Position numbers and translations under genes: made by a program. DNA of 64,000 nucleotides from Candidatus Cryptobacteroides faecavium (lineage in GTDB: Bacteria > Bacteroidota > Bacteroidia > Bacteroidales > UBA932), in NCBI GenBank assembly GCA_017694995.1, contig JADIMB010000001.1, forward strand, positions 30,012-94,011, read 5' to 3'. The notes below the pieces were generated by a model. That model searched no databases. It was not told the DNA's origin and worked only from the letters and a program-made list of their open reading frames with translations. Positions 1 through 64,000 of this stretch are shown piece by piece; the first letter of the stretch is position 1; the number at the start of each line of letters is the position of its first letter.

Positions 1-196
1 CTATGAGGGAATAAAGGTCGGACACGCAGTATTCCGCGGATTCGCGCGAAGGGGCCACCACAAGGTGCACACCTTCCGCGGCCACGGACGAGAGGACGTG
101 CCATCTTGCGGAGAGATGGAGTCCGCTGCAGTAAACTTCTTTGCAGGAGCGGAGCCTGGATGACAGTTCCGCTGTAGATTTTCCACTTATCAACAT
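1..196 (-). CDS. mfd: Transcription-repair coupling factor Mfd, N-terminal fragment
   Basis: A leftward frame opens at an ATG (194-196) and stays open to the window edge, giving 65 residues; the rest lies outside. The readable part has the pattern of the Bacteroidota Mfd N-terminus: a short lead, a VYCSGLHLSARWHVL segment, then HLVVAPSRESAEYCVSDLYSL, like the UvrB-homology start in which a hydrophobic strand is followed by (D/S)REEAEY..(N/S)DLY. Mfd would remove stalled RNA polymerase and recruit UvrA. It is divergent from ruvB. The identification rests on a short fragment, so it is moderate; another DNA-repair ATPase is not excluded. Confidence 0.55.
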   Translation of the reverse strand, partial: MLISGKSTAELSSRLRSCKEVYCSGLHLSARWHVLSSVAAEGVHLVVAPSRESAEYCVSDLYSLI

Positions 197-478
197 TCGC
201 CTCTATTTTTCTGTTGAAAACATGTTGAAAACCCTGTTGAAACTTAATGATAATTATTTTTGGAACATGGCCTCATGCCGTATATACAGACGTCCGTCCG
301 GATTTCAAAATAAAATTATCATTTTTTTCAAGCACGTCCGACATATGGTTATCAACTGCCCATGCACAATTCAACTGTCTGGCTGTCAAGCATCCTTACA
401 CAGTTTTCAACATTTCAACAGCAGTATAAACAACAAAACGTATAAAATTAAATATATATATTTGTATATAATTTTCTG
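187..478. other. Candidate replication origin: DnaA-box-like cluster with AT-rich tract
   Basis: The spacer between divergent mfd and ruvB carries many nine-base words close to the DnaA box TTATCCACA. TTATCAACA is at 187-195, TTATCAACT at 349-357, TTTTCAACA at 404-412 and ATTTCAACA at 412-420. Three reverse-strand copies of the TGTTGAAA type lie at about 213-245, spaced about 12 bases apart. The last 50 bases (428-478) are almost pure A/T, as expected of an unwinding element, though they also contain the ruvB promoter. No dnaA gene is visible. The parS sites at 31.5 and 32.1 kb make an origin nearby plausible. Function is inferred. Confidence 0.35.
457..464 (+). promoter_or_regulatory. Promoter -7 element of ruvB
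   Basis: TATATTTG matches the Bacteroidota -7 consensus TAnnTTTG. It lies 14 bases before the ruvB ATG, so the transcript would have a very short leader. No clear -33 TTTG is seen. Confidence 0.45.
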
Positions 479-1507
479 ATGATGATGAACGGCAGATTCG
501 ACCCGCACGACGTCAGTGACGGCAAAGATAAAGAATTAGACGGAATAATAAGGCCGCAGGACCTCAAAGAATTCACCGGGCAGGACAAGATAATAGCTAA
601 CCTCAAGGTTTTTGTCAAGGCGGCAAAGTTGAGGGGGGAGTCCCTCGACCATGTGCTTTTCCACGGCCCTCCGGGGCTGGGCAAGACCACTCTGGCGCAT
701 ATCATAGCGAACGAGCTCGGGGTTGGGCTCAAGGTCACTTCCGGGCCTATCCTTGACAAGCCTGGTGACCTTGCGGGCCTTCTGACATCCCTTGAGGAGG
801 GAGACGTGCTCTTCATAGACGAGATACACAGGCTGTCCCCGGTGGTGGAGGAGTACCTCTACTCCGCTATGGAGGATTTCGTGATAGACATTATGATAGA
901 CAAGGGACCGGGCGCAAGGTCGGTGAGGATTTCGCTGAACCCTTTCACACTGGTAGGGGCCACCACAAGGAGCGGCCTGCTGACCTCACCTCTCAGGGCC
1001 AGGTTCGGGATAACCTGCGCTCTCGAATACTACGACACAGCCGACCTTGAGCATATAGTGGACAGGAGCGCATCCATACTCAGGATCGGCATAGAGAAGG
1101 AGGCCGCCTACGAGATAGCGCTCCGGAGCAGGGGCACTCCGCGCATAGCGAACTCTCTGCTGAGGAGGGTGAGGGACTTCGCCCAGGTGATGGGGAGCGG
1201 GAAGATAGACCTTGCCATCGCGAGATACGCCCTTGATGCACTCAATATAGACAAGAGGGGGCTTGACGCCGTGGACAACAAGATCCTGCGCACCATCATA
1301 ACCAAGTTCAACGGAGGGCCTGTGGGGGCGAACACCATAGCCACCGCGGTAGGGGAGGACCAGGGCACCCTTGAGGAGGTGTACGAGCCTTTCCTGATAA
1401 AGGAGGGGTTCATAGTGAGGACACCAAGGGGAAGAGAGGCCACCGGGCTTGCCTACAGGCATCTTGGGTACGACAGGGATGCACCTGAAGAGAACCTTCT
1501 TTTCTGA
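479..1507 (+). CDS. ruvB: Holliday junction branch-migration ATPase RuvB
   Basis: RuvB is the hexameric motor that drives RuvA-bound Holliday junctions during recombinational repair. The 342-residue product has the normal family length. It shows Walker A GPPGLGKT (63-70), Walker B with DEIH (114-117), the sensor-1 strand GATTRSG (161-167) and the arginine-finger segment SPLRARFG (171-178), followed by the C-terminal winged-helix DNA-binding domain ending in [13 protein letters not shown]. Three ATG codons occur in tandem at the start; any could be used. The partner gene ruvA is also in the window, 31 kb away on the other strand. The next gene follows after 18 bases, so the two are probably co-transcribed. 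Confidence 0.97.
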
Positions 1508-1525
1508 CACCATTTTACCATTTGT

Positions 1526-2803
1526 ATGCGCACGATACTGCTTGTCACACTTCTTTTGTCACTGTCCGCCACTGACATGTCCGCATGCACCGCGGCTGTC
1601 ATATCAGGGAGGGCTACACCGGATGGCAGGCCGCTTCTGTGGAAGCACAGGGACACCGGTGTGGCGGACAACAGGCTTGAGCATTTCACAGGCCCAAGGT
1701 TCAGTTTCACCGGCCTTGTGAATGCCGGAGGCAATATCGCCCCGAGTGCCTCCCCGTCCGACAGGGAAGTATGGATAGGGGCCAACACTGCCGGGTTCTC
1801 CATCATGAACACCGCCTCCTATAATATAAAGGATGACGATGTGCCTTCCTCCATGATGGACAGGGAGGGGATACTTATATACAGGGCTCTCGGGATATGC
1901 GGCACGATAGCCGATTTCGAGAATTACCTTGACACTCTTTCCCGTCCTTTGGGGGTGGAGGCCAATTTCGGTGTGATAGACGCTTCAGGCGGCGCTGCGG
2001 TATATGAGGTGAACAACACTTCTTACGTGAAGTATGATGTGGATGACCCTGCCGTTGCCCCTGGAGGATACCTTGTGTTCACGAATTTCTCTTTCTCCGG
2101 CAGGGAAGAGGACGTAAAAGGCTACGAGAGGTACCTTACGGCGTCGGCGATATTCGGCCGTGCGCATGAGGAAGGAGTACCGTTCACCCCGGGGTTCATC
2201 ACAGATTCCCTTTCCCGTTCTTTCCGGCACGAGTTCATGGGGATTGACTACGGGGCAGATTTCCGCAGGATGCTGCAAGAGGGGCTGTGCGGGGGAATAG
2301 TCCCTGACCAGGACTTCATTCCCAGACGGAGCACGTCAGCCTCAGTGGTGGTGCACGGCGTGGCGGAAGGGGAGACCGCCGGGCATGCAGTGATGTGGAC
2401 GTTGCTCGGGTATCCTCTGTGCAGTGTCTCTGTGCCTGTCCCTGTATCGTGCCACGACCACATACCTTCTTATATGAAGAGCTCGGACAGGTCTCCATGT
2501 TCCGGACTGTGTGATATGGCTCTCCGCCTCAAGGAAAGGTATGTCTTCAGGTTCAGGCTAAGCAACGGAAGCGACTACCTTGACCTTGAAAACGTGCTTT
2601 CCGGAAAGGAAGGCAGGCCGTCCCTCCTGTCCTGCTGCCGTGAGACCGAAAAGAAGATAAGAGAGGATTTCTGCATGCTTTACAGATCCTATCTGTCGGG
2701 CGGTATCACGTATGAGGAATATCTTTCCGGATATGACAGCATCTCAGCCCGATTTTTCGAAGCATACATGGAAAGCATGAGTGATTATTTGTATGAATCC
2801 TAA
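1526..2803 (+). CDS. Secreted C45-type Ntn-hydrolase / acyltransferase-like protein
   Basis: The 425-residue product begins with a signal peptide (about 1-20) ending SATDMSA just before Cys21. After Cys21 comes TAAVISG..TPDGRPLLWKHRDTG, the pattern of the carcinine hydrolase/isopenicillin-N acyltransferase-like group, in which the N-terminal cysteine exposed by processing is the nucleophile. These enzymes cleave or transfer acyl groups on linear amides; the substrate here is unknown. A segment WIGANTAGFSIMNT and a later NFGVIDASGGAAVYEV strand also fit the fold. The protein should be periplasmic or surface-exposed. Cys21 could be read as a lipoprotein cysteine, but the lipobox is poor. It lies 18 bases after ruvB and just upstream of sdhA. 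Confidence 0.75.
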   Translation: MRTILLVTLLLSLSATDMSACTAAVISGRATPDGRPLLWKHRDTGVADNRLEHFTGPRFSFTGLVNAGGNIAPSASPSDREVWIGANTAGFSIMNTASYNIKDDDVPSSMMDREGILIYRALGICGTIADFENYLDTLSRPLGVEANFGVIDASGGAAVYEVNNTSYVKYDVDDPAVAPGGYLVFTNFSFSGREEDVKGYERYLTASAIFGRAHEEGVPFTPGFITDSLSRSFRHEFMGIDYGADFRRMLQEGLCGGIVPDQDFIPRRSTSASVVVHGVAEGETAGHAVMWTLLGYPLCSVSVPVPVSCHDHIPSYMKSSDRSPCSGLCDMALRLKERYVFRFRLSNGSDYLDLENVLSGKEGRPSLLSCCRETEKKIREDFCMLYRSYLSGGITYEEYLSGYDSISARFFEAYMESMSDYLYES

Positions 2804-2868
2804 CTTTTAATTGCTCATTTGCTTAAAAATCACTAAACTTGCGCAGAAATTTCATTAAACATCATAAA

Positions 2869-4815
2869 ATGGCCGAAAAATTAATTTCTAAGATTCCTGA
2901 GGGTCCTTTGTCTGAGAAATGGACAAAGCATAAGTCTCAGATCCGTGTTGTCAATCCAGGCAACAAGAGGAAACTCGAAATCATTGTCGTCGGAACCGGA
3001 CTCGGAGGAGCGTCTGCAGCTGCTACACTGGGTCAGCTCGGTTATAATGTGAAGGTCTTCTGCATAAGCGATTCTCCTCGCCGCGCACACTCGATCGCCG
3101 CACAGGGAGGTATCAACGCCGCGAAGAACTACCAGAATGACAATGATTCTGTCTACCGTCTTTTCTACGAGACCATCAAAGGTGGGGACTACCGCAGCCG
3201 TGAGGCAAACGTATACCGTCTTGCCGAAGTGAGCAATAACATCATCGACCAGTGTGTCGCTCAGGGCGTTCCTTTCGCAAGGGAATACGGCGGACTTCTT
3301 GCCAACAGGTCTTTCGGCGGAGCCCAGGTAAGCCGTACATTCTATGCCAGGGGCCAGACCGGACAGCAGCTTCTGCTCGGCGCATACGCTGCCATGAACC
3401 GCCAGATAGCCCTCGGTACAGTAAAGAGCTACCCGCGTCATGAGATGCTTGATGTGGTGCTCATAAACGGGGAGGCGAAAGGCATCATAGCAAGGAATCT
3501 AGTAACAGGTGAAATTGAAAGATTCGGCGCACATGCAGTGGTAATCGCTACCGGAGGATACGGAAATACCTATTTCCTCTCCACCAACGCGATGAACAGC
3601 AACGGCTCCGCAGCATGGCAGTGCTACAAGAAAGGGGCGTTCTTCGCCAACCCTTGCTTCGCGCAGATCCATCCTACATGTATCCCTGTACACGGCGACC
3701 AGCAGTCCAAGCTGACCCTCATGTCAGAGTCACTGCGTAACGACGGACGTATCTGGGTGCCTAAGAAGAAGGAGGATGTGGAGAGGCTCCGCAAGAAACA
3801 GATAAAGCCTTCACAGATTGCAGAGGAGGACAGGGACTACTATCTCGAGCGCCGCTACCCTGCATTCGGTAACCTCGTCCCTCGTGACGTGGCCTCACGT
3901 GCCGCAAAGGAAAGGTGCGATGCCGGATTCGGCGTGAACGAGACAGGCCTTGCAGTCTTCCTTGACTTCGCTACCGCGATAGAGAGACTGGGTGTGGACA
4001 AGATCCGTGAAAGGTACGGGAACCTCTTCCAGATGTACCAGAAAATCACGGATACGGATCCTTACAAGGAGCCAATGATGATTTATCCGGCCATCCACTA
4101 TACAATGGGAGGACTGTGGGTAGACTACAACCTCCAGACCACTATCCCTGGACTTTATGCTATCGGAGAGGCCAACTTCAGCGACCACGGAGGAAACCGT
4201 CTCGGAGCATCCGCCCTCATGCAGGGACTTGCTGACGGATATTTCATCCTTCCGTACACGATAGGTGACTATCTTGCCACCCAGTTCAAGAATCCTAAGA
4301 CAGATACCAATGCACCTGAATTCGAGGCTGCAGAGAAAGCTGTAAAGGCAAAGATAGACAAGCTCCTTTCAATCAAGGGAAAGCATACTGTCGACGAGAT
4401 CCACAAGAAACTCGGCCATATCATGTGGGAGTATGTCGGGATGGCACGCAACGAGGCAGGTCTGAAGAAGGCCATCGAGCTTATCCAGGCACTCCGCAAG
4501 GAATTCTGGTCAGATGTTTATGTAGCCGGTGACAAGGACAATTTCAACCAGGAGCTCGAGAAGGCGCTGCGCCTTGCTGACTTCCTTGAAATAGGCGAGC
4601 TTATGGCACGTGACGCCCTTCATCGCCGCGAGTCCTGCGGAGGACATTTCCGCGAGGAGATGCAGACCGAGGACGGTGAGACCAAGCGTGATGACGAGCA
4701 CTTCATGTATGTCGGCGCATGGGAGTACAAGGGCGATGATGTAGAGCCTGAGCTCCACAAGGAGCCTCTTGTATACGAGAATATCAAGATAGCTACCAGA
4801 AACTATAAAGACTAA
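2869..4815 (+). CDS. sdhA: Succinate dehydrogenase/fumarate reductase flavoprotein subunit
   Basis: This is the FAD-carrying catalytic subunit that interconverts succinate and fumarate on the inner face of the membrane. Counting from the ATG at 2869 (648 residues), GTGLGG (42-47) is the dinucleotide-binding loop. [10 protein letters not shown] carries His74, the likely covalent FAD attachment site. [14 protein letters not shown] is the conserved catalytic/FAD motif near the end of the domain. An upstream TTG at 2839 is in frame, but the ATG gives the usual N-terminus. In Bacteroidota the order is normally cytochrome b, flavoprotein, iron-sulfur subunit; here the cytochrome b gene is not upstream. 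sdhB follows after five bases. Confidence 0.95.
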
Positions 4816-4820
4816 TTGAA

Positions 4821-5600
4821 ATGGATTTGACTTTGAAAGTATGGCGCCAGAAAAACGCCAAGACAAAAGGACATTTTGAGACCTATCAGGTCAAGAATAT
4901 ATCTCCTGACAGCTCCTTTCTCGAGATGCTCGACATCCTGAACGAGCAGCTCATACATGAAGGGATGGATCCGGTAGCTGTTGAGAGAGGCTGCCAGAGC
5001 AGCGGCCCTGTATCTTTCGACCATGACTGCCGTGAAGGTATCTGCGGTGCGTGCTCTCTTTACATCAACGGAAGGGCCCATGGACCTGATGACGAGGTGA
5101 CCACCTGCCAGCTGCACATGCGCAAGTTCAAGGACGGTGACACTATCACCATCGAGCCGTGGAGAAGCAACGTCTTCCCTGTGATCAAGGACCTGGTCGT
5201 AGACCGCAAGGCATTCGACAAGATCATGCAGGCCGGCGGCTTCATCTCGGTGAATACCGGCGGAGTCCCTGACGGCAATGTGATTCCTATCTCCCATGAG
5301 ATTGCCGAGGAGAGCATGGACGGTGCAGCATGTATCGGCTGCGGTGCCTGTGTAGCCACCTGCAAGAACGGTTCTGCTATGCTTTTCGTAGCCGCACGTG
5401 TAAGCTCACTCGCGCTTCTTCCTCAGGGCAAGGTTGAGACCGCCAAGAGGGCCAAGGCTATGATCGCCAAGATGGACGAGCTCGGCTTCGGTGCCTGCAC
5501 CAACACCCGTGCCTGCGAGATGGAGTGCCCTAAGCATGTGACTATCTCCCATATCGCACGTCTTAACAGGGAGTTCCTCAAGGCTAAGTTCAAGGATTAG
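4821..5600 (+). CDS. sdhB: Succinate dehydrogenase/fumarate reductase iron-sulfur subunit
   Basis: The 259-residue subunit passes electrons between the flavoprotein and the membrane anchor. It has the N-terminal 2Fe-2S ferredoxin motif [15 protein letters not shown], then [14 protein letters not shown] and, near the C-terminus, [14 protein letters not shown] for the 4Fe-4S and 3Fe-4S clusters. It is translated directly after sdhA. The gene is followed by an intrinsic terminator and then a group II intron, so no sdhC is co-transcribed downstream. Confidence 0.95.
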
Positions 5601-5620
5601 TTTTTCACTTTTCAATATTG

Positions 5621-5650
5621 AAAAGCCGGCTTTCCATGCCGGCTTTTCTT
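5621..5650 (+). terminator. Intrinsic terminator after sdhAB
   Basis: A perfect 10-bp stem, AAAAGCCGGC paired with GCCGGCTTTT around a 7-base loop, is followed by CTT. It ends two bases before the group II intron and is the likely recognition target for its insertion. Confidence 0.85.
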
Positions 5651-5856
5651 TGTATGCTCGGCATGAGTATCAGCTAACGGGTGCAAGTCCCTAATGAGCC
5701 CTGATAGCGGGAATCATACAGCCCAAAGCAAGGGTGTCCATCGCGAGGTGGAATCTGAAAGAAGCTGGCGGCAAACATCTGGTCTGACGGACAGAAACTT
5801 CATATGAATCGGACTTCCGGCAGATAAATAGGACGGCATCCGAAGGGTATTCCGGA

Positions 5857-7182
5857 GTGCAGACCTTTATGGAGATAGCGGATGATAAACTTGTGGAAGT
5901 GCAATCTGAAGGGAACAATCTGATGGAGCTCATCCTGAGTCCGCATAACCTGAACGCGGCATACCGTCAAGTCATGAGGAACGGAGGGGCAGGAGGTGCC
6001 GATAAGATGGAGACGAGCGAACTGTTGCCATACCTTAAACTCCACAGAGACGAATTGATAGGGAAACTACGCGACGGGAAGTACCGGCCGAATCCGGTGA
6101 AGAGGGTAGAAATCCCGAAGGACAACGGAAAGACACGCCCGTTGGGAATACCCACGGTAGTAGACCGTCTAGTACAACAGTCCGTCAGCCAAGTTCTGAT
6201 ACCGCTTTACGAACCACAGTTCAGTGACAACAGCTATGGCTTCCGTCCACATCGCAGTGCCCAAGATGCATTGCACAGGGTTCAGGAGTATGCAGACCAA
6301 GGATACCGCTACTGTATCGGACTTGACCTGGAGAAGTCCTTCGACAGAGTGAACCACAGCAAGCTGATAGAGGTACTGTCCCGGACCGTGAAAGACGGGA
6401 GGGTGGTGTCACTGATACACAAATACCTCAATGCAGGAGTAATAGTGTCACATAATTACGAGGAAACGACAGAGGGCGTACCGCAAGGAGGCCCGTTGAG
6501 TCCCATATTGAGCAACATCCTGCTCAACGAGCTGGACAAGGAGCTGGAGCGTAGAGGACACCCGTTTGTGCGCTATGCAGACGACTGCATGATACTTGTG
6601 AAAAGTCTACGGGCCACGGAGCGTGTCCGAGACAGTATCTCGGAGTTCATAGAAAAGAAACTGTTCCTGAAGGTAAACAAGGAGAAGACGGAAGTCGGTT
6701 CAATAGTAGGCAAGAAATATCTTGGCTATACGTTCTACTGAAGGAAAGACAGTAAATGTGGACTCTGCCTACACAGGAAGAGCCAATCCAAGTTCCTGAG
6801 AACAATCAAGCAGATGACGAGCCGAAGCAATGGGAAAGGCTATGCATGGATGAAATTACACCTAACCCGTTACATCCGAGGCTGGCTGACATATTACCGC
6901 TATGCCGATATGAAGACCTTTATCATATCAGCAAACAAGTGGTATAACCGCAGACTACGGATGTATATATGGAAGAGATGGAAACGCATCCGAACCCGTT
7001 TGGCAAACCTACAGAAATGCGGCATTCCCAAAAGACAAGCCTGGCAATGGGCGAATACCCGCAAGGGATACTGGCGAATATCCAAAAGTGGGATATTGAC
7101 ACGTTCCATTACCAACGAACGGCTGATATCGGCAGGGTATCCGTCAATCCTGAATCTTTACATCAAATTGCATCGCAGTTAA
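5857..7182 (+). pseudogene. ltrA: Group II intron reverse transcriptase/maturase interrupted by an in-frame TGA
   Basis: The frame starts at GTG 5857 (or ATG 5869). It encodes RT blocks including PLGIPTVVDRLVQQ, YGFRPHRSAQDAL, GLDLEKSFDRVNH, VPQGGPLSPILSNILL and the catalytic YADD. It then hits TGA at 6739-6741 right after KYLGYTFY. Reading through in the same frame gives the rest of the maturase (X) domain: a lysine/arginine-rich link, then LTRYIRGWLTYYRYADMK, RRLRMYIWKRWKRIRTRL and GIPKRQAWQWANTRKGYWRI, ending at 7182. Together this is about 441 residues, the full length for such proteins without an endonuclease domain. Only one base (TGG to TGA) need have changed. It is probably a nonsense mutation; recoding or complementation in trans is possible. 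Confidence 0.85.
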
Positions 7183-7185
7183 GAG

Positions 7186-7220
7186 AACCGCCGTATGCCG
7201 AACGGCACGTACGGTGGTGT
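7186..7220 (+). other. Group II intron domain V hairpin
   Basis: AACCGCCGTATGCC, then GAAC, then GGCACGTACGGTGG forms the two-part stem, bulge and tetraloop of the catalytic domain V. It lies just after the maturase reading frame, as expected. Confidence 0.7.
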
Positions 7221-7303
7221 GAGAGGTCGGAAAACGAAAGTAGGAAGAAAACTACTTCGTTTTCCTCCTACTCGATTTATCTTGTGGAAAAAATAAGAGA
7301 GAA

Positions 7304-8518
7304 ATGACAAGTGTAAAACTAATGCTGAACAAGGACAGGGCGCACAGAGACGGTACCTATCCTGTTGTATTCCAGATTATCCATTGCCGCAAGAAAAAAC
7401 TCGTGTACACGCCCTACAGCCTTTACAGGGAAGAATTCAACGAGAATACAGGTAAGGTATTTTACGTATCTTCATCTGTGCGTCCCAGAAAAGAAGTTGA
7501 TTTTATTAACAATTCCCTTTCGGAACAATTTGAAAAAATAAGGAAAGTGATTTCCCGCATAGGCAAGGACGGGGAATATTCCGTATGCGACATAGTCTCG
7601 AGATTCAGGGATTGTAAGGGATATACTGATATATTATCATATTTCAGGCTGAAAATGGATATTAAGAGGCAAAACGGATGTTTCGGCACAGCGTCTGCCC
7701 TGAAAAGCACTATGCTCTCACTTTCTTCCTATATAGGCGGAGACAGAGTAAGCATAAACAGAATTGACACCGCCTTTGTAAAGGGATATGAGGAATATCT
7801 CATGAGAAGGGGAATAAGCAGGAACACGATATGCTATTATATGAGGAATTTCCGCTCTGTATACAACAGTGCAGTGATGGAAGGCTGTGTGCCGGATACC
7901 GTTTCACCTTTCCAGTATATATCCTCCAGTCCTTGTGTGACATTGAAACGTGCCATAAATGAAGACTCGTTGAGAAGGCTTCTCGAAGCAGACTTTTCCG
8001 ATGACTTGCACCTTGATATGGCAAGAGATCTTTTCATGTTCAGTTTTTTCAGCAGGGGGATGCCGTTTGTAGACGTGATATTCCTGAAAAAAAGCAATAT
8101 TTCAGATGGTGTAATCACCTACCGGAGACACAAGACAGGACAGAAGCTCCAGGTATCTGTCACTCCTTACATATCCATGCTGATAGACAAATACAGAAAT
8201 CCTTCGGAATATGTCTTTCCGATTCTTGAAGGTACCTCACCTTCGGAGTTGCACGTCTCCTACAGGCTGGCTCTCGAGCGTACTAACAGGAATCTCAAGA
8301 ATGTAGCTTCCAGATGCGGAATTACTCTGTCCCTTACTACATACATGGCCCGTCACAGCTGGGCTACACGTGCTAGGAATCTGGGTATACCGCTTCCGGT
8401 GATAAGTGAAAGTCTTGGCCATACATCCGAGAAGACCACCAGGATATACCTCAAGGAGCTAGACCGCAGGATTCTTGATGAAGCCAATGCTATGGTATCG
8501 GACTTAAGAAGTATATAA
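7304..8518 (+). CDS. Tyrosine site-specific recombinase
   Basis: The 404-residue Bacteroidota-type integrase has an N-terminal arm-binding region (1-100), a SAM-like core-binding domain (about 105-200) and a C-terminal catalytic domain. Catalytic residues can be placed: Arg251 in FFSRGM, Lys277 in RHKTGQ, Arg350 in YMARHSWAT (tyrosine replacing the usual histidine three before it), His373 in ESLGHTS and the nucleophile Tyr382 in TRIYLKEL. Enzymes of this group integrate elements or flip invertible DNA. The gene lies 50 bases before a perfect inverted-repeat pair enclosing a regulator gene, and no other mobile-element genes accompany it, so a DNA invertase role is likely. Its original upstream region has been replaced by the group II intron. 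Confidence 0.92.
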   Translation: MTSVKLMLNKDRAHRDGTYPVVFQIIHCRKKKLVYTPYSLYREEFNENTGKVFYVSSSVRPRKEVDFINNSLSEQFEKIRKVISRIGKDGEYSVCDIVSRFRDCKGYTDILSYFRLKMDIKRQNGCFGTASALKSTMLSLSSYIGGDRVSINRIDTAFVKGYEEYLMRRGISRNTICYYMRNFRSVYNSAVMEGCVPDTVSPFQYISSSPCVTLKRAINEDSLRRLLEADFSDDLHLDMARDLFMFSFFSRGMPFVDVIFLKKSNISDGVITYRRHKTGQKLQVSVTPYISMLIDKYRNPSEYVFPILEGTSPSELHVSYRLALERTNRNLKNVASRCGITLSLTTYMARHSWATRARNLGIPLPVISESLGHTSEKTTRIYLKELDRRILDEANAMVSDLRSI

Positions 8519-8554
8519 AAGTAAGTAAAACTCAATATTTTAAAAAAAACTTCC

Positions 8555-8562
8555 TATATTTG
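8555..8562 (+). promoter_or_regulatory. Promoter -7 element facing the invertible cassette
   Basis: TATATTTG matches TAnnTTTG and lies six bases outside the left inverted repeat, pointing into the cassette. Transcription would start within or near the repeat. The A/T-rich stretch before it (TATTTTAAAAAAAA) has no exact TTTG -33 box. Confidence 0.4.
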
Positions 8563-8567
8563 ATACT

Positions 8568-8587
8568 GCTCTATCGTGGATAGAGCG
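8568..8587 (+). repeat. Left inverted repeat of the invertible cassette
   Basis: The site reads GCTCTATC-GTG-GATAGAGC plus a G. It is the exact reverse complement of the site at 9725-9744. Each site is itself a palindrome of two 8-bp arms around an asymmetric 3-base centre (GTG here, CAC in the other), which gives the site its direction. Confidence 0.9.
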
Positions 8588-8658
8588 CATATAAGTATTT
8601 ATTGTTTCACAAAAATCTGTGAACCAGGTAAGTGTGTAGTATTTAACAACAATATCAT

Positions 8659-8738
8659 GTTTCAGCAGCATCATTTTACTCAATATTAAGCACTCAATAT
8701 CCTGCTGCGCCATATGTTGAACTGGTCCGTGCTGAAAC
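8659..8738 (+). promoter_or_regulatory. Long inverted repeat in the regulator leader
   Basis: GTTTCAGCA (8659-8667) pairs with TGCTGAAAC (8730-8738); nested within, CAGCAG can pair with CTGCTG. Two ACTCAATAT direct repeats lie in the loop. The structure sits 43 bases before the regulator ATG and could be an operator for autoregulation or an RNA attenuator. I cannot tell which. Confidence 0.4.
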
Positions 8739-8780
8739 AGCCATGAAACTTTCTGTTCACCGATATGGAAAAAATTTGAT

Positions 8781-9707
8781 ATGTTTACTTCTGAACATGA
8801 TCTGAAAAAGGGTGAATGCCCTGTACTGATCAATGCCAACGAACACTGGACATGTATGAATTACAGAGCGGATGTTGGCACCGGATTCAGGATAATGGAG
8901 GCAGGTCCGGGCAGGATTGTCACCATAGAGCCTGACGGTTATTTCCATCTGTTGTTTTTCAAGACAGGGGAATGCAGGTCTGAAAGCATGAGATTCTCCA
9001 GAAGAATCTATTTTCCAGGACAGATGCTACTTCTGCCCAGGAACTATCTTTTCAAGGCGACAGCCGTCTCGGATATGAAAATAGTGGACATGTCTTTTGA
9101 CAAACTCCTGAACAGATGTGACAAGCTGCAGCTGGAAATGCTTGTCCCCATATGCAAGAGTATCGAATATGCAGTACAGCCTGTGACAATGAAAAAGCAG
9201 ATCATCGATTTCCTGAATCTGATTACAGAATGTATCGAATCAGGACTAGGATGCGCCCATTACCATGTGCTGAAACATCAGGAACTGATGCTATATATCA
9301 AAGCATACTATACAAAAGAGGAAATCGCAACTCTCTTTTATCCTGTGATAATGACGCAATCTGATTTCAAAGAGATTATATACAGCCATCCAAACATCTA
9401 TTCGGTAAATGAAATGGCGGACGCGGCAAATATGAACAGGACAACATTCCTGAGAAGATTCAAGGAGGAATTCGGAGAAACCGCGGGTGTATGGATAAAG
9501 AAAAGACTTTGCCAGAATATACTGTATGAATGTTCAAATACAAAAAACACTATAAAAGATATAGTATACATATTCAATTTCTCTTCACAGAGCTCATTCA
9601 ACAGATTCTGCAGAAGATATTTCAGGTGCACTCCGGGGGAACTTGTCACAAGGGTACGCGAAGGGCTGGTTATAAGAGAATACGAATCATGTATGGAGGA
9701 AAAATGA
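8781..9707 (+). CDS. AraC-family transcriptional regulator inside the invertible segment
   Basis: The 308-residue protein has an N-terminal sensory region (about 1-200) without a family I can name. A C-terminal AraC double helix-turn-helix follows: YSVNEMADAANMNRTTFLRRFKEEFGETAGVWIKKRL is the first HTH and linker helix, and NTIKDIVYIFNFSSQSSFNRFCRRYFRCTPGEL is the second. AraC proteins activate or repress promoters in response to a ligand. It converges with the fimbrial operon, whose last gene ends 236 bases downstream. Its location between inverted repeats suggests that its expression is phase-variable; control of the fimbrial operon is the simplest guess. Confidence 0.9.
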   Translation: MFTSEHDLKKGECPVLINANEHWTCMNYRADVGTGFRIMEAGPGRIVTIEPDGYFHLLFFKTGECRSESMRFSRRIYFPGQMLLLPRNYLFKATAVSDMKIVDMSFDKLLNRCDKLQLEMLVPICKSIEYAVQPVTMKKQIIDFLNLITECIESGLGCAHYHVLKHQELMLYIKAYYTKEEIATLFYPVIMTQSDFKEIIYSHPNIYSVNEMADAANMNRTTFLRRFKEEFGETAGVWIKKRLCQNILYECSNTKNTIKDIVYIFNFSSQSSFNRFCRRYFRCTPGELVTRVREGLVIREYESCMEEK

Positions 9708-9724
9708 AAAGGAGGAGAAAATCA

Positions 9725-9744
9725 CGCTCTATCCACGATAGAGC
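9725..9744 (-). repeat. Right inverted repeat of the invertible cassette
   Basis: CGCTCTATC-CAC-GATAGAGC is the exact reverse complement of the left site at 8568-8587. Flanking bases outside the 20-bp core do not match, so the core defines the recombination site. Confidence 0.9.
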
Positions 9745-9783
9745 CTGACGGGTTTTGTCTGACTTGTGGAGGTCATGCAATGA

Positions 9784-9819
9784 AAGAGGGAGTCCCGGAC
9801 TTTTCCGGAGCTCCCTCTT
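9784..9819. terminator. Bidirectional terminator between regulator and fimbrial operon
   Basis: AAGAGGGAG (9784-9792) pairs with CTCCCTCTT (9811-9819), with further CCGGA/TCCGG pairing inside. On the minus strand it is followed by TTTCATT, suiting the end of the fimbrial operon. On the plus strand it would end the regulator transcript. It lies outside the invertible segment. Confidence 0.7.
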
Positions 9820-9943
9820 ATTCTGGAAACAATCCATACTGCAGGTCAGAGTCAGTTCCAGGCCAGACAATTTATGGTGTGTTTATGTGTAAAATGTGTA
9901 TTTTGCAAAGCAAACATCGAACAGTCAGTCCACAGCACTGTCC

Positions 9944-10873
9944 TCAGTCATGGAAGTTTCCAGAAATATACTGTTCGGCTTCTTCGGCAGAGACATCCTT
10001 AAGTACTACTTTCATGGACCTGTCCAGGAGATAGATGGTGGGCGTCGCCCTTATTACATACTCTCTGCTTTCGTACAATCCGGGGGAATGTATCACTGTC
10101 CATCCGCCCGGAAGCTCAGGTAGATGCTTTTCCCACATGATGGTGTCCTTTCCGGGGTATACGGCAAGAATGCCGAGTTTGTGTTCATTCACCGCGTCTC
10201 CTATCGCTTCTGAGCCGGAAATGTATTTTTCCACTCTTTCACATTCCGGACATCCGGGTTCATAGAAAATCAGCAGTACAGCTTTTCCGGACATGCTGTA
10301 CAGGCGGAATGATTCTGTTTCACTGTCTGGAAGATACCCTGAAATGTCGGATGCCGGTGTACCCGGGCGGTTCTTCAAAGCGGATTCAAGCTGCCATACG
10401 GGCCTGATCCTGTACTCTTCCGGTATATCCGGAAGCCCAAGGAAACTTTGCAGGCAAGCTATCCAGATATTTTCATTGCGGTAAGGGGAGTTGGGGTCAT
10501 CGAAATAGGTTTCAGCCAATTCTTCTATGCGCAACAGCATGTCTAGTCTGGATGAAGCTTTCCTGAACATAATGGAAGCAGGTCTTGATATATCACCGGA
10601 AGGAAGCCTGAGCATGATCCAGCTCCATGTAGCGAATGCCTGCTCCAGTGAAGCGGAATCCGTGAGCCATGCTTCATCATCCATATCCACGCTGTCCCAG
10701 TAATGTTCAGTTATCCACTTTATTTTCTGATTACCGGCCAGAGAATCAGGTGGAGAAGGAAGTTCCACCTGTCTTCTGACCTGCTGAGGCCCTGCAGCAC
10801 AGGCCCCAGCATTGAAAATAAACAAAAGGTTTAAAGCGAGTATGATATGTATGGCCGTCATTTTTATGTGCAT
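9944..10873 (-). CDS. Secreted thioredoxin-fold protein (DUF5106-like plus TlpA-like)
   Basis: The 309-residue product starts at ATG 10873 (an internal ATG at 10861 is also possible). It has a signal peptide ending around AGACAA. An N-terminal helical region with SLAGNQKIKWITEHYWDSVD resembles DUF5106, which often precedes thioredoxin domains in Bacteroidales. The C-terminal thioredoxin-like domain has the redox motif CPEC in FYEPGCPECERVEKYI and the cis-proline strand ATPTIYLLD. It is the last gene of the fimbrial operon, 14 bases after the preceding adhesin gene. A role in disulfide handling of exported adhesins is inferred from this position. Confidence 0.8.
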   Translation of the reverse strand: MHIKMTAIHIILALNLLFIFNAGACAAGPQQVRRQVELPSPPDSLAGNQKIKWITEHYWDSVDMDDEAWLTDSASLEQAFATWSWIMLRLPSGDISRPASIMFRKASSRLDMLLRIEELAETYFDDPNSPYRNENIWIACLQSFLGLPDIPEEYRIRPVWQLESALKNRPGTPASDISGYLPDSETESFRLYSMSGKAVLLIFYEPGCPECERVEKYISGSEAIGDAVNEHKLGILAVYPGKDTIMWEKHLPELPGGWTVIHSPGLYESREYVIRATPTIYLLDRSMKVVLKDVSAEEAEQYISGNFHD

Positions 10874-10887
10874 ATTCAGTTAATGTC

Positions 10888-13800
10888 TTATCTGATGAGG
10901 TCTGCTACACAGCGCACGAATATTTTCTGGGTACCGAAGGCCATATTGTCATTATAGACAGGTGTACCGGAAGTGGTGTTTCCCGTAATGGTTACCTTGT
11001 AACCGCTGTGCCAGTATTTCGAGTCCTGTATGTAATAGCCTGTCCCGTGCTTATGCACCACCAGATGAGGATAAAGCTCCATCGACCTGTTTTCTCCAAG
11101 TTTGTACTCAAACTGCCCTGTCAAGAACATGTCCATCTGGTTTGCAGAGCATATGAATCCTCTGCCGTTTGACTCAAAAGAGTTTCCTACACTCATATGG
11201 TCGTTGAACTTTCCTTCGTTCTCCCTTGCTATTATAGCTGCCATTTCCTCGTCTGTAGGATATCTCCAGTTCAGTCCCTGTACCATGTCCTCAGGATGCT
11301 TCGATGCGTATGTGGCGCAAATATTCTCATACCGTCCGTCTATATATCCTCCTCCGATGGAAGATGTCCCTGAAGTCTCCCTGCTCTGGTTGCGGTCGTA
11401 CTCTATGTTAGACAGAGATGAACCGGTGACGTTCTGCCATGACTTTCCTGTCACTTCCATCGCTTCCGGACTTGCTACTATGGTTTTTCCTCTTACCTCA
11501 AGCACTTCTCCTACCCCGGACTGGAATATGGTGGATTTCAGTTCAGGAAGCGGGGAACTTCCGTTGTATATGGATATGTCTATCTGGTCGTTTTTCTGTG
11601 AAGGGAACAAGGCGTTCCTGTTGTTTGCCGCAGAGAAAGTTATGAGCCTTGGGAACAATGCTTTGTATACGGTGAATTCAACCGTCCCGGCATTGTCCGC
11701 ATTATCGGCTATGTTGCTCTGCCTTATGGTAACAGGTGAGGGAAGGGTCTGTGTAACGGCTCCTTTTTCTGTTGAGACAGTGTTGTCATATGCACAGTAT
11801 GTCCCGTATCCCATCAAGGTGACAGTGCCTCTGGTACCCAGATACGGGAAAGTCTGTTTTCCTTGCTCCTTTTCTGCTTCCCTTTCAATAGTGATTTTCA
11901 GCTTGTGGCCTTCAGATCCAGGATTGGCGGCAATGTTCACTTTCTGATCAGAGCGGAAAGCCAGGCGCGGCCTTGTGTAGCCGTATTGTTGCACTGACGA
12001 GGCATCTTTCCATGAACCGTCCCTCGGGTCCTTCCACTGCAGTTTCAGTGTCCTGCTGCCATAGCTGTCATAGGCCGGGAAAGCGATAGCGGACTGTCCT
12101 GAAGGCTGGAACTTATGTACAGACCCCTGCTGTACCCCGGAAGCGTCTACAAATCTCATATCTATCTCCGTCACATTCACACTGCCGCTGAATACAGGCC
12201 CCGCATGTCCTGCCGCATCAGTTTTTCCAGGCATGGCACCTGCGAAAAAGCTGTTTGCATATCCGTCCGCGTCATCTGTCCAGGAGACACTCTCCGGTGC
12301 TTCGACATAGTATTTGTACTGGTCTATAACGAGAGTCCGGGTCTCTCCTCCGGATGAGGCTGTAATTCCTGATGCCCCGTATCTTACGGCTACCTCACGG
12401 GAGAATTTTTCCCCAGGGGCGGAGCCGTATTCGGATATTGCAGGGATATCTATTGTGAGCTTCTGTGCCGAATATGCGGCAGCTGACTTCACTTCAGACA
12501 CATTCCCGCCTGCTGAAACTGTCCAAGCGGCATTTGTCTTTGCGCTTACTACAGCATTGCCTCCGCTTGGAGGAAGTACTGTGACACCTTGATCCTCAGG
12601 AATTATCGATGCCTCATCAAAATATGCAGGAGTTGTACGCAGGAGAGTGACTTTCGTTTCACTCTGTGATACTCCTTGCGGCAGACCGGAGGCATTTGTA
12701 CTGAAAGTTATGTAAGTGGAATGCTCTGTCCCGGCTGCATCAGGGGTATCCGCGTTCGTCGATCCAGCGCTCCTGCCGGTATAGTTGCGCGGATTGAATG
12801 TTATATATCTGCCATCTTCATTCTGTTCACTTTCTCTGACAATATAGATGGTGTTATACGTATCTTCACCCAGCCCTCCTTTCATGGTATTTCTGTCGGG
12901 AGTAACGCTTGTGCACACCCTGTTCCAGTCTGTAGTGCTGTTTCGGTCTTCGGCCATTTTGACATTGGCATTGGTGCTTATTTTCAGCTTTATGCTTCCT
13001 GCTTCCCTTGTATCCCCGAAATCATGTTCTGTCCAGTCTGTGGATATGACAGGGGCCGGTGCCTTCTGGTTTATCTTGAACGGTGTATTGTCAAATTCGG
13101 GATCGTCGCTTGCAGGGTGGAACAGGAATGTGCGCGGCCGCCATGAATTGTTTGGTTCGAAACTGGCAGACAGTACTGTTTCTCCTGACCTGTACGGATC
13201 TTTTGAAGATCCTTTTTTCACTGTTACCTGGTCAGTATCTGTATTTTGATCCTGGGCATTCTCAATGGTGTATTTATAAATCCACCAGTCTACTTCCGAT
13301 GTGACACGGATTTCGAAAGCCTTGTTTCCTGAAGCGGCCACATCATCCAGGGTAATTACCCCGAGGGCGAGGTTTGTGGCGAGCTGCTCTACGGTGACAG
13401 TACGGGCTTCTATCCTTCCAGTGCCGTCCTGCCCGTCATCAGCTATATATATCGTAATGAGACTGGAAAGAATGCCGCTTACATCAGATGTACGTTCCTG
13501 AGGCAGGAGGGAGAATACTTTTGTTACAGTATTTGTATTTTCATCTGTCTGTGTATCATCAAGCTTCAGTATTTCTGTATCTTTCCATTTTATGTCACCT
13601 TCCAGAGACTTGACTGTGAATTTCACTTCTTTGTTGCGAGGCTGCACAGTCACTGTGATTTTTTTTCTGTGCTCTCCGGGGTTTTTCATGAATATCAAAG
13701 AAGTGGGCGTGACTTCTATATTCAGCAACACATCTGCTGACTGGTTCACATAGATTTTCTTTGTAAGGTTTCCTGACTTTATGTAGAAGAATCCTTCACG

Positions 13801-15258
13801 TATGTCATTTATGTCGGCATAGCCTCCGTTGCCTCCTGAAAGTGCAGGCCATCCGTTCACTGACACTTCAAGTTTTGTGCTTCCTGCATTACCTTTTTCA
13901 GTGCTGAATTTTATCCAGTCATAGAGCGCTGAACCGCTGTTTCCTGAGGGTTTCTCTATTGTCCATTCCTGTGACGATGTCACTGAAAGGATGCTTGTAG
14001 AAGCTTCGCGGTAGAAGTCCATGGTGCTCTTGTCCACAGAAAGTCCCTGCTGTCCGTAATCAGCGTCTATATCGGATTCCGACCATTCAAGTACATCGAA
14101 GGTAATGTCTTTTGTAGCATTCTTGAATGCACTTTCCTCGTCAGGGTACCCAGGTCCTGATACAGAGGTGATATTAATACGGTATCTGTTGTTCCTCAGC
14201 AGATTGTAATATCCACCGTCAGATTTGGACATATCTATTCTGTAGTACGATTTTTCCTGTCTTCCGTCATATTTTCCAGCCACGACGACACATGCCCTGC
14301 TTTCTGGGTCTTTTGCGTCAGAGCCGTTGTAGTTTGACGCTTCACCGACATATATCTGACGGAAGAAAAAGTCGGTGCCGTCTGCATTTTCAGCCTCATG
14401 ATGTATTCCGGATTCCATACCAGTCACGGTCAGGCCCCCGCTTAATAAAGTCGGGGCAATGACTTTCTTGGGCTCGTTGTCAACCCAGTTATTTCCTCCT
14501 ATATTCTTGTTCAGAGGTATCAGAAGAGACTTCTGCGGGATGTTATACACTATTGCCTCTGTGAGGATGAAGTTGTCAAGCCCGTTTACTGCCTGAGAGC
14601 CTTCAGCATCCATGTCTGAGTCTGTCCCTGGAGATGACAGCTTGAAGTCCAGTCCTATGTCAATCCTGGCGACAGAACGGAGAGGATGCAGTTCTTTTTT
14701 GACTACACTTGTCTGTGAGCTGACGGTCTCCCTGAATTCAGTGTACATCGGGAGATAGCGTGGTGTGGAGGTGTCCCATCTGCTGCCAGTATCGAAAGAA
14801 AGCAAGTCAATGAACGTTGCTTTCGCTGTTCTGTTATCTATTTTCCCAGACGCCAGCAGCATATCCACTTCATTCGACGCGTTGGCCATCACGACGAACA
14901 GCTGCTGTCCGTCGGCTTTGGGAAGTACGGCCTGCCATGTATCCGGCCCGCTTTTGCTGGCTACAGTCTTGCCCGAATAATATTCGTTTCCTTCCGAATG
15001 TTTTTCAGGACCGAATACAATTATGTCCACGGTCTTGATTTCGCTTTCCTGCGCAGGGGTCAGCGAGCGGGTGGCTGTGCCGGCCTCGGCAGCTGTAAGC
15101 TTGAATGTCACGAGCATTCCCTCCGGGAAGTCTCCTCCAGTATCTATTGTGTTGTCCGGTATCCTGCCATCCGCTTCCAGGTTTTCCCTGGTGCAGGAAG
15201 ACAGGAGTGTCATGGCAGCTGAAAGAGCTGCAACCAAGATATATATTCTTTTTCTCAT
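10888..15258 (-). CDS. Giant fimbrillin-family surface lipoprotein, putative tip adhesin 1
   Basis: The ATG at 15258 gives a lipoprotein signal with lipobox LLSSC (Cys22) and a product of about 1,456 residues; an upstream in-frame start would overlap the preceding gene. The N-terminal ~380 residues resemble Mfa/FimB-type subunits (ATRSLTPAQE, VDIIVF, LRSVARIDIGL, AIVYNIPQKS). A long run of beta-strand-rich, BACON/Ig-like modules follows (for example REGFFYIKSGNLTKKIYVNQSA). The last ~150 residues, with LNWRYPTDEEM and FVRCVADLIR, resemble FISUMP-type, lectin-like C-terminal domains. The same architecture occurs in the neighbouring gene. It is probably exposed on the fimbria and binds a ligand. 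Function is inferred. Confidence 0.8.
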   Translation of the reverse strand: MRKRIYILVAALSAAMTLLSSCTRENLEADGRIPDNTIDTGGDFPEGMLVTFKLTAAEAGTATRSLTPAQESEIKTVDIIVFGPEKHSEGNEYYSGKTVASKSGPDTWQAVLPKADGQQLFVVMANASNEVDMLLASGKIDNRTAKATFIDLLSFDTGSRWDTSTPRYLPMYTEFRETVSSQTSVVKKELHPLRSVARIDIGLDFKLSSPGTDSDMDAEGSQAVNGLDNFILTEAIVYNIPQKSLLIPLNKNIGGNNWVDNEPKKVIAPTLLSGGLTVTGMESGIHHEAENADGTDFFFRQIYVGEASNYNGSDAKDPESRACVVVAGKYDGRQEKSYYRIDMSKSDGGYYNLLRNNRYRINITSVSGPGYPDEESAFKNATKDITFDVLEWSESDIDADYGQQGLSVDKSTMDFYREASTSILSVTSSQEWTIEKPSGNSGSALYDWIKFSTEKGNAGSTKLEVSVNGWPALSGGNGGYADINDIREGFFYIKSGNLTKKIYVNQSADVLLNIEVTPTSLIFMKNPGEHRKKITVTVQPRNKEVKFTVKSLEGDIKWKDTEILKLDDTQTDENTNTVTKVFSLLPQERTSDVSGILSSLITIYIADDGQDGTGRIEARTVTVEQLATNLALGVITLDDVAASGNKAFEIRVTSEVDWWIYKYTIENAQDQNTDTDQVTVKKGSSKDPYRSGETVLSASFEPNNSWRPRTFLFHPASDDPEFDNTPFKINQKAPAPVISTDWTEHDFGDTREAGSIKLKISTNANVKMAEDRNSTTDWNRVCTSVTPDRNTMKGGLGEDTYNTIYIVRESEQNEDGRYITFNPRNYTGRSAGSTNADTPDAAGTEHSTYITFSTNASGLPQGVSQSETKVTLLRTTPAYFDEASIIPEDQGVTVLPPSGGNAVVSAKTNAAWTVSAGGNVSEVKSAAAYSAQKLTIDIPAISEYGSAPGEKFSREVAVRYGASGITASSGGETRTLVIDQYKYYVEAPESVSWTDDADGYANSFFAGAMPGKTDAAGHAGPVFSGSVNVTEIDMRFVDASGVQQGSVHKFQPSGQSAIAFPAYDSYGSRTLKLQWKDPRDGSWKDASSVQQYGYTRPRLAFRSDQKVNIAANPGSEGHKLKITIEREAEKEQGKQTFPYLGTRGTVTLMGYGTYCAYDNTVSTEKGAVTQTLPSPVTIRQSNIADNADNAGTVEFTVYKALFPRLITFSAANNRNALFPSQKNDQIDISIYNGSSPLPELKSTIFQSGVGEVLEVRGKTIVASPEAMEVTGKSWQNVTGSSLSNIEYDRNQSRETSGTSSIGGGYIDGRYENICATYASKHPEDMVQGLNWRYPTDEEMAAIIARENEGKFNDHMSVGNSFESNGRGFICSANQMDMFLTGQFEYKLGENRSMELYPHLVVHKHGTGYYIQDSKYWHSGYKVTITGNTTSGTPVYNDNMAFGTQKIFVRCVADLIR

Positions 15259-15272
15259 GTCTAAAATCTTAT

Positions 15273-18200
15273 CTAATCTGCCAGATCGGCTACGCATCGT
15301 ATATACACTTTGTATTGTCCATATATCGGTTGAGGGACTTTATTATAATTAGGGTCCGATTGCGTACCGGTCGACTGGAAGACGTACGCCTGTTCGTCAA
15401 AGTAATATCCTGAATCTGTAATGTTCTTTCTGTTATTGTTGTGCACTACGTATAAAGGCATTATTTTCAATCCTCCGGAATTGAAGTCAGCCACGAATTC
15501 AGCCGTGAGGAACGCTATCTTGTCATTCTTGATATGGCACTCGAAGCCTCCGTTATTGAGATTGATATCGGTTTTATTTGAGAAGTGTCCAAGGCCTTCA
15601 TCGTCAATGATGGCTTTCATTTCCGCAACGGTAGGAAGACGCCATTTCAGCGGTTTGACTTTCTCGCTTCCGTCAAGGGATGTATCAGTCTTGTATCTTT
15701 CACATATCGAAGTTCCGTCATTTGTGAGGAAGCCGGATATATTCTGGCCTTTGTCTTTACTGTAATTGGCTGGTTTTCTCCAGCTTCCACCCTGGTCACA
15801 ATTAAGATATTCCCACATGTTTCCCGGTGAGGTACCGGCAATCTGATACCACGTATGATGATTATATAAATCACTTATATTTACAGCTTTAGGTGCGGCT
15901 ACTATCGGTTTTCCACCTACAGTCAGTACTTTTCCTATACCTTGCTGGTAGATTTTGTTGCCGAAATTATTGGTGGCTGAGTTTGTGATATTCACTTTAG
16001 TATTCCCTGTATCATTTGCAGTAGCCCTGAATGCTATTCTGCGGTTGAACAGCGATTTGGTATTTATGCTTATGTTTGTTGTGTATGAACTGACTTTATT
16101 GTTGTCAAGCACAATGTCTTGCGACATCACACTGAATTCCTTGGCGCTGTAGTCACGATTCGTTGCACTGGCGTAGGTAGCATATGGAACGACTGTGATT
16201 TTACCTGTTGTGCCGAGATATGGACCCAGTTTTCCGCTACCGGGATTATTTGCGGATTCCCGTCCGATAGTGAACTGTATGTTTCCACCGTCTCTGTTCA
16301 GTTCTTGCGGGACGAATGTGATAGAGGACGGTATCTGGTAGCCGTACTGGGTCACTGCATTCCCCACCTGCGTCCACTGGCTGTTCCTCGGGTCCTTCCA
16401 CATGACGATTATACTCCGGTTGCCCCATTTATCCTGAACACCGGTGTTCAAGGTGGTGCTGTTGCCTTTTCCGTCCAGTGTGATATCTACGGGTCCGGCT
16501 ATATCACCGTTAGACTCAGTCTGGTAGCGGAGTTTCACGCTGATTTTTTTGTCTGGGGCATATACATTTTCTCCGAATTTTAGAGTGACAGCATGAGAAC
16601 CGTCTCCACCGTAGGCTATGTTGTTGGGATATGAGTCTTTGTCCTGCCATGACACGGAAGGGGCTGTGACATAGTATTTCAGCTGGCTTAGTGCCGAACC
16701 TTGAACCTGGGTCCCTCCTGAGTTGTTTCCATCAGGCACATTGTAATAAAAATTCACCTGCAGGCTCTTCTTTTCTCCTGGTGTCGAGCCGTACTCTCCG
16801 ACGGCAGGTACAGTCACAGCCGATTCTTTTGTCTGATGGCTGTAGTCAGATGCGCCATAGACACCGGACTGTGCTCCCCCTACTGTGGCTCTCCACCGGG
16901 CATTTGTCCATGAAGACAGAGTAACAGGGCCTCCGTAAGGTGATATAGCCCCGTCTATGTTGCCGTTTCCAGCCACTGCAGTATGGTCGTCAAAGAAGGC
17001 AGGTGTCTCACGCTGTATAGTGAGTGTGGCCGATTTCTGTCTGTCATCTGAAAGGCCTGCCGCCGCTGTGGTGAATACATACTGCACTTCCTTGACAGAT
17101 CCTGCTGCTTTGGGACCGTACAGGTTTGATGATGTCTTCCTGTCTTCGTAAGTCCTCGGACGGAAAGTGACATATTTATCACCAGCTTCTTCATTGACTG
17201 TATATTGCAAGGTGTAAGTATCTTTTCCCACTCCTGAGTTGAATTCTGACCGTGAAGGAGAGACACTGTAGTTCACCAGGTTCCAGGCATTTTCGTCATA
17301 GCCTTGTGCAAAAGCTCCTTTGACCTTCGCATTAGTGTGTATCCTGAGTTTCAGTGTATCGTCTGCGCTCAGTTTGTCAGCCGTGAAACGCAGCGTGTTC
17401 CTGCCGAGTGAAATAAATGGTTCAGGGGCTTCCTGGGTGATTTCGAATCCGCTGTCCTGTACAAATTCATCCGAGCTGCTTCCTGCATGGAAGGTGAATA
17501 CGCGCTGCTGCCAGGAGTTGTTAGGCTTGAATCTGACATTCAGGGTCTGCTCTCCGGACTGGAACGGATTGACATCGTTTTTGCCGCTGATATCTTCCGC
17601 CTGGTCGGTAGGGTTTTTATTCAGGTGGATGGCATTTATCCACCATGATACAGGCGATTCCAGCTTGATGCCGAAAGACTCGCTTCCTTCTGCAGGGACT
17701 ACCTGAGCCGGGTCAAGTCTGTTCAGCGCAATATCTGTAGCCAGCTGCTGGATAGTCAAGGTCCTGGCCTCGATGCGGCCTGTGTCTCCTTTTATGTATA
17801 TGGTGACCATTCCTGCCAGTATACCGGAAACAGTCCCCCCTTGGGATGCTTTCCTGTCGGCCGGCTGGAATGATATGGTGTATGTCTTTGTATTAGAAGC
17901 GGCATCTTCTGATCCTGTGTCTTTTCCGTCTCCATATACCCGGAAAGCTTCACTGAACGGGCTGTAACCATCCACTTTTCCCATATCATTCTCTTCGGAT
18001 ACTGTAAGGGTAGCTGTTGACGGCTGGACAGTCACTGTTATGCTCGCTTTGCTTGCTGTCTTCCTGAATATCAGGGTAGCAGGTGTCACTTCAATGTTCA
18101 GAAGCTCGTCTGCGGACTGTGTGATATTTATCCTCTGGGTCAGTGCGCCTGATTTTATGTAAAAGAAGCCTTCACGGGTGTCTTCGATATTCTTGCTGCT

Positions 18201-19637
18201 GTATTCTTTCACAGATATGCTGGCTACATCGGCACTGTCAGTCTTGACGGCAGCATTTGCATCAGGAAGTATTATCCAGTCGAAAGGGCCTCCTTCTGAT
18301 TCCGGGGCGCTTACCGCCGTCCATCCCTGAGGATGATCGGTGTATATTGAAATAGCACTTGCGGATGCCTGTCTGTAGAAGCTGTGAGAAACCTTGTCCA
18401 CAGAAAGCTGGTATCGTCCGTCATGGACGATGTTGTTCATCTCTCCTCCTTCTTCTATGGACTTTATGTTGTACGTGATGTTTACAGGACCGGAATTGAA
18501 GGCTTCTTCTGCAGTGGAGTAGCCGTTTCCGGTTATGCCTGTGATATTCACACGGTAGCGCCTGTTGCGCAGTATATCATGGAATGTAGTGGCGGTACCG
18601 TCATCATGGCTGACCATGTCTATCCTGTAGAAGGATTCGGCTCCCTGCCTGTATTTCCCTCCGATTACTATGCATGCCCTTTGGGAAGGCTGTTTCGGTG
18701 TGCTTCCGTCATTGTTGGCCGCTTCTCCGGTGTATATCTGCCGGAAAATGTAATTGCCTCCGGATGCAGGTTCAGGTGTGTATTCTATTCCGGAGCTGAA
18801 TCCGGGCGTTGCTAGTCCTCCGTTTGCGATTGTAGGATTCGTTGCCTGTCCCGGCTCGGTACTGCCCTGTCCGGACCAGGCTATATTGTCTGATCCGGGT
18901 ATAATCATGGATGTCTGTGGTATATTGTATACTATGGCTCTTGTAAGGGTGAAGTCTGCAAGTCCGGATGCAATGCCGCTTGTCGCTCCTGGATCCTCGC
19001 TGAGATTCAGGCCGATGTCTATCCTTGCCACTGACCGCAGGGTTTTAAGAGTCCATGGCGTATTGTTGTCATAGTCGATATATTCCTTTTTTTCTGTCCA
19101 CATTGGAAGATGCCGTGGGGAAGAGGTGTCCCAGGCTTTTGAGGTGTCGAATGAAAGAGAGTTGATGAATTCGTTTTTCGAAGTCTGGCCATTTACGTTT
19201 TCAAGGGCTTTCTCTACTTCCTCAGAAGCGTTCAGCACGAATACATAGCAGTGCGGGTTTCCTGTACCTGTAGATGAGGCGTCTGTCTTGGTCAGGACAG
19301 CCTGCCAGAGCTGGCCGGTGCCTTTTGTGGCTGTTGTATGTCCTATATATTTCCCGTCGTTTCCGGTTTCCGTCGTGAATACTATGATATCTACGGTGTT
19401 TATCTCTTCCTCCTGTGCCGGAGTCAAGGATCGTGTGGCTGTCACCAGGGAAGATGCATCGAAACTGAACCTTACGAGCATGCCTTCTCCGAAGTCTCCT
19501 CCTGTCTGTATTGTACTGCCATTGCTGCCGCCTGGGGTGTCAAGCTCCTCACGGGTACATCCGGAGAAAAATCCAATCGACACGGCGGACAGCAGTGCAG
19601 TAAGGACAGCTAGTGTTTTTTTGCTGCAGTATTTCAT
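15273..19637 (-). CDS. Giant fimbrillin-family surface lipoprotein, putative tip adhesin 2
   Basis: This 1,454-residue paralogue of the next gene in the operon has lipobox FFSGC (Cys27). It shares GGDFGEGMLV, ATRSLTPAQE, TVDIIVF, LRSVARIDIGL, AIVYNIPQ, REGFFYIKSG.LT, QSADELLNIEVTP and the C-terminal YIRCVADL with it, in the same order. That supports a tandem duplication followed by divergence of the middle repeats. The C-terminal domain contains LKWRLPTVAEMKAII, a FISUMP-like motif. The stop codon lies 14 bases before the downstream ATG. The two proteins may be alternative or successive adhesins of the same pilus. Confidence 0.8.
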   Translation of the reverse strand: MKYCSKKTLAVLTALLSAVSIGFFSGCTREELDTPGGSNGSTIQTGGDFGEGMLVRFSFDASSLVTATRSLTPAQEEEINTVDIIVFTTETGNDGKYIGHTTATKGTGQLWQAVLTKTDASSTGTGNPHCYVFVLNASEEVEKALENVNGQTSKNEFINSLSFDTSKAWDTSSPRHLPMWTEKKEYIDYDNNTPWTLKTLRSVARIDIGLNLSEDPGATSGIASGLADFTLTRAIVYNIPQTSMIIPGSDNIAWSGQGSTEPGQATNPTIANGGLATPGFSSGIEYTPEPASGGNYIFRQIYTGEAANNDGSTPKQPSQRACIVIGGKYRQGAESFYRIDMVSHDDGTATTFHDILRNRRYRVNITGITGNGYSTAEEAFNSGPVNITYNIKSIEEGGEMNNIVHDGRYQLSVDKVSHSFYRQASASAISIYTDHPQGWTAVSAPESEGGPFDWIILPDANAAVKTDSADVASISVKEYSSKNIEDTREGFFYIKSGALTQRINITQSADELLNIEVTPATLIFRKTASKASITVTVQPSTATLTVSEENDMGKVDGYSPFSEAFRVYGDGKDTGSEDAASNTKTYTISFQPADRKASQGGTVSGILAGMVTIYIKGDTGRIEARTLTIQQLATDIALNRLDPAQVVPAEGSESFGIKLESPVSWWINAIHLNKNPTDQAEDISGKNDVNPFQSGEQTLNVRFKPNNSWQQRVFTFHAGSSSDEFVQDSGFEITQEAPEPFISLGRNTLRFTADKLSADDTLKLRIHTNAKVKGAFAQGYDENAWNLVNYSVSPSRSEFNSGVGKDTYTLQYTVNEEAGDKYVTFRPRTYEDRKTSSNLYGPKAAGSVKEVQYVFTTAAAGLSDDRQKSATLTIQRETPAFFDDHTAVAGNGNIDGAISPYGGPVTLSSWTNARWRATVGGAQSGVYGASDYSHQTKESAVTVPAVGEYGSTPGEKKSLQVNFYYNVPDGNNSGGTQVQGSALSQLKYYVTAPSVSWQDKDSYPNNIAYGGDGSHAVTLKFGENVYAPDKKISVKLRYQTESNGDIAGPVDITLDGKGNSTTLNTGVQDKWGNRSIIVMWKDPRNSQWTQVGNAVTQYGYQIPSSITFVPQELNRDGGNIQFTIGRESANNPGSGKLGPYLGTTGKITVVPYATYASATNRDYSAKEFSVMSQDIVLDNNKVSSYTTNISINTKSLFNRRIAFRATANDTGNTKVNITNSATNNFGNKIYQQGIGKVLTVGGKPIVAAPKAVNISDLYNHHTWYQIAGTSPGNMWEYLNCDQGGSWRKPANYSKDKGQNISGFLTNDGTSICERYKTDTSLDGSEKVKPLKWRLPTVAEMKAIIDDEGLGHFSNKTDINLNNGGFECHIKNDKIAFLTAEFVADFNSGGLKIMPLYVVHNNNRKNITDSGYYFDEQAYVFQSTGTQSDPNYNKVPQPIYGQYKVYIRCVADLAD

Positions 19638-19729
19638 TGTTTTATATTGTTTTATGTCGGTTGATACAGAAATTGTCTATTTTTTTTCCAGTTATTTTTC
19701 CGGTCTTATGTCGTATGGATGCCGGATTG

Positions 19730-21163
19730 TCAAAGCTCTACCGGGATGTCGTTGTCTTCCCAGTCGCGGACCTTGAATGTTATCCCGATTTCTATGTTGC
19801 TGTCCGGGTCCGGGACTGAAGGAGAGTCTATCGCACCGTCTTCAGTAGGGTAGCCCGCTCCGGAACACGATGTAATCTTCACGTCAAACCATCTGTTCCT
19901 CTGTACACTGGTCGCAGGTGTCTGGGACTGGTCCTCGAGAAATATCCTGTACCAACACTCGAAGTTCCGGTACGGCACGGATTCCCACAATTCCGTATCA
20001 AAGAACGGGTCGGCTTTAAGTGCAGGATCCTCATAATAATAGTTCACTGAGGCTTCTGAGGCATCCTTACGCCATAGCCTCCAGTATGTCCTATACGTCT
20101 GTCCGTCTACCGACTCGTCCGGAAGACTGTGTCTGTTTCCATCCAGGTCAAAGTAGCTTCTGCTTGATTCATCCCATCTCCATGGGTTCTGCCCGTTCCC
20201 GTCATACAGGACAATAGGACGGAAAGCGGCCTTGACAAGCAGTCCAGTGGTATTTTCCGGTGTGTTCACAGCTACGCGGTTTTCTGTCACATAACTTGTA
20301 TATGTTCTGTATGGCTGGCTGTCGTTATAGTCAGGGGCGTCAGAGTATTTGCCCGTATGGTCAGGGAGGGAATAGAGAGGGGTTGTCCATATCCCATCCG
20401 TACCGGTGCGGGGAAGAAGATAGAACTCGTTGGCTACTGAAAGCGCTTTATAGGAAGGAGTTTTTTCGATATAACCGTACGGGGACATGTCATTGAGGTT
20501 TTCCCCAAGGGCGAGAGATACTCTGGAAATTAAACGTTCAAGGCTGATTTCCAAGATATTCTCCGTATCCGGCTGCAGAGTGACCTGCCTGATGCTGCTC
20601 ATCGGTACAGTGGCTGCATCGTCCGGAAACAGGGTCGAGACTCCTCCTGGAATGGTGCACACTGCCGCCTTGAAGTCAGATATAGGTGTCACCCCTAAAG
20701 TAACTTCAGGATATGTCAGCCATTCAGGTCTGTCTGTACCGCCCTGGGATCCTGAAGTGCCGAAAATCTCCAGGTTTGCGAGTACAACCATGTCTTTTCT
20801 TCCGGAAAGTGCTTCTTCTGTGGAAATGGTCACGCTTCCGTCTGCCGCAGGCAGCAGAGATGATACCGGGCCTACATCGGTCCCGTTGCTGTCCATCCCG
20901 AACATTGTCTCCAGCAGACCTGTAGACGAGTTAAAGAGGTATATCCTGAAATCAGTGATATTGAAATCCATATTCCCAGGATTTCCGTTATATGTGCTTC
21001 CCGCGAAAACTGTTACGGATATTCCGGAGCGCGTTTCCGCATCTGGAGGATTGCCTATGTCATTCCCTGGTGTATGCTCGCTGCGGGAGCAGCTGTATGA
21101 AAGTATGAGAAGGAGTGGCAGCAGCCACAGAAAAAACTTATGGTCCATATGCTTAAAATCCAT
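19730..21163 (-). CDS. Fimbrial accessory subunit lipoprotein (Mfa-like)
   Basis: Starting at the first ATG (21163; 21148 is an alternative), the product is about 477 residues with a lipoprotein signal LLLILSYSC. Fimbrillin-like features are the early strand DFRIYLFNSSTGLLETMF, the segment QVTLQPDTENILEISLERLISRVSLAL, and a C-terminal edge strand GITFKVRDWEDNDIPVEL. The last resembles the W-rich C-terminus of type V pilins. It lies between the FimB/Mfa2-like gene and the giant lipoproteins, the position of Mfa3/FimC-E accessory components. The exact class cannot be assigned by eye. Confidence 0.7.
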   Translation of the reverse strand: MDFKHMDHKFFLWLLPLLLILSYSCSRSEHTPGNDIGNPPDAETRSGISVTVFAGSTYNGNPGNMDFNITDFRIYLFNSSTGLLETMFGMDSNGTDVGPVSSLLPAADGSVTISTEEALSGRKDMVVLANLEIFGTSGSQGGTDRPEWLTYPEVTLGVTPISDFKAAVCTIPGGVSTLFPDDAATVPMSSIRQVTLQPDTENILEISLERLISRVSLALGENLNDMSPYGYIEKTPSYKALSVANEFYLLPRTGTDGIWTTPLYSLPDHTGKYSDAPDYNDSQPYRTYTSYVTENRVAVNTPENTTGLLVKAAFRPIVLYDGNGQNPWRWDESSRSYFDLDGNRHSLPDESVDGQTYRTYWRLWRKDASEASVNYYYEDPALKADPFFDTELWESVPYRNFECWYRIFLEDQSQTPATSVQRNRWFDVKITSCSGAGYPTEDGAIDSPSVPDPDSNIEIGITFKVRDWEDNDIPVEL

Positions 21164-21200
21164 GACATTCAAATGCTTAAAATGTTTTGTCCTGCTGCTG

Positions 21201-22169
21201 TCACACTCCTGTATTCTGGTCTTTGACTACCCAGTCATTTACCTGGACAAGTACCAGCCCGGACAGGATGTCTGTCTTAAACTTGAGGTCGTAATGCTCT
21301 ATCTTTGCCAGATCTTCGTCGGTCTTGATTGACGGGTCTTTGCAGATAAGTCCTGTCAGTGATTCGTCAAAGACGACATCCCCTGTTCCGGACAGGCGTA
21401 TTGTCACTCTGGAATCATCCCCGATGTAGAGTGACTGGGTGCGTAAGGTATTATGCCAGCCGCTTTCTTCTGACCTTGAGACCGTAACCGTATGTCCCTG
21501 TTCCAGAGTGGAGAGCGGTTCATTTGGGTTTTCGGGAAGATATGTTATGGCTATCGGGGAGGAATCATCGGCCGGCGTATTGTCAAAACGGTAGTATCCA
21601 TTGGATGCGGACAGGCTTATGTCATATTCCCCGGGACCGGCTATTTGGATATGTATGTCGTGTGTGTCCTGGGTCATATCCATGCTGCATGATGCGATGC
21701 GGCTCATAGGAACCTCAAGCGAAGCCTTTCCCCACAGCACAGCAGGCATGGTATGGCTGACTGTCTTGCCGCTTCCGTTGTCCTCGCATACGGTCTGGAG
21801 GACTGCAGAGTCAATATTCCCTGTGGAGCCAAAAGTATGGCTTGTCTCCTTCACGTTGGCCCAGCCTACTATGGTGTAGGATCCGGCCGGGAGAAGCAGC
21901 ATCTTCTCCGCCACCATCCCATGTGGACCTGCGGTCATTTCCCCTGCAGTCACATGGCATGTCTCTACGAGCGTACCGTCTGCGTCATAGACGAAGAAGT
22001 CCATATGCTCCATTTTTTCAGGGAGCCTGTCCTCTCCTGTCTCGTTCCGGGTAAAGGTGCAAAGTATGTCCACTCCCGGAGCCGGACATTCGGAAAGGTC
22101 TTCTTTCGTGCAGCCGGACAGTACGTTTAGAAAGGCTGCTATGGCCAATATGAAAATAAGTCTCTGCAT
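21201..22169 (-). CDS. FimB/Mfa2-family fimbrial anchor subunit
   Basis: The 322-residue lipoprotein (LNVLSGC) carries the FimB/Mfa2 pattern CPAPGVDILCTFTRNE, EHMDFFVYDADGTLVET, LLLPAGSYTIVGWAN and, near the end, VTIRLSGTGDVVFDESL, LKFKTDILSGLVLVQVNDWVVKD. In Porphyromonas such proteins anchor the stalk in the outer membrane and limit its length. It lies between the major-subunit-like gene and the accessory subunit, as in known fim/mfa clusters. Confidence 0.85.
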   Translation of the reverse strand: MQRLIFILAIAAFLNVLSGCTKEDLSECPAPGVDILCTFTRNETGEDRLPEKMEHMDFFVYDADGTLVETCHVTAGEMTAGPHGMVAEKMLLLPAGSYTIVGWANVKETSHTFGSTGNIDSAVLQTVCEDNGSGKTVSHTMPAVLWGKASLEVPMSRIASCSMDMTQDTHDIHIQIAGPGEYDISLSASNGYYRFDNTPADDSSPIAITYLPENPNEPLSTLEQGHTVTVSRSEESGWHNTLRTQSLYIGDDSRVTIRLSGTGDVVFDESLTGLICKDPSIKTDEDLAKIEHYDLKFKTDILSGLVLVQVNDWVVKDQNTGV

Positions 22170-22307
22170 TGTCTTTGTCCAATAGTTGATACTGTCTTCT
22201 GTTTCTATTTTCCGTCCCCGGTGCGGCGGAGCAGATCTGCTTTTTCAAGTCTGCAGATTCCTCACCTGCACCGTGGAACGGAAAAGTATTTTACAAGGGG
22301 GAGTATT

Positions 22308-23558
22308 TTAAAGGTCTCCGACACCGGTGCTCTGGTCTACTGTAGTCCAGTCTGTAACAGTCACATTTACTGTAAGTTCTGCTGTTTTTCCTATAGGGTC
22401 TGTAGGCTCTCCGCCGCCATCTCCGCCGCCAGGTATGACACCGCCTTCTGTGTTAGACCCAGCTCCGTTGGCATGTGTGATATTGACGTTGATCAAAGTG
22501 TTTCTTGGGATTGCATATCTTTCTGAGAGGCTTGTAGCATCCTGTTTTCCCGTAATGTAGACACGGTAGTATGATATACCGTTAGTATATTCAACAATTT
22601 CTTTTTCCTGACCTTGTACTGTAGGTTTTACCCTATAATAAAGAGCGTCGAATACCCCTGTGGCTTTGGTTCTTATACGGTAAAAAGTCGCGCCTTTTGT
22701 TCCTGCTTGAGGATTGCTTCCATCGGCATCCACTGTCTGGTTCGGTGTGAATTTACCCTTGACTATTATGTATGTAGTATTGCCGAGCTGTGGATCTTTG
22801 ACTTTATTTTCTGATACGTATACAGGATTGGCTGAAAATGTTTGATCTCCAGTTGCAGTACTTACATAGTTGGCTGCTGCAGTGCTTTCATAAAGAGGTG
22901 TGGACCATGCTGAAGACGGATAAGAAAAGTAGTACATTTTCTTGGCTATGTTCATTGCTTTGTATGTTATGTCTGTCAGGGTTCCGGCAGCATCCGGGTC
23001 AGCAGTGATGGCTGATGATTTCGCAGCTATCTTTGCGGCAAGTCTTATTAGGTTGACTTCTACAGAAGAGCCTCCTTCTGTGAGATTCACCGTGCTGTGG
23101 CCTGACATAGAAAAATCTTCTGTACCTCCGGTGGTACGCTGGGCGATTGCTGTTATGTCCTGTATTTCGAGCACGTCCTTCATGAATTGTGTCTCACTGT
23201 ACCCTACTTTGAATTTCGCGTCATAGCTATCAAGGTTTGCAAGTACATAGACGCTTTTCTGGCCTGTGGTCACGGTTGCTGTGGCTTTTTTCTGGGCCAC
23301 CACGAAATCGGCTACGGCTTCCATTGTTCCAAGGTCATTGAATATGTACGCCTTTGCATTTGTCAGTTTCTGCTCTTCGGTTGTCTGGGAGACAGCCTTG
23401 GAAAACGGTTCGGAGTTCGCGAAATCCAGCGAGATGTTCATCGTTGTCAGAGTTCCTGGCTGGATAGGAGTCTCCTCCTTCTGCTGCAATTCCTGTTTGT
23501 TGCATGCCGTGGTGAAAATCAGCGCGGCGGATGCCAGATAAATTAGGTGTCTTTTCAT
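22308..23558 (-). CDS. Mfa1-family major fimbrial subunit
   Basis: The ATG at 23558 gives a 416-residue prepilin with lipobox IFTTAC. An upstream in-frame start would run into the preceding gene. The protein has early TTMNISLDFANSEPF and NAKAYIFNDLGTMEAV, a central conserved VEVNLIRLAAKIAAKSSAI and TDITYKAMNIAKKMYYFSYPS, then GKFTPNQTV and YYRVYITGKQ. Its C-terminal strand TVNVTVTDWTTVDQSTGVGDL is probably the donor strand in polymerisation. Type V pilins are exported as lipoproteins and trimmed by an arginine/lysine protease before assembly. A 138-base gap separates it from the anchor gene. Confidence 0.85.
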   Translation of the reverse strand: MKRHLIYLASAALIFTTACNKQELQQKEETPIQPGTLTTMNISLDFANSEPFSKAVSQTTEEQKLTNAKAYIFNDLGTMEAVADFVVAQKKATATVTTGQKSVYVLANLDSYDAKFKVGYSETQFMKDVLEIQDITAIAQRTTGGTEDFSMSGHSTVNLTEGGSSVEVNLIRLAAKIAAKSSAITADPDAAGTLTDITYKAMNIAKKMYYFSYPSSAWSTPLYESTAAANYVSTATGDQTFSANPVYVSENKVKDPQLGNTTYIIVKGKFTPNQTVDADGSNPQAGTKGATFYRIRTKATGVFDALYYRVKPTVQGQEKEIVEYTNGISYYRVYITGKQDATSLSERYAIPRNTLINVNITHANGAGSNTEGGVIPGGGDGGGEPTDPIGKTAELTVNVTVTDWTTVDQSTGVGDL

Positions 23559-23587
23559 GAGTAAATAATTTAAATTAAGTGATATTG

Positions 23588-25030
23588 TTAATGCTGTTTC
23601 CTGATAATTTCCACTTCTTCCAGATGATGGTACTTGTCCCATTCACGGAGCATTTCCAGGTTGTCTGCCGCTTCTTCCATGTCTGGTTTCAGCTCCAGGG
23701 CTTTCATAAAGTATTCTTCGGCCAGTGCGGTGTCTCCTTTTTTCCAGAAGCAGACTCCACGCAGATTGTACGACTCTGCCTCAGGAAGTGGAAGGTCCCT
23801 TTTCTCAAGGATTTCCAGTGCCTTGTCGTAGTTCCCGGACGAGGCTGCATCTGCGGCTTCGTTGAAACGTATTGCTATACGCTGGTTTATGTCCGAACGG
23901 TTGATGACATCGAAGAATAGCTGCAGGTATCCGGCAGATCTCTGCCGAGGGAAAATCTCTTCAAGGAGGTAGGTATATGCCTCACCGAGTCCTTTCAGAC
24001 GTACTTTACGTGCTTCCATATCCGGCTCTCCGGTAAGGATGTTCAGCACAGAGTCCCTCATTGGTGTGAGAGTGTCTTTCTGCACCTGTCTCAGAAGGTC
24101 GTCCCAGTCTTCTCCGCCGCAGATGATTTCCACTATCGAGTTCTCTGGCCTCACTTTCGCGTCAATCCCGGCAAGGACTGACCTGGCTCTTTCCGTGGCA
24201 AGCCGTTCATTCAGCTCCCTGCTTCCTTCCACGGACGCGTATCCGGTCATGATTACTTTCCTCAGACGCACGTCAGGGTTCTCGCTGATTGCCTTCAGGG
24301 CATCTTCGACAAGGGACATTCTTTTACGGTTGTCCGAAAGGTTCGGGTCCAGATAGCTCGACCCTTGCCTGAACTGGAATGCCAGGGCGGCAGACCTGTC
24401 TGCCCCGTCTTCCTGTGAGGCGCTGATGAAAGAGTTCTTTTCAGCCATTTCTTCTATAAGGAATTTAGGGACAGGGATTTCGCTTATCTTCGGAGAATAG
24501 TATACAGGCGGGAAGTATATTTGCTGAGATGATGTCAACGGAGTTCCTTCAAGTCCTGTCTGCTTGTCGCAGCATCCCTCGTACCAGCTCAGTGTCTCCA
24601 ATTCGAGGTGTTCCATCCACGGTTCGTATGCCCATGTCTCCGTATAGAAAATGCTCTCACCTGCCTTAAGGTATATCGCACCTGTTTCAGAAACCCTTGG
24701 ACGGGAACCGGAGAGGATGTCGGAACGCCTGTCTTTCAGTTCTTTATAAGGACGTTCTATGCGGAATGTCCGGAGTGCTTTGGTTGTACCTGAGTTTGTC
24801 GCCTGCGGTCTTACGACGAATGTCCTGTCGGCGGGAAGACCTTTTTTCACTGTCTTGAGTGTAAATGAGATCCTCACGCTGTCGTCATCCCCCAGTTCCA
24901 TATGTACATGGCTTATCTCCGCGTGCCCGATTCGTACCGGACCGTCGTCTATTTTCACATTTCCTGCAGATGTCGCACAGGACAGAAACAGGATTGATGT
25001 CGCAATGGTGACTGTCATCTTATTTTTCAT
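23588..25030 (-). CDS. DUF3868/OmpA-like/TPR envelope protein of the fimbrial operon
   Basis: The 480-residue protein has a signal sequence (ILFLSCATSAGNV), an N-terminal DUF3868-like region (about 25-200), and an OmpA-like peptidoglycan-binding segment with VIMTGYASVEGSRELNERLATERARSVL. A C-terminal TPR stretch follows (YNLRGVCFWKKGDTALAEEYFMKALELKPDMEEAADNL). DUF3868 genes regularly sit upstream of Mfa/Fim-type pilin genes in Bacteroidales. A role in tethering the assembly machinery to the cell wall is plausible but not shown. The ATG lies 20 bases after the DUF3575 stop codon. Confidence 0.82.
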   Translation of the reverse strand: MKNKMTVTIATSILFLSCATSAGNVKIDDGPVRIGHAEISHVHMELGDDDSVRISFTLKTVKKGLPADRTFVVRPQATNSGTTKALRTFRIERPYKELKDRRSDILSGSRPRVSETGAIYLKAGESIFYTETWAYEPWMEHLELETLSWYEGCCDKQTGLEGTPLTSSQQIYFPPVYYSPKISEIPVPKFLIEEMAEKNSFISASQEDGADRSAALAFQFRQGSSYLDPNLSDNRKRMSLVEDALKAISENPDVRLRKVIMTGYASVEGSRELNERLATERARSVLAGIDAKVRPENSIVEIICGGEDWDDLLRQVQKDTLTPMRDSVLNILTGEPDMEARKVRLKGLGEAYTYLLEEIFPRQRSAGYLQLFFDVINRSDINQRIAIRFNEAADAASSGNYDKALEILEKRDLPLPEAESYNLRGVCFWKKGDTALAEEYFMKALELKPDMEEAADNLEMLREWDKYHHLEEVEIIRKQH

Positions 25031-25049
25031 GGTTGTCCCTCCCGGAATT

Positions 25050-25661
25050 TCATTTGATCACGAATATTAGTGTCACGGCTGCTTTCGTCGGGCCGAAATA
25101 GTCTTTCTTCTTGTGCTCTATATGCCATCCGCATTTCTGGCATGCGTACCGGTCGTATTCAAGCCGTGCGTATCCTCCGCCTATTGTGAATTCAAAGCTC
25201 CATCTGGGAGACATTACCCAGTGATATCCGTATGAGATTCCTGCTCCTGCCGCCCAGCCCTCATGGCGGTATTGCCAGCTTCCTTTCCCGAAAAGCATAG
25301 GGAGCTCGTGTCCTCCTATGTTGTACATACTGTATAGTCCGTGGACTCCCAGGAAATGCCCTGCAAACCTGCTGCAGGTCCACCATCTGAACTCAGGCTG
25401 TACGGCCCAGTGCACAGCTTTCTTGTTCCCGTTTTTTTTACCGTCCAGGTTCCATGGGTTGTATCCGCCTGAAATGTCCAGAGTTGTCTTTTTCCCGAGA
25501 CCGATTTCCATTCCCAGATTCGGAGTGTATGTGTAAGCTCCCTGGAGCAGGTTTGTTTTGATTCCGATTACTTGGGCTGAGATCTTTCCCGACATAGACA
25601 TGGCTGCTATTGCCAGTACCAGTGACAGGACTGTGCGGCTGCCTTTTTTCAGGATTTTCAT
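25050..25661 (-). CDS. DUF3575 outer-membrane protein, first gene of the fimbrial operon
   Basis: From the ATG at 25661 the product is 203 residues with a cleavable signal (SMSGKISA before QVIGIKTNLL). The body is rich in amphipathic strands typical of DUF3575: TPNLGMEIGLGKKTTLDISGGYNPW, HWAVQPEFRWW, AAGAGISYGYHW and FEFTIGGGYARLEYDRY. A CQKCGWHIEHKKKDYFGPTKAAVTLIF ending is characteristic. It is probably a small beta-barrel. DUF3575-DUF3868-pilin order is a recurrent fimbrial arrangement. It heads the operon and is divergent from the PepSY-like gene at 25852. Confidence 0.85.
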   Translation of the reverse strand: MKILKKGSRTVLSLVLAIAAMSMSGKISAQVIGIKTNLLQGAYTYTPNLGMEIGLGKKTTLDISGGYNPWNLDGKKNGNKKAVHWAVQPEFRWWTCSRFAGHFLGVHGLYSMYNIGGHELPMLFGKGSWQYRHEGWAAGAGISYGYHWVMSPRWSFEFTIGGGYARLEYDRYACQKCGWHIEHKKKDYFGPTKAAVTLIFVIK

Positions 25662-25692
25662 ATGATTACACACTATATTGATTTTTACGCTG

Positions 25693-25700
25693 CAAAGTTG
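25693..25700 (-). promoter_or_regulatory. Possible promoter of the fimbrial operon
   Basis: On the minus strand CAACTTTG followed by CAGCG is one mismatch from TAnnTTTG. It lies about 30 bases upstream of the DUF3575 ATG. No convincing -33 box or regulator site is recognised in the 190-base divergent spacer. Confidence 0.3.
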
Positions 25701-25851
25701 CACTGTCTTGCCGGATATGTTTTTACCATTTTGTGTCTTTATTTTGCCATTGTGTTCCTTGCGCTTTATAAGCCAGAAGTTCAGCTGTCTATTTCAGTTT
25801 CTTTTTATATTTCGTGATGTCTTTTGTGCTTGATTTAATCTGAATTGAGTT

Positions 25852-27246
25852 ATGAGAAAATTTGTTTTTATTGAGGCTTTTGCTGCTGCAGCTCTTCTTT
25901 TTGCTGCCTGCCAGGCGGAGCCGGGTCCCGTGCCTGGGACTGAGGATGAAATCGTCCCGGAAGTTGTCAGAGAGGCTTTCTATTCCCGCTATCCTGATGC
26001 GGTTGAAGTATCATGGACTGTGAGTGAAGGTTTTGCCGTGGCTGAATTTTATCTTTTTTCAGATAGAGCTCTCAAATCGGAGGATGCCGGGGTGTCTTCG
26101 CCGGACATTGCATGGTTTGATATTCTTGACGGTACGTGGGAGATGACCAGAAGCGGTATTGAGTATGTGTCTCTTCCGCAGGAAGTACGTAATGCTTTCA
26201 CTGACAGCAGATACTCTGAAGCCCCGTGGGAACGTTCCGGCAAAGTCGACAGGCTTGAACGTCGGGATGTGATGTCTTCAGTCTCGGAAACTTCACCTGT
26301 TGTCGTGTATGTTATAGGTGTTACCGGTGTACTTTTTTCTGACTTCTCACCTTCCCAGACTGTCTCTGTCGACCTTTATTTTTCACAGGAGGGGGTACTT
26401 GTCGATGAGATTACAGGATCGAATGACGGCAGTTATGTTGACAGACTCCCTCAGGAGCCTTCTAACGGGATTTTTTCTTACCTTCAGGAGAATGTCCTTT
26501 CTGCCGGAGGAAGGGTGATTGAGGTTGACCGCGAGAATGGCAGGACGGAGGTCGAGGCTGTCCTTGACGGCCGCCGACTTGAGATTTTCTTTGATTCGTC
26601 TGAAAATTGGCTATATACCGAGACAGGATACCACAGGCGTGACATTATGTCCGGTTATATCCCTGAAAATATCCTGGCCGCCCTCAGAAGCTCCGAGCAC
26701 TTTGTATCTTATGACTATATTGATGATATAGAGTATGTCCGTGCAAGTTTTCCGGAAGGAATACGCACCTGGTGGGTGTTTGAGATAGATTCAGGACGGA
26801 ATGATTTCGATGTTTTTGTTGATGATTCGGGGCTTATCGAGAAGCCGGCGGTCGGTTCCGGGGATGATACAGGAGGCCTGCCTTCAGGAGGTGATGTGCT
26901 TGATTTTATAAATACTCGCTATCCTGGCGCCCGTGTTCTCGGGAGTGATTATGACGACGGTTTTCTTGAGGTGGATATATTCCATGACGGGAATAAGAAA
27001 GAACTTAAGTTCAATGCCGGTGGTGAATGGGTTTCAACTGTCTGGGAAATCCGTGTGAGTGAGCTTCCTCGGGAAGTTTATGACGCTGTAATTTCCGGAG
27101 GATATACTTTTGATGACAATGAGGTTGAAGTTTTGGAGACTCCTTCCGTGTTATGTTATGTTGTTGATGCGCGGAGCGGCCGCAGGGAAGTAGTCCTTTA
27201 TATCGGAGACGACGGGATGATTCTCAGTGTCCGTCATGATGACTGA
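25852..27246 (+). CDS. PepSY-like (BLIP-like, PF11396 type) repeat lipoprotein
   Basis: The 464-residue lipoprotein (lipobox LFAAC) contains repeated units of the pattern AFYSRYPDAVEVSWTVSEGFAVAEFYL...WFDILDGTWEMTRSGIEYVSLPQEVRNAFTDSRY. Similar pieces recur around residues 185-300 and 335-464 (DFINTRYPGARVLGSDYDDGFLEVDIFHDGNKKELKFNAGGEWVSTVWE). This is the putative beta-lactamase-inhibitor-like/PepSY-like family common in Bacteroidales, of unknown role, exported to the envelope. It is divergent from the fimbrial operon and could share its control region. A strong terminator follows. Confidence 0.75.
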   Translation: MRKFVFIEAFAAAALLFAACQAEPGPVPGTEDEIVPEVVREAFYSRYPDAVEVSWTVSEGFAVAEFYLFSDRALKSEDAGVSSPDIAWFDILDGTWEMTRSGIEYVSLPQEVRNAFTDSRYSEAPWERSGKVDRLERRDVMSSVSETSPVVVYVIGVTGVLFSDFSPSQTVSVDLYFSQEGVLVDEITGSNDGSYVDRLPQEPSNGIFSYLQENVLSAGGRVIEVDRENGRTEVEAVLDGRRLEIFFDSSENWLYTETGYHRRDIMSGYIPENILAALRSSEHFVSYDYIDDIEYVRASFPEGIRTWWVFEIDSGRNDFDVFVDDSGLIEKPAVGSGDDTGGLPSGGDVLDFINTRYPGARVLGSDYDDGFLEVDIFHDGNKKELKFNAGGEWVSTVWEIRVSELPREVYDAVISGGYTFDDNEVEVLETPSVLCYVVDARSGRREVVLYIGDDGMILSVRHDD

Positions 27247-27289
27247 TGTCCAGCGTTTTTTCACGTGGGTATGGCCGCTTTTTTAAGTG

Positions 27290-27335
27290 CATGAGTGTGG
27301 CTTATTTTGATTTATGCCACACTCATGTCTTTTTT
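27290..27335. terminator. Terminator between convergent genes
   Basis: CATGAGTGTGGC (27290-27301) pairs perfectly with GCCACACTCATG (27316-27327), followed by TCTTTTTT. It ends the PepSY-like gene. On the other strand it lies beyond the hflX stop codon and may serve both. Confidence 0.85.
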
Positions 27336-28521
27336 ACCAGAGGAAATTGTCGAACGGATAACGGCCCGCGTGTATTTCCGCGACCATCTTGTATAGGTCG
27401 GAGCGGAGTTTGTCGATACCTATCTTTTGTTTTGCAGAGATGAATATGCAAGGGGTGTTCTCCTTCGCGATCCAGCTGTTCTTGAATTCCTCAAGGGTGT
27501 AATTTACGGGCTTTTTGGGCTCCAGGGAGAACTCGTCGTACTCCTCATACCTGTAGGCGTCGATCTTGTTGAATACGACGAAAATAGGCTTGTTTATCGC
27601 GTTAATATCCCGCAGTGTCTCCTCGACGACCCTGATGTGTTCTTCGAAGTTCGGATGCGAGATGTCTACAACGTGCATGAGTATGTCTGCCTCCCTTACT
27701 TCATCAAGTGTACTTTTGAAAGCTTCAACGAGCTGTGTAGGCAGTTTCCTGATGAATCCCACAGTATCGCTCAGCAAGAACGGGACATTCTCTATCACCA
27801 CTTTGCGCACTGTCGTGTCAAGCGTCGCGAACAGCTTGTTCTCGGCAAACACGTCGCTTTTTGCAAGCAGGTTCATTAGTGTGCTTTTCCCGACATTTGT
27901 GTATCCGACGAGTGAAATGCGCACCAGGGAACCCCTGTTCCCGCGCTGCGAGGCCATCTGTTTGTCTATCTTCTTCAGCTGCTCTTTCAGCTTGGCTATC
28001 CTGTCCTGGATGATTCGCCTGTCTGTCTCTATCTGTGTCTCTCCAGGACCTCTCATTCCGATGCCGCCCTTCTGCCTTTCGAGGTGTGTCCACATCCTTG
28101 TAAGGCGCGGAAGGAGGTACTGGTACTGGGCCAGCTCTACCTGTGTCTTCGCGTAGGCTGTCTTCGCCCTCTGCGCAAAGATGTCAAGGATAAGGTTTGT
28201 CCTGTCCAGTATCCGGCATGAAAGCTCCCTTTCCAGGTTTCTGAGCTGGGTAGGGGAGAGCTCGTCATCGAATATGACTACATCGGTCTCGTTCTCGGCT
28301 ATATATGCCTTTATTTCTTCAAGTTTCCCGCTTCTTATGTATGTCCTTGAGTCCGGCTTGTCTACTTTCTGGATAAACCTTTTTCTACCTTCTGCCCCTG
28401 CTGTCTCTGCCAGGAATTCAAGCTCGTCCAGATACTCCAGGACCTGTCTCTCGTCATCTCCCTGTTTGATTACTCCGACGAAGACTGCTTTTTCTATGTA
28501 TTTCTCTTTTATTTCTATCAT
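27334..28521 (-). CDS. hflX: Ribosome-associated GTPase HflX
   Basis: HflX binds the 50S subunit and splits stalled ribosomes. The 395-residue protein has the N-terminal HflX domain with DDELSPTQLRNLE and RILDRTNLILDIFAQRAKT. The glycine-rich GGIGMRGPGETQIETDRR follows, then a coiled linker and the G domain: GYTNVGKSTL (P-loop), DTVGFIRKLP (switch II region) and FNKID. The length is close to the family norm. It converges with the PepSY-like gene across a shared terminator. Confidence 0.95.
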   Translation of the reverse strand: MIEIKEKYIEKAVFVGVIKQGDDERQVLEYLDELEFLAETAGAEGRKRFIQKVDKPDSRTYIRSGKLEEIKAYIAENETDVVIFDDELSPTQLRNLERELSCRILDRTNLILDIFAQRAKTAYAKTQVELAQYQYLLPRLTRMWTHLERQKGGIGMRGPGETQIETDRRIIQDRIAKLKEQLKKIDKQMASQRGNRGSLVRISLVGYTNVGKSTLMNLLAKSDVFAENKLFATLDTTVRKVVIENVPFLLSDTVGFIRKLPTQLVEAFKSTLDEVREADILMHVVDISHPNFEEHIRVVEETLRDINAINKPIFVVFNKIDAYRYEEYDEFSLEPKKPVNYTLEEFKNSWIAKENTPCIFISAKQKIGIDKLRSDLYKMVAEIHAGRYPFDNFLW

Positions 28522-28578
28522 ATATTAATTGCTAAAGTTCAAATAGGTTGCAAATATATCTACTGTTTTGGAATTATC

Positions 28579-28606
28579 TAACGTTAGTTCAACGAATTTG
28601 CGTTAA
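28579..28606. repeat. Solo end of the dispersed repeat
   Basis: TAACGTTAGTTCAACGAATT resembles the left end of the dispersed elements at 37164 and 46401. It also begins with TAACG and ends with CGTTA, so it is partly self-complementary. It lies between hflX and tonB. Confidence 0.4.
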
Positions 28607-28644
28607 GGCTGTTTCTCTTCCATTCAGTCATATTATTTACAATA

Positions 28645-28677
28645 AAAAAGGCCCAGCCATTTATGGTTGGACCTTCT
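28645..28677 (-). terminator. Terminator after tonB
   Basis: Read leftward, AAGGTCCAACCAT pairs with ATGGCTGGGCCTT around a short AAA loop (one mismatch, some wobble) and is followed by TTTTTATT. This places an intrinsic terminator about 20 bases past the tonB stop codon. Confidence 0.75.
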
Positions 28678-28697
28678 TAAATCCTTTCTCTCTGAAA

Positions 28698-29393
28698 TTA
28701 TCTCAACTGGAATATTACAGGGAATGTGTAAGTTACCTTCACAGCGCGGTCCCTCTGCTTTCCAGGAGTCCATTTCGGTGACATTGAAACGACTCTGACA
28801 GCCTCTTTGTCAAGGGAAGGGTCAACTCCACGGAGGACTTTGATGTTGCTCACTGTTCCGTCTGTATTTACAGTGAACTGGAGTGTAACACGTCCGGATA
28901 CGCCGTTCTCCTTGGCTATTTCAGGATATACAAGTCTTTCATTCACCCATTTTGAGAAGGCATTTGCATCTCCACCCATGAATGAAGGTTTCTCTTCTAC
29001 AAACTGGAACGGGATGGCCTCTTCTTCCACTACCTCTTCTTCCACTGTCTCTACGTAATCCATGATCTCCACACCCATGCTTGCGTCGTCCTCAAGGTTC
29101 ATGAACATGTTGTCATCCACCTGGACTTCGTCATCCACGATGTCGATCTGGTCTGACAGGACCGGGATTTTCGGAGCTGCCGTAGGAGGAGGTGGAGGGG
29201 TTTCCTGCGTGATAGGGACCATTTCCTCTGCTTCCACTACTTCTGCGGTTTCCTCAAAGACAGAAACCTGCTTCTCGGCTGTACTCCAGTCAAATGCGAG
29301 GTACACGACACCGAGGGCAATTATAAGGCCAATCTCGGTGAAAAGCAGCTTCTTGTTCTCAAGATTGGCTTTAGGTGACTTTTTAATCTCCAT
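28698..29393 (-). CDS. tonB: Energy transducer TonB
   Basis: The 231-residue protein has a cytoplasmic lysine-rich start, a single N-terminal membrane helix (LLFTEIGLIIALGVVYLAF, about 16-34), an acidic proline-containing periplasmic linker (TPPPPPTAAPKIP) and a C-terminal TonB domain. In that domain, YPEIAKENGVSGRVTLQFTVNTDGTVSNIKVLRGVDPSLDKEAVRVV ends with KVTYTFPVIFQL. It couples the proton-motive force, with ExbBD, to outer-membrane receptors such as the SusC-like and FecA-like proteins in this window. It is monocistronic and divergent from ybeY. Confidence 0.92.
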   Translation of the reverse strand: MEIKKSPKANLENKKLLFTEIGLIIALGVVYLAFDWSTAEKQVSVFEETAEVVEAEEMVPITQETPPPPPTAAPKIPVLSDQIDIVDDEVQVDDNMFMNLEDDASMGVEIMDYVETVEEEVVEEEAIPFQFVEEKPSFMGGDANAFSKWVNERLVYPEIAKENGVSGRVTLQFTVNTDGTVSNIKVLRGVDPSLDKEAVRVVSMSPKWTPGKQRDRAVKVTYTFPVIFQLR

Positions 29394-29476
29394 ATTACAT
29401 GTGTTTATTTCCGGTTTTGCGGCGTAAAGTTAAAGAATATATTTTTTATTTCATAATTTTTTCATGCTAAGTTTTA

Positions 29477-29484
29477 TATATTTG
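29477..29484 (+). promoter_or_regulatory. Promoter -7 element of ybeY-mnmG
   Basis: TATATTTG lies 14 bases before the ybeY ATG and predicts an almost leaderless transcript, the same arrangement as for ruvB. Confidence 0.45.
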
Positions 29485-29498
29485 CGAAAAAATTACGC

Positions 29499-29918
29499 AT
29501 GATACTCTACTATTATGAAGATATTGATTTCCAGTTCAGAAACAAGACACGGACAAACCGGTGGCTCAGACTTGTTGCTGAAAGCGAGATCAAGAGGATA
29601 GGGGACATATCTATTATATTCTGTTCGGACAACTATATTCTGGATGTCAACCAGAAGTATCTCCAGCATGACTATTTTACTGATATCATTACATTTGACT
29701 ATTGCGAGGGAGACAGGCTTTCGGGTGACCTTTTTATAAGTGTGGACAGTGTGAGGGAAAACAGCATCGAGTACGGCACTGACTTCGCTGACGAGCTCAA
29801 CCGGGTCATTGTCCACGGCCTTCTGCATCTTATAGGGTACGATGACCATACTGAGGCTGATGTCGCTGTTATGAGAAAAAAGGAAAATTATTATCTTTCT
29901 TTGAGGGAACTTCTCTGA
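29499..29918 (+). CDS. ybeY: Endoribonuclease YbeY (rRNA maturation factor)
   Basis: The 139-residue protein is the zinc-dependent RNase needed for 16S rRNA 3' maturation and ribosome quality control. It carries the zinc site [13 protein letters not shown] (HxxxHxxxxxH) and the upstream signature [10 protein letters not shown]. It overlaps the mnmG start by one base (TGATG), implying translational coupling. Confidence 0.93.
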
Positions 29919-32047
29919 TGAAAAAGAAATACGATGTTATCGTCATAGGCGGAGGACATGCAGGGTGCGAGGCTGCGATGGCTGCCGCCAACATGGGTTC
30001 TTCTGTCCTGCTGATTACAATGGACATGAACAAGTTCGCACAGATGTCATGCAACCCTGCCGTGGGCGGGATTGCAAAAGGGCAGATCATCCGTGAGGTC
30101 GATGCTCTGGGCGGGTACACCGGCATTGTCACTGACGCTTCCACTCTGCAGTTCAGGATGCTCAACCGGTCGAAAGGGCCTGCAATGTGGAGTCCCAGAG
30201 CTCAATGCGACAAAATGCAGTTCTGTATAAATTGGCGAAAAATCCTTGAAACTAATTGTAAATTAGATATTTACCAGGATACTGTCACCAGTTTTGCCTT
30301 TTCTGGCTCGCGTATTACGGGCTGTTGTACGACTACCGGGGCAAAATTCGATTCTCAGGCAGTTATCCTGACGGCCGGAACCTTTCTTGACGGCAGGCTA
30401 TTCATAGGAAGGAACTATTTTGAAGGAGGCAGGATAGGGGAGCTGTCTTCTCACGGCCTTACCGCCCAGCTTATGGATATGGGGATTAAGAGTGCAAGGA
30501 TGAAGACCGGCACCCCTCCGAGGATTGACATTTCTTCTGTCGACACTTCCAGGCTTGTAATGCAGGAAGGGGATCATGACCCGGAGAAGTTCTCTTATCT
30601 TCCATATCTCTCCACGGTGCAGAACGGCACTCCGCAGATGCCTTGCTTCATTGTCCATACCAATTCCCGTGTACATGATATTCTAAGGAGCGGATTCGGG
30701 GATTCACCTCTTTTTTCCGGTGTAATAAAAGGTATCGGTCCGAGATATTGTCCTAGCATAGAGGATAAACTCAGAACGTTTGCAGGCAAGGACTCGCACC
30801 AGCTTTTCCTTGAGCCCGAGGGCCGCTCTACTTGTGAATATTATCTTCAGGGTTTTTCTTCATCTCTTCCTCTCGATGTGCAGCTTGACGCCCTCCATGC
30901 TATCGAGGGACTTGAAAATGTAAAGATTTTCCGTCCTGCATATGCGGTCGAGTATGACTATTTCGATCCTGTGCAGCTTAAGCCTACTCTTGAGCTCAAG
31001 AGTATAGAGAACCTTTTCTTTGCAGGGCAGATTAACGGGACTACCGGTTATGAGGAAGCGGCTGCCCAGGGGATTGTGGCCGGGATAAACGCGCATCTTA
31101 AGGTACATGAGAAGGATCCTTTTATCCTCAAGCGTGACCAGGCATATATAGGTGTCCTGATAGATGATCTTATAACAAAAGGTGTGGATGAGCCTTACAG
31201 AATGTTTACTTCAAGAGCTGAGTACAGGATTCTTCTTCGTCAGGACAATGCGGATTTGAGACTGACTTCTCTGTCTTATAATATAGGTCTTGCTGACAGG
31301 TTCAGATATGACTTCACTATGCAAAAATATGACAGGGTATCGAAATACTCTGATTATTTCGGTTCTTCTTCCGTGAGACCGGAAAAAGTGAATCCTTATC
31401 TTGAGTCTATAGGGTCTGCTCCTGTCGAGAACCGAAAAAAATATTCAGACCTCATTGTAAGGCCAGGAGTAAAGTTGGAGGAACTTGTAAAAATTGTTCC
31501 ACGTGGAACAATGATTTCAGGCGATATGGATTTTCACGATGGAATATTGAAGAGCATGCCCTCTCCTGAAGATTGTTTTGAAGACTTTAATTATTGTGAC
31601 GGTCTCTGCGCTCTGAGTGCAGGAGGGAGTCTTGTTCTTAAAAAGGATTCTGTGTATGCTGATGGCGGCTGCCGTTCTTATTCTGACGCGCTTAGTGTTC
31701 TCAGGTGGAACTGCGGCTATCCTCTATGCAGTGAAAAGAGTTTCCATGATGACCGGATGTTGGCAAAAATCAATGACAATGTCAGGACGGAAATCCTTGA
31801 GGCGATAGAAATATCCATAAAGTATGCTGGATATATTGAAAGGGAGCAGCGTATAGCTGAAAAGATAATGAGACTTGAAAACCTTCTCATTCCGGAGGGT
31901 TTTGATTTTGATAAGGTGGAGAGTCTTTCCATAGAGTGCAGGCAGAAGCTCAAGAGGTATGCTCCTAAAACCATTGCCCAGGCATCAAGAATCTCCGGGG
32001 TTTCTCCTGCGGATATTTCGGTTCTGCTTGTTTATTTCGGAAGATAA
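29918..32047 (+). CDS. mnmG: tRNA uridine-5-carboxymethylaminomethyl modification enzyme MnmG, with an extra insert
   Basis: MnmG with MnmE modifies the wobble uridine of several tRNAs using FAD and methylene-THF. The Rossmann motif [12 protein letters not shown] (9-20), [21 protein letters not shown] and RFDTPPRI-type KTGTPPRID are present. The C-terminus has the usual [17 protein letters not shown] and [19 protein letters not shown]. At 709 residues it is about 80 longer than the usual ~625. The excess lies around residues 526-610, between [12 protein letters not shown] and [18 protein letters not shown], where most homologues have about ten residues. A perfect parS palindrome (31495-31510) is encoded at the start of that insert. 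Confidence 0.95.
31493..31512. promoter_or_regulatory. parS-type palindrome 1, inside mnmG
   Basis: TGTTCCACGTGGAACA (31495-31510) is a perfect 16-bp parS match to TGTTNCACGTGNAACA, and the palindrome extends to 20 bp. parS sites are bound by chromosomal ParB near the origin. Here it is read as protein (VPRGT) within the extra segment of MnmG. Confidence 0.85.
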
Positions 32048-32087
32048 TATTCTGTATGGTCAGGCTGTGGCGTTGTGGCTGTTTTTG

Positions 32088-32121
32088 AAAGAGGAGTGTT
32101 CCACGTGGAACACTCCTCTTT
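32088..32121. promoter_or_regulatory. parS-type palindrome 2, doubling as terminator between mnmG and ruvA
   Basis: The same 16-bp parS core (32097-32112) is the centre of a perfect 34-bp palindrome beginning AAAGAGGAG and ending CTCCTCTTT, followed by a T-rich run. It sits between convergent mnmG and ruvA, so the RNA hairpin could end both transcripts while the DNA binds ParB. Confidence 0.85.
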
Positions 32122-32128
32122 GTGTGTT

Positions 32129-32716
32129 TTAAAGTTTTTTCAGAGCCAGCTTGATTATGCTCTCAAGTGAAGCATCCGGATTTTCTTTCAGCACTGCCGA
32201 AACAGCCTTGTTGACATTGGCCTTTGTGAACCCGAGCAGGACCAGGGCTGTTGTGGCTTCCTGCACGATACTGTTGTCGACCTGGGAAAAGATTGCAGGA
32301 GTCTCGGCGCCTGCCCCTTTTACCACTTTGTCTTTCAGCTCCAGTATCAGTCTTTGGGCACTCTTCAGCCCGATCCCCTTAATGCTTTTTATTCTGTTGA
32401 TGTCTTCCGCTATTATTGCATTGCGTATCTCGTCTGAGGTCAGTGAGGAGAGCATCATTCTGGCTGTCGCGGCTCCTATACCGGACACTCCGATAAGAAG
32501 TCTGAAAAGTTCTCTTTCGTCTTTCGTCCCGAATCCGTAGAAAAGTTCTTCGTCTTCTCTAAGGTAGTGATGGATGTAGACTGTCACGTCTTTCTTGTTT
32601 TCAAGCTGGGAGAACGTCTGCAGCGAGATGAGTATCTTGTAGCCTATCCCGCCACATTCGACTACCGCGTCGGCAGGGGTCATCTCCACCAGTGTGCCTT
32701 TGATGTATTCTATCAT
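32129..32716 (-). CDS. ruvA: Holliday junction DNA-binding protein RuvA
   Basis: The 195-residue protein has the N-terminal OB-fold (MIEYIKGTLVEMTPADAVVECGGIGYKI), paired helix-hairpin-helix motifs (LLIGVSGIGAATA and IKSIKGIGLKSAQRLILELKDK) and the small C-terminal domain that contacts RuvB (VQEATTALVLLGFTKANVNKAV). The family length is 190-205. It converges with mnmG across the parS/terminator palindrome. Confidence 0.96.
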   Translation of the reverse strand: MIEYIKGTLVEMTPADAVVECGGIGYKILISLQTFSQLENKKDVTVYIHHYLREDEELFYGFGTKDERELFRLLIGVSGIGAATARMMLSSLTSDEIRNAIIAEDINRIKSIKGIGLKSAQRLILELKDKVVKGAGAETPAIFSQVDNSIVQEATTALVLLGFTKANVNKAVSAVLKENPDASLESIIKLALKKL

Positions 32717-32897
32717 TTTTTCCTATTTAAATGTCTGTCGGATTGACATTGCAAAAATAGCATTTTTCTGTATTTCCCTGCAATCCTGCCCCCAATGCCT
32801 GCCTCTTTCTCCTTTCCGTGCGTCTTCCACCGGTGCGACTGTGTCTTTTCATGAAAATTTATGTCTATAAAATTTAAAACAGCTTCTAAACTTTTTC

Positions 32898-32905
32898 TAA
32901 CTTTG
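32898..32905 (+). promoter_or_regulatory. Promoter of the suf-folK operon
   Basis: TAACTTTG matches the -7 consensus, with TTTA (32873-32876) 21 bases upstream as a possible -33 element. It lies 23 bases before the sufS ATG. The preceding 180 bases (32717-32897) hold no recognised gene. Confidence 0.55.
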
Positions 32906-32927
32906 CAAGTTCTTAAAATGTCTTGAA

Positions 32928-34154
32928 ATGACTGTAGACCAACTTAGATATGAATTTCCTGCGCTTTCACGTAAAGTTTACGGGAAAGACCTCGTCTATC
33001 TGGACAATGCCGCTACGGCACAGCGTCCTCGCAGTGTCATAGGGGAGTGGGAGAGGATAACCGGACAGAGCAATTCCAATATCCACCGTGCTGTACACCT
33101 TCTTGCGGAAGAGGCTACCGGAGCGTATGAGAATGCCCGTGAGGCTGTACGTTCTTTTATAAACGCCCCGGAGAAAGAGGAGATTGTCTTCACGTCCGGT
33201 GCCACTGCGGCGATAAACCTGGTCGCATTTTCTTTCGGGGAGGCTTTTGTCTCCTCCGGAGATGAGGTCATCGTGACGGAATGTGAACACCACTCCAACA
33301 TTGTTCCCTGGCAGATGATGTGCCAGCGGAAAGGTGCGGTCCTGAGAGTGCTTCCTGTGGATGAGCGCGGTGAACTGGACACCGGGAAACTCCCGGACAT
33401 GATAAACGGCCGGACAAGGATTGTGGCCGTGACACATATTTCGAATGTACTTGGGATTGTGAATCCGGTTAAGGATATCGTAAGCTTGTGTCATGAAAGG
33501 GGAGTGCCGGTGCTTGTCGACGGTGCGCAGGGCATAGTCCATTCGAAGGTGGACGTCCAGGATCTGGACTGTGATTTCTATGCGTTTTCCGGACATAAGA
33601 TATACGCTTCCACCGGTACAGGCGCGCTGTACGGGAAAAGGAGATGGCTTGACAGGATGCCGCCTTATATGGGGGGCGGAGAAATGGTCGGGACAGTACG
33701 TTTTTCTGGTACGACATATGCACCGCTTCCTCTTAAATTCGAGGCCGGAACGCAGAATTTCGCAGGTGCGGCGACTCTCTCGCCGGCTCTTGAGCTGGCA
33801 TCTTCCATAAGTTCTGATGCTGACCTTGTATCCAATGAGCGTTCTGTCCGGGACTATGTCCTGGATGCTCTTCTGTCTGACAGCAGGATCCGTCTTTTCG
33901 GATGTCCTGCGGACAGGGACCGTAAGATACCGCTGTTCTCTTTTGCTGTGGAAGGCGCACATCACGAGGACCTGGCCCTTATACTTGACAAGATGGGGAT
34001 AGCCACCCGTTCCGGTCAGATGTGCGCGGAGCCTCTGATGGACAGGTTCGGGGTATCGGGAATGCTCAGGGCTTCGTTTGCCCCGTATAACACTATGGAA
34101 GAAGCGGAATATTTTATCAGGAGCCTGGACAGGGCGGTCGGGATGCTCCGGTAG
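32928..34154 (+). CDS. sufS: Cysteine desulfurase SufS
   Basis: SufS is a PLP enzyme that extracts sulfur from cysteine for iron-sulfur cluster assembly. The 408-residue product has YLDNAATAQRP, the EHHSN and HISNVLG segments, the PLP lysine in FYAFSGHKIYASTGTG and the catalytic cysteine in TRSGQMCAEPLM. SufE follows after 27 bases and supplies the sulfur-acceptor partner. The SufBCD scaffold genes are not in the window. Confidence 0.95.
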   Translation: MTVDQLRYEFPALSRKVYGKDLVYLDNAATAQRPRSVIGEWERITGQSNSNIHRAVHLLAEEATGAYENAREAVRSFINAPEKEEIVFTSGATAAINLVAFSFGEAFVSSGDEVIVTECEHHSNIVPWQMMCQRKGAVLRVLPVDERGELDTGKLPDMINGRTRIVAVTHISNVLGIVNPVKDIVSLCHERGVPVLVDGAQGIVHSKVDVQDLDCDFYAFSGHKIYASTGTGALYGKRRWLDRMPPYMGGGEMVGTVRFSGTTYAPLPLKFEAGTQNFAGAATLSPALELASSISSDADLVSNERSVRDYVLDALLSDSRIRLFGCPADRDRKIPLFSFAVEGAHHEDLALILDKMGIATRSGQMCAEPLMDRFGVSGMLRASFAPYNTMEEAEYFIRSLDRAVGMLR

Positions 34155-34181
34155 GAATTTGGCCCAAATATATCGCAATAT

Positions 34182-34598
34182 ATGGAAAAGACTTTACAAG
34201 AGATTGAAAATGAAGTGGTTGACGAGTTTTCAATGTTTGATGAATGGCTTGACAAATATGAGTATCTCATCGAGCTTGGAAAATCATTGAAAGACTATCC
34301 GGAATCCGACAAGATAGACGAAAAACTTATAAAAGGTTGTCAATCAAGGGTTTGGCTTGATTATAAGGTGGCAGATGGAAAAATATTCTTCAATGCCGAC
34401 AGTGATGCCATCATCACAAAGGGGATAATTTCCCTCCTGATCAGGATCTATTCCGGAAGGACACCGCAGGAAATACTTTCGTCTGATTTTTCTGTAGTGG
34501 ACAGGATCGGGCTCAAGGAGAATCTCTCCCCCACGAGGGCCGGAGGTCTGGCGTCGATGATAGAAAAGATCAGAGAAGTGGCGGCAGAAAACATCTAG
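34182..34598 (+). CDS. sufE: Sulfur acceptor SufE
   Basis: The 138-residue protein takes persulfide sulfur from SufS. The acceptor cysteine is in KLIKGCQSRVWLDY, and RGGLASM-type TRAGGLASMIEKI closes the domain. It sits between sufS and a SufT-like gene in a tight operon. Confidence 0.93.
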   Translation: MEKTLQEIENEVVDEFSMFDEWLDKYEYLIELGKSLKDYPESDKIDEKLIKGCQSRVWLDYKVADGKIFFNADSDAIITKGIISLLIRIYSGRTPQEILSSDFSVVDRIGLKENLSPTRAGGLASMIEKIREVAAENI

Positions 34599-34604
34599 GA
34601 TGCT

Positions 34605-34967
34605 ATGGAGCTGAAGAATATTTTCAGAAAAAGGAAGGAAAAAAAAGAAGACAAGGAGGCAGTTATGGCTTTGGAAAGGGATATTATCATGGCTCTCAGG
34701 CAGGTGTATGATCCTGAGATTCCGGTAAACATTTATGACCTCGGTCTGATATATGAGCTTAAGGTGGATGAGGAGCACAATGTCTATATCAAAATGACAC
34801 TCACAGCCCCGAACTGCCCTATGGCGGATTATGTGGTGGATGCCGTTAAAGCGGCTGTGGAGGACGTCCCTGGTGTGGTGAGCGCCAAAATAGAGCTCGT
34901 TTTCGAACCGGTCTGGGACAAGAGCCGGATGTCCGAGGAGGCGCTTGTGGAGCTCGGGCTTGACTGA
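34605..34967 (+). CDS. SufT/MIP18-like (DUF59) iron-sulfur assembly protein
   Basis: The 120-residue protein has a charged lead (about 1-20) and a DUF59 domain: IMALRQVYDPEIPVNIYDLGLIYEL and MTLTAPNCPMADYVVDAVKAAV, with the conserved cysteine in the TAPNCP motif, then FEPVWDKSRMSEEALVELGL. Members assist maturation of iron-sulfur proteins. It is seven bases after sufE and overlaps folK by one base. Confidence 0.88.
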   Translation: MELKNIFRKRKEKKEDKEAVMALERDIIMALRQVYDPEIPVNIYDLGLIYELKVDEEHNVYIKMTLTAPNCPMADYVVDAVKAAVEDVPGVVSAKIELVFEPVWDKSRMSEEALVELGLD

Positions 34968-35449
34968 TGGAAGTGTATTTTTCTTTGGGTTCGAACCTTG
35001 GGGACAGGCGGGGGAACATCAGAGAGGCGCTGTCCATGATGGACAGGGAGTTCGGGAAGCAATATTCCGCATTGTCCTCTATATTGGAAACTGAGCCGTG
35101 GGGCTTTGATTCCGACGACCTTTTCCTGAACTGTGCGGTGATGTATGACCTCGATATTCCTTGCGATGAGATACTGGCGGTGTGCAAGAAAGTGGAGATG
35201 CTGATGGGGAGGAGTGTACATTGTCCCGAATATGATGAGAAAGGGGAGAGGATCTACCGGTCAAGGATTATTGATATTGACATATTGTTCTACGGGGAAC
35301 ATCGGATAGATACTGATAATCTGAAGGTTCCGCATCCACTTATGAAGCAGAGGGAGTTTGTTATGGTCCCGCTCAGGGAGATTGCCGGAAGGAGGATTAT
35401 GGATGTGTTCCCTGAAATTTTCGGAAACGGTGACGTGCACTGTCCTTAA
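34967..35449 (+). CDS. folK: 6-hydroxymethyl-7,8-dihydropterin pyrophosphokinase FolK
   Basis: FolK transfers pyrophosphate from ATP in folate synthesis. The 160-residue product has SLGSNLGDRRGNI, ETEPWGFDSDDLFLNCAV and the metal-binding RIIDIDILFYG, then PHPLMKQREFVMVPL. The start overlaps the previous stop codon (TGATG), so it is coupled to the suf genes, an unusual pairing that is probably just operon sharing. Confidence 0.95.
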   Translation: MEVYFSLGSNLGDRRGNIREALSMMDREFGKQYSALSSILETEPWGFDSDDLFLNCAVMYDLDIPCDEILAVCKKVEMLMGRSVHCPEYDEKGERIYRSRIIDIDILFYGEHRIDTDNLKVPHPLMKQREFVMVPLREIAGRRIMDVFPEIFGNGDVHCP

Positions 35450-35509
35450 CAAGAGGCTGCCACCGGGATACCGGGGATTGGAGATATTGGATTAAACATC
35501 AGTTATTGC

Positions 35510-35517
35510 TATTTTTG
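35510..35517 (+). promoter_or_regulatory. Promoter of glyS
   Basis: TATTTTTG fits TAnnTTTG, with TTGG at 35487-35490 (19-base gap) as a near -33 box. It lies 37 bases before the ATG. Confidence 0.55.
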
Positions 35518-35553
35518 CAGGCTGGATTTGGAAATGAATAAACAACATATCTT

Positions 35554-37095
35554 ATGACACAGGATGAACTTTTCAAGACTCTGGTTGCGCACTGCAAGGA
35601 GTATGGTTTCATTTTCCCTTCAAGCGAGATCTATGACGGGCTCGCTGCCGTGTATGACTACGGACAGATGGGAGTAGAGCTGAAGAACAATATCAAGAGA
35701 TACTGGTGGGAGGCCATGGTGAGGCTCCATGAAAATATAGTGGGTATCGACTCGTGCATTTTCATGCACCCGAAGATATGGGAGGCTTCCGGACATGTGG
35801 GGGCCTTCAATGACCCTCTTATCGACAACAAGGATTCCAAGAAGCGCTACCGTGCCGATGTCCTTATCGAGGACTATATCGCCAAGCTCGAGGAGAAGGT
35901 AAAGAAAGAGGTGGAGAAGGCACGCAAGAAGTTCGGTGATGCCTTTGATGAGGCCAAGTTTATGGAGACCAACCCTAACGTCCTCCGCCACAAGGCAAAG
36001 ATGGACGAGGTGCGCAAGAGGATGGCTGACGCCCTCAATGCCAATGACCTTGAGGCTCTCCGCCAGATCATCATAGACTGCGAGATCGTATGCCCTATAT
36101 CGGGCACCAAGAACTGGACAGAGGTACGCCAGTTCAACCTGATGTTCAGCACTCAGCTGGGCAACACTTCCGACGACACCAATGTGATATACCTCCGCCC
36201 TGAGACTGCGCAGGGAATATTCGTGAACTATCTGAACGTCCAGAAGACAGGACGTATGAAGATACCTTTCGGAATAGCGCAGATAGGCAAGGCGTTCAGG
36301 AACGAGATTGTGGCACGCCAGTTCATCTTCAGGATGAGGGAGTTCGAGCAGATGGAGATGCAGTTCTTCATCAAGCCGGGGACCGAGCTCGACTGGTTCA
36401 AGACCTGGAAACAGAACCGCCTTGCATGGCATGAGGCACTCGGGATGGGAGATGAGAACTACCGTTTCCACGACCACGAGAAGCTGGCGCACTATGCCAA
36501 TGCGGCCACTGACATCGAGTTCAACTTCCCGTTCGGCTTCAAGGAGCTCGAGGGTATACATTCCAGGACCGACTTCGACCTGGGCAACCACCAGAAGTTC
36601 TCAGGAAAGAAGATCCAGTATTTCGACCCGGAGAGCGGCGAAAGCTACACTCCTTACGTCATAGAGACTTCCATCGGTGTGGACAGGATGGTGCTTGCCG
36701 TGCTTTCGAACTCTTATCATGAGGAGCAGCTCGAGAACGGGGAGAGCAGGGTAGTGCTCAGTATTCCTGCGCCTCTTGCCCCTGTCAAGGTAGCCGTGCT
36801 GCCGCTTATCAAGAAAGACGGGCTTCCTGAGCTCGCGCAGACTATCATGGACGAGCTGAAGTTCGACTTCAACTGCCAGTATGACGAGAAGGACAGTATC
36901 GGGAAGAGGTACCGCCGCCAGGACGCCATCGGTACGCCGTTCTGCGTGACTGTGGACCACGACTCGCTGGTTGACCGCTGCGTGACCGTGCGCGACCGCG
37001 ACACCATGACCCAGGAGAGGGTGAAGATCGAGGACCTTCACAGCATCATCGGCTCCAAAGTGAATATGAGCAACCTGCTCAGGAAACTGAAATAA
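35554..37095 (+). CDS. glyS: Glycyl-tRNA synthetase (single-chain class II type)
   Basis: The 513-residue enzyme charges tRNA-Gly. It is the alpha2 archaeal/eukaryal-like form typical of Bacteroidota, not the alpha2-beta2 form. Evidence includes the start YGFIFPSSEIYDGLAAVYDYGQMG, motif 2 FRNEIVARQFIFRMREFEQMEMQFF, GIHSRTDFDLGNHQKFSGK, motif 3 with ETSIGVDRMVLAVL, and the anticodon-binding C-terminus APVKVAVLPLIKK. An intrinsic terminator follows. Confidence 0.96.
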   Translation: MTQDELFKTLVAHCKEYGFIFPSSEIYDGLAAVYDYGQMGVELKNNIKRYWWEAMVRLHENIVGIDSCIFMHPKIWEASGHVGAFNDPLIDNKDSKKRYRADVLIEDYIAKLEEKVKKEVEKARKKFGDAFDEAKFMETNPNVLRHKAKMDEVRKRMADALNANDLEALRQIIIDCEIVCPISGTKNWTEVRQFNLMFSTQLGNTSDDTNVIYLRPETAQGIFVNYLNVQKTGRMKIPFGIAQIGKAFRNEIVARQFIFRMREFEQMEMQFFIKPGTELDWFKTWKQNRLAWHEALGMGDENYRFHDHEKLAHYANAATDIEFNFPFGFKELEGIHSRTDFDLGNHQKFSGKKIQYFDPESGESYTPYVIETSIGVDRMVLAVLSNSYHEEQLENGESRVVLSIPAPLAPVKVAVLPLIKKDGLPELAQTIMDELKFDFNCQYDEKDSIGKRYRRQDAIGTPFCVTVDHDSLVDRCVTVRDRDTMTQERVKIEDLHSIIGSKVNMSNLLRKLK

Positions 37096-37128
37096 TCCCA
37101 GGTATTTAACTGACCGGAGGTCAGATAT

Positions 37129-37163
37129 AAGGTGAGGCTGGATTTTTCCGGCCTCACTTTATT
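37129..37163 (+). terminator. Terminator after glyS
   Basis: GTGAGGC (37132-37138) pairs with GCCTCAC (37151-37157) around a T-rich loop with extra GG/CC pairs, followed by TTTATTTT. Confidence 0.8.
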
Positions 37164-37571
37164 TTAACGTCAGTCCGACGAATTTATGTTTAACGAATAT
37201 TATATTAAAAATCAATATTTTATCATCTATGAGCGGAATCCGTCATACTGACGTTAAGGATTTCTTCCAGAAATCCTGTCTGTTCACCCCCAGTCACCTG
37301 CGGTGACAGCCCCGGTGGGCATGCGGCTCCGCTTCGCTGCGCCGGCACCTCCACTGCTTCGGTTTCATCCGGAAACCTCGCTGACGCTCCGGTGCGGCCC
37401 TGTCGGGCCTTCCCATCTTAATCCCCAGTCACTTCGTGACAGCCCCTTGTTAATGGGCGCCACCCCCATCCACCCCCTCGCCGGGGGCCCTGTCGCAGGC
37501 CACAGGCCTGCTCCTTAATAGGTAATTCGATGTAATTTAATAAATTAAATTCATCGAATTCACGTTATTTT
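37164..37571. repeat. Dispersed GC-rich repeat element, copy A
   Basis: The left end TTAACGTCAGTCCGACGAAT and the right end AAATTCATCGAATTCACGTT (37547-37566) are imperfect inverted repeats. Near the left, TTAACGTCAGT is mirrored by ACTGACGTTAA (37247-37257), enclosing an AT-rich block shared with copy B. The centre is GC-rich with short palindromes (GTCACCTGCGGTGAC and GTCACTTCGTGAC). Small open frames inside are by-products. No transposase is present, so a non-autonomous, MITE-like element is possible. Confidence 0.65.
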
Positions 37572-37591
37572 AGAAAAATTTAAGCAGCTTC

Positions 37592-38551
37592 TTAATCCTG
37601 GACCTGCTCCAGAATGGAGTAGACCGCTGCTGATATGCGTGCGATGACTTCCGAGGCCTGCTGTTCAGTGCCTCTGAAATCCTTGACGAAGACAGCCAGC
37701 GTATAGTGAGTCCCGTCCGGAAGGCTGATGTATGCAACGTCATTGTGGGCTGCAAGCACCCCGTTTTCTCTGTAGCCGGATCCAGTCTTGTGTGCGATGC
37801 ATACACCTTCCTTTCCTGCAAGTGGGGCGGCGATCCGGTCTTTCCCGGTAGTGCATTCGCGCAGAGCCTCCTTTATGAAATCCTGTTTCTCGCGGCTTAC
37901 CAGGCTGTCGGTGAACAGCCTGTCCATCAGTTCTGCCGCACCAAGGGGCGAGGTGGTGTTGGAGTATGCCCTGGAATGGTCGGCCGCCATTTCCGACTCC
38001 GAATAGGCTATCCTGAAGCTTGAACGCGGTATGAGTGTGGCTATGAGGCTGTCAGTGCCGGGTACGCTGACCAGGCTGCTGAACATGAAGTTGCTTGCAT
38101 TGTTGTCGCTCCAGATGAGGGAATATCGCATCAGGTCCTTGACTGTCAGCCTGATTACAGGCTCCGGATGCTCTTTCATCATGGGACTCCATGTCTCAGG
38201 GTCGAGCGCATCCCTCCTTATGGTCATCATGGTGTCAAGGGACTGTCCGCTGCGGTCGAAAGCATTACAGACGGCAAGTGCCTGATGGACCTTGAATACG
38301 CTCATCATGGGGTAGATATTCTCGTTGTTGACAGTGACCGTGTCGGTGCTTCCGATGATCAATGCCACGCCTGTTTCCCCCGGACAGCCTGAAACAATCC
38401 TTGATATGGTGTCTGTGATGGCGCCTGTATATGACGGGGAGCCGCCGCTGTCCTTTACCGGCCGGGACAATGACAGTGCTGCAACTGCAATGACAATGAA
38501 AATCAATATGATGCTTAAAGCATATTTGCGGATATTTCGTGTCCTTTCCAT
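37592..38551 (-). CDS. Class A beta-lactamase, Bacteroidales (A2) type
   Basis: The 319-residue protein has an N-terminal membrane/signal segment (about 9-29). It retains all catalytic motifs: SxxK as SVFK (Ser84, Lys87), SDN (148-150), an omega-loop-like segment SESEMAADHSRAYSNTTSP, and KTG (255-257). MMSVFKVHQALAV and AYSNTTSPLGAAELM resemble CfxA/CblA-like enzymes. It should hydrolyse beta-lactams in the periplasm; the spectrum cannot be read from sequence. The stop codon lies 20 bases from the end of repeat copy A, and another repeat fragment lies just upstream, hinting at acquisition or rearrangement. No LysR or BlaR regulator is nearby. Confidence 0.9.
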   Translation of the reverse strand: MERTRNIRKYALSIILIFIVIAVAALSLSRPVKDSGGSPSYTGAITDTISRIVSGCPGETGVALIIGSTDTVTVNNENIYPMMSVFKVHQALAVCNAFDRSGQSLDTMMTIRRDALDPETWSPMMKEHPEPVIRLTVKDLMRYSLIWSDNNASNFMFSSLVSVPGTDSLIATLIPRSSFRIAYSESEMAADHSRAYSNTTSPLGAAELMDRLFTDSLVSREKQDFIKEALRECTTGKDRIAAPLAGKEGVCIAHKTGSGYRENGVLAAHNDVAYISLPDGTHYTLAVFVKDFRGTEQQASEVIARISAAVYSILEQVQD

Positions 38552-38590
38552 GAATTGAAATCCTTTTTCCGCGGCTAATATAAGGAGAAA

Positions 38591-38609
38591 TGTCAGTTCG
38601 ATGAATTAG
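38591..38609. repeat. Fragment resembling the dispersed-repeat left end
   Basis: TGTCAGTTCGATGAATTAG resembles the GTCAGTCCGACGAATTTA end of copies A and B. It lies 40 bases upstream of the beta-lactamase start. The rest of 38552-38785 holds only a -7-like TACATTTG (38703-38710) for the rightward genes. Confidence 0.35.
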
Positions 38610-38702
38610 AACCTGTTTTGAATTTTTCTGAAAATTCTTTTAAGGTAAATCGGATTATGGACTATGGCCGTGGCCCCGGGCCCATCTTTGGAAAAAAATC
38701 CA

Positions 38703-38710
38703 TACATTTG
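38703..38710 (+). promoter_or_regulatory. Possible promoter of the sigma-factor locus
   Basis: TACATTTG fits TAnnTTTG, 76 bases before the small membrane protein gene. No well-spaced -33 element is seen. Confidence 0.35.
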
Positions 38711-38785
38711 GGGGCGGAATCCGGATCCGGCCGTATGGCTGGTCCCGGTGCTTTACGGAAAGTTTAAAGGAAAACAATATCTGTC

Positions 38786-38989
38786 ATGAACAAAAGTGTA
38801 TTGACTATAGTGCGTCTGGTGTTTTTCTCGCTCATGCTTGTGGTCCTGGTGGTGCTGATGATACTCAATATCACTGAAAGGGGCATCGGGACCGGGATGG
38901 ACAAGATACTGCTTGCCCTCTTTGTCCTGCTTATACTCTGGGCCGCTGCCAGGATATGGACTCTGATAAAGATGTTGAGGAACAGCTAG
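38786..38989 (+). CDS. Small two-helix membrane protein
   Basis: The 67-residue product has two hydrophobic segments (LVFFSLMLVVLVVLMILNI and KILLALFVLLILWAAARIW) and a basic C-terminus. No family is recognised. It ends 36 bases before the sigma factor gene on the same strand and may be co-transcribed with it. Confidence 0.55.
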   Translation: MNKSVLTIVRLVFFSLMLVVLVVLMILNITERGIGTGMDKILLALFVLLILWAAARIWTLIKMLRNS

Positions 38990-39025
38990 GTGTAAGGCCA
39001 GGAGGTGTGGATTCCTGTTTGACGG

Positions 39026-39664
39026 ATGGCGAGGCAGAGACTGCAGAAGACGGATTTCGAGGACCTGTTCCGTTACTGGTACAGGCCTTTGTGCGTATAC
39101 GCCCTGCATTATACCGAAGACACAGACCTGGCGGAAGACATTGTGCAGGAGTGCTATATGTCCTTGTGGGAAAGGACTTCGGCAGCCTGTGATTCGGAGG
39201 GCGGGCAGGGAAGGTGCGCCATGCCAGAAAATCCGAGGTCATATCTTTATTCTATGGTAAGGAACCGCTGTATCGACCATATCCGCAGCAGGAGGACAAT
39301 CAGCGGGGTGGGGATTCCGCTGTCCGTCATCCGTGAGATGGAGATGTCCGCCGGAGATGACGGCCTGGCCCAGCAGAGAGATGGGGCTGCCGGTTCCATG
39401 CCCGGATTCAGTCCCGGGCTTCTTGATGATGAGGCTCTTCAGGAGGATTCCGTCACTGAGGCCCGCCTGTGGACGGCGATAGATTCCCTTCCGGATAAAT
39501 GCCGCGAGATTTTCCTTATGGCCAAGCGCGACGGGCTCAGATACGAGGAGATCGCCAGTGAGCTGGGCATTTCTGAAAACACTGTCCGCAACCAGGTCAG
39601 CAAGGCCCTGCGGATACTTAAGGAAGGGGTCCGCAAGGCTGTCTATTTCCTCCTCGGCCTGTAG
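39026..39664 (+). CDS. ECF-type RNA polymerase sigma factor
   Basis: The 212-residue protein has sigma region 2 (FEDLFRYWYRPLCVYALHYTEDTDLAEDIVQECYMSLWE, then YLYSMVRNRCIDHIR). A longer than usual linker (about 95-140) is followed by region 4 (LPDKCREIFLMAKRDGLRYEEIASELGISENTVRNQVSKALRILKEGV). It belongs to the Bacteroidota sigma family paired with FecR anti-sigma factors. FecR, a TonB receptor with a signalling domain and a DUF4249 lipoprotein follow downstream. Confidence 0.92.
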   Translation: MARQRLQKTDFEDLFRYWYRPLCVYALHYTEDTDLAEDIVQECYMSLWERTSAACDSEGGQGRCAMPENPRSYLYSMVRNRCIDHIRSRRTISGVGIPLSVIREMEMSAGDDGLAQQRDGAAGSMPGFSPGLLDDEALQEDSVTEARLWTAIDSLPDKCREIFLMAKRDGLRYEEIASELGISENTVRNQVSKALRILKEGVRKAVYFLLGL

Positions 39665-39985
39665 CGCCGCAACTGCCTCCTCCCCGCCCATGTGCTTGTC
39701 TTATGTCTCTCCACTGCCGCCCAGACTGTCACACCTGCAGTGGCGGATATTTGTCAATTGATTGAAATCAAATAGAATACACAGGTCATAAAATGGATAT
39801 TCCTGCAAAGGGAATCAGGAAACCTGCCTGATTGTCTCGAAAAGGTCCTGCCGCCCGGGGTGAATCCGGTTATCTCCATGCCTCTTTGCGAGGCTTCTGC
39901 CCCGTCATTGAAAAATTTCCTGAAAAAAAACGGAATCGGGATAGTACTTTTCAGCCCGTCTTCCGTCATAGGGTAAAAACTCAAT
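39665..39985. other. 321-base spacer without a supported gene
   Basis: The stretch between the sigma factor and the barrel protein has an open plus-strand frame of about 65 codons ending at 39975 but without an ATG until 39879. It shows no family resemblance. I see no clear promoter, terminator or RNA gene. Confidence 0.4.
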
Positions 39986-40498
39986 ATGAAAAAGAGGATA
40001 ATTCTGGCTATGGTGTCATTCGTGTCGCTCTGCTCTCTGGCGGAAGCTCAGGGGAAGGCACAGTGGCCGGTATCTTACAGAAGGGGATACAGGGCTGATA
40101 TACAGACAGGAGTAGTCCTGAATCTGAACGGACCGAGTTATGTGATGACCACCTCGCACGGCTACTCGTTCGGCAACGGGATTTTTATCGGCGCCGGTAC
40201 GGGACTTTATGCGGATACATTCGCAATGGGGAAAAACGACGTGCAATACCAGATACCTGTGTTCGCCGAATTGAAATACAACCTTACTGCCGGTCCTGTG
40301 AGTCCGTTTGTCAGCGTCAAGGCAGGAGGCCTGTACGACTGCACCCTGAATTCACCAGGCTATATGGTGAGGCCTTCCGTCGGCGTGGACCTTTGGCGGG
40401 TTTCCATCAGTGTCGGCTGGGACAGGACAATGTACAAATATCTTGGCGGCATGACCGGGAAAAGCAATGTATATATCGGACTGTCGTGCAATTTTTAA
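39986..40498 (+). CDS. Small outer-membrane beta-barrel protein
   Basis: The 170-residue protein has a signal peptide (ending SLAEAQ) and alternating amphipathic strands (RADIQTGVVLNLNG, IFIGAGTGLYADTF, IPVFAELKYNLTAGPVSPFVSVKAGGLYD, VRPSVGVDLWRVSISVGWDRT). It ends with NVYIGLSCNF; a terminal aromatic is typical of barrels. Function is unknown. It lies four bases before fecR, in the same signalling operon. Confidence 0.75.
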   Translation: MKKRIILAMVSFVSLCSLAEAQGKAQWPVSYRRGYRADIQTGVVLNLNGPSYVMTTSHGYSFGNGIFIGAGTGLYADTFAMGKNDVQYQIPVFAELKYNLTAGPVSPFVSVKAGGLYDCTLNSPGYMVRPSVGVDLWRVSISVGWDRTMYKYLGGMTGKSNVYIGLSCNF

Positions 40499-40501
40499 TA
40501 T

Positions 40502-41377
40502 ATGGAAGATACTGGAAGACATCTTGATTTCGTTCTGAAGCATTACCGAAAAGGGGCTCTGGACACACGCAGGGCAATCAGGCGGTTCAACGCTGCGACA
40601 TCCTCCCGGGCAGGCAGGAGGAACCCTGCCCAGTCACCGTCCGGCCAGGATGCAGGCCGGAGGAAAGTAAGGACACTATGGCTGTCGGTCATTTCATCCG
40701 CAGCGGCAGTAGCGGCCGGAGTCATTGCCTATATGAACACCGGCAGCCGCGCCTGGACTGAAAACGCCACTGCCGGAGCCGTGCAGGTGTGCATCCTGCC
40801 GGACAGCACGTCAGTGACCCTTGCACCCGGATCCAGTGTCTGCTACAGAAAGGGCCGGGCCTTCCTCAGGCACCGCAAGGTGAAGCTGGAAGGGATGGCG
40901 TTTTTCCGCGTGACGAAGGACGCAGCGCATCCTTTTGTGGTCTCATCGGAGAATGCCTATGTGAAAGTCCTCGGCACTGAATTCCAGGTGGAGGAAATTC
41001 CTGGGACAGGGAACACCACCTGCACAGAAGTGTCTGTACGCAGCGGAAAAGTATTTTTCTCGAGAACTCCTGAATCGAAGGGCCTTGTCCTTGTACGGGA
41101 TATGTCCGCAAGCCTCGGCCCCGGGGAAACAATACCTGTTCTTACAAACCATGCACCTAACCCCGAGGCCTGGGCTACAGGAGTTTTTGACTATGAAGAC
41201 ACCCCTCTTGATGTGGTGCTTGACGAATTGTCCGGATATTACGGCGTGACACTCACCCTGGAGAAAGGAAAACCGGACAGGCATCTTACCGGAAGTTTCG
41301 ATGCGGGGGATCTCGACGAGACGATATTCCTGATCGAGGATGCGCTTGACGTGGAGATAAGCAAGGGGCAGGAGTGA
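40502..41377 (+). CDS. FecR-family anti-sigma factor
   Basis: The 291-residue protein has a short cytoplasmic part (1-58) that should hold the sigma factor, one membrane helix (about 59-78, LWLSVISSAAAVAAGVIAYM), and a periplasmic FecR domain. That domain includes VCILPDSTSVTLAPGSSVCYR, RKVKLEGMAFFRVTKDAAHPFVVSSENAYVKVLGTEFQVEE and VRSGKVFFS. The C-terminal DUF4974-like domain has FDYEDTPLDVVLDELSGYYGVTLTL. It receives the signal from the receptor encoded next, which starts one base after its stop codon. Confidence 0.92.
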   Translation: MEDTGRHLDFVLKHYRKGALDTRRAIRRFNAATSSRAGRRNPAQSPSGQDAGRRKVRTLWLSVISSAAAVAAGVIAYMNTGSRAWTENATAGAVQVCILPDSTSVTLAPGSSVCYRKGRAFLRHRKVKLEGMAFFRVTKDAAHPFVVSSENAYVKVLGTEFQVEEIPGTGNTTCTEVSVRSGKVFFSRTPESKGLVLVRDMSASLGPGETIPVLTNHAPNPEAWATGVFDYEDTPLDVVLDELSGYYGVTLTLEKGKPDRHLTGSFDAGDLDETIFLIEDALDVEISKGQE

Positions 41378-41378
41378 A

Positions 41379-43859
41379 ATGGACGGCAGGAAGATCATAA
41401 CGGCAGGGCTGATACCGGTCCTGGCAGTCATGTGCGGCATGCTGTGCGGAGCGTCGCACATTGAGTCCCCGCTTCCGCAGCCGCGGGCGGTCACCTTGCG
41501 CGACAAGGTTATGCAAGTGCGTGAGTCCTATGGGGTTAAGTTTGTCTATGACTCTACGATAGACCTTGATCTCCCATACACCGGAGGTCCGGCAGGGGAA
41601 GGGGAGGGCCTTGAAGAAGCCCTTGACAGGATATTCGGCGGCAGCGGCATAGAGTGGAGGCGCCGCCGCGGCCACATAGTCCTGGTTCACGGCGAACCGC
41701 AGGAGCTCCGTGACAGTATTGGCACCGTGGGTCCGGGGAATCAGGCCGTCGAGCGGCGCGACACCATTACGGAGTCAAGGATCTCCACGGACCGCTACAG
41801 ACGGGAGGTTAACAGGACCCAGACTGGACTCGAGCACATCGACGGCAGAAAGTTCAACAGCGGCTTCGCCTTCCTCAGCAGCCCTGATGTCATAAAGGCC
41901 TTGCAGAATCTTCCCGGCGTGGCCTCCGGGACTGAACTCCTCTCCGGCCTGTATGTGCACGGCGGCACCGGGAGCGACAACCTTTTCCTCCTGGACGGTG
42001 TGCCGCTGTATAATGTGAGCCACCTCGCCGGGCTGTTCTCCTCGTTCAATACCGATGTGGTGGAGTCCCTCGATTTCTACAAGAGCGGCTTCCCGGCGCG
42101 CTACGGCGGCCGTCTGTCCTCCGTGGTTGACGTCAAGACCAGGGACGGGGACTTCGAGGACTACCATGGCGTTTTCTCCATCGGGCTGATAGACAGCAGG
42201 TTGCAGTACGAGGGTCCTATCGTCAAGGGGAAGACATCTTTCAATGTGGCGATGCGCCGCAGCTGGATGGACCTGGTGATGATACCCGGATGCAAGATAC
42301 TGAACAATTCCTTCAAGGGCAGCCGTAAGGTGGATCTGAGGTATTCGTTCCAGGATGTGAATGCAAGGCTCACACATCTTTTCTCGGAAGACAGCCGTCT
42401 TTCCATGAATTTCTATTATGGGCATGACGGCTTGAAATTCAAGGATATGCAGGATTCTGACGAGCAGGAGCAGGGGGAGCCGGTCCTGTACAATACCACA
42501 TTTGCCCGTCTCAGATGGGGAAACCTCTCCGCTTCACTGGACTGGCGGCACAGGATCGGACATTCGGCGGATGTAAGAGTGACAGCGTATTATACCAGAA
42601 GTCCCGGGAGCACACTTGCCTCGGCGGAGAACTGGAACTCCATCTCAAATGAAGAAGGGGGCGGCAATGCCTATGTCGTGACAGGTTCCTCGGAGGACAA
42701 CCTCTCCATGGTGCATGACCTGGGCCTAAATGCCGGTTTCGACCATCCCCTTACGGATGTCCACCATTTCAGGTACGGGGCCTCATACCAGTACCACAGG
42801 TACAGTCCGCAGCGGAGATATGAGAACTATGCCGGCAACGGCACAGAACGCTTCTATACGGACTATGATGCCGTAGACCGCCTGTACCACGGCCATGAGG
42901 CTTCGCTCTACTTCGAGGACGAGATGACTTTCAGCGGCAGGTTCAGCGCCAATGCCGGACTGCGCTACACCATTTTCGGCGTGCCCGGCAAGGTTTACCA
43001 CAGCGTCGAACCCCGGGCCGCCGTCAAATACAGCATCGGCAGGTCTGTGTCTCTCAAGGCCTCTTATACCGAAATGAGCCAGTTCAACCATTCCATATCA
43101 TCCATATATCTGGACCTTCCCACAGGGCTGATGATGCCGTCTACTGCCAAAGTGAAGCCCATGCATTCCAGGCAGGTTGCCGCCGGGGTCTATACAGACC
43201 TTCCCCATCACCTCCACCTGAATGTCGAAGGCTTCTGGAAGACAATGGACAATATCCTCGAGTATGATGGCCTCGGGGTGTTCTTCCCTCCTCTGGACAG
43301 ATGGGAAAGTTCATTCGCGACAGGAAAGGGAAGGGCGTTCGGTGCGGAACTGGACTTCGGGTACAGGACCCCCGCTACAGAGATCAACCTCTATTATACG
43401 CTTTCCTGGAACCAGAGACGGTTTGACCGTTTCTACGCTGACTGGTACCGGGACCGTAATGACAACAGGCACAAGATTACTGTCACCGCCACGCACCGCC
43501 TTTCCGAAAAAATAGACCTGTATATGGCCTGGCACTACCACAGCGGCAACAGGATCACGGTCCCTGACCAGGCGATGCCGGACGACAGGTGGCCGTGGCC
43601 TGATACCGTCATTTATTACTATACAGAGCCGAACAACGCCAAGATTCCTGACTATCACCGCCTGGACTTCGGCATCAACATACACAAGAAGACGAGACGG
43701 GGGAACGAGAGTGTCTGGAACGTGAGTTTCTACAATGCCTACTGCCGCATGAACGCCATGTGGGCCAGGGTCAATCTGGACGACGACAACCGCATCTCGG
43801 GCTATGCCACCGCGGCTTTCCCTCTTATACCTTCATTCAGCTATACATTGAAATTCTGA
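41379..43859 (+). CDS. TonB-dependent receptor with N-terminal signalling (STN) domain
   Basis: The 826-residue outer-membrane protein has a signal sequence, an STN-like domain (about 38-108, RDKVMQVRESYGVKFVYDSTIDLDLPY to GIEWRRRRGHIVLV), then a plug: SSPDVIKALQNLPGVASGTELLSGLYVHGGTGSDNLFLLDGVPLYNVSHLAGLFSSF and YPARYGGRLSSVVDVKTRDG-like FPARYGGRLSSVVDV. A barrel ends in SYTLKF. It lacks the carboxypeptidase-regulatory-like domain usually found between STN and plug in Bacteroidota. With sigma factor and FecR it forms a trans-envelope signalling circuit. The transported ligand is unknown. Confidence 0.9.
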   Translation: MDGRKIITAGLIPVLAVMCGMLCGASHIESPLPQPRAVTLRDKVMQVRESYGVKFVYDSTIDLDLPYTGGPAGEGEGLEEALDRIFGGSGIEWRRRRGHIVLVHGEPQELRDSIGTVGPGNQAVERRDTITESRISTDRYRREVNRTQTGLEHIDGRKFNSGFAFLSSPDVIKALQNLPGVASGTELLSGLYVHGGTGSDNLFLLDGVPLYNVSHLAGLFSSFNTDVVESLDFYKSGFPARYGGRLSSVVDVKTRDGDFEDYHGVFSIGLIDSRLQYEGPIVKGKTSFNVAMRRSWMDLVMIPGCKILNNSFKGSRKVDLRYSFQDVNARLTHLFSEDSRLSMNFYYGHDGLKFKDMQDSDEQEQGEPVLYNTTFARLRWGNLSASLDWRHRIGHSADVRVTAYYTRSPGSTLASAENWNSISNEEGGGNAYVVTGSSEDNLSMVHDLGLNAGFDHPLTDVHHFRYGASYQYHRYSPQRRYENYAGNGTERFYTDYDAVDRLYHGHEASLYFEDEMTFSGRFSANAGLRYTIFGVPGKVYHSVEPRAAVKYSIGRSVSLKASYTEMSQFNHSISSIYLDLPTGLMMPSTAKVKPMHSRQVAAGVYTDLPHHLHLNVEGFWKTMDNILEYDGLGVFFPPLDRWESSFATGKGRAFGAELDFGYRTPATEINLYYTLSWNQRRFDRFYADWYRDRNDNRHKITVTATHRLSEKIDLYMAWHYHSGNRITVPDQAMPDDRWPWPDTVIYYYTEPNNAKIPDYHRLDFGINIHKKTRRGNESVWNVSFYNAYCRMNAMWARVNLDDDNRISGYATAAFPLIPSFSYTLKF

Positions 43860-43866
43860 CTGTATC

Positions 43867-44919
43867 ATGACACATGGAATGAAAATATCTCCCTGCATAA
43901 TCATTCTTGCGCTTCTGTGCACATCGTGCAATTACTCCTTTGACCTGAAGGGGCTGGACGGCAAAGGGAAAATATATGTCACTTGCATATCGAGAGGTAC
44001 GGACACCACTGTGTTCGATGTCCGGACCACGGTCTCCATATCCGATGTCCCGGACAGGCCTCTTCCTGTGACAAGTTCACGTGCTTCCCTTACTGTGAAC
44101 GGCTCCGGGGCGGAGCTTCTGCGCAGTGACGGCTCTGTCCCGGGAGTGGCCGAGGGAAGTTTCTATACCCTTGACAGATTCTCCTCCGGGGATGTCCTGG
44201 AATTCAGGGCCTCGGTGGACGGGCTGGACGATGTCTCCGCCAGGACGCAGGTGCCTGGCAGTTTCCCTGAAGTGAGTGTGGATGCAGGCCTGGAGATGTA
44301 TGAGCCTGATGATTACAGCGAGAGCCTGCGCCTGACAGTGAAATTCATGGATGACCCTTCGGAGGAGGATTTCTACGGGATAATCGTCAAGTCCAGAGTC
44401 TCCTATGACACTGGGGGCAACCTGGATCCGGCAGACCTGCCATTTAAAGACTATGAAAGCTATCCTTATGTGATACTGCCTGATGACAATGACGAGAGCT
44501 CTTCAAAAGAAAGAGTCCTGCATGTGGACTATGACCTGAGGAATTCATTCGAGGGCTCCGTTTCCGACGTCCAGCTGATCCTGTGGGATGATGTCGGTTT
44601 CAACGGGGGTACTGCCTCCCTGGATCTTTTCCTTAACCATGAGCCGGATTATTACTTTACATTCCAGGGTGCCCGTGTGGAATGCAGGACGGAATACCGG
44701 CTGCTCCTTTTAAAACTGTCACCGGAGGCATATTATGCAGCCAAGGCCTGCTATATTTACATGCACAACTCGTACGGGGACATAGGCCTGTCCTCACCGG
44801 CTTTCATCTATTCCAATGTAATCGGCGGAATAGGCTATTTCGGTGCGATACACCAATCGGAGTCAGACTGGATCGCCAACCCTGGTGAAATGGTAGAAAA
44901 TCAGCCATATATACAGTGA
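43867..44919 (+). CDS. DUF4249 lipoprotein partner of the TonB receptor
   Basis: The 350-residue lipoprotein (lipobox LLCTSC) fits DUF4249: an N-terminal beta-sandwich (KIYVTCISRGTDTTVFDVRTTVSISD, ASLTVNGSG), then LRLTVKFMDDPSEEDFYGI. The C-terminus has LLLLKLSPEAYYAAKACYIYMHN and SSPAFIYSNVIGGIGYFGA. DUF4249 genes regularly follow receptors of this type, and the protein probably caps or assists the receptor at the surface. It starts eight bases after the receptor stop codon and closes the operon. Confidence 0.85.
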   Translation: MTHGMKISPCIIILALLCTSCNYSFDLKGLDGKGKIYVTCISRGTDTTVFDVRTTVSISDVPDRPLPVTSSRASLTVNGSGAELLRSDGSVPGVAEGSFYTLDRFSSGDVLEFRASVDGLDDVSARTQVPGSFPEVSVDAGLEMYEPDDYSESLRLTVKFMDDPSEEDFYGIIVKSRVSYDTGGNLDPADLPFKDYESYPYVILPDDNDESSSKERVLHVDYDLRNSFEGSVSDVQLILWDDVGFNGGTASLDLFLNHEPDYYFTFQGARVECRTEYRLLLLKLSPEAYYAAKACYIYMHNSYGDIGLSSPAFIYSNVIGGIGYFGAIHQSESDWIANPGEMVENQPYIQ

Positions 44920-45001
44920 ATTACAGGAAAAATCCCTATATTTACAAAGCCCGTGTACAAAGGGCATGTATGGATATAAGGTTTTCTAATTCCAATGTAT
45001 T

Positions 45002-45628
45002 ATGGATCCTGACCTGCATCACCTGTCCGAACTCCAGTGGATAGTCACCAGAATAGACGGAAAGATAGCCTCTGTGGCCCTTGACTGGAAGCCACTCGCA
45101 TGGCTGTCATCGAAGATTTCACCATGGCCGTCCGGGAGGATTTCCGACCTTCACTGCACGAAAATCTCTACACAGGAGCTTTTTGAGATATCGGATAAGG
45201 CGGCCTGGTCTGACCTTATCCTTATTGGCACGCCGTTCCAGAAGAAGGTATGGAGAGCGCTTTTCTGTCTCACCCATCCGTCAGAGGCGGAAGAAGGAAT
45301 GGATTTTCCGGTGAAGAACGGCAGGCTGGACGGGCTTCTCAGCTATACGGAATTCGCTTCTTTATGCGGGAATGTCTCAGGTGTGCGTGCCGTGGCCCAT
45401 GCCGTCGCTCTGAATCCTATGCCTGTCATCATCCCGTGCCACCTGATCATCCCGAAGGAGACGGCAGACCGTATAGAGCAGACTGAAAAAGAGGCCGACA
45501 CCACCCTTTTCGGGCGCGACGGCCTCTGTCTCGATCCTTCCATGTATTTCGGGCAGTTCAGTCTCCCCGGCGGATCCGCCCTCAAACGCGACCTCATTCT
45601 CCGTCATTTCAGCCTCCTTGAAGACTGA
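45002..45628 (+). CDS. Ogt/MGMT-like methylated-DNA-protein cysteine methyltransferase
   Basis: The 208-residue protein ends in a DNA-methyltransferase domain with GTPFQKKVWRAL, LSYTEFASLCG, VRAVAHAVALNPMPVIIPCHLII and a GQFSLPGGSALKRDLI-like close. The alkyl-acceptor Cys is in PCH, but the usual PCHRV(I/V) arginine-valine is replaced by Leu-Ile. The insertion after FCLTHPSEAEEGMDFPVKNGRLDG is also unusual. The N-terminal half is diverged. It would repair O6-alkylguanine by irreversible self-alkylation. Confidence 0.8.
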   Translation: MDPDLHHLSELQWIVTRIDGKIASVALDWKPLAWLSSKISPWPSGRISDLHCTKISTQELFEISDKAAWSDLILIGTPFQKKVWRALFCLTHPSEAEEGMDFPVKNGRLDGLLSYTEFASLCGNVSGVRAVAHAVALNPMPVIIPCHLIIPKETADRIEQTEKEADTTLFGRDGLCLDPSMYFGQFSLPGGSALKRDLILRHFSLLED

Positions 45629-45664
45629 AATGACGATACTGCCAGCCGTCTGGTCTGACGTACC

Positions 45665-46372
45665 CTATTTCTTCAGATAGTAAGTCACTGAGGTCACTAC
45701 GCGTACTTTCTTGATGTTCGGTGTGTTGCTGTCCCTGTTCTCGATGGTGAATGTACCCTGGTTGGCTGTCTTGATCTTGCCCAGGCGGCTGCCTGAATCC
45801 TTGGCGAACTTCTCTCCCACCTCACGTGCGTTCTTGGTGGCTTCCTCTATCATCGCCGGCTTTATATCGTTAAGACCCTCGAACTTGAACTCCACAGGGT
45901 TGCTCCATGCGTTCTCCGACCCCACCACAATTCCTTTCTTGAGCAGTTCGGTCTGTCTGTTCATCAGGTCCATGACCGTATCCACATTCCCTGTGCATAC
46001 TGTCACCACATTGGTGCTGAGATAGCGGAGAGTGCGGTCGTTGTTCCCATATTCCTGGGCGTACTTGTCGGAAATGGCCGGTACCGATACAGTGATTTCA
46101 GCCTCATCTATACCTCCATCTGTGAGGAATTTCTTGATTGTCTCTGTATTCCTGTTGATTTCAGCATAGACGGTCGATATATCGTTGCCCACCACCTTGA
46201 ACACCAGCGGCCAGATGACCTTGTCCGCAGGGACTTCCTTTTCACAGAGACCTTTCACGGTCACTATCCTGTCGAAAGACCTGAAGTCTTTCACGGCTTT
46301 CGGAAGCATCGCTCCCAGAAATATCAGGCCGATCATAATGAACAGTCCTGAAAAGAATTTTCCTCTATCCAT
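45665..46372 (-). CDS. SIMPL-domain membrane-anchored protein
   Basis: The 235-residue protein has an N-terminal membrane helix (SGLFIMIGLIFLGAMLP) and a SIMPL (DUF541) domain: DRIVTVKGLCEKEVPADKVIWPLVFKVVG, TIKKFLTDGGIDEAEITVS, VEFKFEGLNDIKPAMIEEATKNAREVGEKFAKDSGSRLGKI and a final VTSVTYYL strand. Members sit in the periplasm; their function is poorly known. It is monocistronic, with repeat copy B just upstream. Confidence 0.85.
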   Translation of the reverse strand: MDRGKFFSGLFIMIGLIFLGAMLPKAVKDFRSFDRIVTVKGLCEKEVPADKVIWPLVFKVVGNDISTVYAEINRNTETIKKFLTDGGIDEAEITVSVPAISDKYAQEYGNNDRTLRYLSTNVVTVCTGNVDTVMDLMNRQTELLKKGIVVGSENAWSNPVEFKFEGLNDIKPAMIEEATKNAREVGEKFAKDSGSRLGKIKTANQGTFTIENRDSNTPNIKKVRVVTSVTYYLKK

Positions 46373-46400
46373 AATCAGATTTGTTAAATGAACGTCTAAT

Positions 46401-46779
46401 TTAACGCCAGTTCGACGAATTTATGTTTAACAATATTATATTAAAAATCAATATTTTATCATTTATGACCGGATTTCTGAAAGAAATCCGGTCTGTCCAC
46501 CCCCAGTCACCTGCGGTGACAGCCCCGGTGGGGCATGCGGCTCCGCTACACTCCGCCGGCACCTGCGCTGCTCTGTTTCCTTCTGGAAACCTCGCTGACG
46601 CTCCGGTGCGGCCCTGTTGGGCCCTTTCAGAAATCCTGTCTGTCCACCCCCAGTCACCTTGCGGTGACAGCCCCGGTGGGGCATGCGGCTCCGCTTCGCT
46701 ACGCCGGCACCTGCGCTGCCTCGGTTCCCTGACGGAAACCTCGCTGACGCTCCGGTGCGGCCCTGTTGGGCCTTCCCAT
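46401..46779. repeat. Dispersed GC-rich repeat element, copy B with internal duplication
   Basis: It begins like copy A (TTAACGCCAGTTCGACGAAT, then the AT block ending TATTTTATCAT). The GC-rich module follows twice in tandem (about 46484-46623 and 46629-46773), each with CACCCCCAGTCACC, CGGTGACAGCCCCGGTGGGG, ACCTCGCTGACGCTCCGG and GCCCTGTTGGGCC. The right terminal repeat seen in copy A is missing. The 486-base gap between the SIMPL and tolC genes (46373-46858) is almost wholly this element. Confidence 0.7.
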
Positions 46780-46858
46780 CTTTTGAATTTTCCCGAAAAT
46801 TAAGGATTTCCCGGTATAAATTTTCCGTTATTATCCTTATGGAAGGCCCGGGCGCGGA

Positions 46859-48292
46859 TCACTCCCCGGCCCTGTTGAGATAGGCCTGCAGGGCCGTGCG
46901 GTAGGCTATGCACTGGTTGATGTACTCGTCGGAGCACTGCTGGAGCTGCGTCTGCGCCTGCAGCAGGTCCGAGACAGGGGACATCCCCGCCCTGTAGTAC
47001 GCCTCCAGCTGCTCTACGCTTGCTCTGGCCGTCTCCACACTTTCCTTTGACACCTGCAGCTGCTCCCATGCCGCTGTCAGGTCCAGCCAGAGCTTACGTA
47101 CCTGCAGGATGATCTGTGCGTCCAGATAAGCCTTTTCGTTCTCCGCCTTTTCTATCTGGTAGTCATACCGCTGGATTTTCCTGGCTGTCTTGCCCCAGTC
47201 CGAGAGCGGTATCTGGACTGTGGCGAATACGGCCCCGTTCATCTGCCCCTTGTCTATGAAGTTGCCATATCCGTATGAGGCTCCTATCCCGATCTGCGGC
47301 AGTGTCTCCCCGACTGTCATCTTCTTCTCCAGTTTCTTGGATCTTACGGACAGGTCCAGCAGCCTTGTCTCGGCCTGCTCCGCCGCTATCTCTTCTTCAG
47401 GCCTGTAGTATTCCTCCGGCGCCTGCAGCTCCTCCAGCCTGTCACAGAGCCGGATGTCGTCTATATACGGGACAGAGTCATTCTGTATAGTGCTGTAAGG
47501 GCTGTATTCCAGCCCTATGGAGTTGAAAAGATCCATCTTTGCGAGCCTTATCCCGTTTTTCACCTGTATCTTCCCTGAGCGGAGCCTGTTTTTCTGCAGT
47601 CTGACCTGGAGCAGGTCGTTTTCTGTGGCCAGCCCCGCGGATACAGCCGCGCTGACATCCCTGTACAGGGTGTCCACCAGGCTCTGCAGCTGGTCCATGG
47701 TACGCATCTTCTCCTCCAGGGACACCACCTGCCAGTATCCTTTCTCCACATCTTCGGAAGTAGTCCTGAGCTGTATTTCCTGTTTGAGCCGCGCCGCTTC
47801 CATACCCAGGGCGGCAAGCCTGTTCCCGTTCACAATCCTGCCACCGGCAAATACCGGCTGGATGGCGGACACGGTAGCCGTGACACCGTGTCTGAGGGTC
47901 GAATATTCAGGGTCGAAGCCCATCTGCCAGCCGAGGTTCGTGAGGAGATTGTCCAGGTTGTTGCTGAAATCATTGTCGCCGAAAATGTCTTTCACCCCTA
48001 TTTCCAGAAGAGGGTCGAATGCCTGGAACGCCAGCGCATTGACTGACACTTTCGGGAAATACTCCGCCACCGCTTCTCTTTTTTGGGCCTGTGCGGCCCA
48101 TATGTCCAGCTGTGCGTTGAGGACATACGGATTGTGCTCCAGGGCCATCTCCTGGCACTGCTGCAGGGAGATATTGAGTTTACCTCCATCGTCCGCTTCC
48201 GCTCCGTAGGACGGCATCCCGGTGCACAATGACACCGCAAGTGCCGCCAGTGGAAAGGCCATTATCCCGCATTTATTCCTGTTTCTGCTCAT
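46859..48292 (-). CDS. TolC-family outer-membrane efflux protein
   Basis: The 477-residue protein has a signal peptide and the two-fold TolC pattern: LNISLQQCQEMALEHNPYVLNAQLDIWAAQAQKREAVAEYFPKVSVNA in the first half, RSKKLEKKMTVGETLPQIGIGASYGYGNF and LRKLWLDLTAAWEQLQVSKESVETARASVEQLEAYYRAGMSPVSDLLQAQTQL-like sequence in the second. It forms the outer-membrane duct for the RND pump encoded just upstream. Its start overlaps the pump gene by 20 bases; an internal ATG at 48262 would avoid this. Last gene of the operon. Confidence 0.92.
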   Translation of the reverse strand: MSRNRNKCGIMAFPLAALAVSLCTGMPSYGAEADDGGKLNISLQQCQEMALEHNPYVLNAQLDIWAAQAQKREAVAEYFPKVSVNALAFQAFDPLLEIGVKDIFGDNDFSNNLDNLLTNLGWQMGFDPEYSTLRHGVTATVSAIQPVFAGGRIVNGNRLAALGMEAARLKQEIQLRTTSEDVEKGYWQVVSLEEKMRTMDQLQSLVDTLYRDVSAAVSAGLATENDLLQVRLQKNRLRSGKIQVKNGIRLAKMDLFNSIGLEYSPYSTIQNDSVPYIDDIRLCDRLEELQAPEEYYRPEEEIAAEQAETRLLDLSVRSKKLEKKMTVGETLPQIGIGASYGYGNFIDKGQMNGAVFATVQIPLSDWGKTARKIQRYDYQIEKAENEKAYLDAQIILQVRKLWLDLTAAWEQLQVSKESVETARASVEQLEAYYRAGMSPVSDLLQAQTQLQQCSDEYINQCIAYRTALQAYLNRAGE

Positions 48293-51200
48293 CAGTTGCT
48301 ACCTCCACTTTTTTGGCTTTTCTGAACACCTGCCAGTATGAGACAGGCATTATAAGTACGATCAATACTATAGAGAGCATGGTGCCGAAGCATATCACTA
48401 CTCCCATAGGCATCCACAGGGCGTCTCCGCTTATTATCATAGGAAGCACGCCGAGGGCGGTGGTGCATGAGGTGAGGAATATCGGCCTCATCCTCCTTTT
48501 ACCTGCTTCTATGGAAGCTTCCTTGACATCCCATCCTTTCTCGAACCGCAGGTATTCCGCATATTCGAACATCAGGATGCCGTTCCTGACAATGATCCCC
48601 ATCAGGCTCACCAGGCCCAGCACGGACGTGAGCCCGAAATCCAGGTTGAACAGCCACAGTCCCAGGAACCCTCCGAAGAAGCACAGTGTGCTCAGTACCA
48701 TGGTCAGTACGGCGATGGATACTTTCTTGAAGTGCACCAGCAGGAACAGGAAGAGGATGGCCACTGCGCACAGGAACGTGGCTGCTATTTCCGGAGCCAC
48801 TTCCTTGTTCATCGAAGACAGTCCTCCGTATGATATGGCTACTCCTTCAGGCAGGCCAGGTATGATCCGGGTCTCGATATATTTCTTTATCTTTTTCATC
48901 ACTTCCGGCTGGCTGTGGCCGAATTTCATGTCCGCACCCACCGTTATGGACTCTTCTCCGCTCGTCCTTGCATGTGTGTCAGGGCCCCAGGCCGGGCTGA
49001 TGCCGGCCACCTGCCTCAGCGGGACGGATACTCCAGGTATCCTGGTGGCGACCATCTGGTTGCCGATGGCGTCGTAGTCCATGTCATCTGTCACGGAATC
49101 GCTGTACAGGCTCACCGGTATCCTTGTGTCACCCTCCCAGACGGAGGCTATAGGAAGCCCGTTGAACGTGCCGGAGAGAGACATGGAGAGCAGGCTGCGG
49201 TTGATCCCCAGCCTTGCGGCCTCGTCAGGGTCCAGGTCTACATTTATGAATGAAGCTGTCCCTTCGCAGTCGCTGTGTATCCACTGCAGCTGGTCATCCA
49301 TGGTGTACAGGAAGTGCTTGATGGTGTCAGCAATAGGCTGCAGCGTATAGAAGTCCGCCCCTTTCACTGTCACTTCCACAGGAGCGGATACCGCCTGGTA
49401 GTCCATCTGCTTGAAACGGATCAGCGCACCGGGGAAATAGTGCTGGTATTTCACCCCGTAGTCTTTCAGGACTTCCTCTGTGGCCTTTGTCGACGTGGTG
49501 TTCACTATGAACTGGGCGAAGTCCGGCGACGGAGTCTGCGGGGCGTAAGTGGCATGGAACCTTGGGGAGCTGCTGCCGATGAATGCAGTCACGGATTCTA
49601 TTCTTTTGTCTTCCAGGAGTATGTTCTGCAGGGAATCGCTCACTTGCGTGGTCTTGTCCAGTCCGGAGCCGCTTTCCAGATATATCTCCACCACGAAACA
49701 CTCCCTGGCGGCTTTCGGCATCATCTGGATGTTTATCCGTGAAAACATGAGCACACCCAGCCCGATGGCCACGACACCCGCCGTGATAGTGAGGCCCGGA
49801 TGCCTGAAGCAGGCGGCTTCCATCACCTCGTAGCCCTTCTGCATGGCATTGAAGAATTTCTCCTGTCCCCGCGCTATGATCCCTTTGTCCTGGCTTTTAG
49901 CGCTTCCTATGAAACGCACCTCGAGCGAAGGCACCACGAAAATAGCGTACATGAGCGATGCTCCCAGCGATATGGCTATCACCCACGGGAAGGTGGTCAC
50001 GAAGTCCCCCAGATATCCTGTAATCAGGACTTTGGCCGGGAATGTCATGATACTTATGGCAAGTGTCGCCGTGAACATAGGGAAGAAAAGCTCTTTCATG
50101 CTCGCACATGCCGCGTCTATCCTTGACATCCCGCGCCCGAGCTTGTCCATATAGCCGTCCATAGTGATGATTGAGTCGTCCACTATCATTCCCAGCACTA
50201 CTATCAGGGCCGCGAGCGACACTGTGTTGAGGTCTATCCCCGCGACGAACATCACCGCAAGCGCCACAGCCGTACATACCGGCACTCCGGAGCTTGCTAT
50301 CAGGGCAGATTTCATCGGGAAGAGCATCAGCATGACCAGGATGACTACAAGCATGGATATCACCAGGTCCCTCAGGAATGACAGGACAGAATCCCCCACG
50401 ACTTTAGGCTGGTCTGTTATCTTGCTCAGGGTCACACTCTCAGGCAAGTCTTTCTCAAAATCCTTGAGGACTTTGTCCACTTCGCGCCCGAATGCCACTA
50501 TATTGTTGTCCGGCCGCATTTCCAGGGAGAGGACAATGGCGGTGTTGCCGTTGTAGTCCACGATTGCCGACGGATCCTTGTATCTTCTCTCCACTGTCGC
50601 TATATCCTTGAGCCTTACAATATTGCCTTCGTGGTCCGAGTAGACGATCCTGTCAGCGATTTCCTGTTCTGTGGCCACGGTGTTGTTTATGTGTATGTGC
50701 GACGAGACATAGTCCGTGTTGAAGTCCCCGCTAGCCACCTGCATCCCTGAAGTCTGGTAGTCAAGCATCAGCGCAGCGGGACTGATGCCGTATGCCGAGA
50801 GCCTTTCCATGTCCAGATGTACGGCAATTTCCTCGTCCTGGGTGCCGATGATGCGGACATTGGCCATGTCGGGGATTCTCCTGAGCATCGTACTCAGCTC
50901 CTGGGCATAATCCTTCATCTCCGAATACCCCTTGTCTGAAGATTCCATGGCTATCAGCATGGATGACACCGCGCTGAAATCGTCCACCACAGCCACCGCA
51001 AGCACTCCTGGAGGCAGTGTCTGCCTGGCGGCTTCAAGTTTCAGCTTGATCTTCGACCAGACTTCGTTCTTGGTCGTGGCCGGTGTAGTGAGGTCGGTAT
51101 AAATGTAGCAGATGCCGTCTTTCGAGTATGATTTGGTGTTGTCCCTGTTTATCTCGGAAAACGAGAACAGCACCTCTTCCAGAGGCTTTGTCAGCTGTTC

Positions 51201-51395
51201 TTCCACCTGGGCCGCGTCCGCTCCCGGGTAGATCCCGGCTATAAGTCCGTTCTTGAGCTCGAATGTCGGGAACTCGTCCTTGTTCATATAGGAGAGTCCT
51301 CCTATGCCGAGCACTATCAGCACGCCTACTATGAAGTAGACGATCCTCTTGTGGGCTATCGCCCCGCGGACAATGTTTTTAGAGTCTTTTTTCAT
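48273..51395 (-). CDS. RND-family efflux pump inner-membrane transporter
   Basis: The 1,040-residue protein has the twelve-helix RND plan: a first helix (VYFIVGVLIVLGIGGLSYM), a large periplasmic loop beginning EFPTFELKNGLIAGIYPGADAAQVEEQLTKPLEE, helices around 330-550 with the conserved GMIVDDSIITMDGY, a second loop, and helices 860-1020 (LTSVLGLVSLMGIIVRNGILMFEYAEYLR). Acidic residues in DDSI correspond to the proton relay of AcrB-like pumps. It overlaps the upstream fusion-protein gene by four bases (ATGA). The substrates are unknown. Confidence 0.93.
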   Translation of the reverse strand: MKKDSKNIVRGAIAHKRIVYFIVGVLIVLGIGGLSYMNKDEFPTFELKNGLIAGIYPGADAAQVEEQLTKPLEEVLFSFSEINRDNTKSYSKDGICYIYTDLTTPATTKNEVWSKIKLKLEAARQTLPPGVLAVAVVDDFSAVSSMLIAMESSDKGYSEMKDYAQELSTMLRRIPDMANVRIIGTQDEEIAVHLDMERLSAYGISPAALMLDYQTSGMQVASGDFNTDYVSSHIHINNTVATEQEIADRIVYSDHEGNIVRLKDIATVERRYKDPSAIVDYNGNTAIVLSLEMRPDNNIVAFGREVDKVLKDFEKDLPESVTLSKITDQPKVVGDSVLSFLRDLVISMLVVILVMLMLFPMKSALIASSGVPVCTAVALAVMFVAGIDLNTVSLAALIVVLGMIVDDSIITMDGYMDKLGRGMSRIDAACASMKELFFPMFTATLAISIMTFPAKVLITGYLGDFVTTFPWVIAISLGASLMYAIFVVPSLEVRFIGSAKSQDKGIIARGQEKFFNAMQKGYEVMEAACFRHPGLTITAGVVAIGLGVLMFSRINIQMMPKAARECFVVEIYLESGSGLDKTTQVSDSLQNILLEDKRIESVTAFIGSSSPRFHATYAPQTPSPDFAQFIVNTTSTKATEEVLKDYGVKYQHYFPGALIRFKQMDYQAVSAPVEVTVKGADFYTLQPIADTIKHFLYTMDDQLQWIHSDCEGTASFINVDLDPDEAARLGINRSLLSMSLSGTFNGLPIASVWEGDTRIPVSLYSDSVTDDMDYDAIGNQMVATRIPGVSVPLRQVAGISPAWGPDTHARTSGEESITVGADMKFGHSQPEVMKKIKKYIETRIIPGLPEGVAISYGGLSSMNKEVAPEIAATFLCAVAILFLFLLVHFKKVSIAVLTMVLSTLCFFGGFLGLWLFNLDFGLTSVLGLVSLMGIIVRNGILMFEYAEYLRFEKGWDVKEASIEAGKRRMRPIFLTSCTTALGVLPMIISGDALWMPMGVVICFGTMLSIVLIVLIMPVSYWQVFRKAKKVEVATDEQKQE

Positions 51396-52417
51396 TTCAC
51401 TGTCACAGCCATGCCGCTGCTTACCTTCTGTGCTCCCCGGGTGATTACCATGTCACCGGCCCGGAGACCTGAAACCACTTCCACGCCTTTCCCGGAGAAA
51501 TCCCCGAGGTCCACGTATTTCTTTTCCACCCTCGAGTCTTTCACTGTCCATACATAGTGCCCGCGGCTGTCAGTGCGTACTGTGGCTGCGGGGACAGAGA
51601 TCCCGGCTGTCGCCGGAGCGTCCATATATACTTTGCACACCATTCCCGGCATGAGTCCGGGTATGTCCTCTACGGGGGAGAGCGTGCATTTGTAGCTGTG
51701 CGAGAGTGCGGATGCCGATATCCCTTTTGTCTTCACTGTGGCGCTGAACCTCAGTCCGTCAAGTGCCGGGACTTCCACCTGCGCCATGCCGCCTTCTTCC
51801 ACGGAGCTGATCTCTTTCTCCGGAACGGGAAAATCAATCTCCACTGACGATACATCCATCAGGCGAACAAGCGGTTCCACTGCATTGACTTCCACCCCCT
51901 CTTCCGAAAACACTTCACCTATTACGCCGGAAAACGGCGCTTTCACTGTGCAGTTGTCAAGGGCGTCCTGTGCAGCCTGCGCCGCAGCCCGGGCCTTGCT
52001 GAGCTGTGTCTGTACTTCTATCATTTTCACTTCCGCCACACTTCCGCTGTCATATATCTGCGAAAGCCTCCTGTACCCGTCTTCCGCCTGTGCCAGAGTG
52101 GCGTCTGCCATCTTTTTTGTACTGAGCACATTCTGGGACACTATGACAGCTATGGTGTCGCCCTGCCTTACACTCCTGCCTACTTTGGCGTCCAGGGTCC
52201 TGAGTGTGCCCGGATAGCTGCAGGAAAGCACCGCAGTCCTTGAAGCCGTCACCGAGCCGACATAGTTCCTGCCCGTGGAGGCCGTCTCTTCCTCCAGGGT
52301 GATCACTTCCACCGGCACCGGGGCCGGATCTCTCTGCTGGCCCGCTCCGGCTGTGCATCCTGCAGAAAGGCAGGCTGCCCCGGCGGCCAGGAGTAAGATA
52401 TATTTTGCCTGTTCCAT
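51392..52417 (-). CDS. HlyD/MFP-type periplasmic adaptor of the RND pump
   Basis: From the ATG at 52417 this is a 341-residue lipoprotein (lipobox LSAGC). It has GRNYVGSVTASRTAVLSCSYPGTLRTLDAKVGRSVRQGDTIAVI (lipoyl half 1), a short helical hairpin (ATLAQAEDGYRRLSQIYDSGSVAEVKMIEVQTQLSKARAAAQAAQDAL), APFSGVIGEVFSEEGVEVNAVEPLVRLMD (half 2), and beta-barrel and membrane-proximal domains ending GLRAGDMVITRGAQKVSSGM. It bridges the RND pump and TolC. Confidence 0.92.
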   Translation of the reverse strand: MEQAKYILLLAAGAACLSAGCTAGAGQQRDPAPVPVEVITLEEETASTGRNYVGSVTASRTAVLSCSYPGTLRTLDAKVGRSVRQGDTIAVIVSQNVLSTKKMADATLAQAEDGYRRLSQIYDSGSVAEVKMIEVQTQLSKARAAAQAAQDALDNCTVKAPFSGVIGEVFSEEGVEVNAVEPLVRLMDVSSVEIDFPVPEKEISSVEEGGMAQVEVPALDGLRFSATVKTKGISASALSHSYKCTLSPVEDIPGLMPGMVCKVYMDAPATAGISVPAATVRTDSRGHYVWTVKDSRVEKKYVDLGDFSGKGVEVVSGLRAGDMVITRGAQKVSSGMAVTVK

Positions 52418-52446
52418 AATCAAGTCTGTTTCGGTCTGTCCTGCTG

Positions 52447-52968
52447 TCAGCTGTTTTCCTGGGCGATACAGTCTATGTCGCTTCCGGAGATCTGGTATTC
52501 CACCCCGTTTACGGTGGCCGTGCCTGTGTATGTCAGGTCGAAAAGGATCACGTCAGTGAATTTCTGTGCGGTCCCGCTGATAGAGACATAGGCAGTGCCG
52601 GTTCCGTCAGTGGTCTCTATGACAAGCTGTCTTTCCGTATACGGCTCCAGGAGTGTGAGCACCATCCCGTCGGCATTCACATTCTCGAACACTACAGCAT
52701 CGCCGGCCAGGATGTTCATTGTGATAGTCATGTCGGACTTTGACTTCCCTTTTTTGACGATGTTCATCTGCCCGCTTTCGGATATCAGTTTCGCCTGGAC
52801 GGTCTCCGTCTGCTCCGCGTCTTCCGACCCCTGCGGCGACAGAGTGACTGTCCCGCTTGTCTTGAATGAGTAATTCCCTTCAAACCGGGCTGCATCTTCC
52901 TTGGTGCAGCCGCACAGCAGTGCAGCGGCTGCGCCGATTGTGAAAATAAAGGCGGTTGTCTTTTTCAT
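52447..52968 (-). CDS. Lipoprotein of unknown function in the efflux operon
   Basis: The ATG at 52968 overlaps the TetR stop codon (ATGA) and gives a 173-residue lipoprotein (lipobox ALLCGC). The rest is predicted beta-rich, for example YSFKTSGTVTLSP, SDMTITMNILAGDAVVFENVNADGMVLTLLEPY and FDLTYTGTATVNGVEYQISGSDIDC. It resembles the small lipocalin-like lipoproteins of Bacteroidales, but I do not recognise a family. Its place between the TetR and pump genes suggests an envelope role linked to efflux or to sensing its substrates. Confidence 0.7.
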   Translation of the reverse strand: MKKTTAFIFTIGAAAALLCGCTKEDAARFEGNYSFKTSGTVTLSPQGSEDAEQTETVQAKLISESGQMNIVKKGKSKSDMTITMNILAGDAVVFENVNADGMVLTLLEPYTERQLVIETTDGTGTAYVSISGTAQKFTDVILFDLTYTGTATVNGVEYQISGSDIDCIAQENS

Positions 52969-53585
52969 ATTGTTCTGTTTCTTGTTGTTCCGTTTGTGAA
53001 ATTGTTTGTAACCAGGACTTCCACAAGTGCATCGTAGGTGCTTCTCATGGCCTGCTTGTCCTCGTAGTTTTTGAACTGTATCTCCAGGCCTTTGAGGATC
53101 ACCAGCATCGTCTTGCCGAACGCGTCCGGTTTCACTGCTTCTGAAAGGATGCCCGCTTCCCGGCCTTTGTTGCATGCGTCCACGAAATATCCGTATTCCC
53201 ATCCGTCCAGTGTCTTCCTGGCTTCCTCGATGGCCTCTTTCACTTCACTCTGACCCTCGAGATAAGGCGACATGATGTAGTGCATGAAAACCTTTGCACT
53301 GAATATCACCTCCATCCTGGACTTGAGGTATGCGATGAGCTGCGAACTCGGGTCGGGATTGGACGAAATGATGTTCTCCTGCGAGGTGATCACCCCTTCC
53401 ATCTCCTTTCTCAGGACCTCCCTGAAGATGTCCAGCTTGCTCGGGAAATGGTAATAGATCGATGCCTTGGCCTTGTGTATGGCCTCGGCGATTTCTTCCA
53501 TCGATGTCTTTTCGTAACCGAACCTTTCAAACAGGGAAGATGCCGCTGAAAGAATTGCATTGCGGATTTTCTCTTTGTCTTTCAT
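52965..53585 (-). CDS. TetR-family transcriptional regulator of the efflux operon
   Basis: The ATG at 53585 gives a 206-residue protein starting MKDKEKIRNAILSAASSLFERFGYEKTSMEEIAEAIHKAKASIYYHFPSK-like TetR HTH (about 5-50). A helical ligand-binding domain follows. An in-frame start further upstream would add an atypical leader. It is the first gene of the TetR-lipoprotein-MFP-RND-TolC operon and probably represses it, being relieved by a pump substrate. Confidence 0.9.
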   Translation of the reverse strand: MKDKEKIRNAILSAASSLFERFGYEKTSMEEIAEAIHKAKASIYYHFPSKLDIFREVLRKEMEGVITSQENIISSNPDPSSQLIAYLKSRMEVIFSAKVFMHYIMSPYLEGQSEVKEAIEEARKTLDGWEYGYFVDACNKGREAGILSEAVKPDAFGKTMLVILKGLEIQFKNYEDKQAMRSTYDALVEVLVTNNFTNGTTRNRTI

Positions 53586-53792
53586 TTTAAAATTTTCGAC
53601 CAATACGGTTTTTTGGTACAAATTCCATGCCTTCCATATTGCTTCCGGGAAAGGAGACATGGGGATGTTTGCCTGGCCGAGGTTGGAAAATTTGATTATT
53701 TCCATTATATTTAGCGACAATTGGTACAAGCAGGCCGGGTACGGCTTCTGCACGTGTGTTTTTTATTTAATAATATTAAAACTTTTAACGAG
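53586..53792. promoter_or_regulatory. Divergent control region with two TTGGTACAA repeats
   Basis: TTGGTACAA occurs at 53613-53621 (within TTTTGGTACAAATT) and at 53721-53729 (within AATTGGTACAAG), between the divergent tetR and AGE-like genes. They are candidate operator half-sites. No clear TAnnTTTG promoter is seen on either strand. Confidence 0.3.
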
Positions 53793-54797
53793 ATGGAAAG
53801 GACCGATGCCTTCACGAAGGAGACCAGGAAGATGCTTGAGGAGAAGATCCTCAGGTTCCCGGTCGAGAAATTGCAGGACCCTAAAGGTGGTTTTTACGGC
53901 CGGATGACAGAAGACGGCAGGGTGGACGAGGCCGCACCTAAAGAGGTGATCTTGAACGCTAGAATTCTTTGGACCTATGCAGCAGGATACAGGGTTCTGA
54001 AAAAGAAGGAGTATCTGATGACTGCCACCAGGACAAAGGATTTTTTTGTGGAGCATTTCCTTGACCACAAATATGGCGGAGTGTACTGGACGCTGGATTC
54101 CGACGGACAGAGGCTGGATACCGGGAAGCGTTTCCGTGCGACAGGTGCGGCCATATATGCCCTGAGCGAATATGTGCTTGCTACAGGTGACGCGAGTGTG
54201 CTTTCCTATGCGAGGAATCTTTTCGAGACCACGGAGAAGGAAGGCTATGATGCGGAGAAAGGCATGTACAGGGATATGAAATCCAGAGACTGGGGTGATG
54301 CGGAGCCGCAGCTCAAGGACGAGAGGTTCAACACCCATCTTTTTATACTTGAAGGATATACAAACCTGTACAAGGTATGGAGGGACGAGACTCTCCGCGC
54401 CAGGATAATCAATCTTCTCACGATAATGGCAGACAAGGTGCTTGCCGGCCCTTGCGGGGAGGATGAGCACTCATGCAGGAATGTTGCCGAGGCATCCTGG
54501 CAGATGCTCAAGGCCGCGTTCGCAGTGCGCGACATATATGTCACCAACAAGGTGCGTCCTGTAGTGCAGGAGCTTCTGGGGAAGGTTTCCGGGGTGGACT
54601 GCGGAAGCAGGGCCTGTGTGGCCGCGGAAAGGATAGTGGCTGACTTGTGGGCATGGAAGTACCTCAATGAGACAGAGGCCGCCGACAGGGCCCTGGCATG
54701 CTGGGACACGCTCAAGTCCGCTCCGCTGGAGCACAAGTGCGGCAACTGCATTTTCCGTCTCGGACGTATGTGCACTGAGGTCGCTGACATGTTCTGA
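53793..54797 (+). CDS. AGE-family epimerase homologue, shortened and cysteine-rich
   Basis: Starting at ATG 53793 the product has 334 residues. The first ~200 match N-acylglucosamine/cellobiose 2-epimerases well: DPKGGFYGRMTEDGRVDEAAPKEVILNARILWTYAAGYRVL, HKYGGVYWTLDSDG, GAAIYALSEYVLATGD and NTHLFILEGYTNLYKVWRD. After that it departs from the family. The GHDIEASWLL-type motif with a catalytic histidine appears as CRNVAEASWQML, the C-terminal catalytic region is absent (the family is ~390-410), and eight cysteines occur between 221 and 327 with none before, including CGNC (316-319). A non-epimerase role or a new active site is possible. An M24 peptidase follows on the same strand. Confidence 0.7.
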   Translation: MERTDAFTKETRKMLEEKILRFPVEKLQDPKGGFYGRMTEDGRVDEAAPKEVILNARILWTYAAGYRVLKKKEYLMTATRTKDFFVEHFLDHKYGGVYWTLDSDGQRLDTGKRFRATGAAIYALSEYVLATGDASVLSYARNLFETTEKEGYDAEKGMYRDMKSRDWGDAEPQLKDERFNTHLFILEGYTNLYKVWRDETLRARIINLLTIMADKVLAGPCGEDEHSCRNVAEASWQMLKAAFAVRDIYVTNKVRPVVQELLGKVSGVDCGSRACVAAERIVADLWAWKYLNETEAADRALACWDTLKSAPLEHKCGNCIFRLGRMCTEVADMF

Positions 54798-54853
54798 GCC
54801 TGCAGGATAGGGCGCGTATGTCCCGTGGACTGATGAAAAACCATAGACAAGAT

Positions 54854-56299
54854 ATGTTTACAAAAGAAGTTTATCAAAGAAGAAGGGCGGAGCTGCTCAG
54901 GAGAGTGTCCGCACAGATGCCGGGAGGGAAAGCCGGAATCGCCATTTTCATAGGCAACGCCGAGGCTCCTCAGAATTACAGGGGGAACGACTACAAGTTC
55001 AGGCAGGAGAGTTCGTTCCTTTATTACTGGGGGATTGACGAGCCCGGGTTTGCCGCGCTGCTTGATCTTGACAGCGGGGAAGAGGTGCTTTATGGGGATG
55101 ACGTTGAGATAGGGGACATCATCTGGATGGGGCCGCAGCCTTCCGTCGCTTCCAAGGCGGGGCTGTGCGGTGCGGAGAAGTCCGCCCCGTCGGAAGCTTT
55201 CTGCAAGGCCGTGGCTTCTGCCCGCTCGCTCGGACGGACCGTTCACTTCCTTCCGCCATCGAGATATTACAATGTTCTCAAGACAGTCTCCCTCACCGGA
55301 TGCTCTCCGGAGGATGCCCGGACTGTGGCTACTGTAGCCGACGGGAAGGTGCATGCCTCCCTGGAGCTGGTGAATGCCGTGATTTCCATGAGGCTTATAA
55401 AGGAGGACTGCGAGATAGAGGAGATAGACAAGGCCTGTGAAATCGGCTATCTGATGCATACGGAGGCGCGTATGGGGTGCCGCCCCGGCGTGTGCGAGCA
55501 GGAGATTGTCGGCAGGATGGAAGGCGTGACCATATCCAAGGGATGGGGAGTGTCTTTCACCACCATACTTTCACAGCACGGGGAGACCCTGCACAACCAC
55601 AGGCATGACGGGATCATCACGCCGGGACGGCTGCTCCTGATAGATGCCGGGGCTGAGAGCAATACCCACTATGCCTCTGATTTCACCAGGACAATCCCGT
55701 GCGGGGGGAAATTCTCTCAGCGCCAGCGCGATGTCTATGATATAGTCGTAGCCTGCAATGACCTGGCATACGGCCTCTCCAGGCCGGGGGTCACATACCG
55801 CGACGTGCACCTTGCCGTGGCTGCGAGGATGCTCGAAGGGCTCAGGTCCCTGGACCTTGTGCGCGGTGATGTGCAGGATATGGTGGAGGAAGGCGTTGCC
55901 GGCCTCTTTATGCCGCATGGGCTGGGCCACAATATGGGCATTGATGTCCACGACATGGAGGACCTCGGGGAGGACCTTGTGGGCTATGACCCGGACCAGA
56001 GGCGCTCGCCGCAGCTCGGGCTGGGGTCGCTCCGCATGGCGCGCCGCCTCAAGCCTGGACACGTGATAACTGACGAGCCGGGCATATATTTCGTCCCTGC
56101 CCTGATAGCCAAATGGAAGGCTGAAGGCACCGGAAAGGGTTTCGTGAATTATCCTAAACTCGAGGCGGAATATCTGGACTTCGGGGGTATCAGGCTGGAG
56201 GATGACCTGCTGATTACAGCGGACGGATGCCGCAGGCTCGGGCCTCGCCGCCTTCCTATCTATGCGGACGAGGTGGAGGCGGCCATGCAGGATTTCTGA
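54854..56299 (+). CDS. Xaa-Pro aminopeptidase-like M24 metallopeptidase
   Basis: From ATG 54854 the product is 481 residues. An N-terminal creatinase-like domain (FIGNAEAPQNYRGNDYKFRQESSFLYYWGIDEPG) precedes a pita-bread catalytic domain. The metal ligands are visible: Asp in LLIDAGAES, Asp in YASDFTRTIP, His in MPHGLGHNMGIDVHD, Glu in ITDEPGIYF and Glu in GGIRLEDDLLIT. It should remove N-terminal residues preceding proline in cytoplasmic peptides. An earlier in-frame ATG (54818) would add 12 residues. Confidence 0.92.
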   Translation: MFTKEVYQRRRAELLRRVSAQMPGGKAGIAIFIGNAEAPQNYRGNDYKFRQESSFLYYWGIDEPGFAALLDLDSGEEVLYGDDVEIGDIIWMGPQPSVASKAGLCGAEKSAPSEAFCKAVASARSLGRTVHFLPPSRYYNVLKTVSLTGCSPEDARTVATVADGKVHASLELVNAVISMRLIKEDCEIEEIDKACEIGYLMHTEARMGCRPGVCEQEIVGRMEGVTISKGWGVSFTTILSQHGETLHNHRHDGIITPGRLLLIDAGAESNTHYASDFTRTIPCGGKFSQRQRDVYDIVVACNDLAYGLSRPGVTYRDVHLAVAARMLEGLRSLDLVRGDVQDMVEEGVAGLFMPHGLGHNMGIDVHDMEDLGEDLVGYDPDQRRSPQLGLGSLRMARRLKPGHVITDEPGIYFVPALIAKWKAEGTGKGFVNYPKLEAEYLDFGGIRLEDDLLITADGCRRLGPRRLPIYADEVEAAMQDF

Positions 56300-56310
56300 A
56301 AGAAAACAAT

Positions 56311-56802
56311 ATGGAGATACTCATAGCTATACTGGCAGTGCTTGCCGGGGTGATCGGGATCCTCGGCAGCGTGCTGCCCGCCCTGCCCGGCCCTCCGCTC
56401 ACGTGGGTCGGCATGCTGCTCCTTTATCTGTGGGGAGGCACCGACGGGGCGGGGGAGCATATGTCGCTGACCCTGCTCCTGGTGATGCTGGGCGTCACAG
56501 TCGCAGTGAGCATAATCGATTATGTGGTGCCGCTTTACTTCACGAAGCTCACCGGCGGGACAAAGGCCGCCGAACGCGGTGCGATGGCCGGACTTGTGTT
56601 CGGGCTTTTCGTAGTCCCTCCGGTAGGGATGATCCTCGGCTCGTTCCTGGGGGCTTTCCTCGCAGAGCTGTATTACGCCCGCAAATCCACCGGGGCGGCA
56701 CTGAAATCGGCTTTCGGCTCATTCCTCGGCTTCCTTGCAGGAACCGGCATCAAGCTCATAGCCTGCGGGGTGATGATGTATTATATCATAGTGTATATAT
56801 AA
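56311..56802 (+). CDS. DUF456 membrane protein
   Basis: The 163-residue protein has several membrane helices and the DUF456 pattern: ILAVLAGVIGILGSVLPALPGPPLTWVGMLLLYL, VSIIDYVVPLYFTKLTGGTKAAERGAMAGLVFGLFVVPPVGMILGSFLGAFLAEL, with a glycine-rich close GSFLGFLAGTGIKLI. The function is unknown. It starts 11 bases after the peptidase stop codon and is probably in the same transcript. A hairpin (GAGCGTC 56810-56816 with GACGCTC 56832-56838) follows. Confidence 0.88.
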   Translation: MEILIAILAVLAGVIGILGSVLPALPGPPLTWVGMLLLYLWGGTDGAGEHMSLTLLLVMLGVTVAVSIIDYVVPLYFTKLTGGTKAAERGAMAGLVFGLFVVPPVGMILGSFLGAFLAELYYARKSTGAALKSAFGSFLGFLAGTGIKLIACGVMMYYIIVYI

Positions 56803-56962
56803 AAGATAGAGCGTCCGCGATTCCCATCGTAGACGCTCCGCAATTCTAACCTAAAACTTAACCTATGAAAAAACTATTCGTGAAAAAATATTGCAACTCC
56901 TGTGCCAAAACCCCGGAAAAGCCCGGAAAACGACACTCAAGGCAATATTTTTATCGGATTTC

Positions 56963-57598
56963 TTATATTTCCGGGCGGATTGATATGATATGTATGTCTT
57001 TTACCGGCTTGTCGCGTCCGTCTGTCTCCACGGCGGCTATCCTGTCGATCACATCAAACCCTGAAATGGTCTCGCCGAATACAGTGTACTGCCCGTCCAG
57101 CTGGGCGCAGGTCTGCGGTTCCTGTACGATATAGAACTGGGACCCGGAGGATTCCCTCTTAGGGTTGGCCGCATCACCTCTTCTGGCTGCGGCAAGGGCG
57201 CCTTTCTTGTGGGTGAGCCCCGGGATGATTTCCGCAGGGATGGTATAGCCTGGGCCACCGGTACCGTACTGGGCTGATTTTGAAGGGTCCTTGGTGAGCG
57301 GGTCGCCGGCCTGTATCATGAATCCGTCGATCACTCTGTGGAAAAGCAGCCCGTCATAGTAGCCTTCTGAAGCGAGCTTGACGAAATTGTCCCTGTGCAG
57401 AGGTGTCTCTTTGTAGAGCTTCACTTTGATTGTCCCGAGGTCTGTCTTTATGTCCAGTACGGGCTCTTCGGAAAGTACGGTCGCATCGAATGTCATTGTC
57501 TTGTCCTTTTCTTTGTTCTGTTTCTGTCCTGAGTTACAGGCTGCCGCAACGGCCAGGATACCGGCCGCGCACATCGCCTTCAAAAGAAATCTTGCCAT
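56963..57598 (-). CDS. Cyclophilin-type peptidylprolyl isomerase lipoprotein
   Basis: From ATG 57598 the product is 211 residues with lipobox VAAAC. The cyclophilin domain shows KTDLGTIKVKLYKETPLHRDNFVKLASEGYYDGLLFHRVIDGFMIQAGDP, GGPGYTIPAEI, GALAAARRGDAANP, SGSQFYIV and the catalytic and surface residues FHRV, MIQAGD and SQFYI. It assists folding in the periplasm or at the membrane. It converges with the DUF456 gene and is divergent from the flippase gene. Confidence 0.93.
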   Translation of the reverse strand: MARFLLKAMCAAGILAVAAACNSGQKQNKEKDKTMTFDATVLSEEPVLDIKTDLGTIKVKLYKETPLHRDNFVKLASEGYYDGLLFHRVIDGFMIQAGDPLTKDPSKSAQYGTGGPGYTIPAEIIPGLTHKKGALAAARRGDAANPKRESSGSQFYIVQEPQTCAQLDGQYTVFGETISGFDVIDRIAAVETDGRDKPVKDIHIISIRPEI

Positions 57599-57733
57599 AG
57601 ATTGTCCTATTAATATTTTAAACATTATAGATTAACAGATGCCGTGCCAGAGCTTAATGTTGCACGGCCGGGACTGAACTTTGTCTGTGAAAATATCCTT
57701 TTTAAAGGAAAGTATTATAATTTTGCGGCCATT

Positions 57734-59272
57734 ATGGCAAATCCGTTGAAACAGCTGGCGGGGGAGACCGCCATTTACGGGCTCAGTACGATACTGGCCA
57801 GGGTCATCAATTTCCTGTTTGTCCCTTTCTATACAAGGCTCCTGACTACAGAGAGCTATGGCGTGGTGACCGAGTTCATGGCGTATATCGCTGTCCTACA
57901 GGTGGCTCTTGTGCTCGGCCTGGAGACCGGGTGTTTCCGGTTCGCCAACAAGGACGGGGTGAATCCCGATTCTGTCTACTCCAATGCGCTTGCAGCCGTC
58001 TTCGGCGTGAGTGCCGCTTTCCTTGCCGCGATGATAGTCTTTGCCGGGCCTATTGCGTCCGCGCTCGGGTATGGCGGCTATGAGAGCTGTATCGTGTATA
58101 TGGGAGGGATACTGTTTCTGGACAGTGTCACGGCGATATTCTTCGCCAGGCTCAGGCAGGAGCACAAGGCGCTCCGGTTTGCCATACTGAAGACTGTGAA
58201 GATACTGACCGAGACCGCTTCCAACCTGGTGCTTTTCTTCTGGTTCCCTTCCTACTGCGCCAGGGTGGCTGCCGTGGCGGGCAAGCAGGTGGCCGACCTT
58301 TCTTCTTCGGACATCTGGATGCTCAACCTGATATCACCTACGCCGGATTTCAGCTATGTGATATTCGCGGTGCTGGTGAGCTGTGTGGTGTGTGCTCTCC
58401 TTTTCCTGCCGGACTTCTTCAGGTTCACATATTCTTTCGACAGGAAGCTCCTTCGCCAGATGCTGGCCTATTCGCTTCCGCTTATGGTGGCTTCGCTTCC
58501 GGGCGTGGCGAACGATTTCCTGGACAGGTATCTGTTCCGTTTCTTCGACTCCGGGGCGGAAAACTGGCGCTCCAGTCTGGGGATTTTCCAGGCGGCGGTG
58601 AAACTGTCGGTCATCATGTCGCTGTTTATACAGATGTTCCGCTTCGCTGCCGAGCCGTTCTTTTTCCAGCGGGCCGGGGAGAAGGACACCAGAGTCCTGT
58701 ATGCCAAGGTCATGGAGTATTTCACGGCTTTCTGCGGCCTGATATTCCTGGGTGTGGTGCTTTATATTGACCTGATTTCACTGATTCTCGGGCGTGATTT
58801 CCGTGTCGGGGTGGGTGTAGTGCCTGTCATGCTGCTCTCCTATATGCTTCTGGGCATGCAGTTCAATGTCTCCATGTGGTACAAGCTTTCTGGAAAGACG
58901 GGATATGCCATATATATCACACTCGCCGGGCTTGCCGTGACGGCTGTGGTGAATATAATTTTCATGCCCGCGTATTCATACTGGGCCTCCGCCTTCGGGC
59001 ATCTTGCAAGCTATCTGGTGATGCTCACTCTGACCGCCTTGCTGGGCCGCAAGTTCTATCCCATACCTTACAAATGGGGCCGCATCATTTTCTTCTTTGT
59101 CCTTATGGGTGTGATTTACGGGGCGTCCCTGCTGATGGACGGGGCTTTTTTCTCGGCCGATGTCCTGGACGGGAAATCCTGGGGCATATTCGCCGTGAAA
59201 TTCATAATGCATACTGTACTTATAATCTTCTACGCCGCTGTTTCCTGGGTGGTGCTCAGGCGCAGGTCTTGA
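57734..59272 (+). CDS. Polysaccharide flippase (Wzx/MATE-like oligosaccharide exporter)
   Basis: From ATG 57734 the product has 512 residues and about 12-14 hydrophobic helices. The start MANPLKQLAGETAIYGLSTILARVINFLFVPFYTRLLTTESYGVVTEF is typical of the lipopolysaccharide/O-antigen flippase family. Other features include FRLRQEHKALRFA-like FARLRQEHKALRFAILK. It should translocate lipid-linked oligosaccharides across the inner membrane. It stands alone, away from glycosyltransferase genes. Confidence 0.88.
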   Translation: MANPLKQLAGETAIYGLSTILARVINFLFVPFYTRLLTTESYGVVTEFMAYIAVLQVALVLGLETGCFRFANKDGVNPDSVYSNALAAVFGVSAAFLAAMIVFAGPIASALGYGGYESCIVYMGGILFLDSVTAIFFARLRQEHKALRFAILKTVKILTETASNLVLFFWFPSYCARVAAVAGKQVADLSSSDIWMLNLISPTPDFSYVIFAVLVSCVVCALLFLPDFFRFTYSFDRKLLRQMLAYSLPLMVASLPGVANDFLDRYLFRFFDSGAENWRSSLGIFQAAVKLSVIMSLFIQMFRFAAEPFFFQRAGEKDTRVLYAKVMEYFTAFCGLIFLGVVLYIDLISLILGRDFRVGVGVVPVMLLSYMLLGMQFNVSMWYKLSGKTGYAIYITLAGLAVTAVVNIIFMPAYSYWASAFGHLASYLVMLTLTALLGRKFYPIPYKWGRIIFFFVLMGVIYGASLLMDGAFFSADVLDGKSWGIFAVKFIMHTVLIIFYAAVSWVVLRRRS

Positions 59273-59329
59273 TATGGACAAGTTATAATCATAAAGCAAA
59301 TATGTGCATACATTTAACGTTTTTAATTT

Positions 59330-59351
59330 ATTGTTAAGATTTTTTAACAAT
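59330..59351. promoter_or_regulatory. Inverted repeat upstream of the susC-like gene
   Basis: ATTGTTAA and TTAACAAT flank a six-base centre. The hairpin lies 17 bases before the -7 element and overlaps the -33 region, so it may be a regulator site or part of the flippase terminator. Confidence 0.35.
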
Positions 59352-59367
59352 ATATGGACAATATGCT

Positions 59368-59375
59368 TATCTTTG
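59368..59375 (+). promoter_or_regulatory. Promoter of the susCD-like pair
   Basis: TATCTTTG fits TAnnTTTG, with TTTA (59343-59346) 21 bases upstream. It is 58 bases before the ATG. Confidence 0.55.
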
Positions 59376-59432
59376 CAAAGTGTTTTTAACCTGACCACAT
59401 TTATATTATAAGTATAACTAAAAATTTCCATT

Positions 59433-62400
59433 ATGATTAAAACGGTTAAGTCTTCAATCGTTCTTGGACTGGTGTCGCTTGTCGCAGCCGCTTCCTTGAA
59501 CGTTTTGATGCCTTTCGAAGCCTCTGCCCAGAATCAGGCGGGGGTAGTCAGTGGCGTAGTAACAGATGCCATCGGACCGGTCGCAGGTGCGGCGGTCTTT
59601 GTAAAAGACGGGGCAAACGGTGTCACTACCGATCTTGACGGTGCATATACGCTGTCGGACCTGAATCTTAATGATGTCATAGTCGTATCCCTTCTCGGAT
59701 ACGAGACCCAGGAAGTCGTCTATACAGGACAGGCCAGGCTGGACTTTGTGCTCGCGGAAGAGTCCACTCTTCTCGAGGGTGTAGTGGTAACGGCCATGGG
59801 TATTGAACGGCAGGAAGAGTCTCTTACCTATGCTGCCGAAACTGTAGGCGGTAGCGATGTCAACGACATCAAGAGTGTGAATATGATCAACTCCCTGCAG
59901 GGTAAAGCCGCAGGTCTGGTCATCACCCCGAACTCTACGGGAGCCGGCGGATCGTCCAAGATCCTCTTCCGAGGCAGCAAGTCCATCAGCGGAAGCAACC
60001 AGCCTCTTATCGTGATTGACGGTGTGCCTGTAATGAACAGCATCACAACAGCACAGGTCGCATCAAACTATGGCGGCGAGCGAGACGGAGGTGACGTGAT
60101 GTCTACCATCAACCCTGATGACATCAAGTCGATTTCCCTTTTGAAAGGAGCATCTGCAGCCGCTCTTTACGGTGCAGTCGCAGCCAACGGAGCCATCATG
60201 ATCACCACCAAGTCCGCACAGTCCGGCAAGGTGAATGTGAATTTCTCCAGCAATACTACTGTAGAGACTCCTCTTACTCTTCCTAAGTTCCAGAACAGCT
60301 ACGGTATGTCCGACAACGGGTCATACAGCTGGGGAGACAAGCTTTCCTCTTCATCTCCTAACTATCTTAAGGAATTCTTCCGTACAGGTGTCACCACCAA
60401 CAACTCTGTCGCAGTATCAGGAGGCAGCGAGAATTTCGGTGCATATTTCTCATACGGGAACGTCTACTCTCAGGGTATCACCCCGGAGAACGATTACATG
60501 AGCCATAACCTGAGCGCGAAGGTGAATTTCACTGTCCTGAAGAAGGTGCATATCGATTTCAATGCCAAGTACACCAACCAGCACATCGAGAACCAGGCTG
60601 CATCAGGATTCCTCTACAACCCGCTTCCGGGTGCATACCTGTTCCCGAGAGGCGAGGACTGGAACCACTACAAGAACAACTTCGAGGTGTTCGATGCAGT
60701 CCGGAATGTGAATGTCCACAACTGGACAAATACAGCGATGGAACAGTTCGAAAACCCTTATTGGGTGCTCAACAGGGAAAAACCTGTAGTTGACCGCAAC
60801 CGCTATACATTCGGAGGCTCCATCAAGTACGATATTATCGATGGGCTCTACATCCAGGGCCGTCTCACTTATGAAAGAGGTGACGAGCGTTTCCAGCACA
60901 ATCTGTACGCATCCAGTGTAGCTGACCGTTACCCGATGGGAAGGATGAAGGACAACCGCTATTTCAGCAGCCAGATGTATGGCGATGTCCTCATCAGCTA
61001 CAACCATACCTGGAATGACACATACTCACTTTCAGTGACAGCAGGTTCCAGCTTCACACACACAAAGACTTCCCATGTAGATCTCTGGGGAGAGGGTACT
61101 GCATTTGAAAGTCCAGGTTCCGGAAATATATATTTCCCGAACATTTTCACTCCGAACAACTATTACAACAACTTGTCCGTAGTATCCGCATCCGACAACT
61201 GGGAGACAGAGAAGAGGCTTAATGCGGTATTCGCTACCGCTCAGTTCGGATTCAAGGACGGACTGTTCATTGATGTGACTGCTCGTAACGACTGGTCTTC
61301 ATCGCTTGCTTTCACTGACGATATTTCTTTCTTCTATCCATCGTTCGGTGCCAGCCTCCTGCTTGACAGGTTTGTGGATATGGGCGAGAATGTAGATCTC
61401 CTCAAGTTCAGAGGCAGCTACTCTATCGTGGGTAACGACGTTCCGGTCTTCATGTCCAACCTTCTCTACAGCCTTGGTTCACAAGGTGTGATTACCGCTC
61501 CTGACAAAGCTCCGTTCAGGACATTGAAGCCTGAGATGACGCATTCTGTCGAGGCCGGATTTGACGGTGCATTCTTTAACGACAGGTTCAACATTTCCGC
61601 TACCTGGTACAAGACAAACACCAAGAACCAGTTCTTCTCTGTGGCTGCTCCTTACGAGTCAGGTCTGAGAAACAGGTATGTAAATGCAGGTGACGTACAG
61701 AACCAGGGATTAGAGTTCAGCGCAAGCTGGTATGAGCCTTTCACTCCGGACTTCAGCTGGGAGACCGGAATCAACCTCTCTTACAATAACAACACCATCA
61801 AGGAACTTGTCGATGATCTTCCTAACGGTCTGACACTGTCTGATTTCGGAGGTGCGAAGATTATCCTCAAGGAAGGCGGTTCTTATGGCGACCTTTATGT
61901 CCGCCATATCATGAGGGACGAAAACGGAAAACCGCAGAAGAACGAGCAGGGGCAGCCTATACTCAGCGGTGATGATGATTTCACTTATGCGGGCAACATG
62001 ACATCTAAAGTAAACGCCAGCTGGACCAACACATTCCGCTACAAGAACTTCACTCTCTCATTCCTCATCGACGGAAGATTCGGCGGCAAGGTTCTTTCAA
62101 TGACTGAAGCCGCCCTTGACGGTTGGGGAGTATCCCAGAGGTCAGGAGATGCGCGTGATGCAGGCCAGATAGTTGTCGACGGAGTCTCTTTCGAGCCTCG
62201 GGCGTGGTATGAGACTACAGGTCTTTCAAACTACAACTCCCAGTATGCGAACGAGAATTATGTCTACAGCGCTACGAATATACGTCTCCGCGAGTTAAGC
62301 ATAGGCTATACGTTCCGCGATGTATTCGGGGCAGGCAAGAACATCACAGCTTCGCTTATAGGACGTAACCTGTTCTTCTTCTACAAGGATGCCCCTATGG

Positions 62401-62504
62401 ATCCTGATGTTTCAGCAGGTACCGGAAACGGTATACAGGGAGTCGACATGTTCGCTCTTCCTACTACACGCAGCTTCGGTCTGAATTTGAAACTTAATTT
62501 CTAA
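59433..62504 (+). CDS. SusC/RagA-type TonB-linked outer-membrane transporter
   Basis: The 1,023-residue protein has a signal peptide (SASA-type EASAQ cleavage near 33), a carboxypeptidase-regulatory-like domain (about 38-112, VVSGVVTDAIGPVAGAAVFVKDGANGVTTDLDGAYTLSDL) and a plug. The plug shows GLVITPNSTGAGGSSKILFRGSKSISGSNQPLIVIDGVPV and INPDDIKSISLLKGASAAALYGAVAANGAIMITTK. A barrel ends at LNLKLNF. It imports an oligomeric nutrient through the outer membrane together with the SusD-like lid encoded 12 bases downstream. There is no adjacent polysaccharide-degradation gene in view to name the substrate. Confidence 0.95.
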   Translation: MIKTVKSSIVLGLVSLVAAASLNVLMPFEASAQNQAGVVSGVVTDAIGPVAGAAVFVKDGANGVTTDLDGAYTLSDLNLNDVIVVSLLGYETQEVVYTGQARLDFVLAEESTLLEGVVVTAMGIERQEESLTYAAETVGGSDVNDIKSVNMINSLQGKAAGLVITPNSTGAGGSSKILFRGSKSISGSNQPLIVIDGVPVMNSITTAQVASNYGGERDGGDVMSTINPDDIKSISLLKGASAAALYGAVAANGAIMITTKSAQSGKVNVNFSSNTTVETPLTLPKFQNSYGMSDNGSYSWGDKLSSSSPNYLKEFFRTGVTTNNSVAVSGGSENFGAYFSYGNVYSQGITPENDYMSHNLSAKVNFTVLKKVHIDFNAKYTNQHIENQAASGFLYNPLPGAYLFPRGEDWNHYKNNFEVFDAVRNVNVHNWTNTAMEQFENPYWVLNREKPVVDRNRYTFGGSIKYDIIDGLYIQGRLTYERGDERFQHNLYASSVADRYPMGRMKDNRYFSSQMYGDVLISYNHTWNDTYSLSVTAGSSFTHTKTSHVDLWGEGTAFESPGSGNIYFPNIFTPNNYYNNLSVVSASDNWETEKRLNAVFATAQFGFKDGLFIDVTARNDWSSSLAFTDDISFFYPSFGASLLLDRFVDMGENVDLLKFRGSYSIVGNDVPVFMSNLLYSLGSQGVITAPDKAPFRTLKPEMTHSVEAGFDGAFFNDRFNISATWYKTNTKNQFFSVAAPYESGLRNRYVNAGDVQNQGLEFSASWYEPFTPDFSWETGINLSYNNNTIKELVDDLPNGLTLSDFGGAKIILKEGGSYGDLYVRHIMRDENGKPQKNEQGQPILSGDDDFTYAGNMTSKVNASWTNTFRYKNFTLSFLIDGRFGGKVLSMTEAALDGWGVSQRSGDARDAGQIVVDGVSFEPRAWYETTGLSNYNSQYANENYVYSATNIRLRELSIGYTFRDVFGAGKNITASLIGRNLFFFYKDAPMDPDVSAGTGNGIQGVDMFALPTTRSFGLNLKLNF

Positions 62505-62516
62505 AACCTTACAGCG

Positions 62517-64000
62517 ATGAAAAAAATCATAAAATATACTTCAATTGCGGTTCTCGGGCTCGGACTGTTCGCTTCGTGTACAGAAAAGTTCGAGGAAATG
62601 AATACAAGCAATATTCAGGTCGACCCGTCTGACATGCCTTTGGAGTCGCAGTGTGTCGAGCCGATGAACTACTGTTATCCTCCGCAGCAGAATATGTTCC
62701 AGTTCTGGACCAACTTGACTGTGGATCTCTACAGCGGTTATTTCATGACGCCGAACGGAAACTTCACCAACGGTGACATGGGAGAGAACCGCGGACACAG
62801 CGGCGGTATGTATGAAAACTACTATCTGCATATATTCAACAATACACGCCGTGTGATTGCTGCTTATGAGGAAAGAGGCCAGAAAGGTTTGGCCGGAATC
62901 ATGAAAATTGTCCAGGCTTACGGGACAATTATGACTACGGATGTTTACGGGCCGCTTGCCTACAGTTCCATTATTTCCGGAGAATACGAGTCTTATTTCC
63001 CGTTTGACAGCCAGAAGCAGATATATTTCCAGGTTATCGATGATTTGAGGACAGCGGCTACTGATATCGCTGCTATGTCAGATGCTGAGAAGACGATTCT
63101 GAAGGACAATTTTGACGATTCATGGTGTGCAGGTGATCCGGAAATGTGGATAAAGATTGCAAATACCATGAAGTTGAGAGTGGCTTTGCGTCTTTCCAAG
63201 AGGGAAGCTGAAATGAAGGAAGGGGTGACTGTTGCCGGTAAGGAGTATCCTGGAGTAGACCTGAAAGCCCTCGCTCAGGAGGCAGCAGGAAATACCTTGG
63301 CCAACAATGGCAAGGATATCATGATCAACAAGAGTCTGGAGAACGAGATGTGGCTTATGTTCAACTGGGGAGACTGCGGATTCAACGCCAACCTTGTCAC
63401 TCTCATGTCAGGAATGAAAGACCCTCGCCAGCCTCTTTATATGACGAAGAATAACGGGGATATCACTAATGACGCTGGAGTGGTTACAATGCCGAAAGAA
63501 ACGGATTACGTAGGTATCCGTTTTGCCAGCGGGCTCCCTGGAAAACCTAATGCCTGGGGAAACTTCTCATATTGGCTTGATCCATCCAATTCGAAAGGTA
63601 TCTATGCAGCTCCGCTTCCTATATTCAAGCAGGCAGAATCTTATTTCCTCCTTGCCGAAGCAAAACTCCGTTGGGATATCGGTTCTGAATCTGTGCAGAG
63701 CCTGTACGAAAAAGGAATCAGATGCTCTATGGACAACGAGCTTGCCTACAAAGGCAAATATGCAGATCCTGTAATCACTGCATATCCTGCAGGTGCAGTT
63801 GATGCTTATATCAACAATGATACTGATACCCAATTGGATTTTGTTGACCCTGTAGATCCAGAACTCAATACTAAAGCCGTCAATAAACTCTGCGTAAAAT
63901 GGGATGACAATGCTTCAAACGAGGACAAGCTCGCAAGGATCATCACCCAGAAGTACTTCGCCCTCTTCCCTCTTTCTACCGAGGCATGGGCCGAATACAG
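62517..64000 (+). CDS. SusD/RagB-like surface lipoprotein (3' end beyond the window)
   Basis: The frame opens at ATG 62517 and is still open at 64000 (494 codons). The signal has lipobox LGLFASC. IMKIVQAYGTIMTTDVYGPLAYSSI and DPEMWIKIANTMKLRVALRLSK are helical segments typical of the SusD-like group with TPR-like helices, and SYFLLAEAKLRWDIGSESVQSLYEKGIRCSM is the usual late motif. It should form the lid of the SusC-like transporter and bind the nutrient at the cell surface. Confidence 0.93.
   Translation, partial: MKKIIKYTSIAVLGLGLFASCTEKFEEMNTSNIQVDPSDMPLESQCVEPMNYCYPPQQNMFQFWTNLTVDLYSGYFMTPNGNFTNGDMGENRGHSGGMYENYYLHIFNNTRRVIAAYEERGQKGLAGIMKIVQAYGTIMTTDVYGPLAYSSIISGEYESYFPFDSQKQIYFQVIDDLRTAATDIAAMSDAEKTILKDNFDDSWCAGDPEMWIKIANTMKLRVALRLSKREAEMKEGVTVAGKEYPGVDLKALAQEAAGNTLANNGKDIMINKSLENEMWLMFNWGDCGFNANLVTLMSGMKDPRQPLYMTKNNGDITNDAGVVTMPKETDYVGIRFASGLPGKPNAWGNFSYWLDPSNSKGIYAAPLPIFKQAESYFLLAEAKLRWDIGSESVQSLYEKGIRCSMDNELAYKGKYADPVITAYPAGAVDAYINNDTDTQLDFVDPVDPELNTKAVNKLCVKWDDNASNEDKLARIITQKYFALFPLSTEAWAEY

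Follow-up and report, generated by a model that had tools for sequence, protein, structure and literature searches.

We find that the gene at positions 53793-54797 of the window (the whole stretch of 64,000 nucleotides that was analysed) encodes a protein of 334 residues descended from a cellobiose 2-epimerase (CE). The reading that we favour, to which we give a probability of about 0.6, is that this protein is a complete CE-derived barrel maintained as a pseudoenzyme, whose pocket has been remodelled and which has a role with, or is co-expressed with, a downstream gene pair coding for an Xaa-Pro aminopeptidase and a DUF456 membrane protein.

Family assignment and fold

The gene lies in a genome of 2.33 Mb assembled in 139 contigs, and its basic features are the following.

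53793-54797, plus strand: pseudo-cellobiose-2-epimerase gene, an intact open reading frame for 334 aa, with a MERTDAF start common to all orthologues

The preliminary description of this DNA had called the product a homologue of the AGE epimerases, an assignment that was borne out by profile and structure-database searches. The protein scores 52.8 bits against the Pfam family PF07221 (GlcNAc_2-epim; cut-off 23.4), with a match confined to residues 33-218 that spans the first 178 profile positions, and its top PDB matches in phmmer are CEs, aligned over residues ~3-228 (best E 6e-45). That local searches end near residue 220 is due to divergence of the second half: the first half keeps 32/44 nearly invariant CE columns, the second half 27 of 62, its others being changed (19) or deleted (16). 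The score against the NCBIfam equivalog NF041848 (EpiA), 132.8 bits, is below the cut-off of 800, which is uninformative by itself because an intact relative (L081) likewise falls below it (320.7). In the phylogenetic tree the protein is placed among full-length CEs of Cryptobacteroides, Bacteroides and Rikenellaceae (support 95/85 and 99/98), and the stem branch of the clade of eight to which it belongs is long, with 1.1-1.2 changes per column. Taken as sequence comparisons, these results firmly place the ancestry of the protein with the CEs of the AGE superfamily.

With the CEs (EC 5.1.3.11), represented here by the Rhodothermus marinus enzyme RmCE (PDB 3wkf/9l8i), the protein shares ancestry and the (alpha/alpha)6 barrel, and R66, E262, E326 and C395 of RmCE are conserved together with much of the first half. 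It differs in length, as CEs have ~390-410 aa, in the replacement of three histidines and in the deletion of four loops. N-acylglucosamine 2-epimerase (AGE or renin-binding protein, PF07221) belongs to the same superfamily and has the same fold; the likeness is distant, with 25% identity over part of the chain between the 334-aa protein and the AGE of its own genome.

It had been claimed that the catalytic C-terminus was lost and the end of the protein missing. This had to be abandoned, as the final residues CIFRLGRMCTEVADMF align to the C-terminal helix of the CEs, CPYHNSRMCLEVLKIFG, and the AlphaFold model, computed from a 62-sequence alignment (pLDDT 88.3, pTM 0.91), contains each of the 12 main barrel helices, so that alignment and model together rule out a missing C-terminus. 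The residues that are absent with respect to the full-length L071 protein form four internal segments, of 7, 13, 17 and 22 residues, which correspond to active-site loops. The pLDDT falls below 50 solely at residues 222-228, the site of one excised loop. A Foldseek search of the PDB with the model ranked RmCE first (E 4e-19, TM 0.87 on the query). An assembly error or truncation is ruled out by the occurrence of the same short form in eight genomes.

The former active site and the cysteines

The centre of the CEs is a triple histidine, whose acid/base catalysts are His259 and His390 in RmCE, equivalent to His247 and His377 in CsCE (PMC5726027); Tyr124, His200 and Asn196 of RmCE contact the C2 position of the substrate (PMC6333288). 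The codons at the positions of four RmCE active-site residues are listed here.

54342-54344, plus strand: Phe184, equivalent to RmCE His200; the orthologues have Asn or Ser
54480-54482, plus strand: Asn230, where RmCE has the catalytic His259; 8/8 orthologues share the Asn, 71/71 full-length CEs have His
54615-54617, plus strand: Cys275, at the position of the active-site Trp322 of RmCE; Cys in 8/8 orthologues
54756-54758, plus strand: Arg322, where RmCE has the catalytic His390; 8/8 orthologues share the Arg, 71/71 full-length CEs have His

In the same alignment, Y124 of RmCE is replaced by R115 and the loop bearing W385 is deleted. Every one of the 71 full-length relatives has H200, H259, H390, Y124 and W322 of RmCE, and none of the eight orthologues has any of them. 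The preliminary description had reported an altered catalytic histidine region, and the alteration proved stronger than claimed, with all three histidines replaced in every orthologue. The alignment thereby documents a replaced triple-histidine centre and deleted loops, and CE activity has very likely been lost.

R57, R115, N230, E233, C275, E279 and R322, at the centre of the barrel, are invariant in 8/8 orthologues, and 26 changes at CE-conserved sites are fixed in the clade, including new invariant arginines at 113, 115, 229 and 322, which suggest a pocket for an anionic ligand. We infer that a remodelled Arg-rich pocket in a CE-derived pseudoenzyme is the best reading of these data. The protein would no longer epimerise cellobiose-type sugars, and the pocket would have been rebuilt around the invariant Arg57, Arg115, Arg229, Arg322, Glu233, Glu279, Asn230 and Cys275 for another, probably anionic, ligand or for a protein partner, as far as residue conservation can tell.

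The same invariant residues are also what could be expected of a neofunctionalised enzyme that catalyses another reaction by means of the retained Arg57, Glu233 and Glu279 and the new Cys275, Arg115 and Arg322. Strong purifying selection and the retention of R66, E262 and E326 of RmCE are consistent with this proposal, and AGE-type epimerases have been argued to employ residues besides the two histidines (PMC6333288). However, the protein lacks the loops by which the sugar site is shaped, one of the excisions coincides with the single low-confidence stretch of the model, and searches of the PDB and NCBIfam found no enzyme of the AGE superfamily with a matching set of residues, so we regard a new catalytic activity as unlikely, if worth keeping in mind.

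The cysteines of the protein had been proposed to form a cluster suggestive of metal or redox chemistry. The relevant features are these.

54453-54773, plus strand: segment with all eight cysteines (residues 221-327)
54738-54749, plus strand: CGNC motif (residues 316-319), the second Cys being the ordinary CE cysteine of KCPYHN

All eight cysteines (221, 228, 270, 275, 303, 316, 319 and 327) do lie in the last 114 residues (p ~2e-4 under uniform placement), and the CGNC motif is present, both as described. The C-terminal bias is partly inherited, because in the 71 full-length relatives 211/366 cysteines are already found in the last 114 residues, and because three of the eight are cysteines that CEs ordinarily have, occurring at C303 in 43/71, at C319 in 70/71 and at C327 in 71/71 of these relatives. 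Conservation among the orthologues holds for Cys 221, 228, 275, 303, 316 and 327 (8/8) and fails for Cys270 (6/8) and Cys319 (4/8). The motif therefore reads CGNG in half of the orthologues and was rejected as the key conserved motif. The part of the cluster that stands consists of four clade-specific cysteines, 221, 228, 275 and 316, which are new with respect to full-length CEs, invariant in 8/8, and fall in segments lining the former active site of the CEs.

These four could come together at the mouth of the former active site, where they would coordinate a metal or be joined in a regulatory disulphide. Such a centre is favoured by their fixation in the clade and by the location of C228, C275 and C316 beside the residues equivalent to H259, W322 and H390; the incomplete conservation of CGNC and C270, the ordinary CE origin of C303, C319 and C327 and the low confidence of the 222-228 loop speak against it, and on balance a metal or redox centre appears improbable, more so than a new enzymatic reaction.

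Selection, partners and genomic neighbourhood

Orthologues were searched in 150 relatives and then in 400 genomes of Cryptobacteroides. The search yielded one tight clade of eight, including the window gene (genomes G000, G053, G445, G075, G438, G029, G068 and G378), with members of 334, 333 or 316 aa that are 75-81% identical to the window protein. The 316-aa forms have an additional deletion of ~19 residues toward the N-terminus; in L063 and L064 (G029 and G068) this deletion removes the otherwise conserved GGFYG segment, and the constraint on the genes is strong nonetheless. The next relatives, full-length CEs of 387-404 aa, share ~37-47% identity where the sequences align. A scan covering 84,980 species brought up the clade, among the matches listed, only in Cryptobacteroides or in Bacteroidales records matching its members. 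The preliminary description had raised the possibility of homologues of the same length with epimerase activity; homologues of that length were indeed found, but the catalytic residues are absent there too, and most cysteines are retained in them.

The median dN/dS (Nei-Gojobori) is 0.10 over 27 pairs, with a range of 0.03-0.14, single values being rough because dS is mostly near or above 1; the changed C-terminal third gives 0.13. No internal stops or frameshifts occur in the eight orthologues. By these measures the 334-aa protein is under purifying selection. A decaying, functionless pseudogene could account for the lost active site, the deleted loops and the long stem branch (1.1-1.2 changes per column), but a dN/dS of this order, with dS around 1 and reading frames intact in eight genomes, indicates a maintained pseudoenzyme and leaves decay with scarcely any credence. 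As the gene has been kept intact by selection in eight related species, the protein probably has some other job.

One such job would be to regulate an active CE paralogue as its partner in a hetero-oligomer. In favour of this idea, genome G068 contains a full-length CE (L071) alongside the pseudoenzyme. In the genome search, in which some genomes are incomplete, no full-length CE was found in the other 7/8 pseudoenzyme genomes, which contain a canonical AGE or nothing instead: 6 of the 7 carry a separate AGE-type gene, which in G053 is only a short fragment and in the genome of the window is split over two contigs. A partnership with a CE is accordingly very improbable. A sugar-binding regulator is possible, though 7/8 genomes are without a partner CE.

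The neighbours of the gene are the following.

52965-53753, minus strand: TetR-family regulator in divergent orientation, with an RND efflux operon alongside, adjoining the gene in most orthologous loci
54818-56299, plus strand: Xaa-Pro aminopeptidase (AMP_N + Peptidase_M24), likely start at 54854 by orthologue comparison
56308-56802, plus strand: DUF456 membrane protein, third gene of a probable transcription unit

In 8/8 orthologous loci the pseudoenzyme gene lies directly 5' of the same-strand Xaa-Pro aminopeptidase gene, which is followed by DUF456, so that by gene order the linkage to this pair is fixed in the clade. Nearly all genomes of the genus (108/121) have the aminopeptidase, and elsewhere in Cryptobacteroides it usually has DUF456 alongside without the pseudoenzyme gene. 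Since the pair is common by itself, the pseudoenzyme gene was most likely inserted 5' of an older pair, and the linkage may reflect positional inheritance only. On the other side, the TetR regulator and the RND efflux operon are found in the window and in L062-L065; this link is weaker because L059 and L060 have a SusC/SusD-type locus there.

Two further features of the window were observed. A small lipoprotein-like gene at 52447-53000 (minus strand) has the TetR gene on one side and the RND membrane-fusion gene on the other; among the orthologous loci it recurs only in L065, which argues for a recent gain or loss. At 59433-63998, after a flippase-like gene, there is a SusC/SusD-like pair, 86-96% identical in L062 and L064 and more conserved than the adjoining genes.

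In the scenario that we favour, a CE gave rise to a complete cytoplasmic (alpha/alpha)6-barrel protein, from which the triple-histidine centre and four active-site loops have been lost; the resulting pseudoenzyme has been retained in a small Cryptobacteroides clade, where it may work with, or be co-expressed with, the downstream aminopeptidase/DUF456 pair.

Parallel degenerate CE forms in Cryptobacteroides

A second clade of degenerate CEs, of 357-366 aa, was found in the same genus (L068-L070, L096, L097, L101, L103, L104, L106-L108, L112, L115, L117, L120, L122 and L130, with L133, of 365 aa, nearby). Like the window clade, it has lost H200, H259 and loops, is under purifying selection (dN/dS ~0.06) and lies near the orthologous Xaa-Pro aminopeptidase gene, here in opposite orientation and with a DUF1080-like lipoprotein gene between the two. 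In contrast to the window clade, which has neither, it keeps H390 and W322. Its place on the tree is elsewhere among the CEs, and a single origin of the two clades was rejected in favour of separate ones (AU p = 0.0067, subject to the common caveat of long branches).

Additional degenerate forms were seen singly. L067 is one such form, of 358 aa. In a single genome, L074:9310-10212 encodes a strongly degenerate CE of 300 aa beside a mannose-1-phosphate-guanylyltransferase-like gene; L073 (G016) has a full-length CE at the corresponding position, a pattern of in-place degeneration.

We tentatively put forward the broader idea that at least two independent conversions of a CE into a non-epimerase took place in this genus of gut Bacteroidales, the one described here producing an Arg/Cys pocket whose new role, in binding, metal or redox chemistry or catalysis, would be tied to the Xaa-Pro aminopeptidase/DUF456 pair; as a whole, this statement is possible rather than probable. 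In the open-access literature we found no description of pseudoenzymes of the AGE/cellobiose-epimerase superfamily, which thus appear undescribed there. Pfam would label the gene an epimerase despite the absence of the catalytic residues, which makes it an annotation trap. That catalysis was repeatedly lost within one genus while the fold was kept offers a natural experiment on the reuse of the sugar-epimerase barrel.
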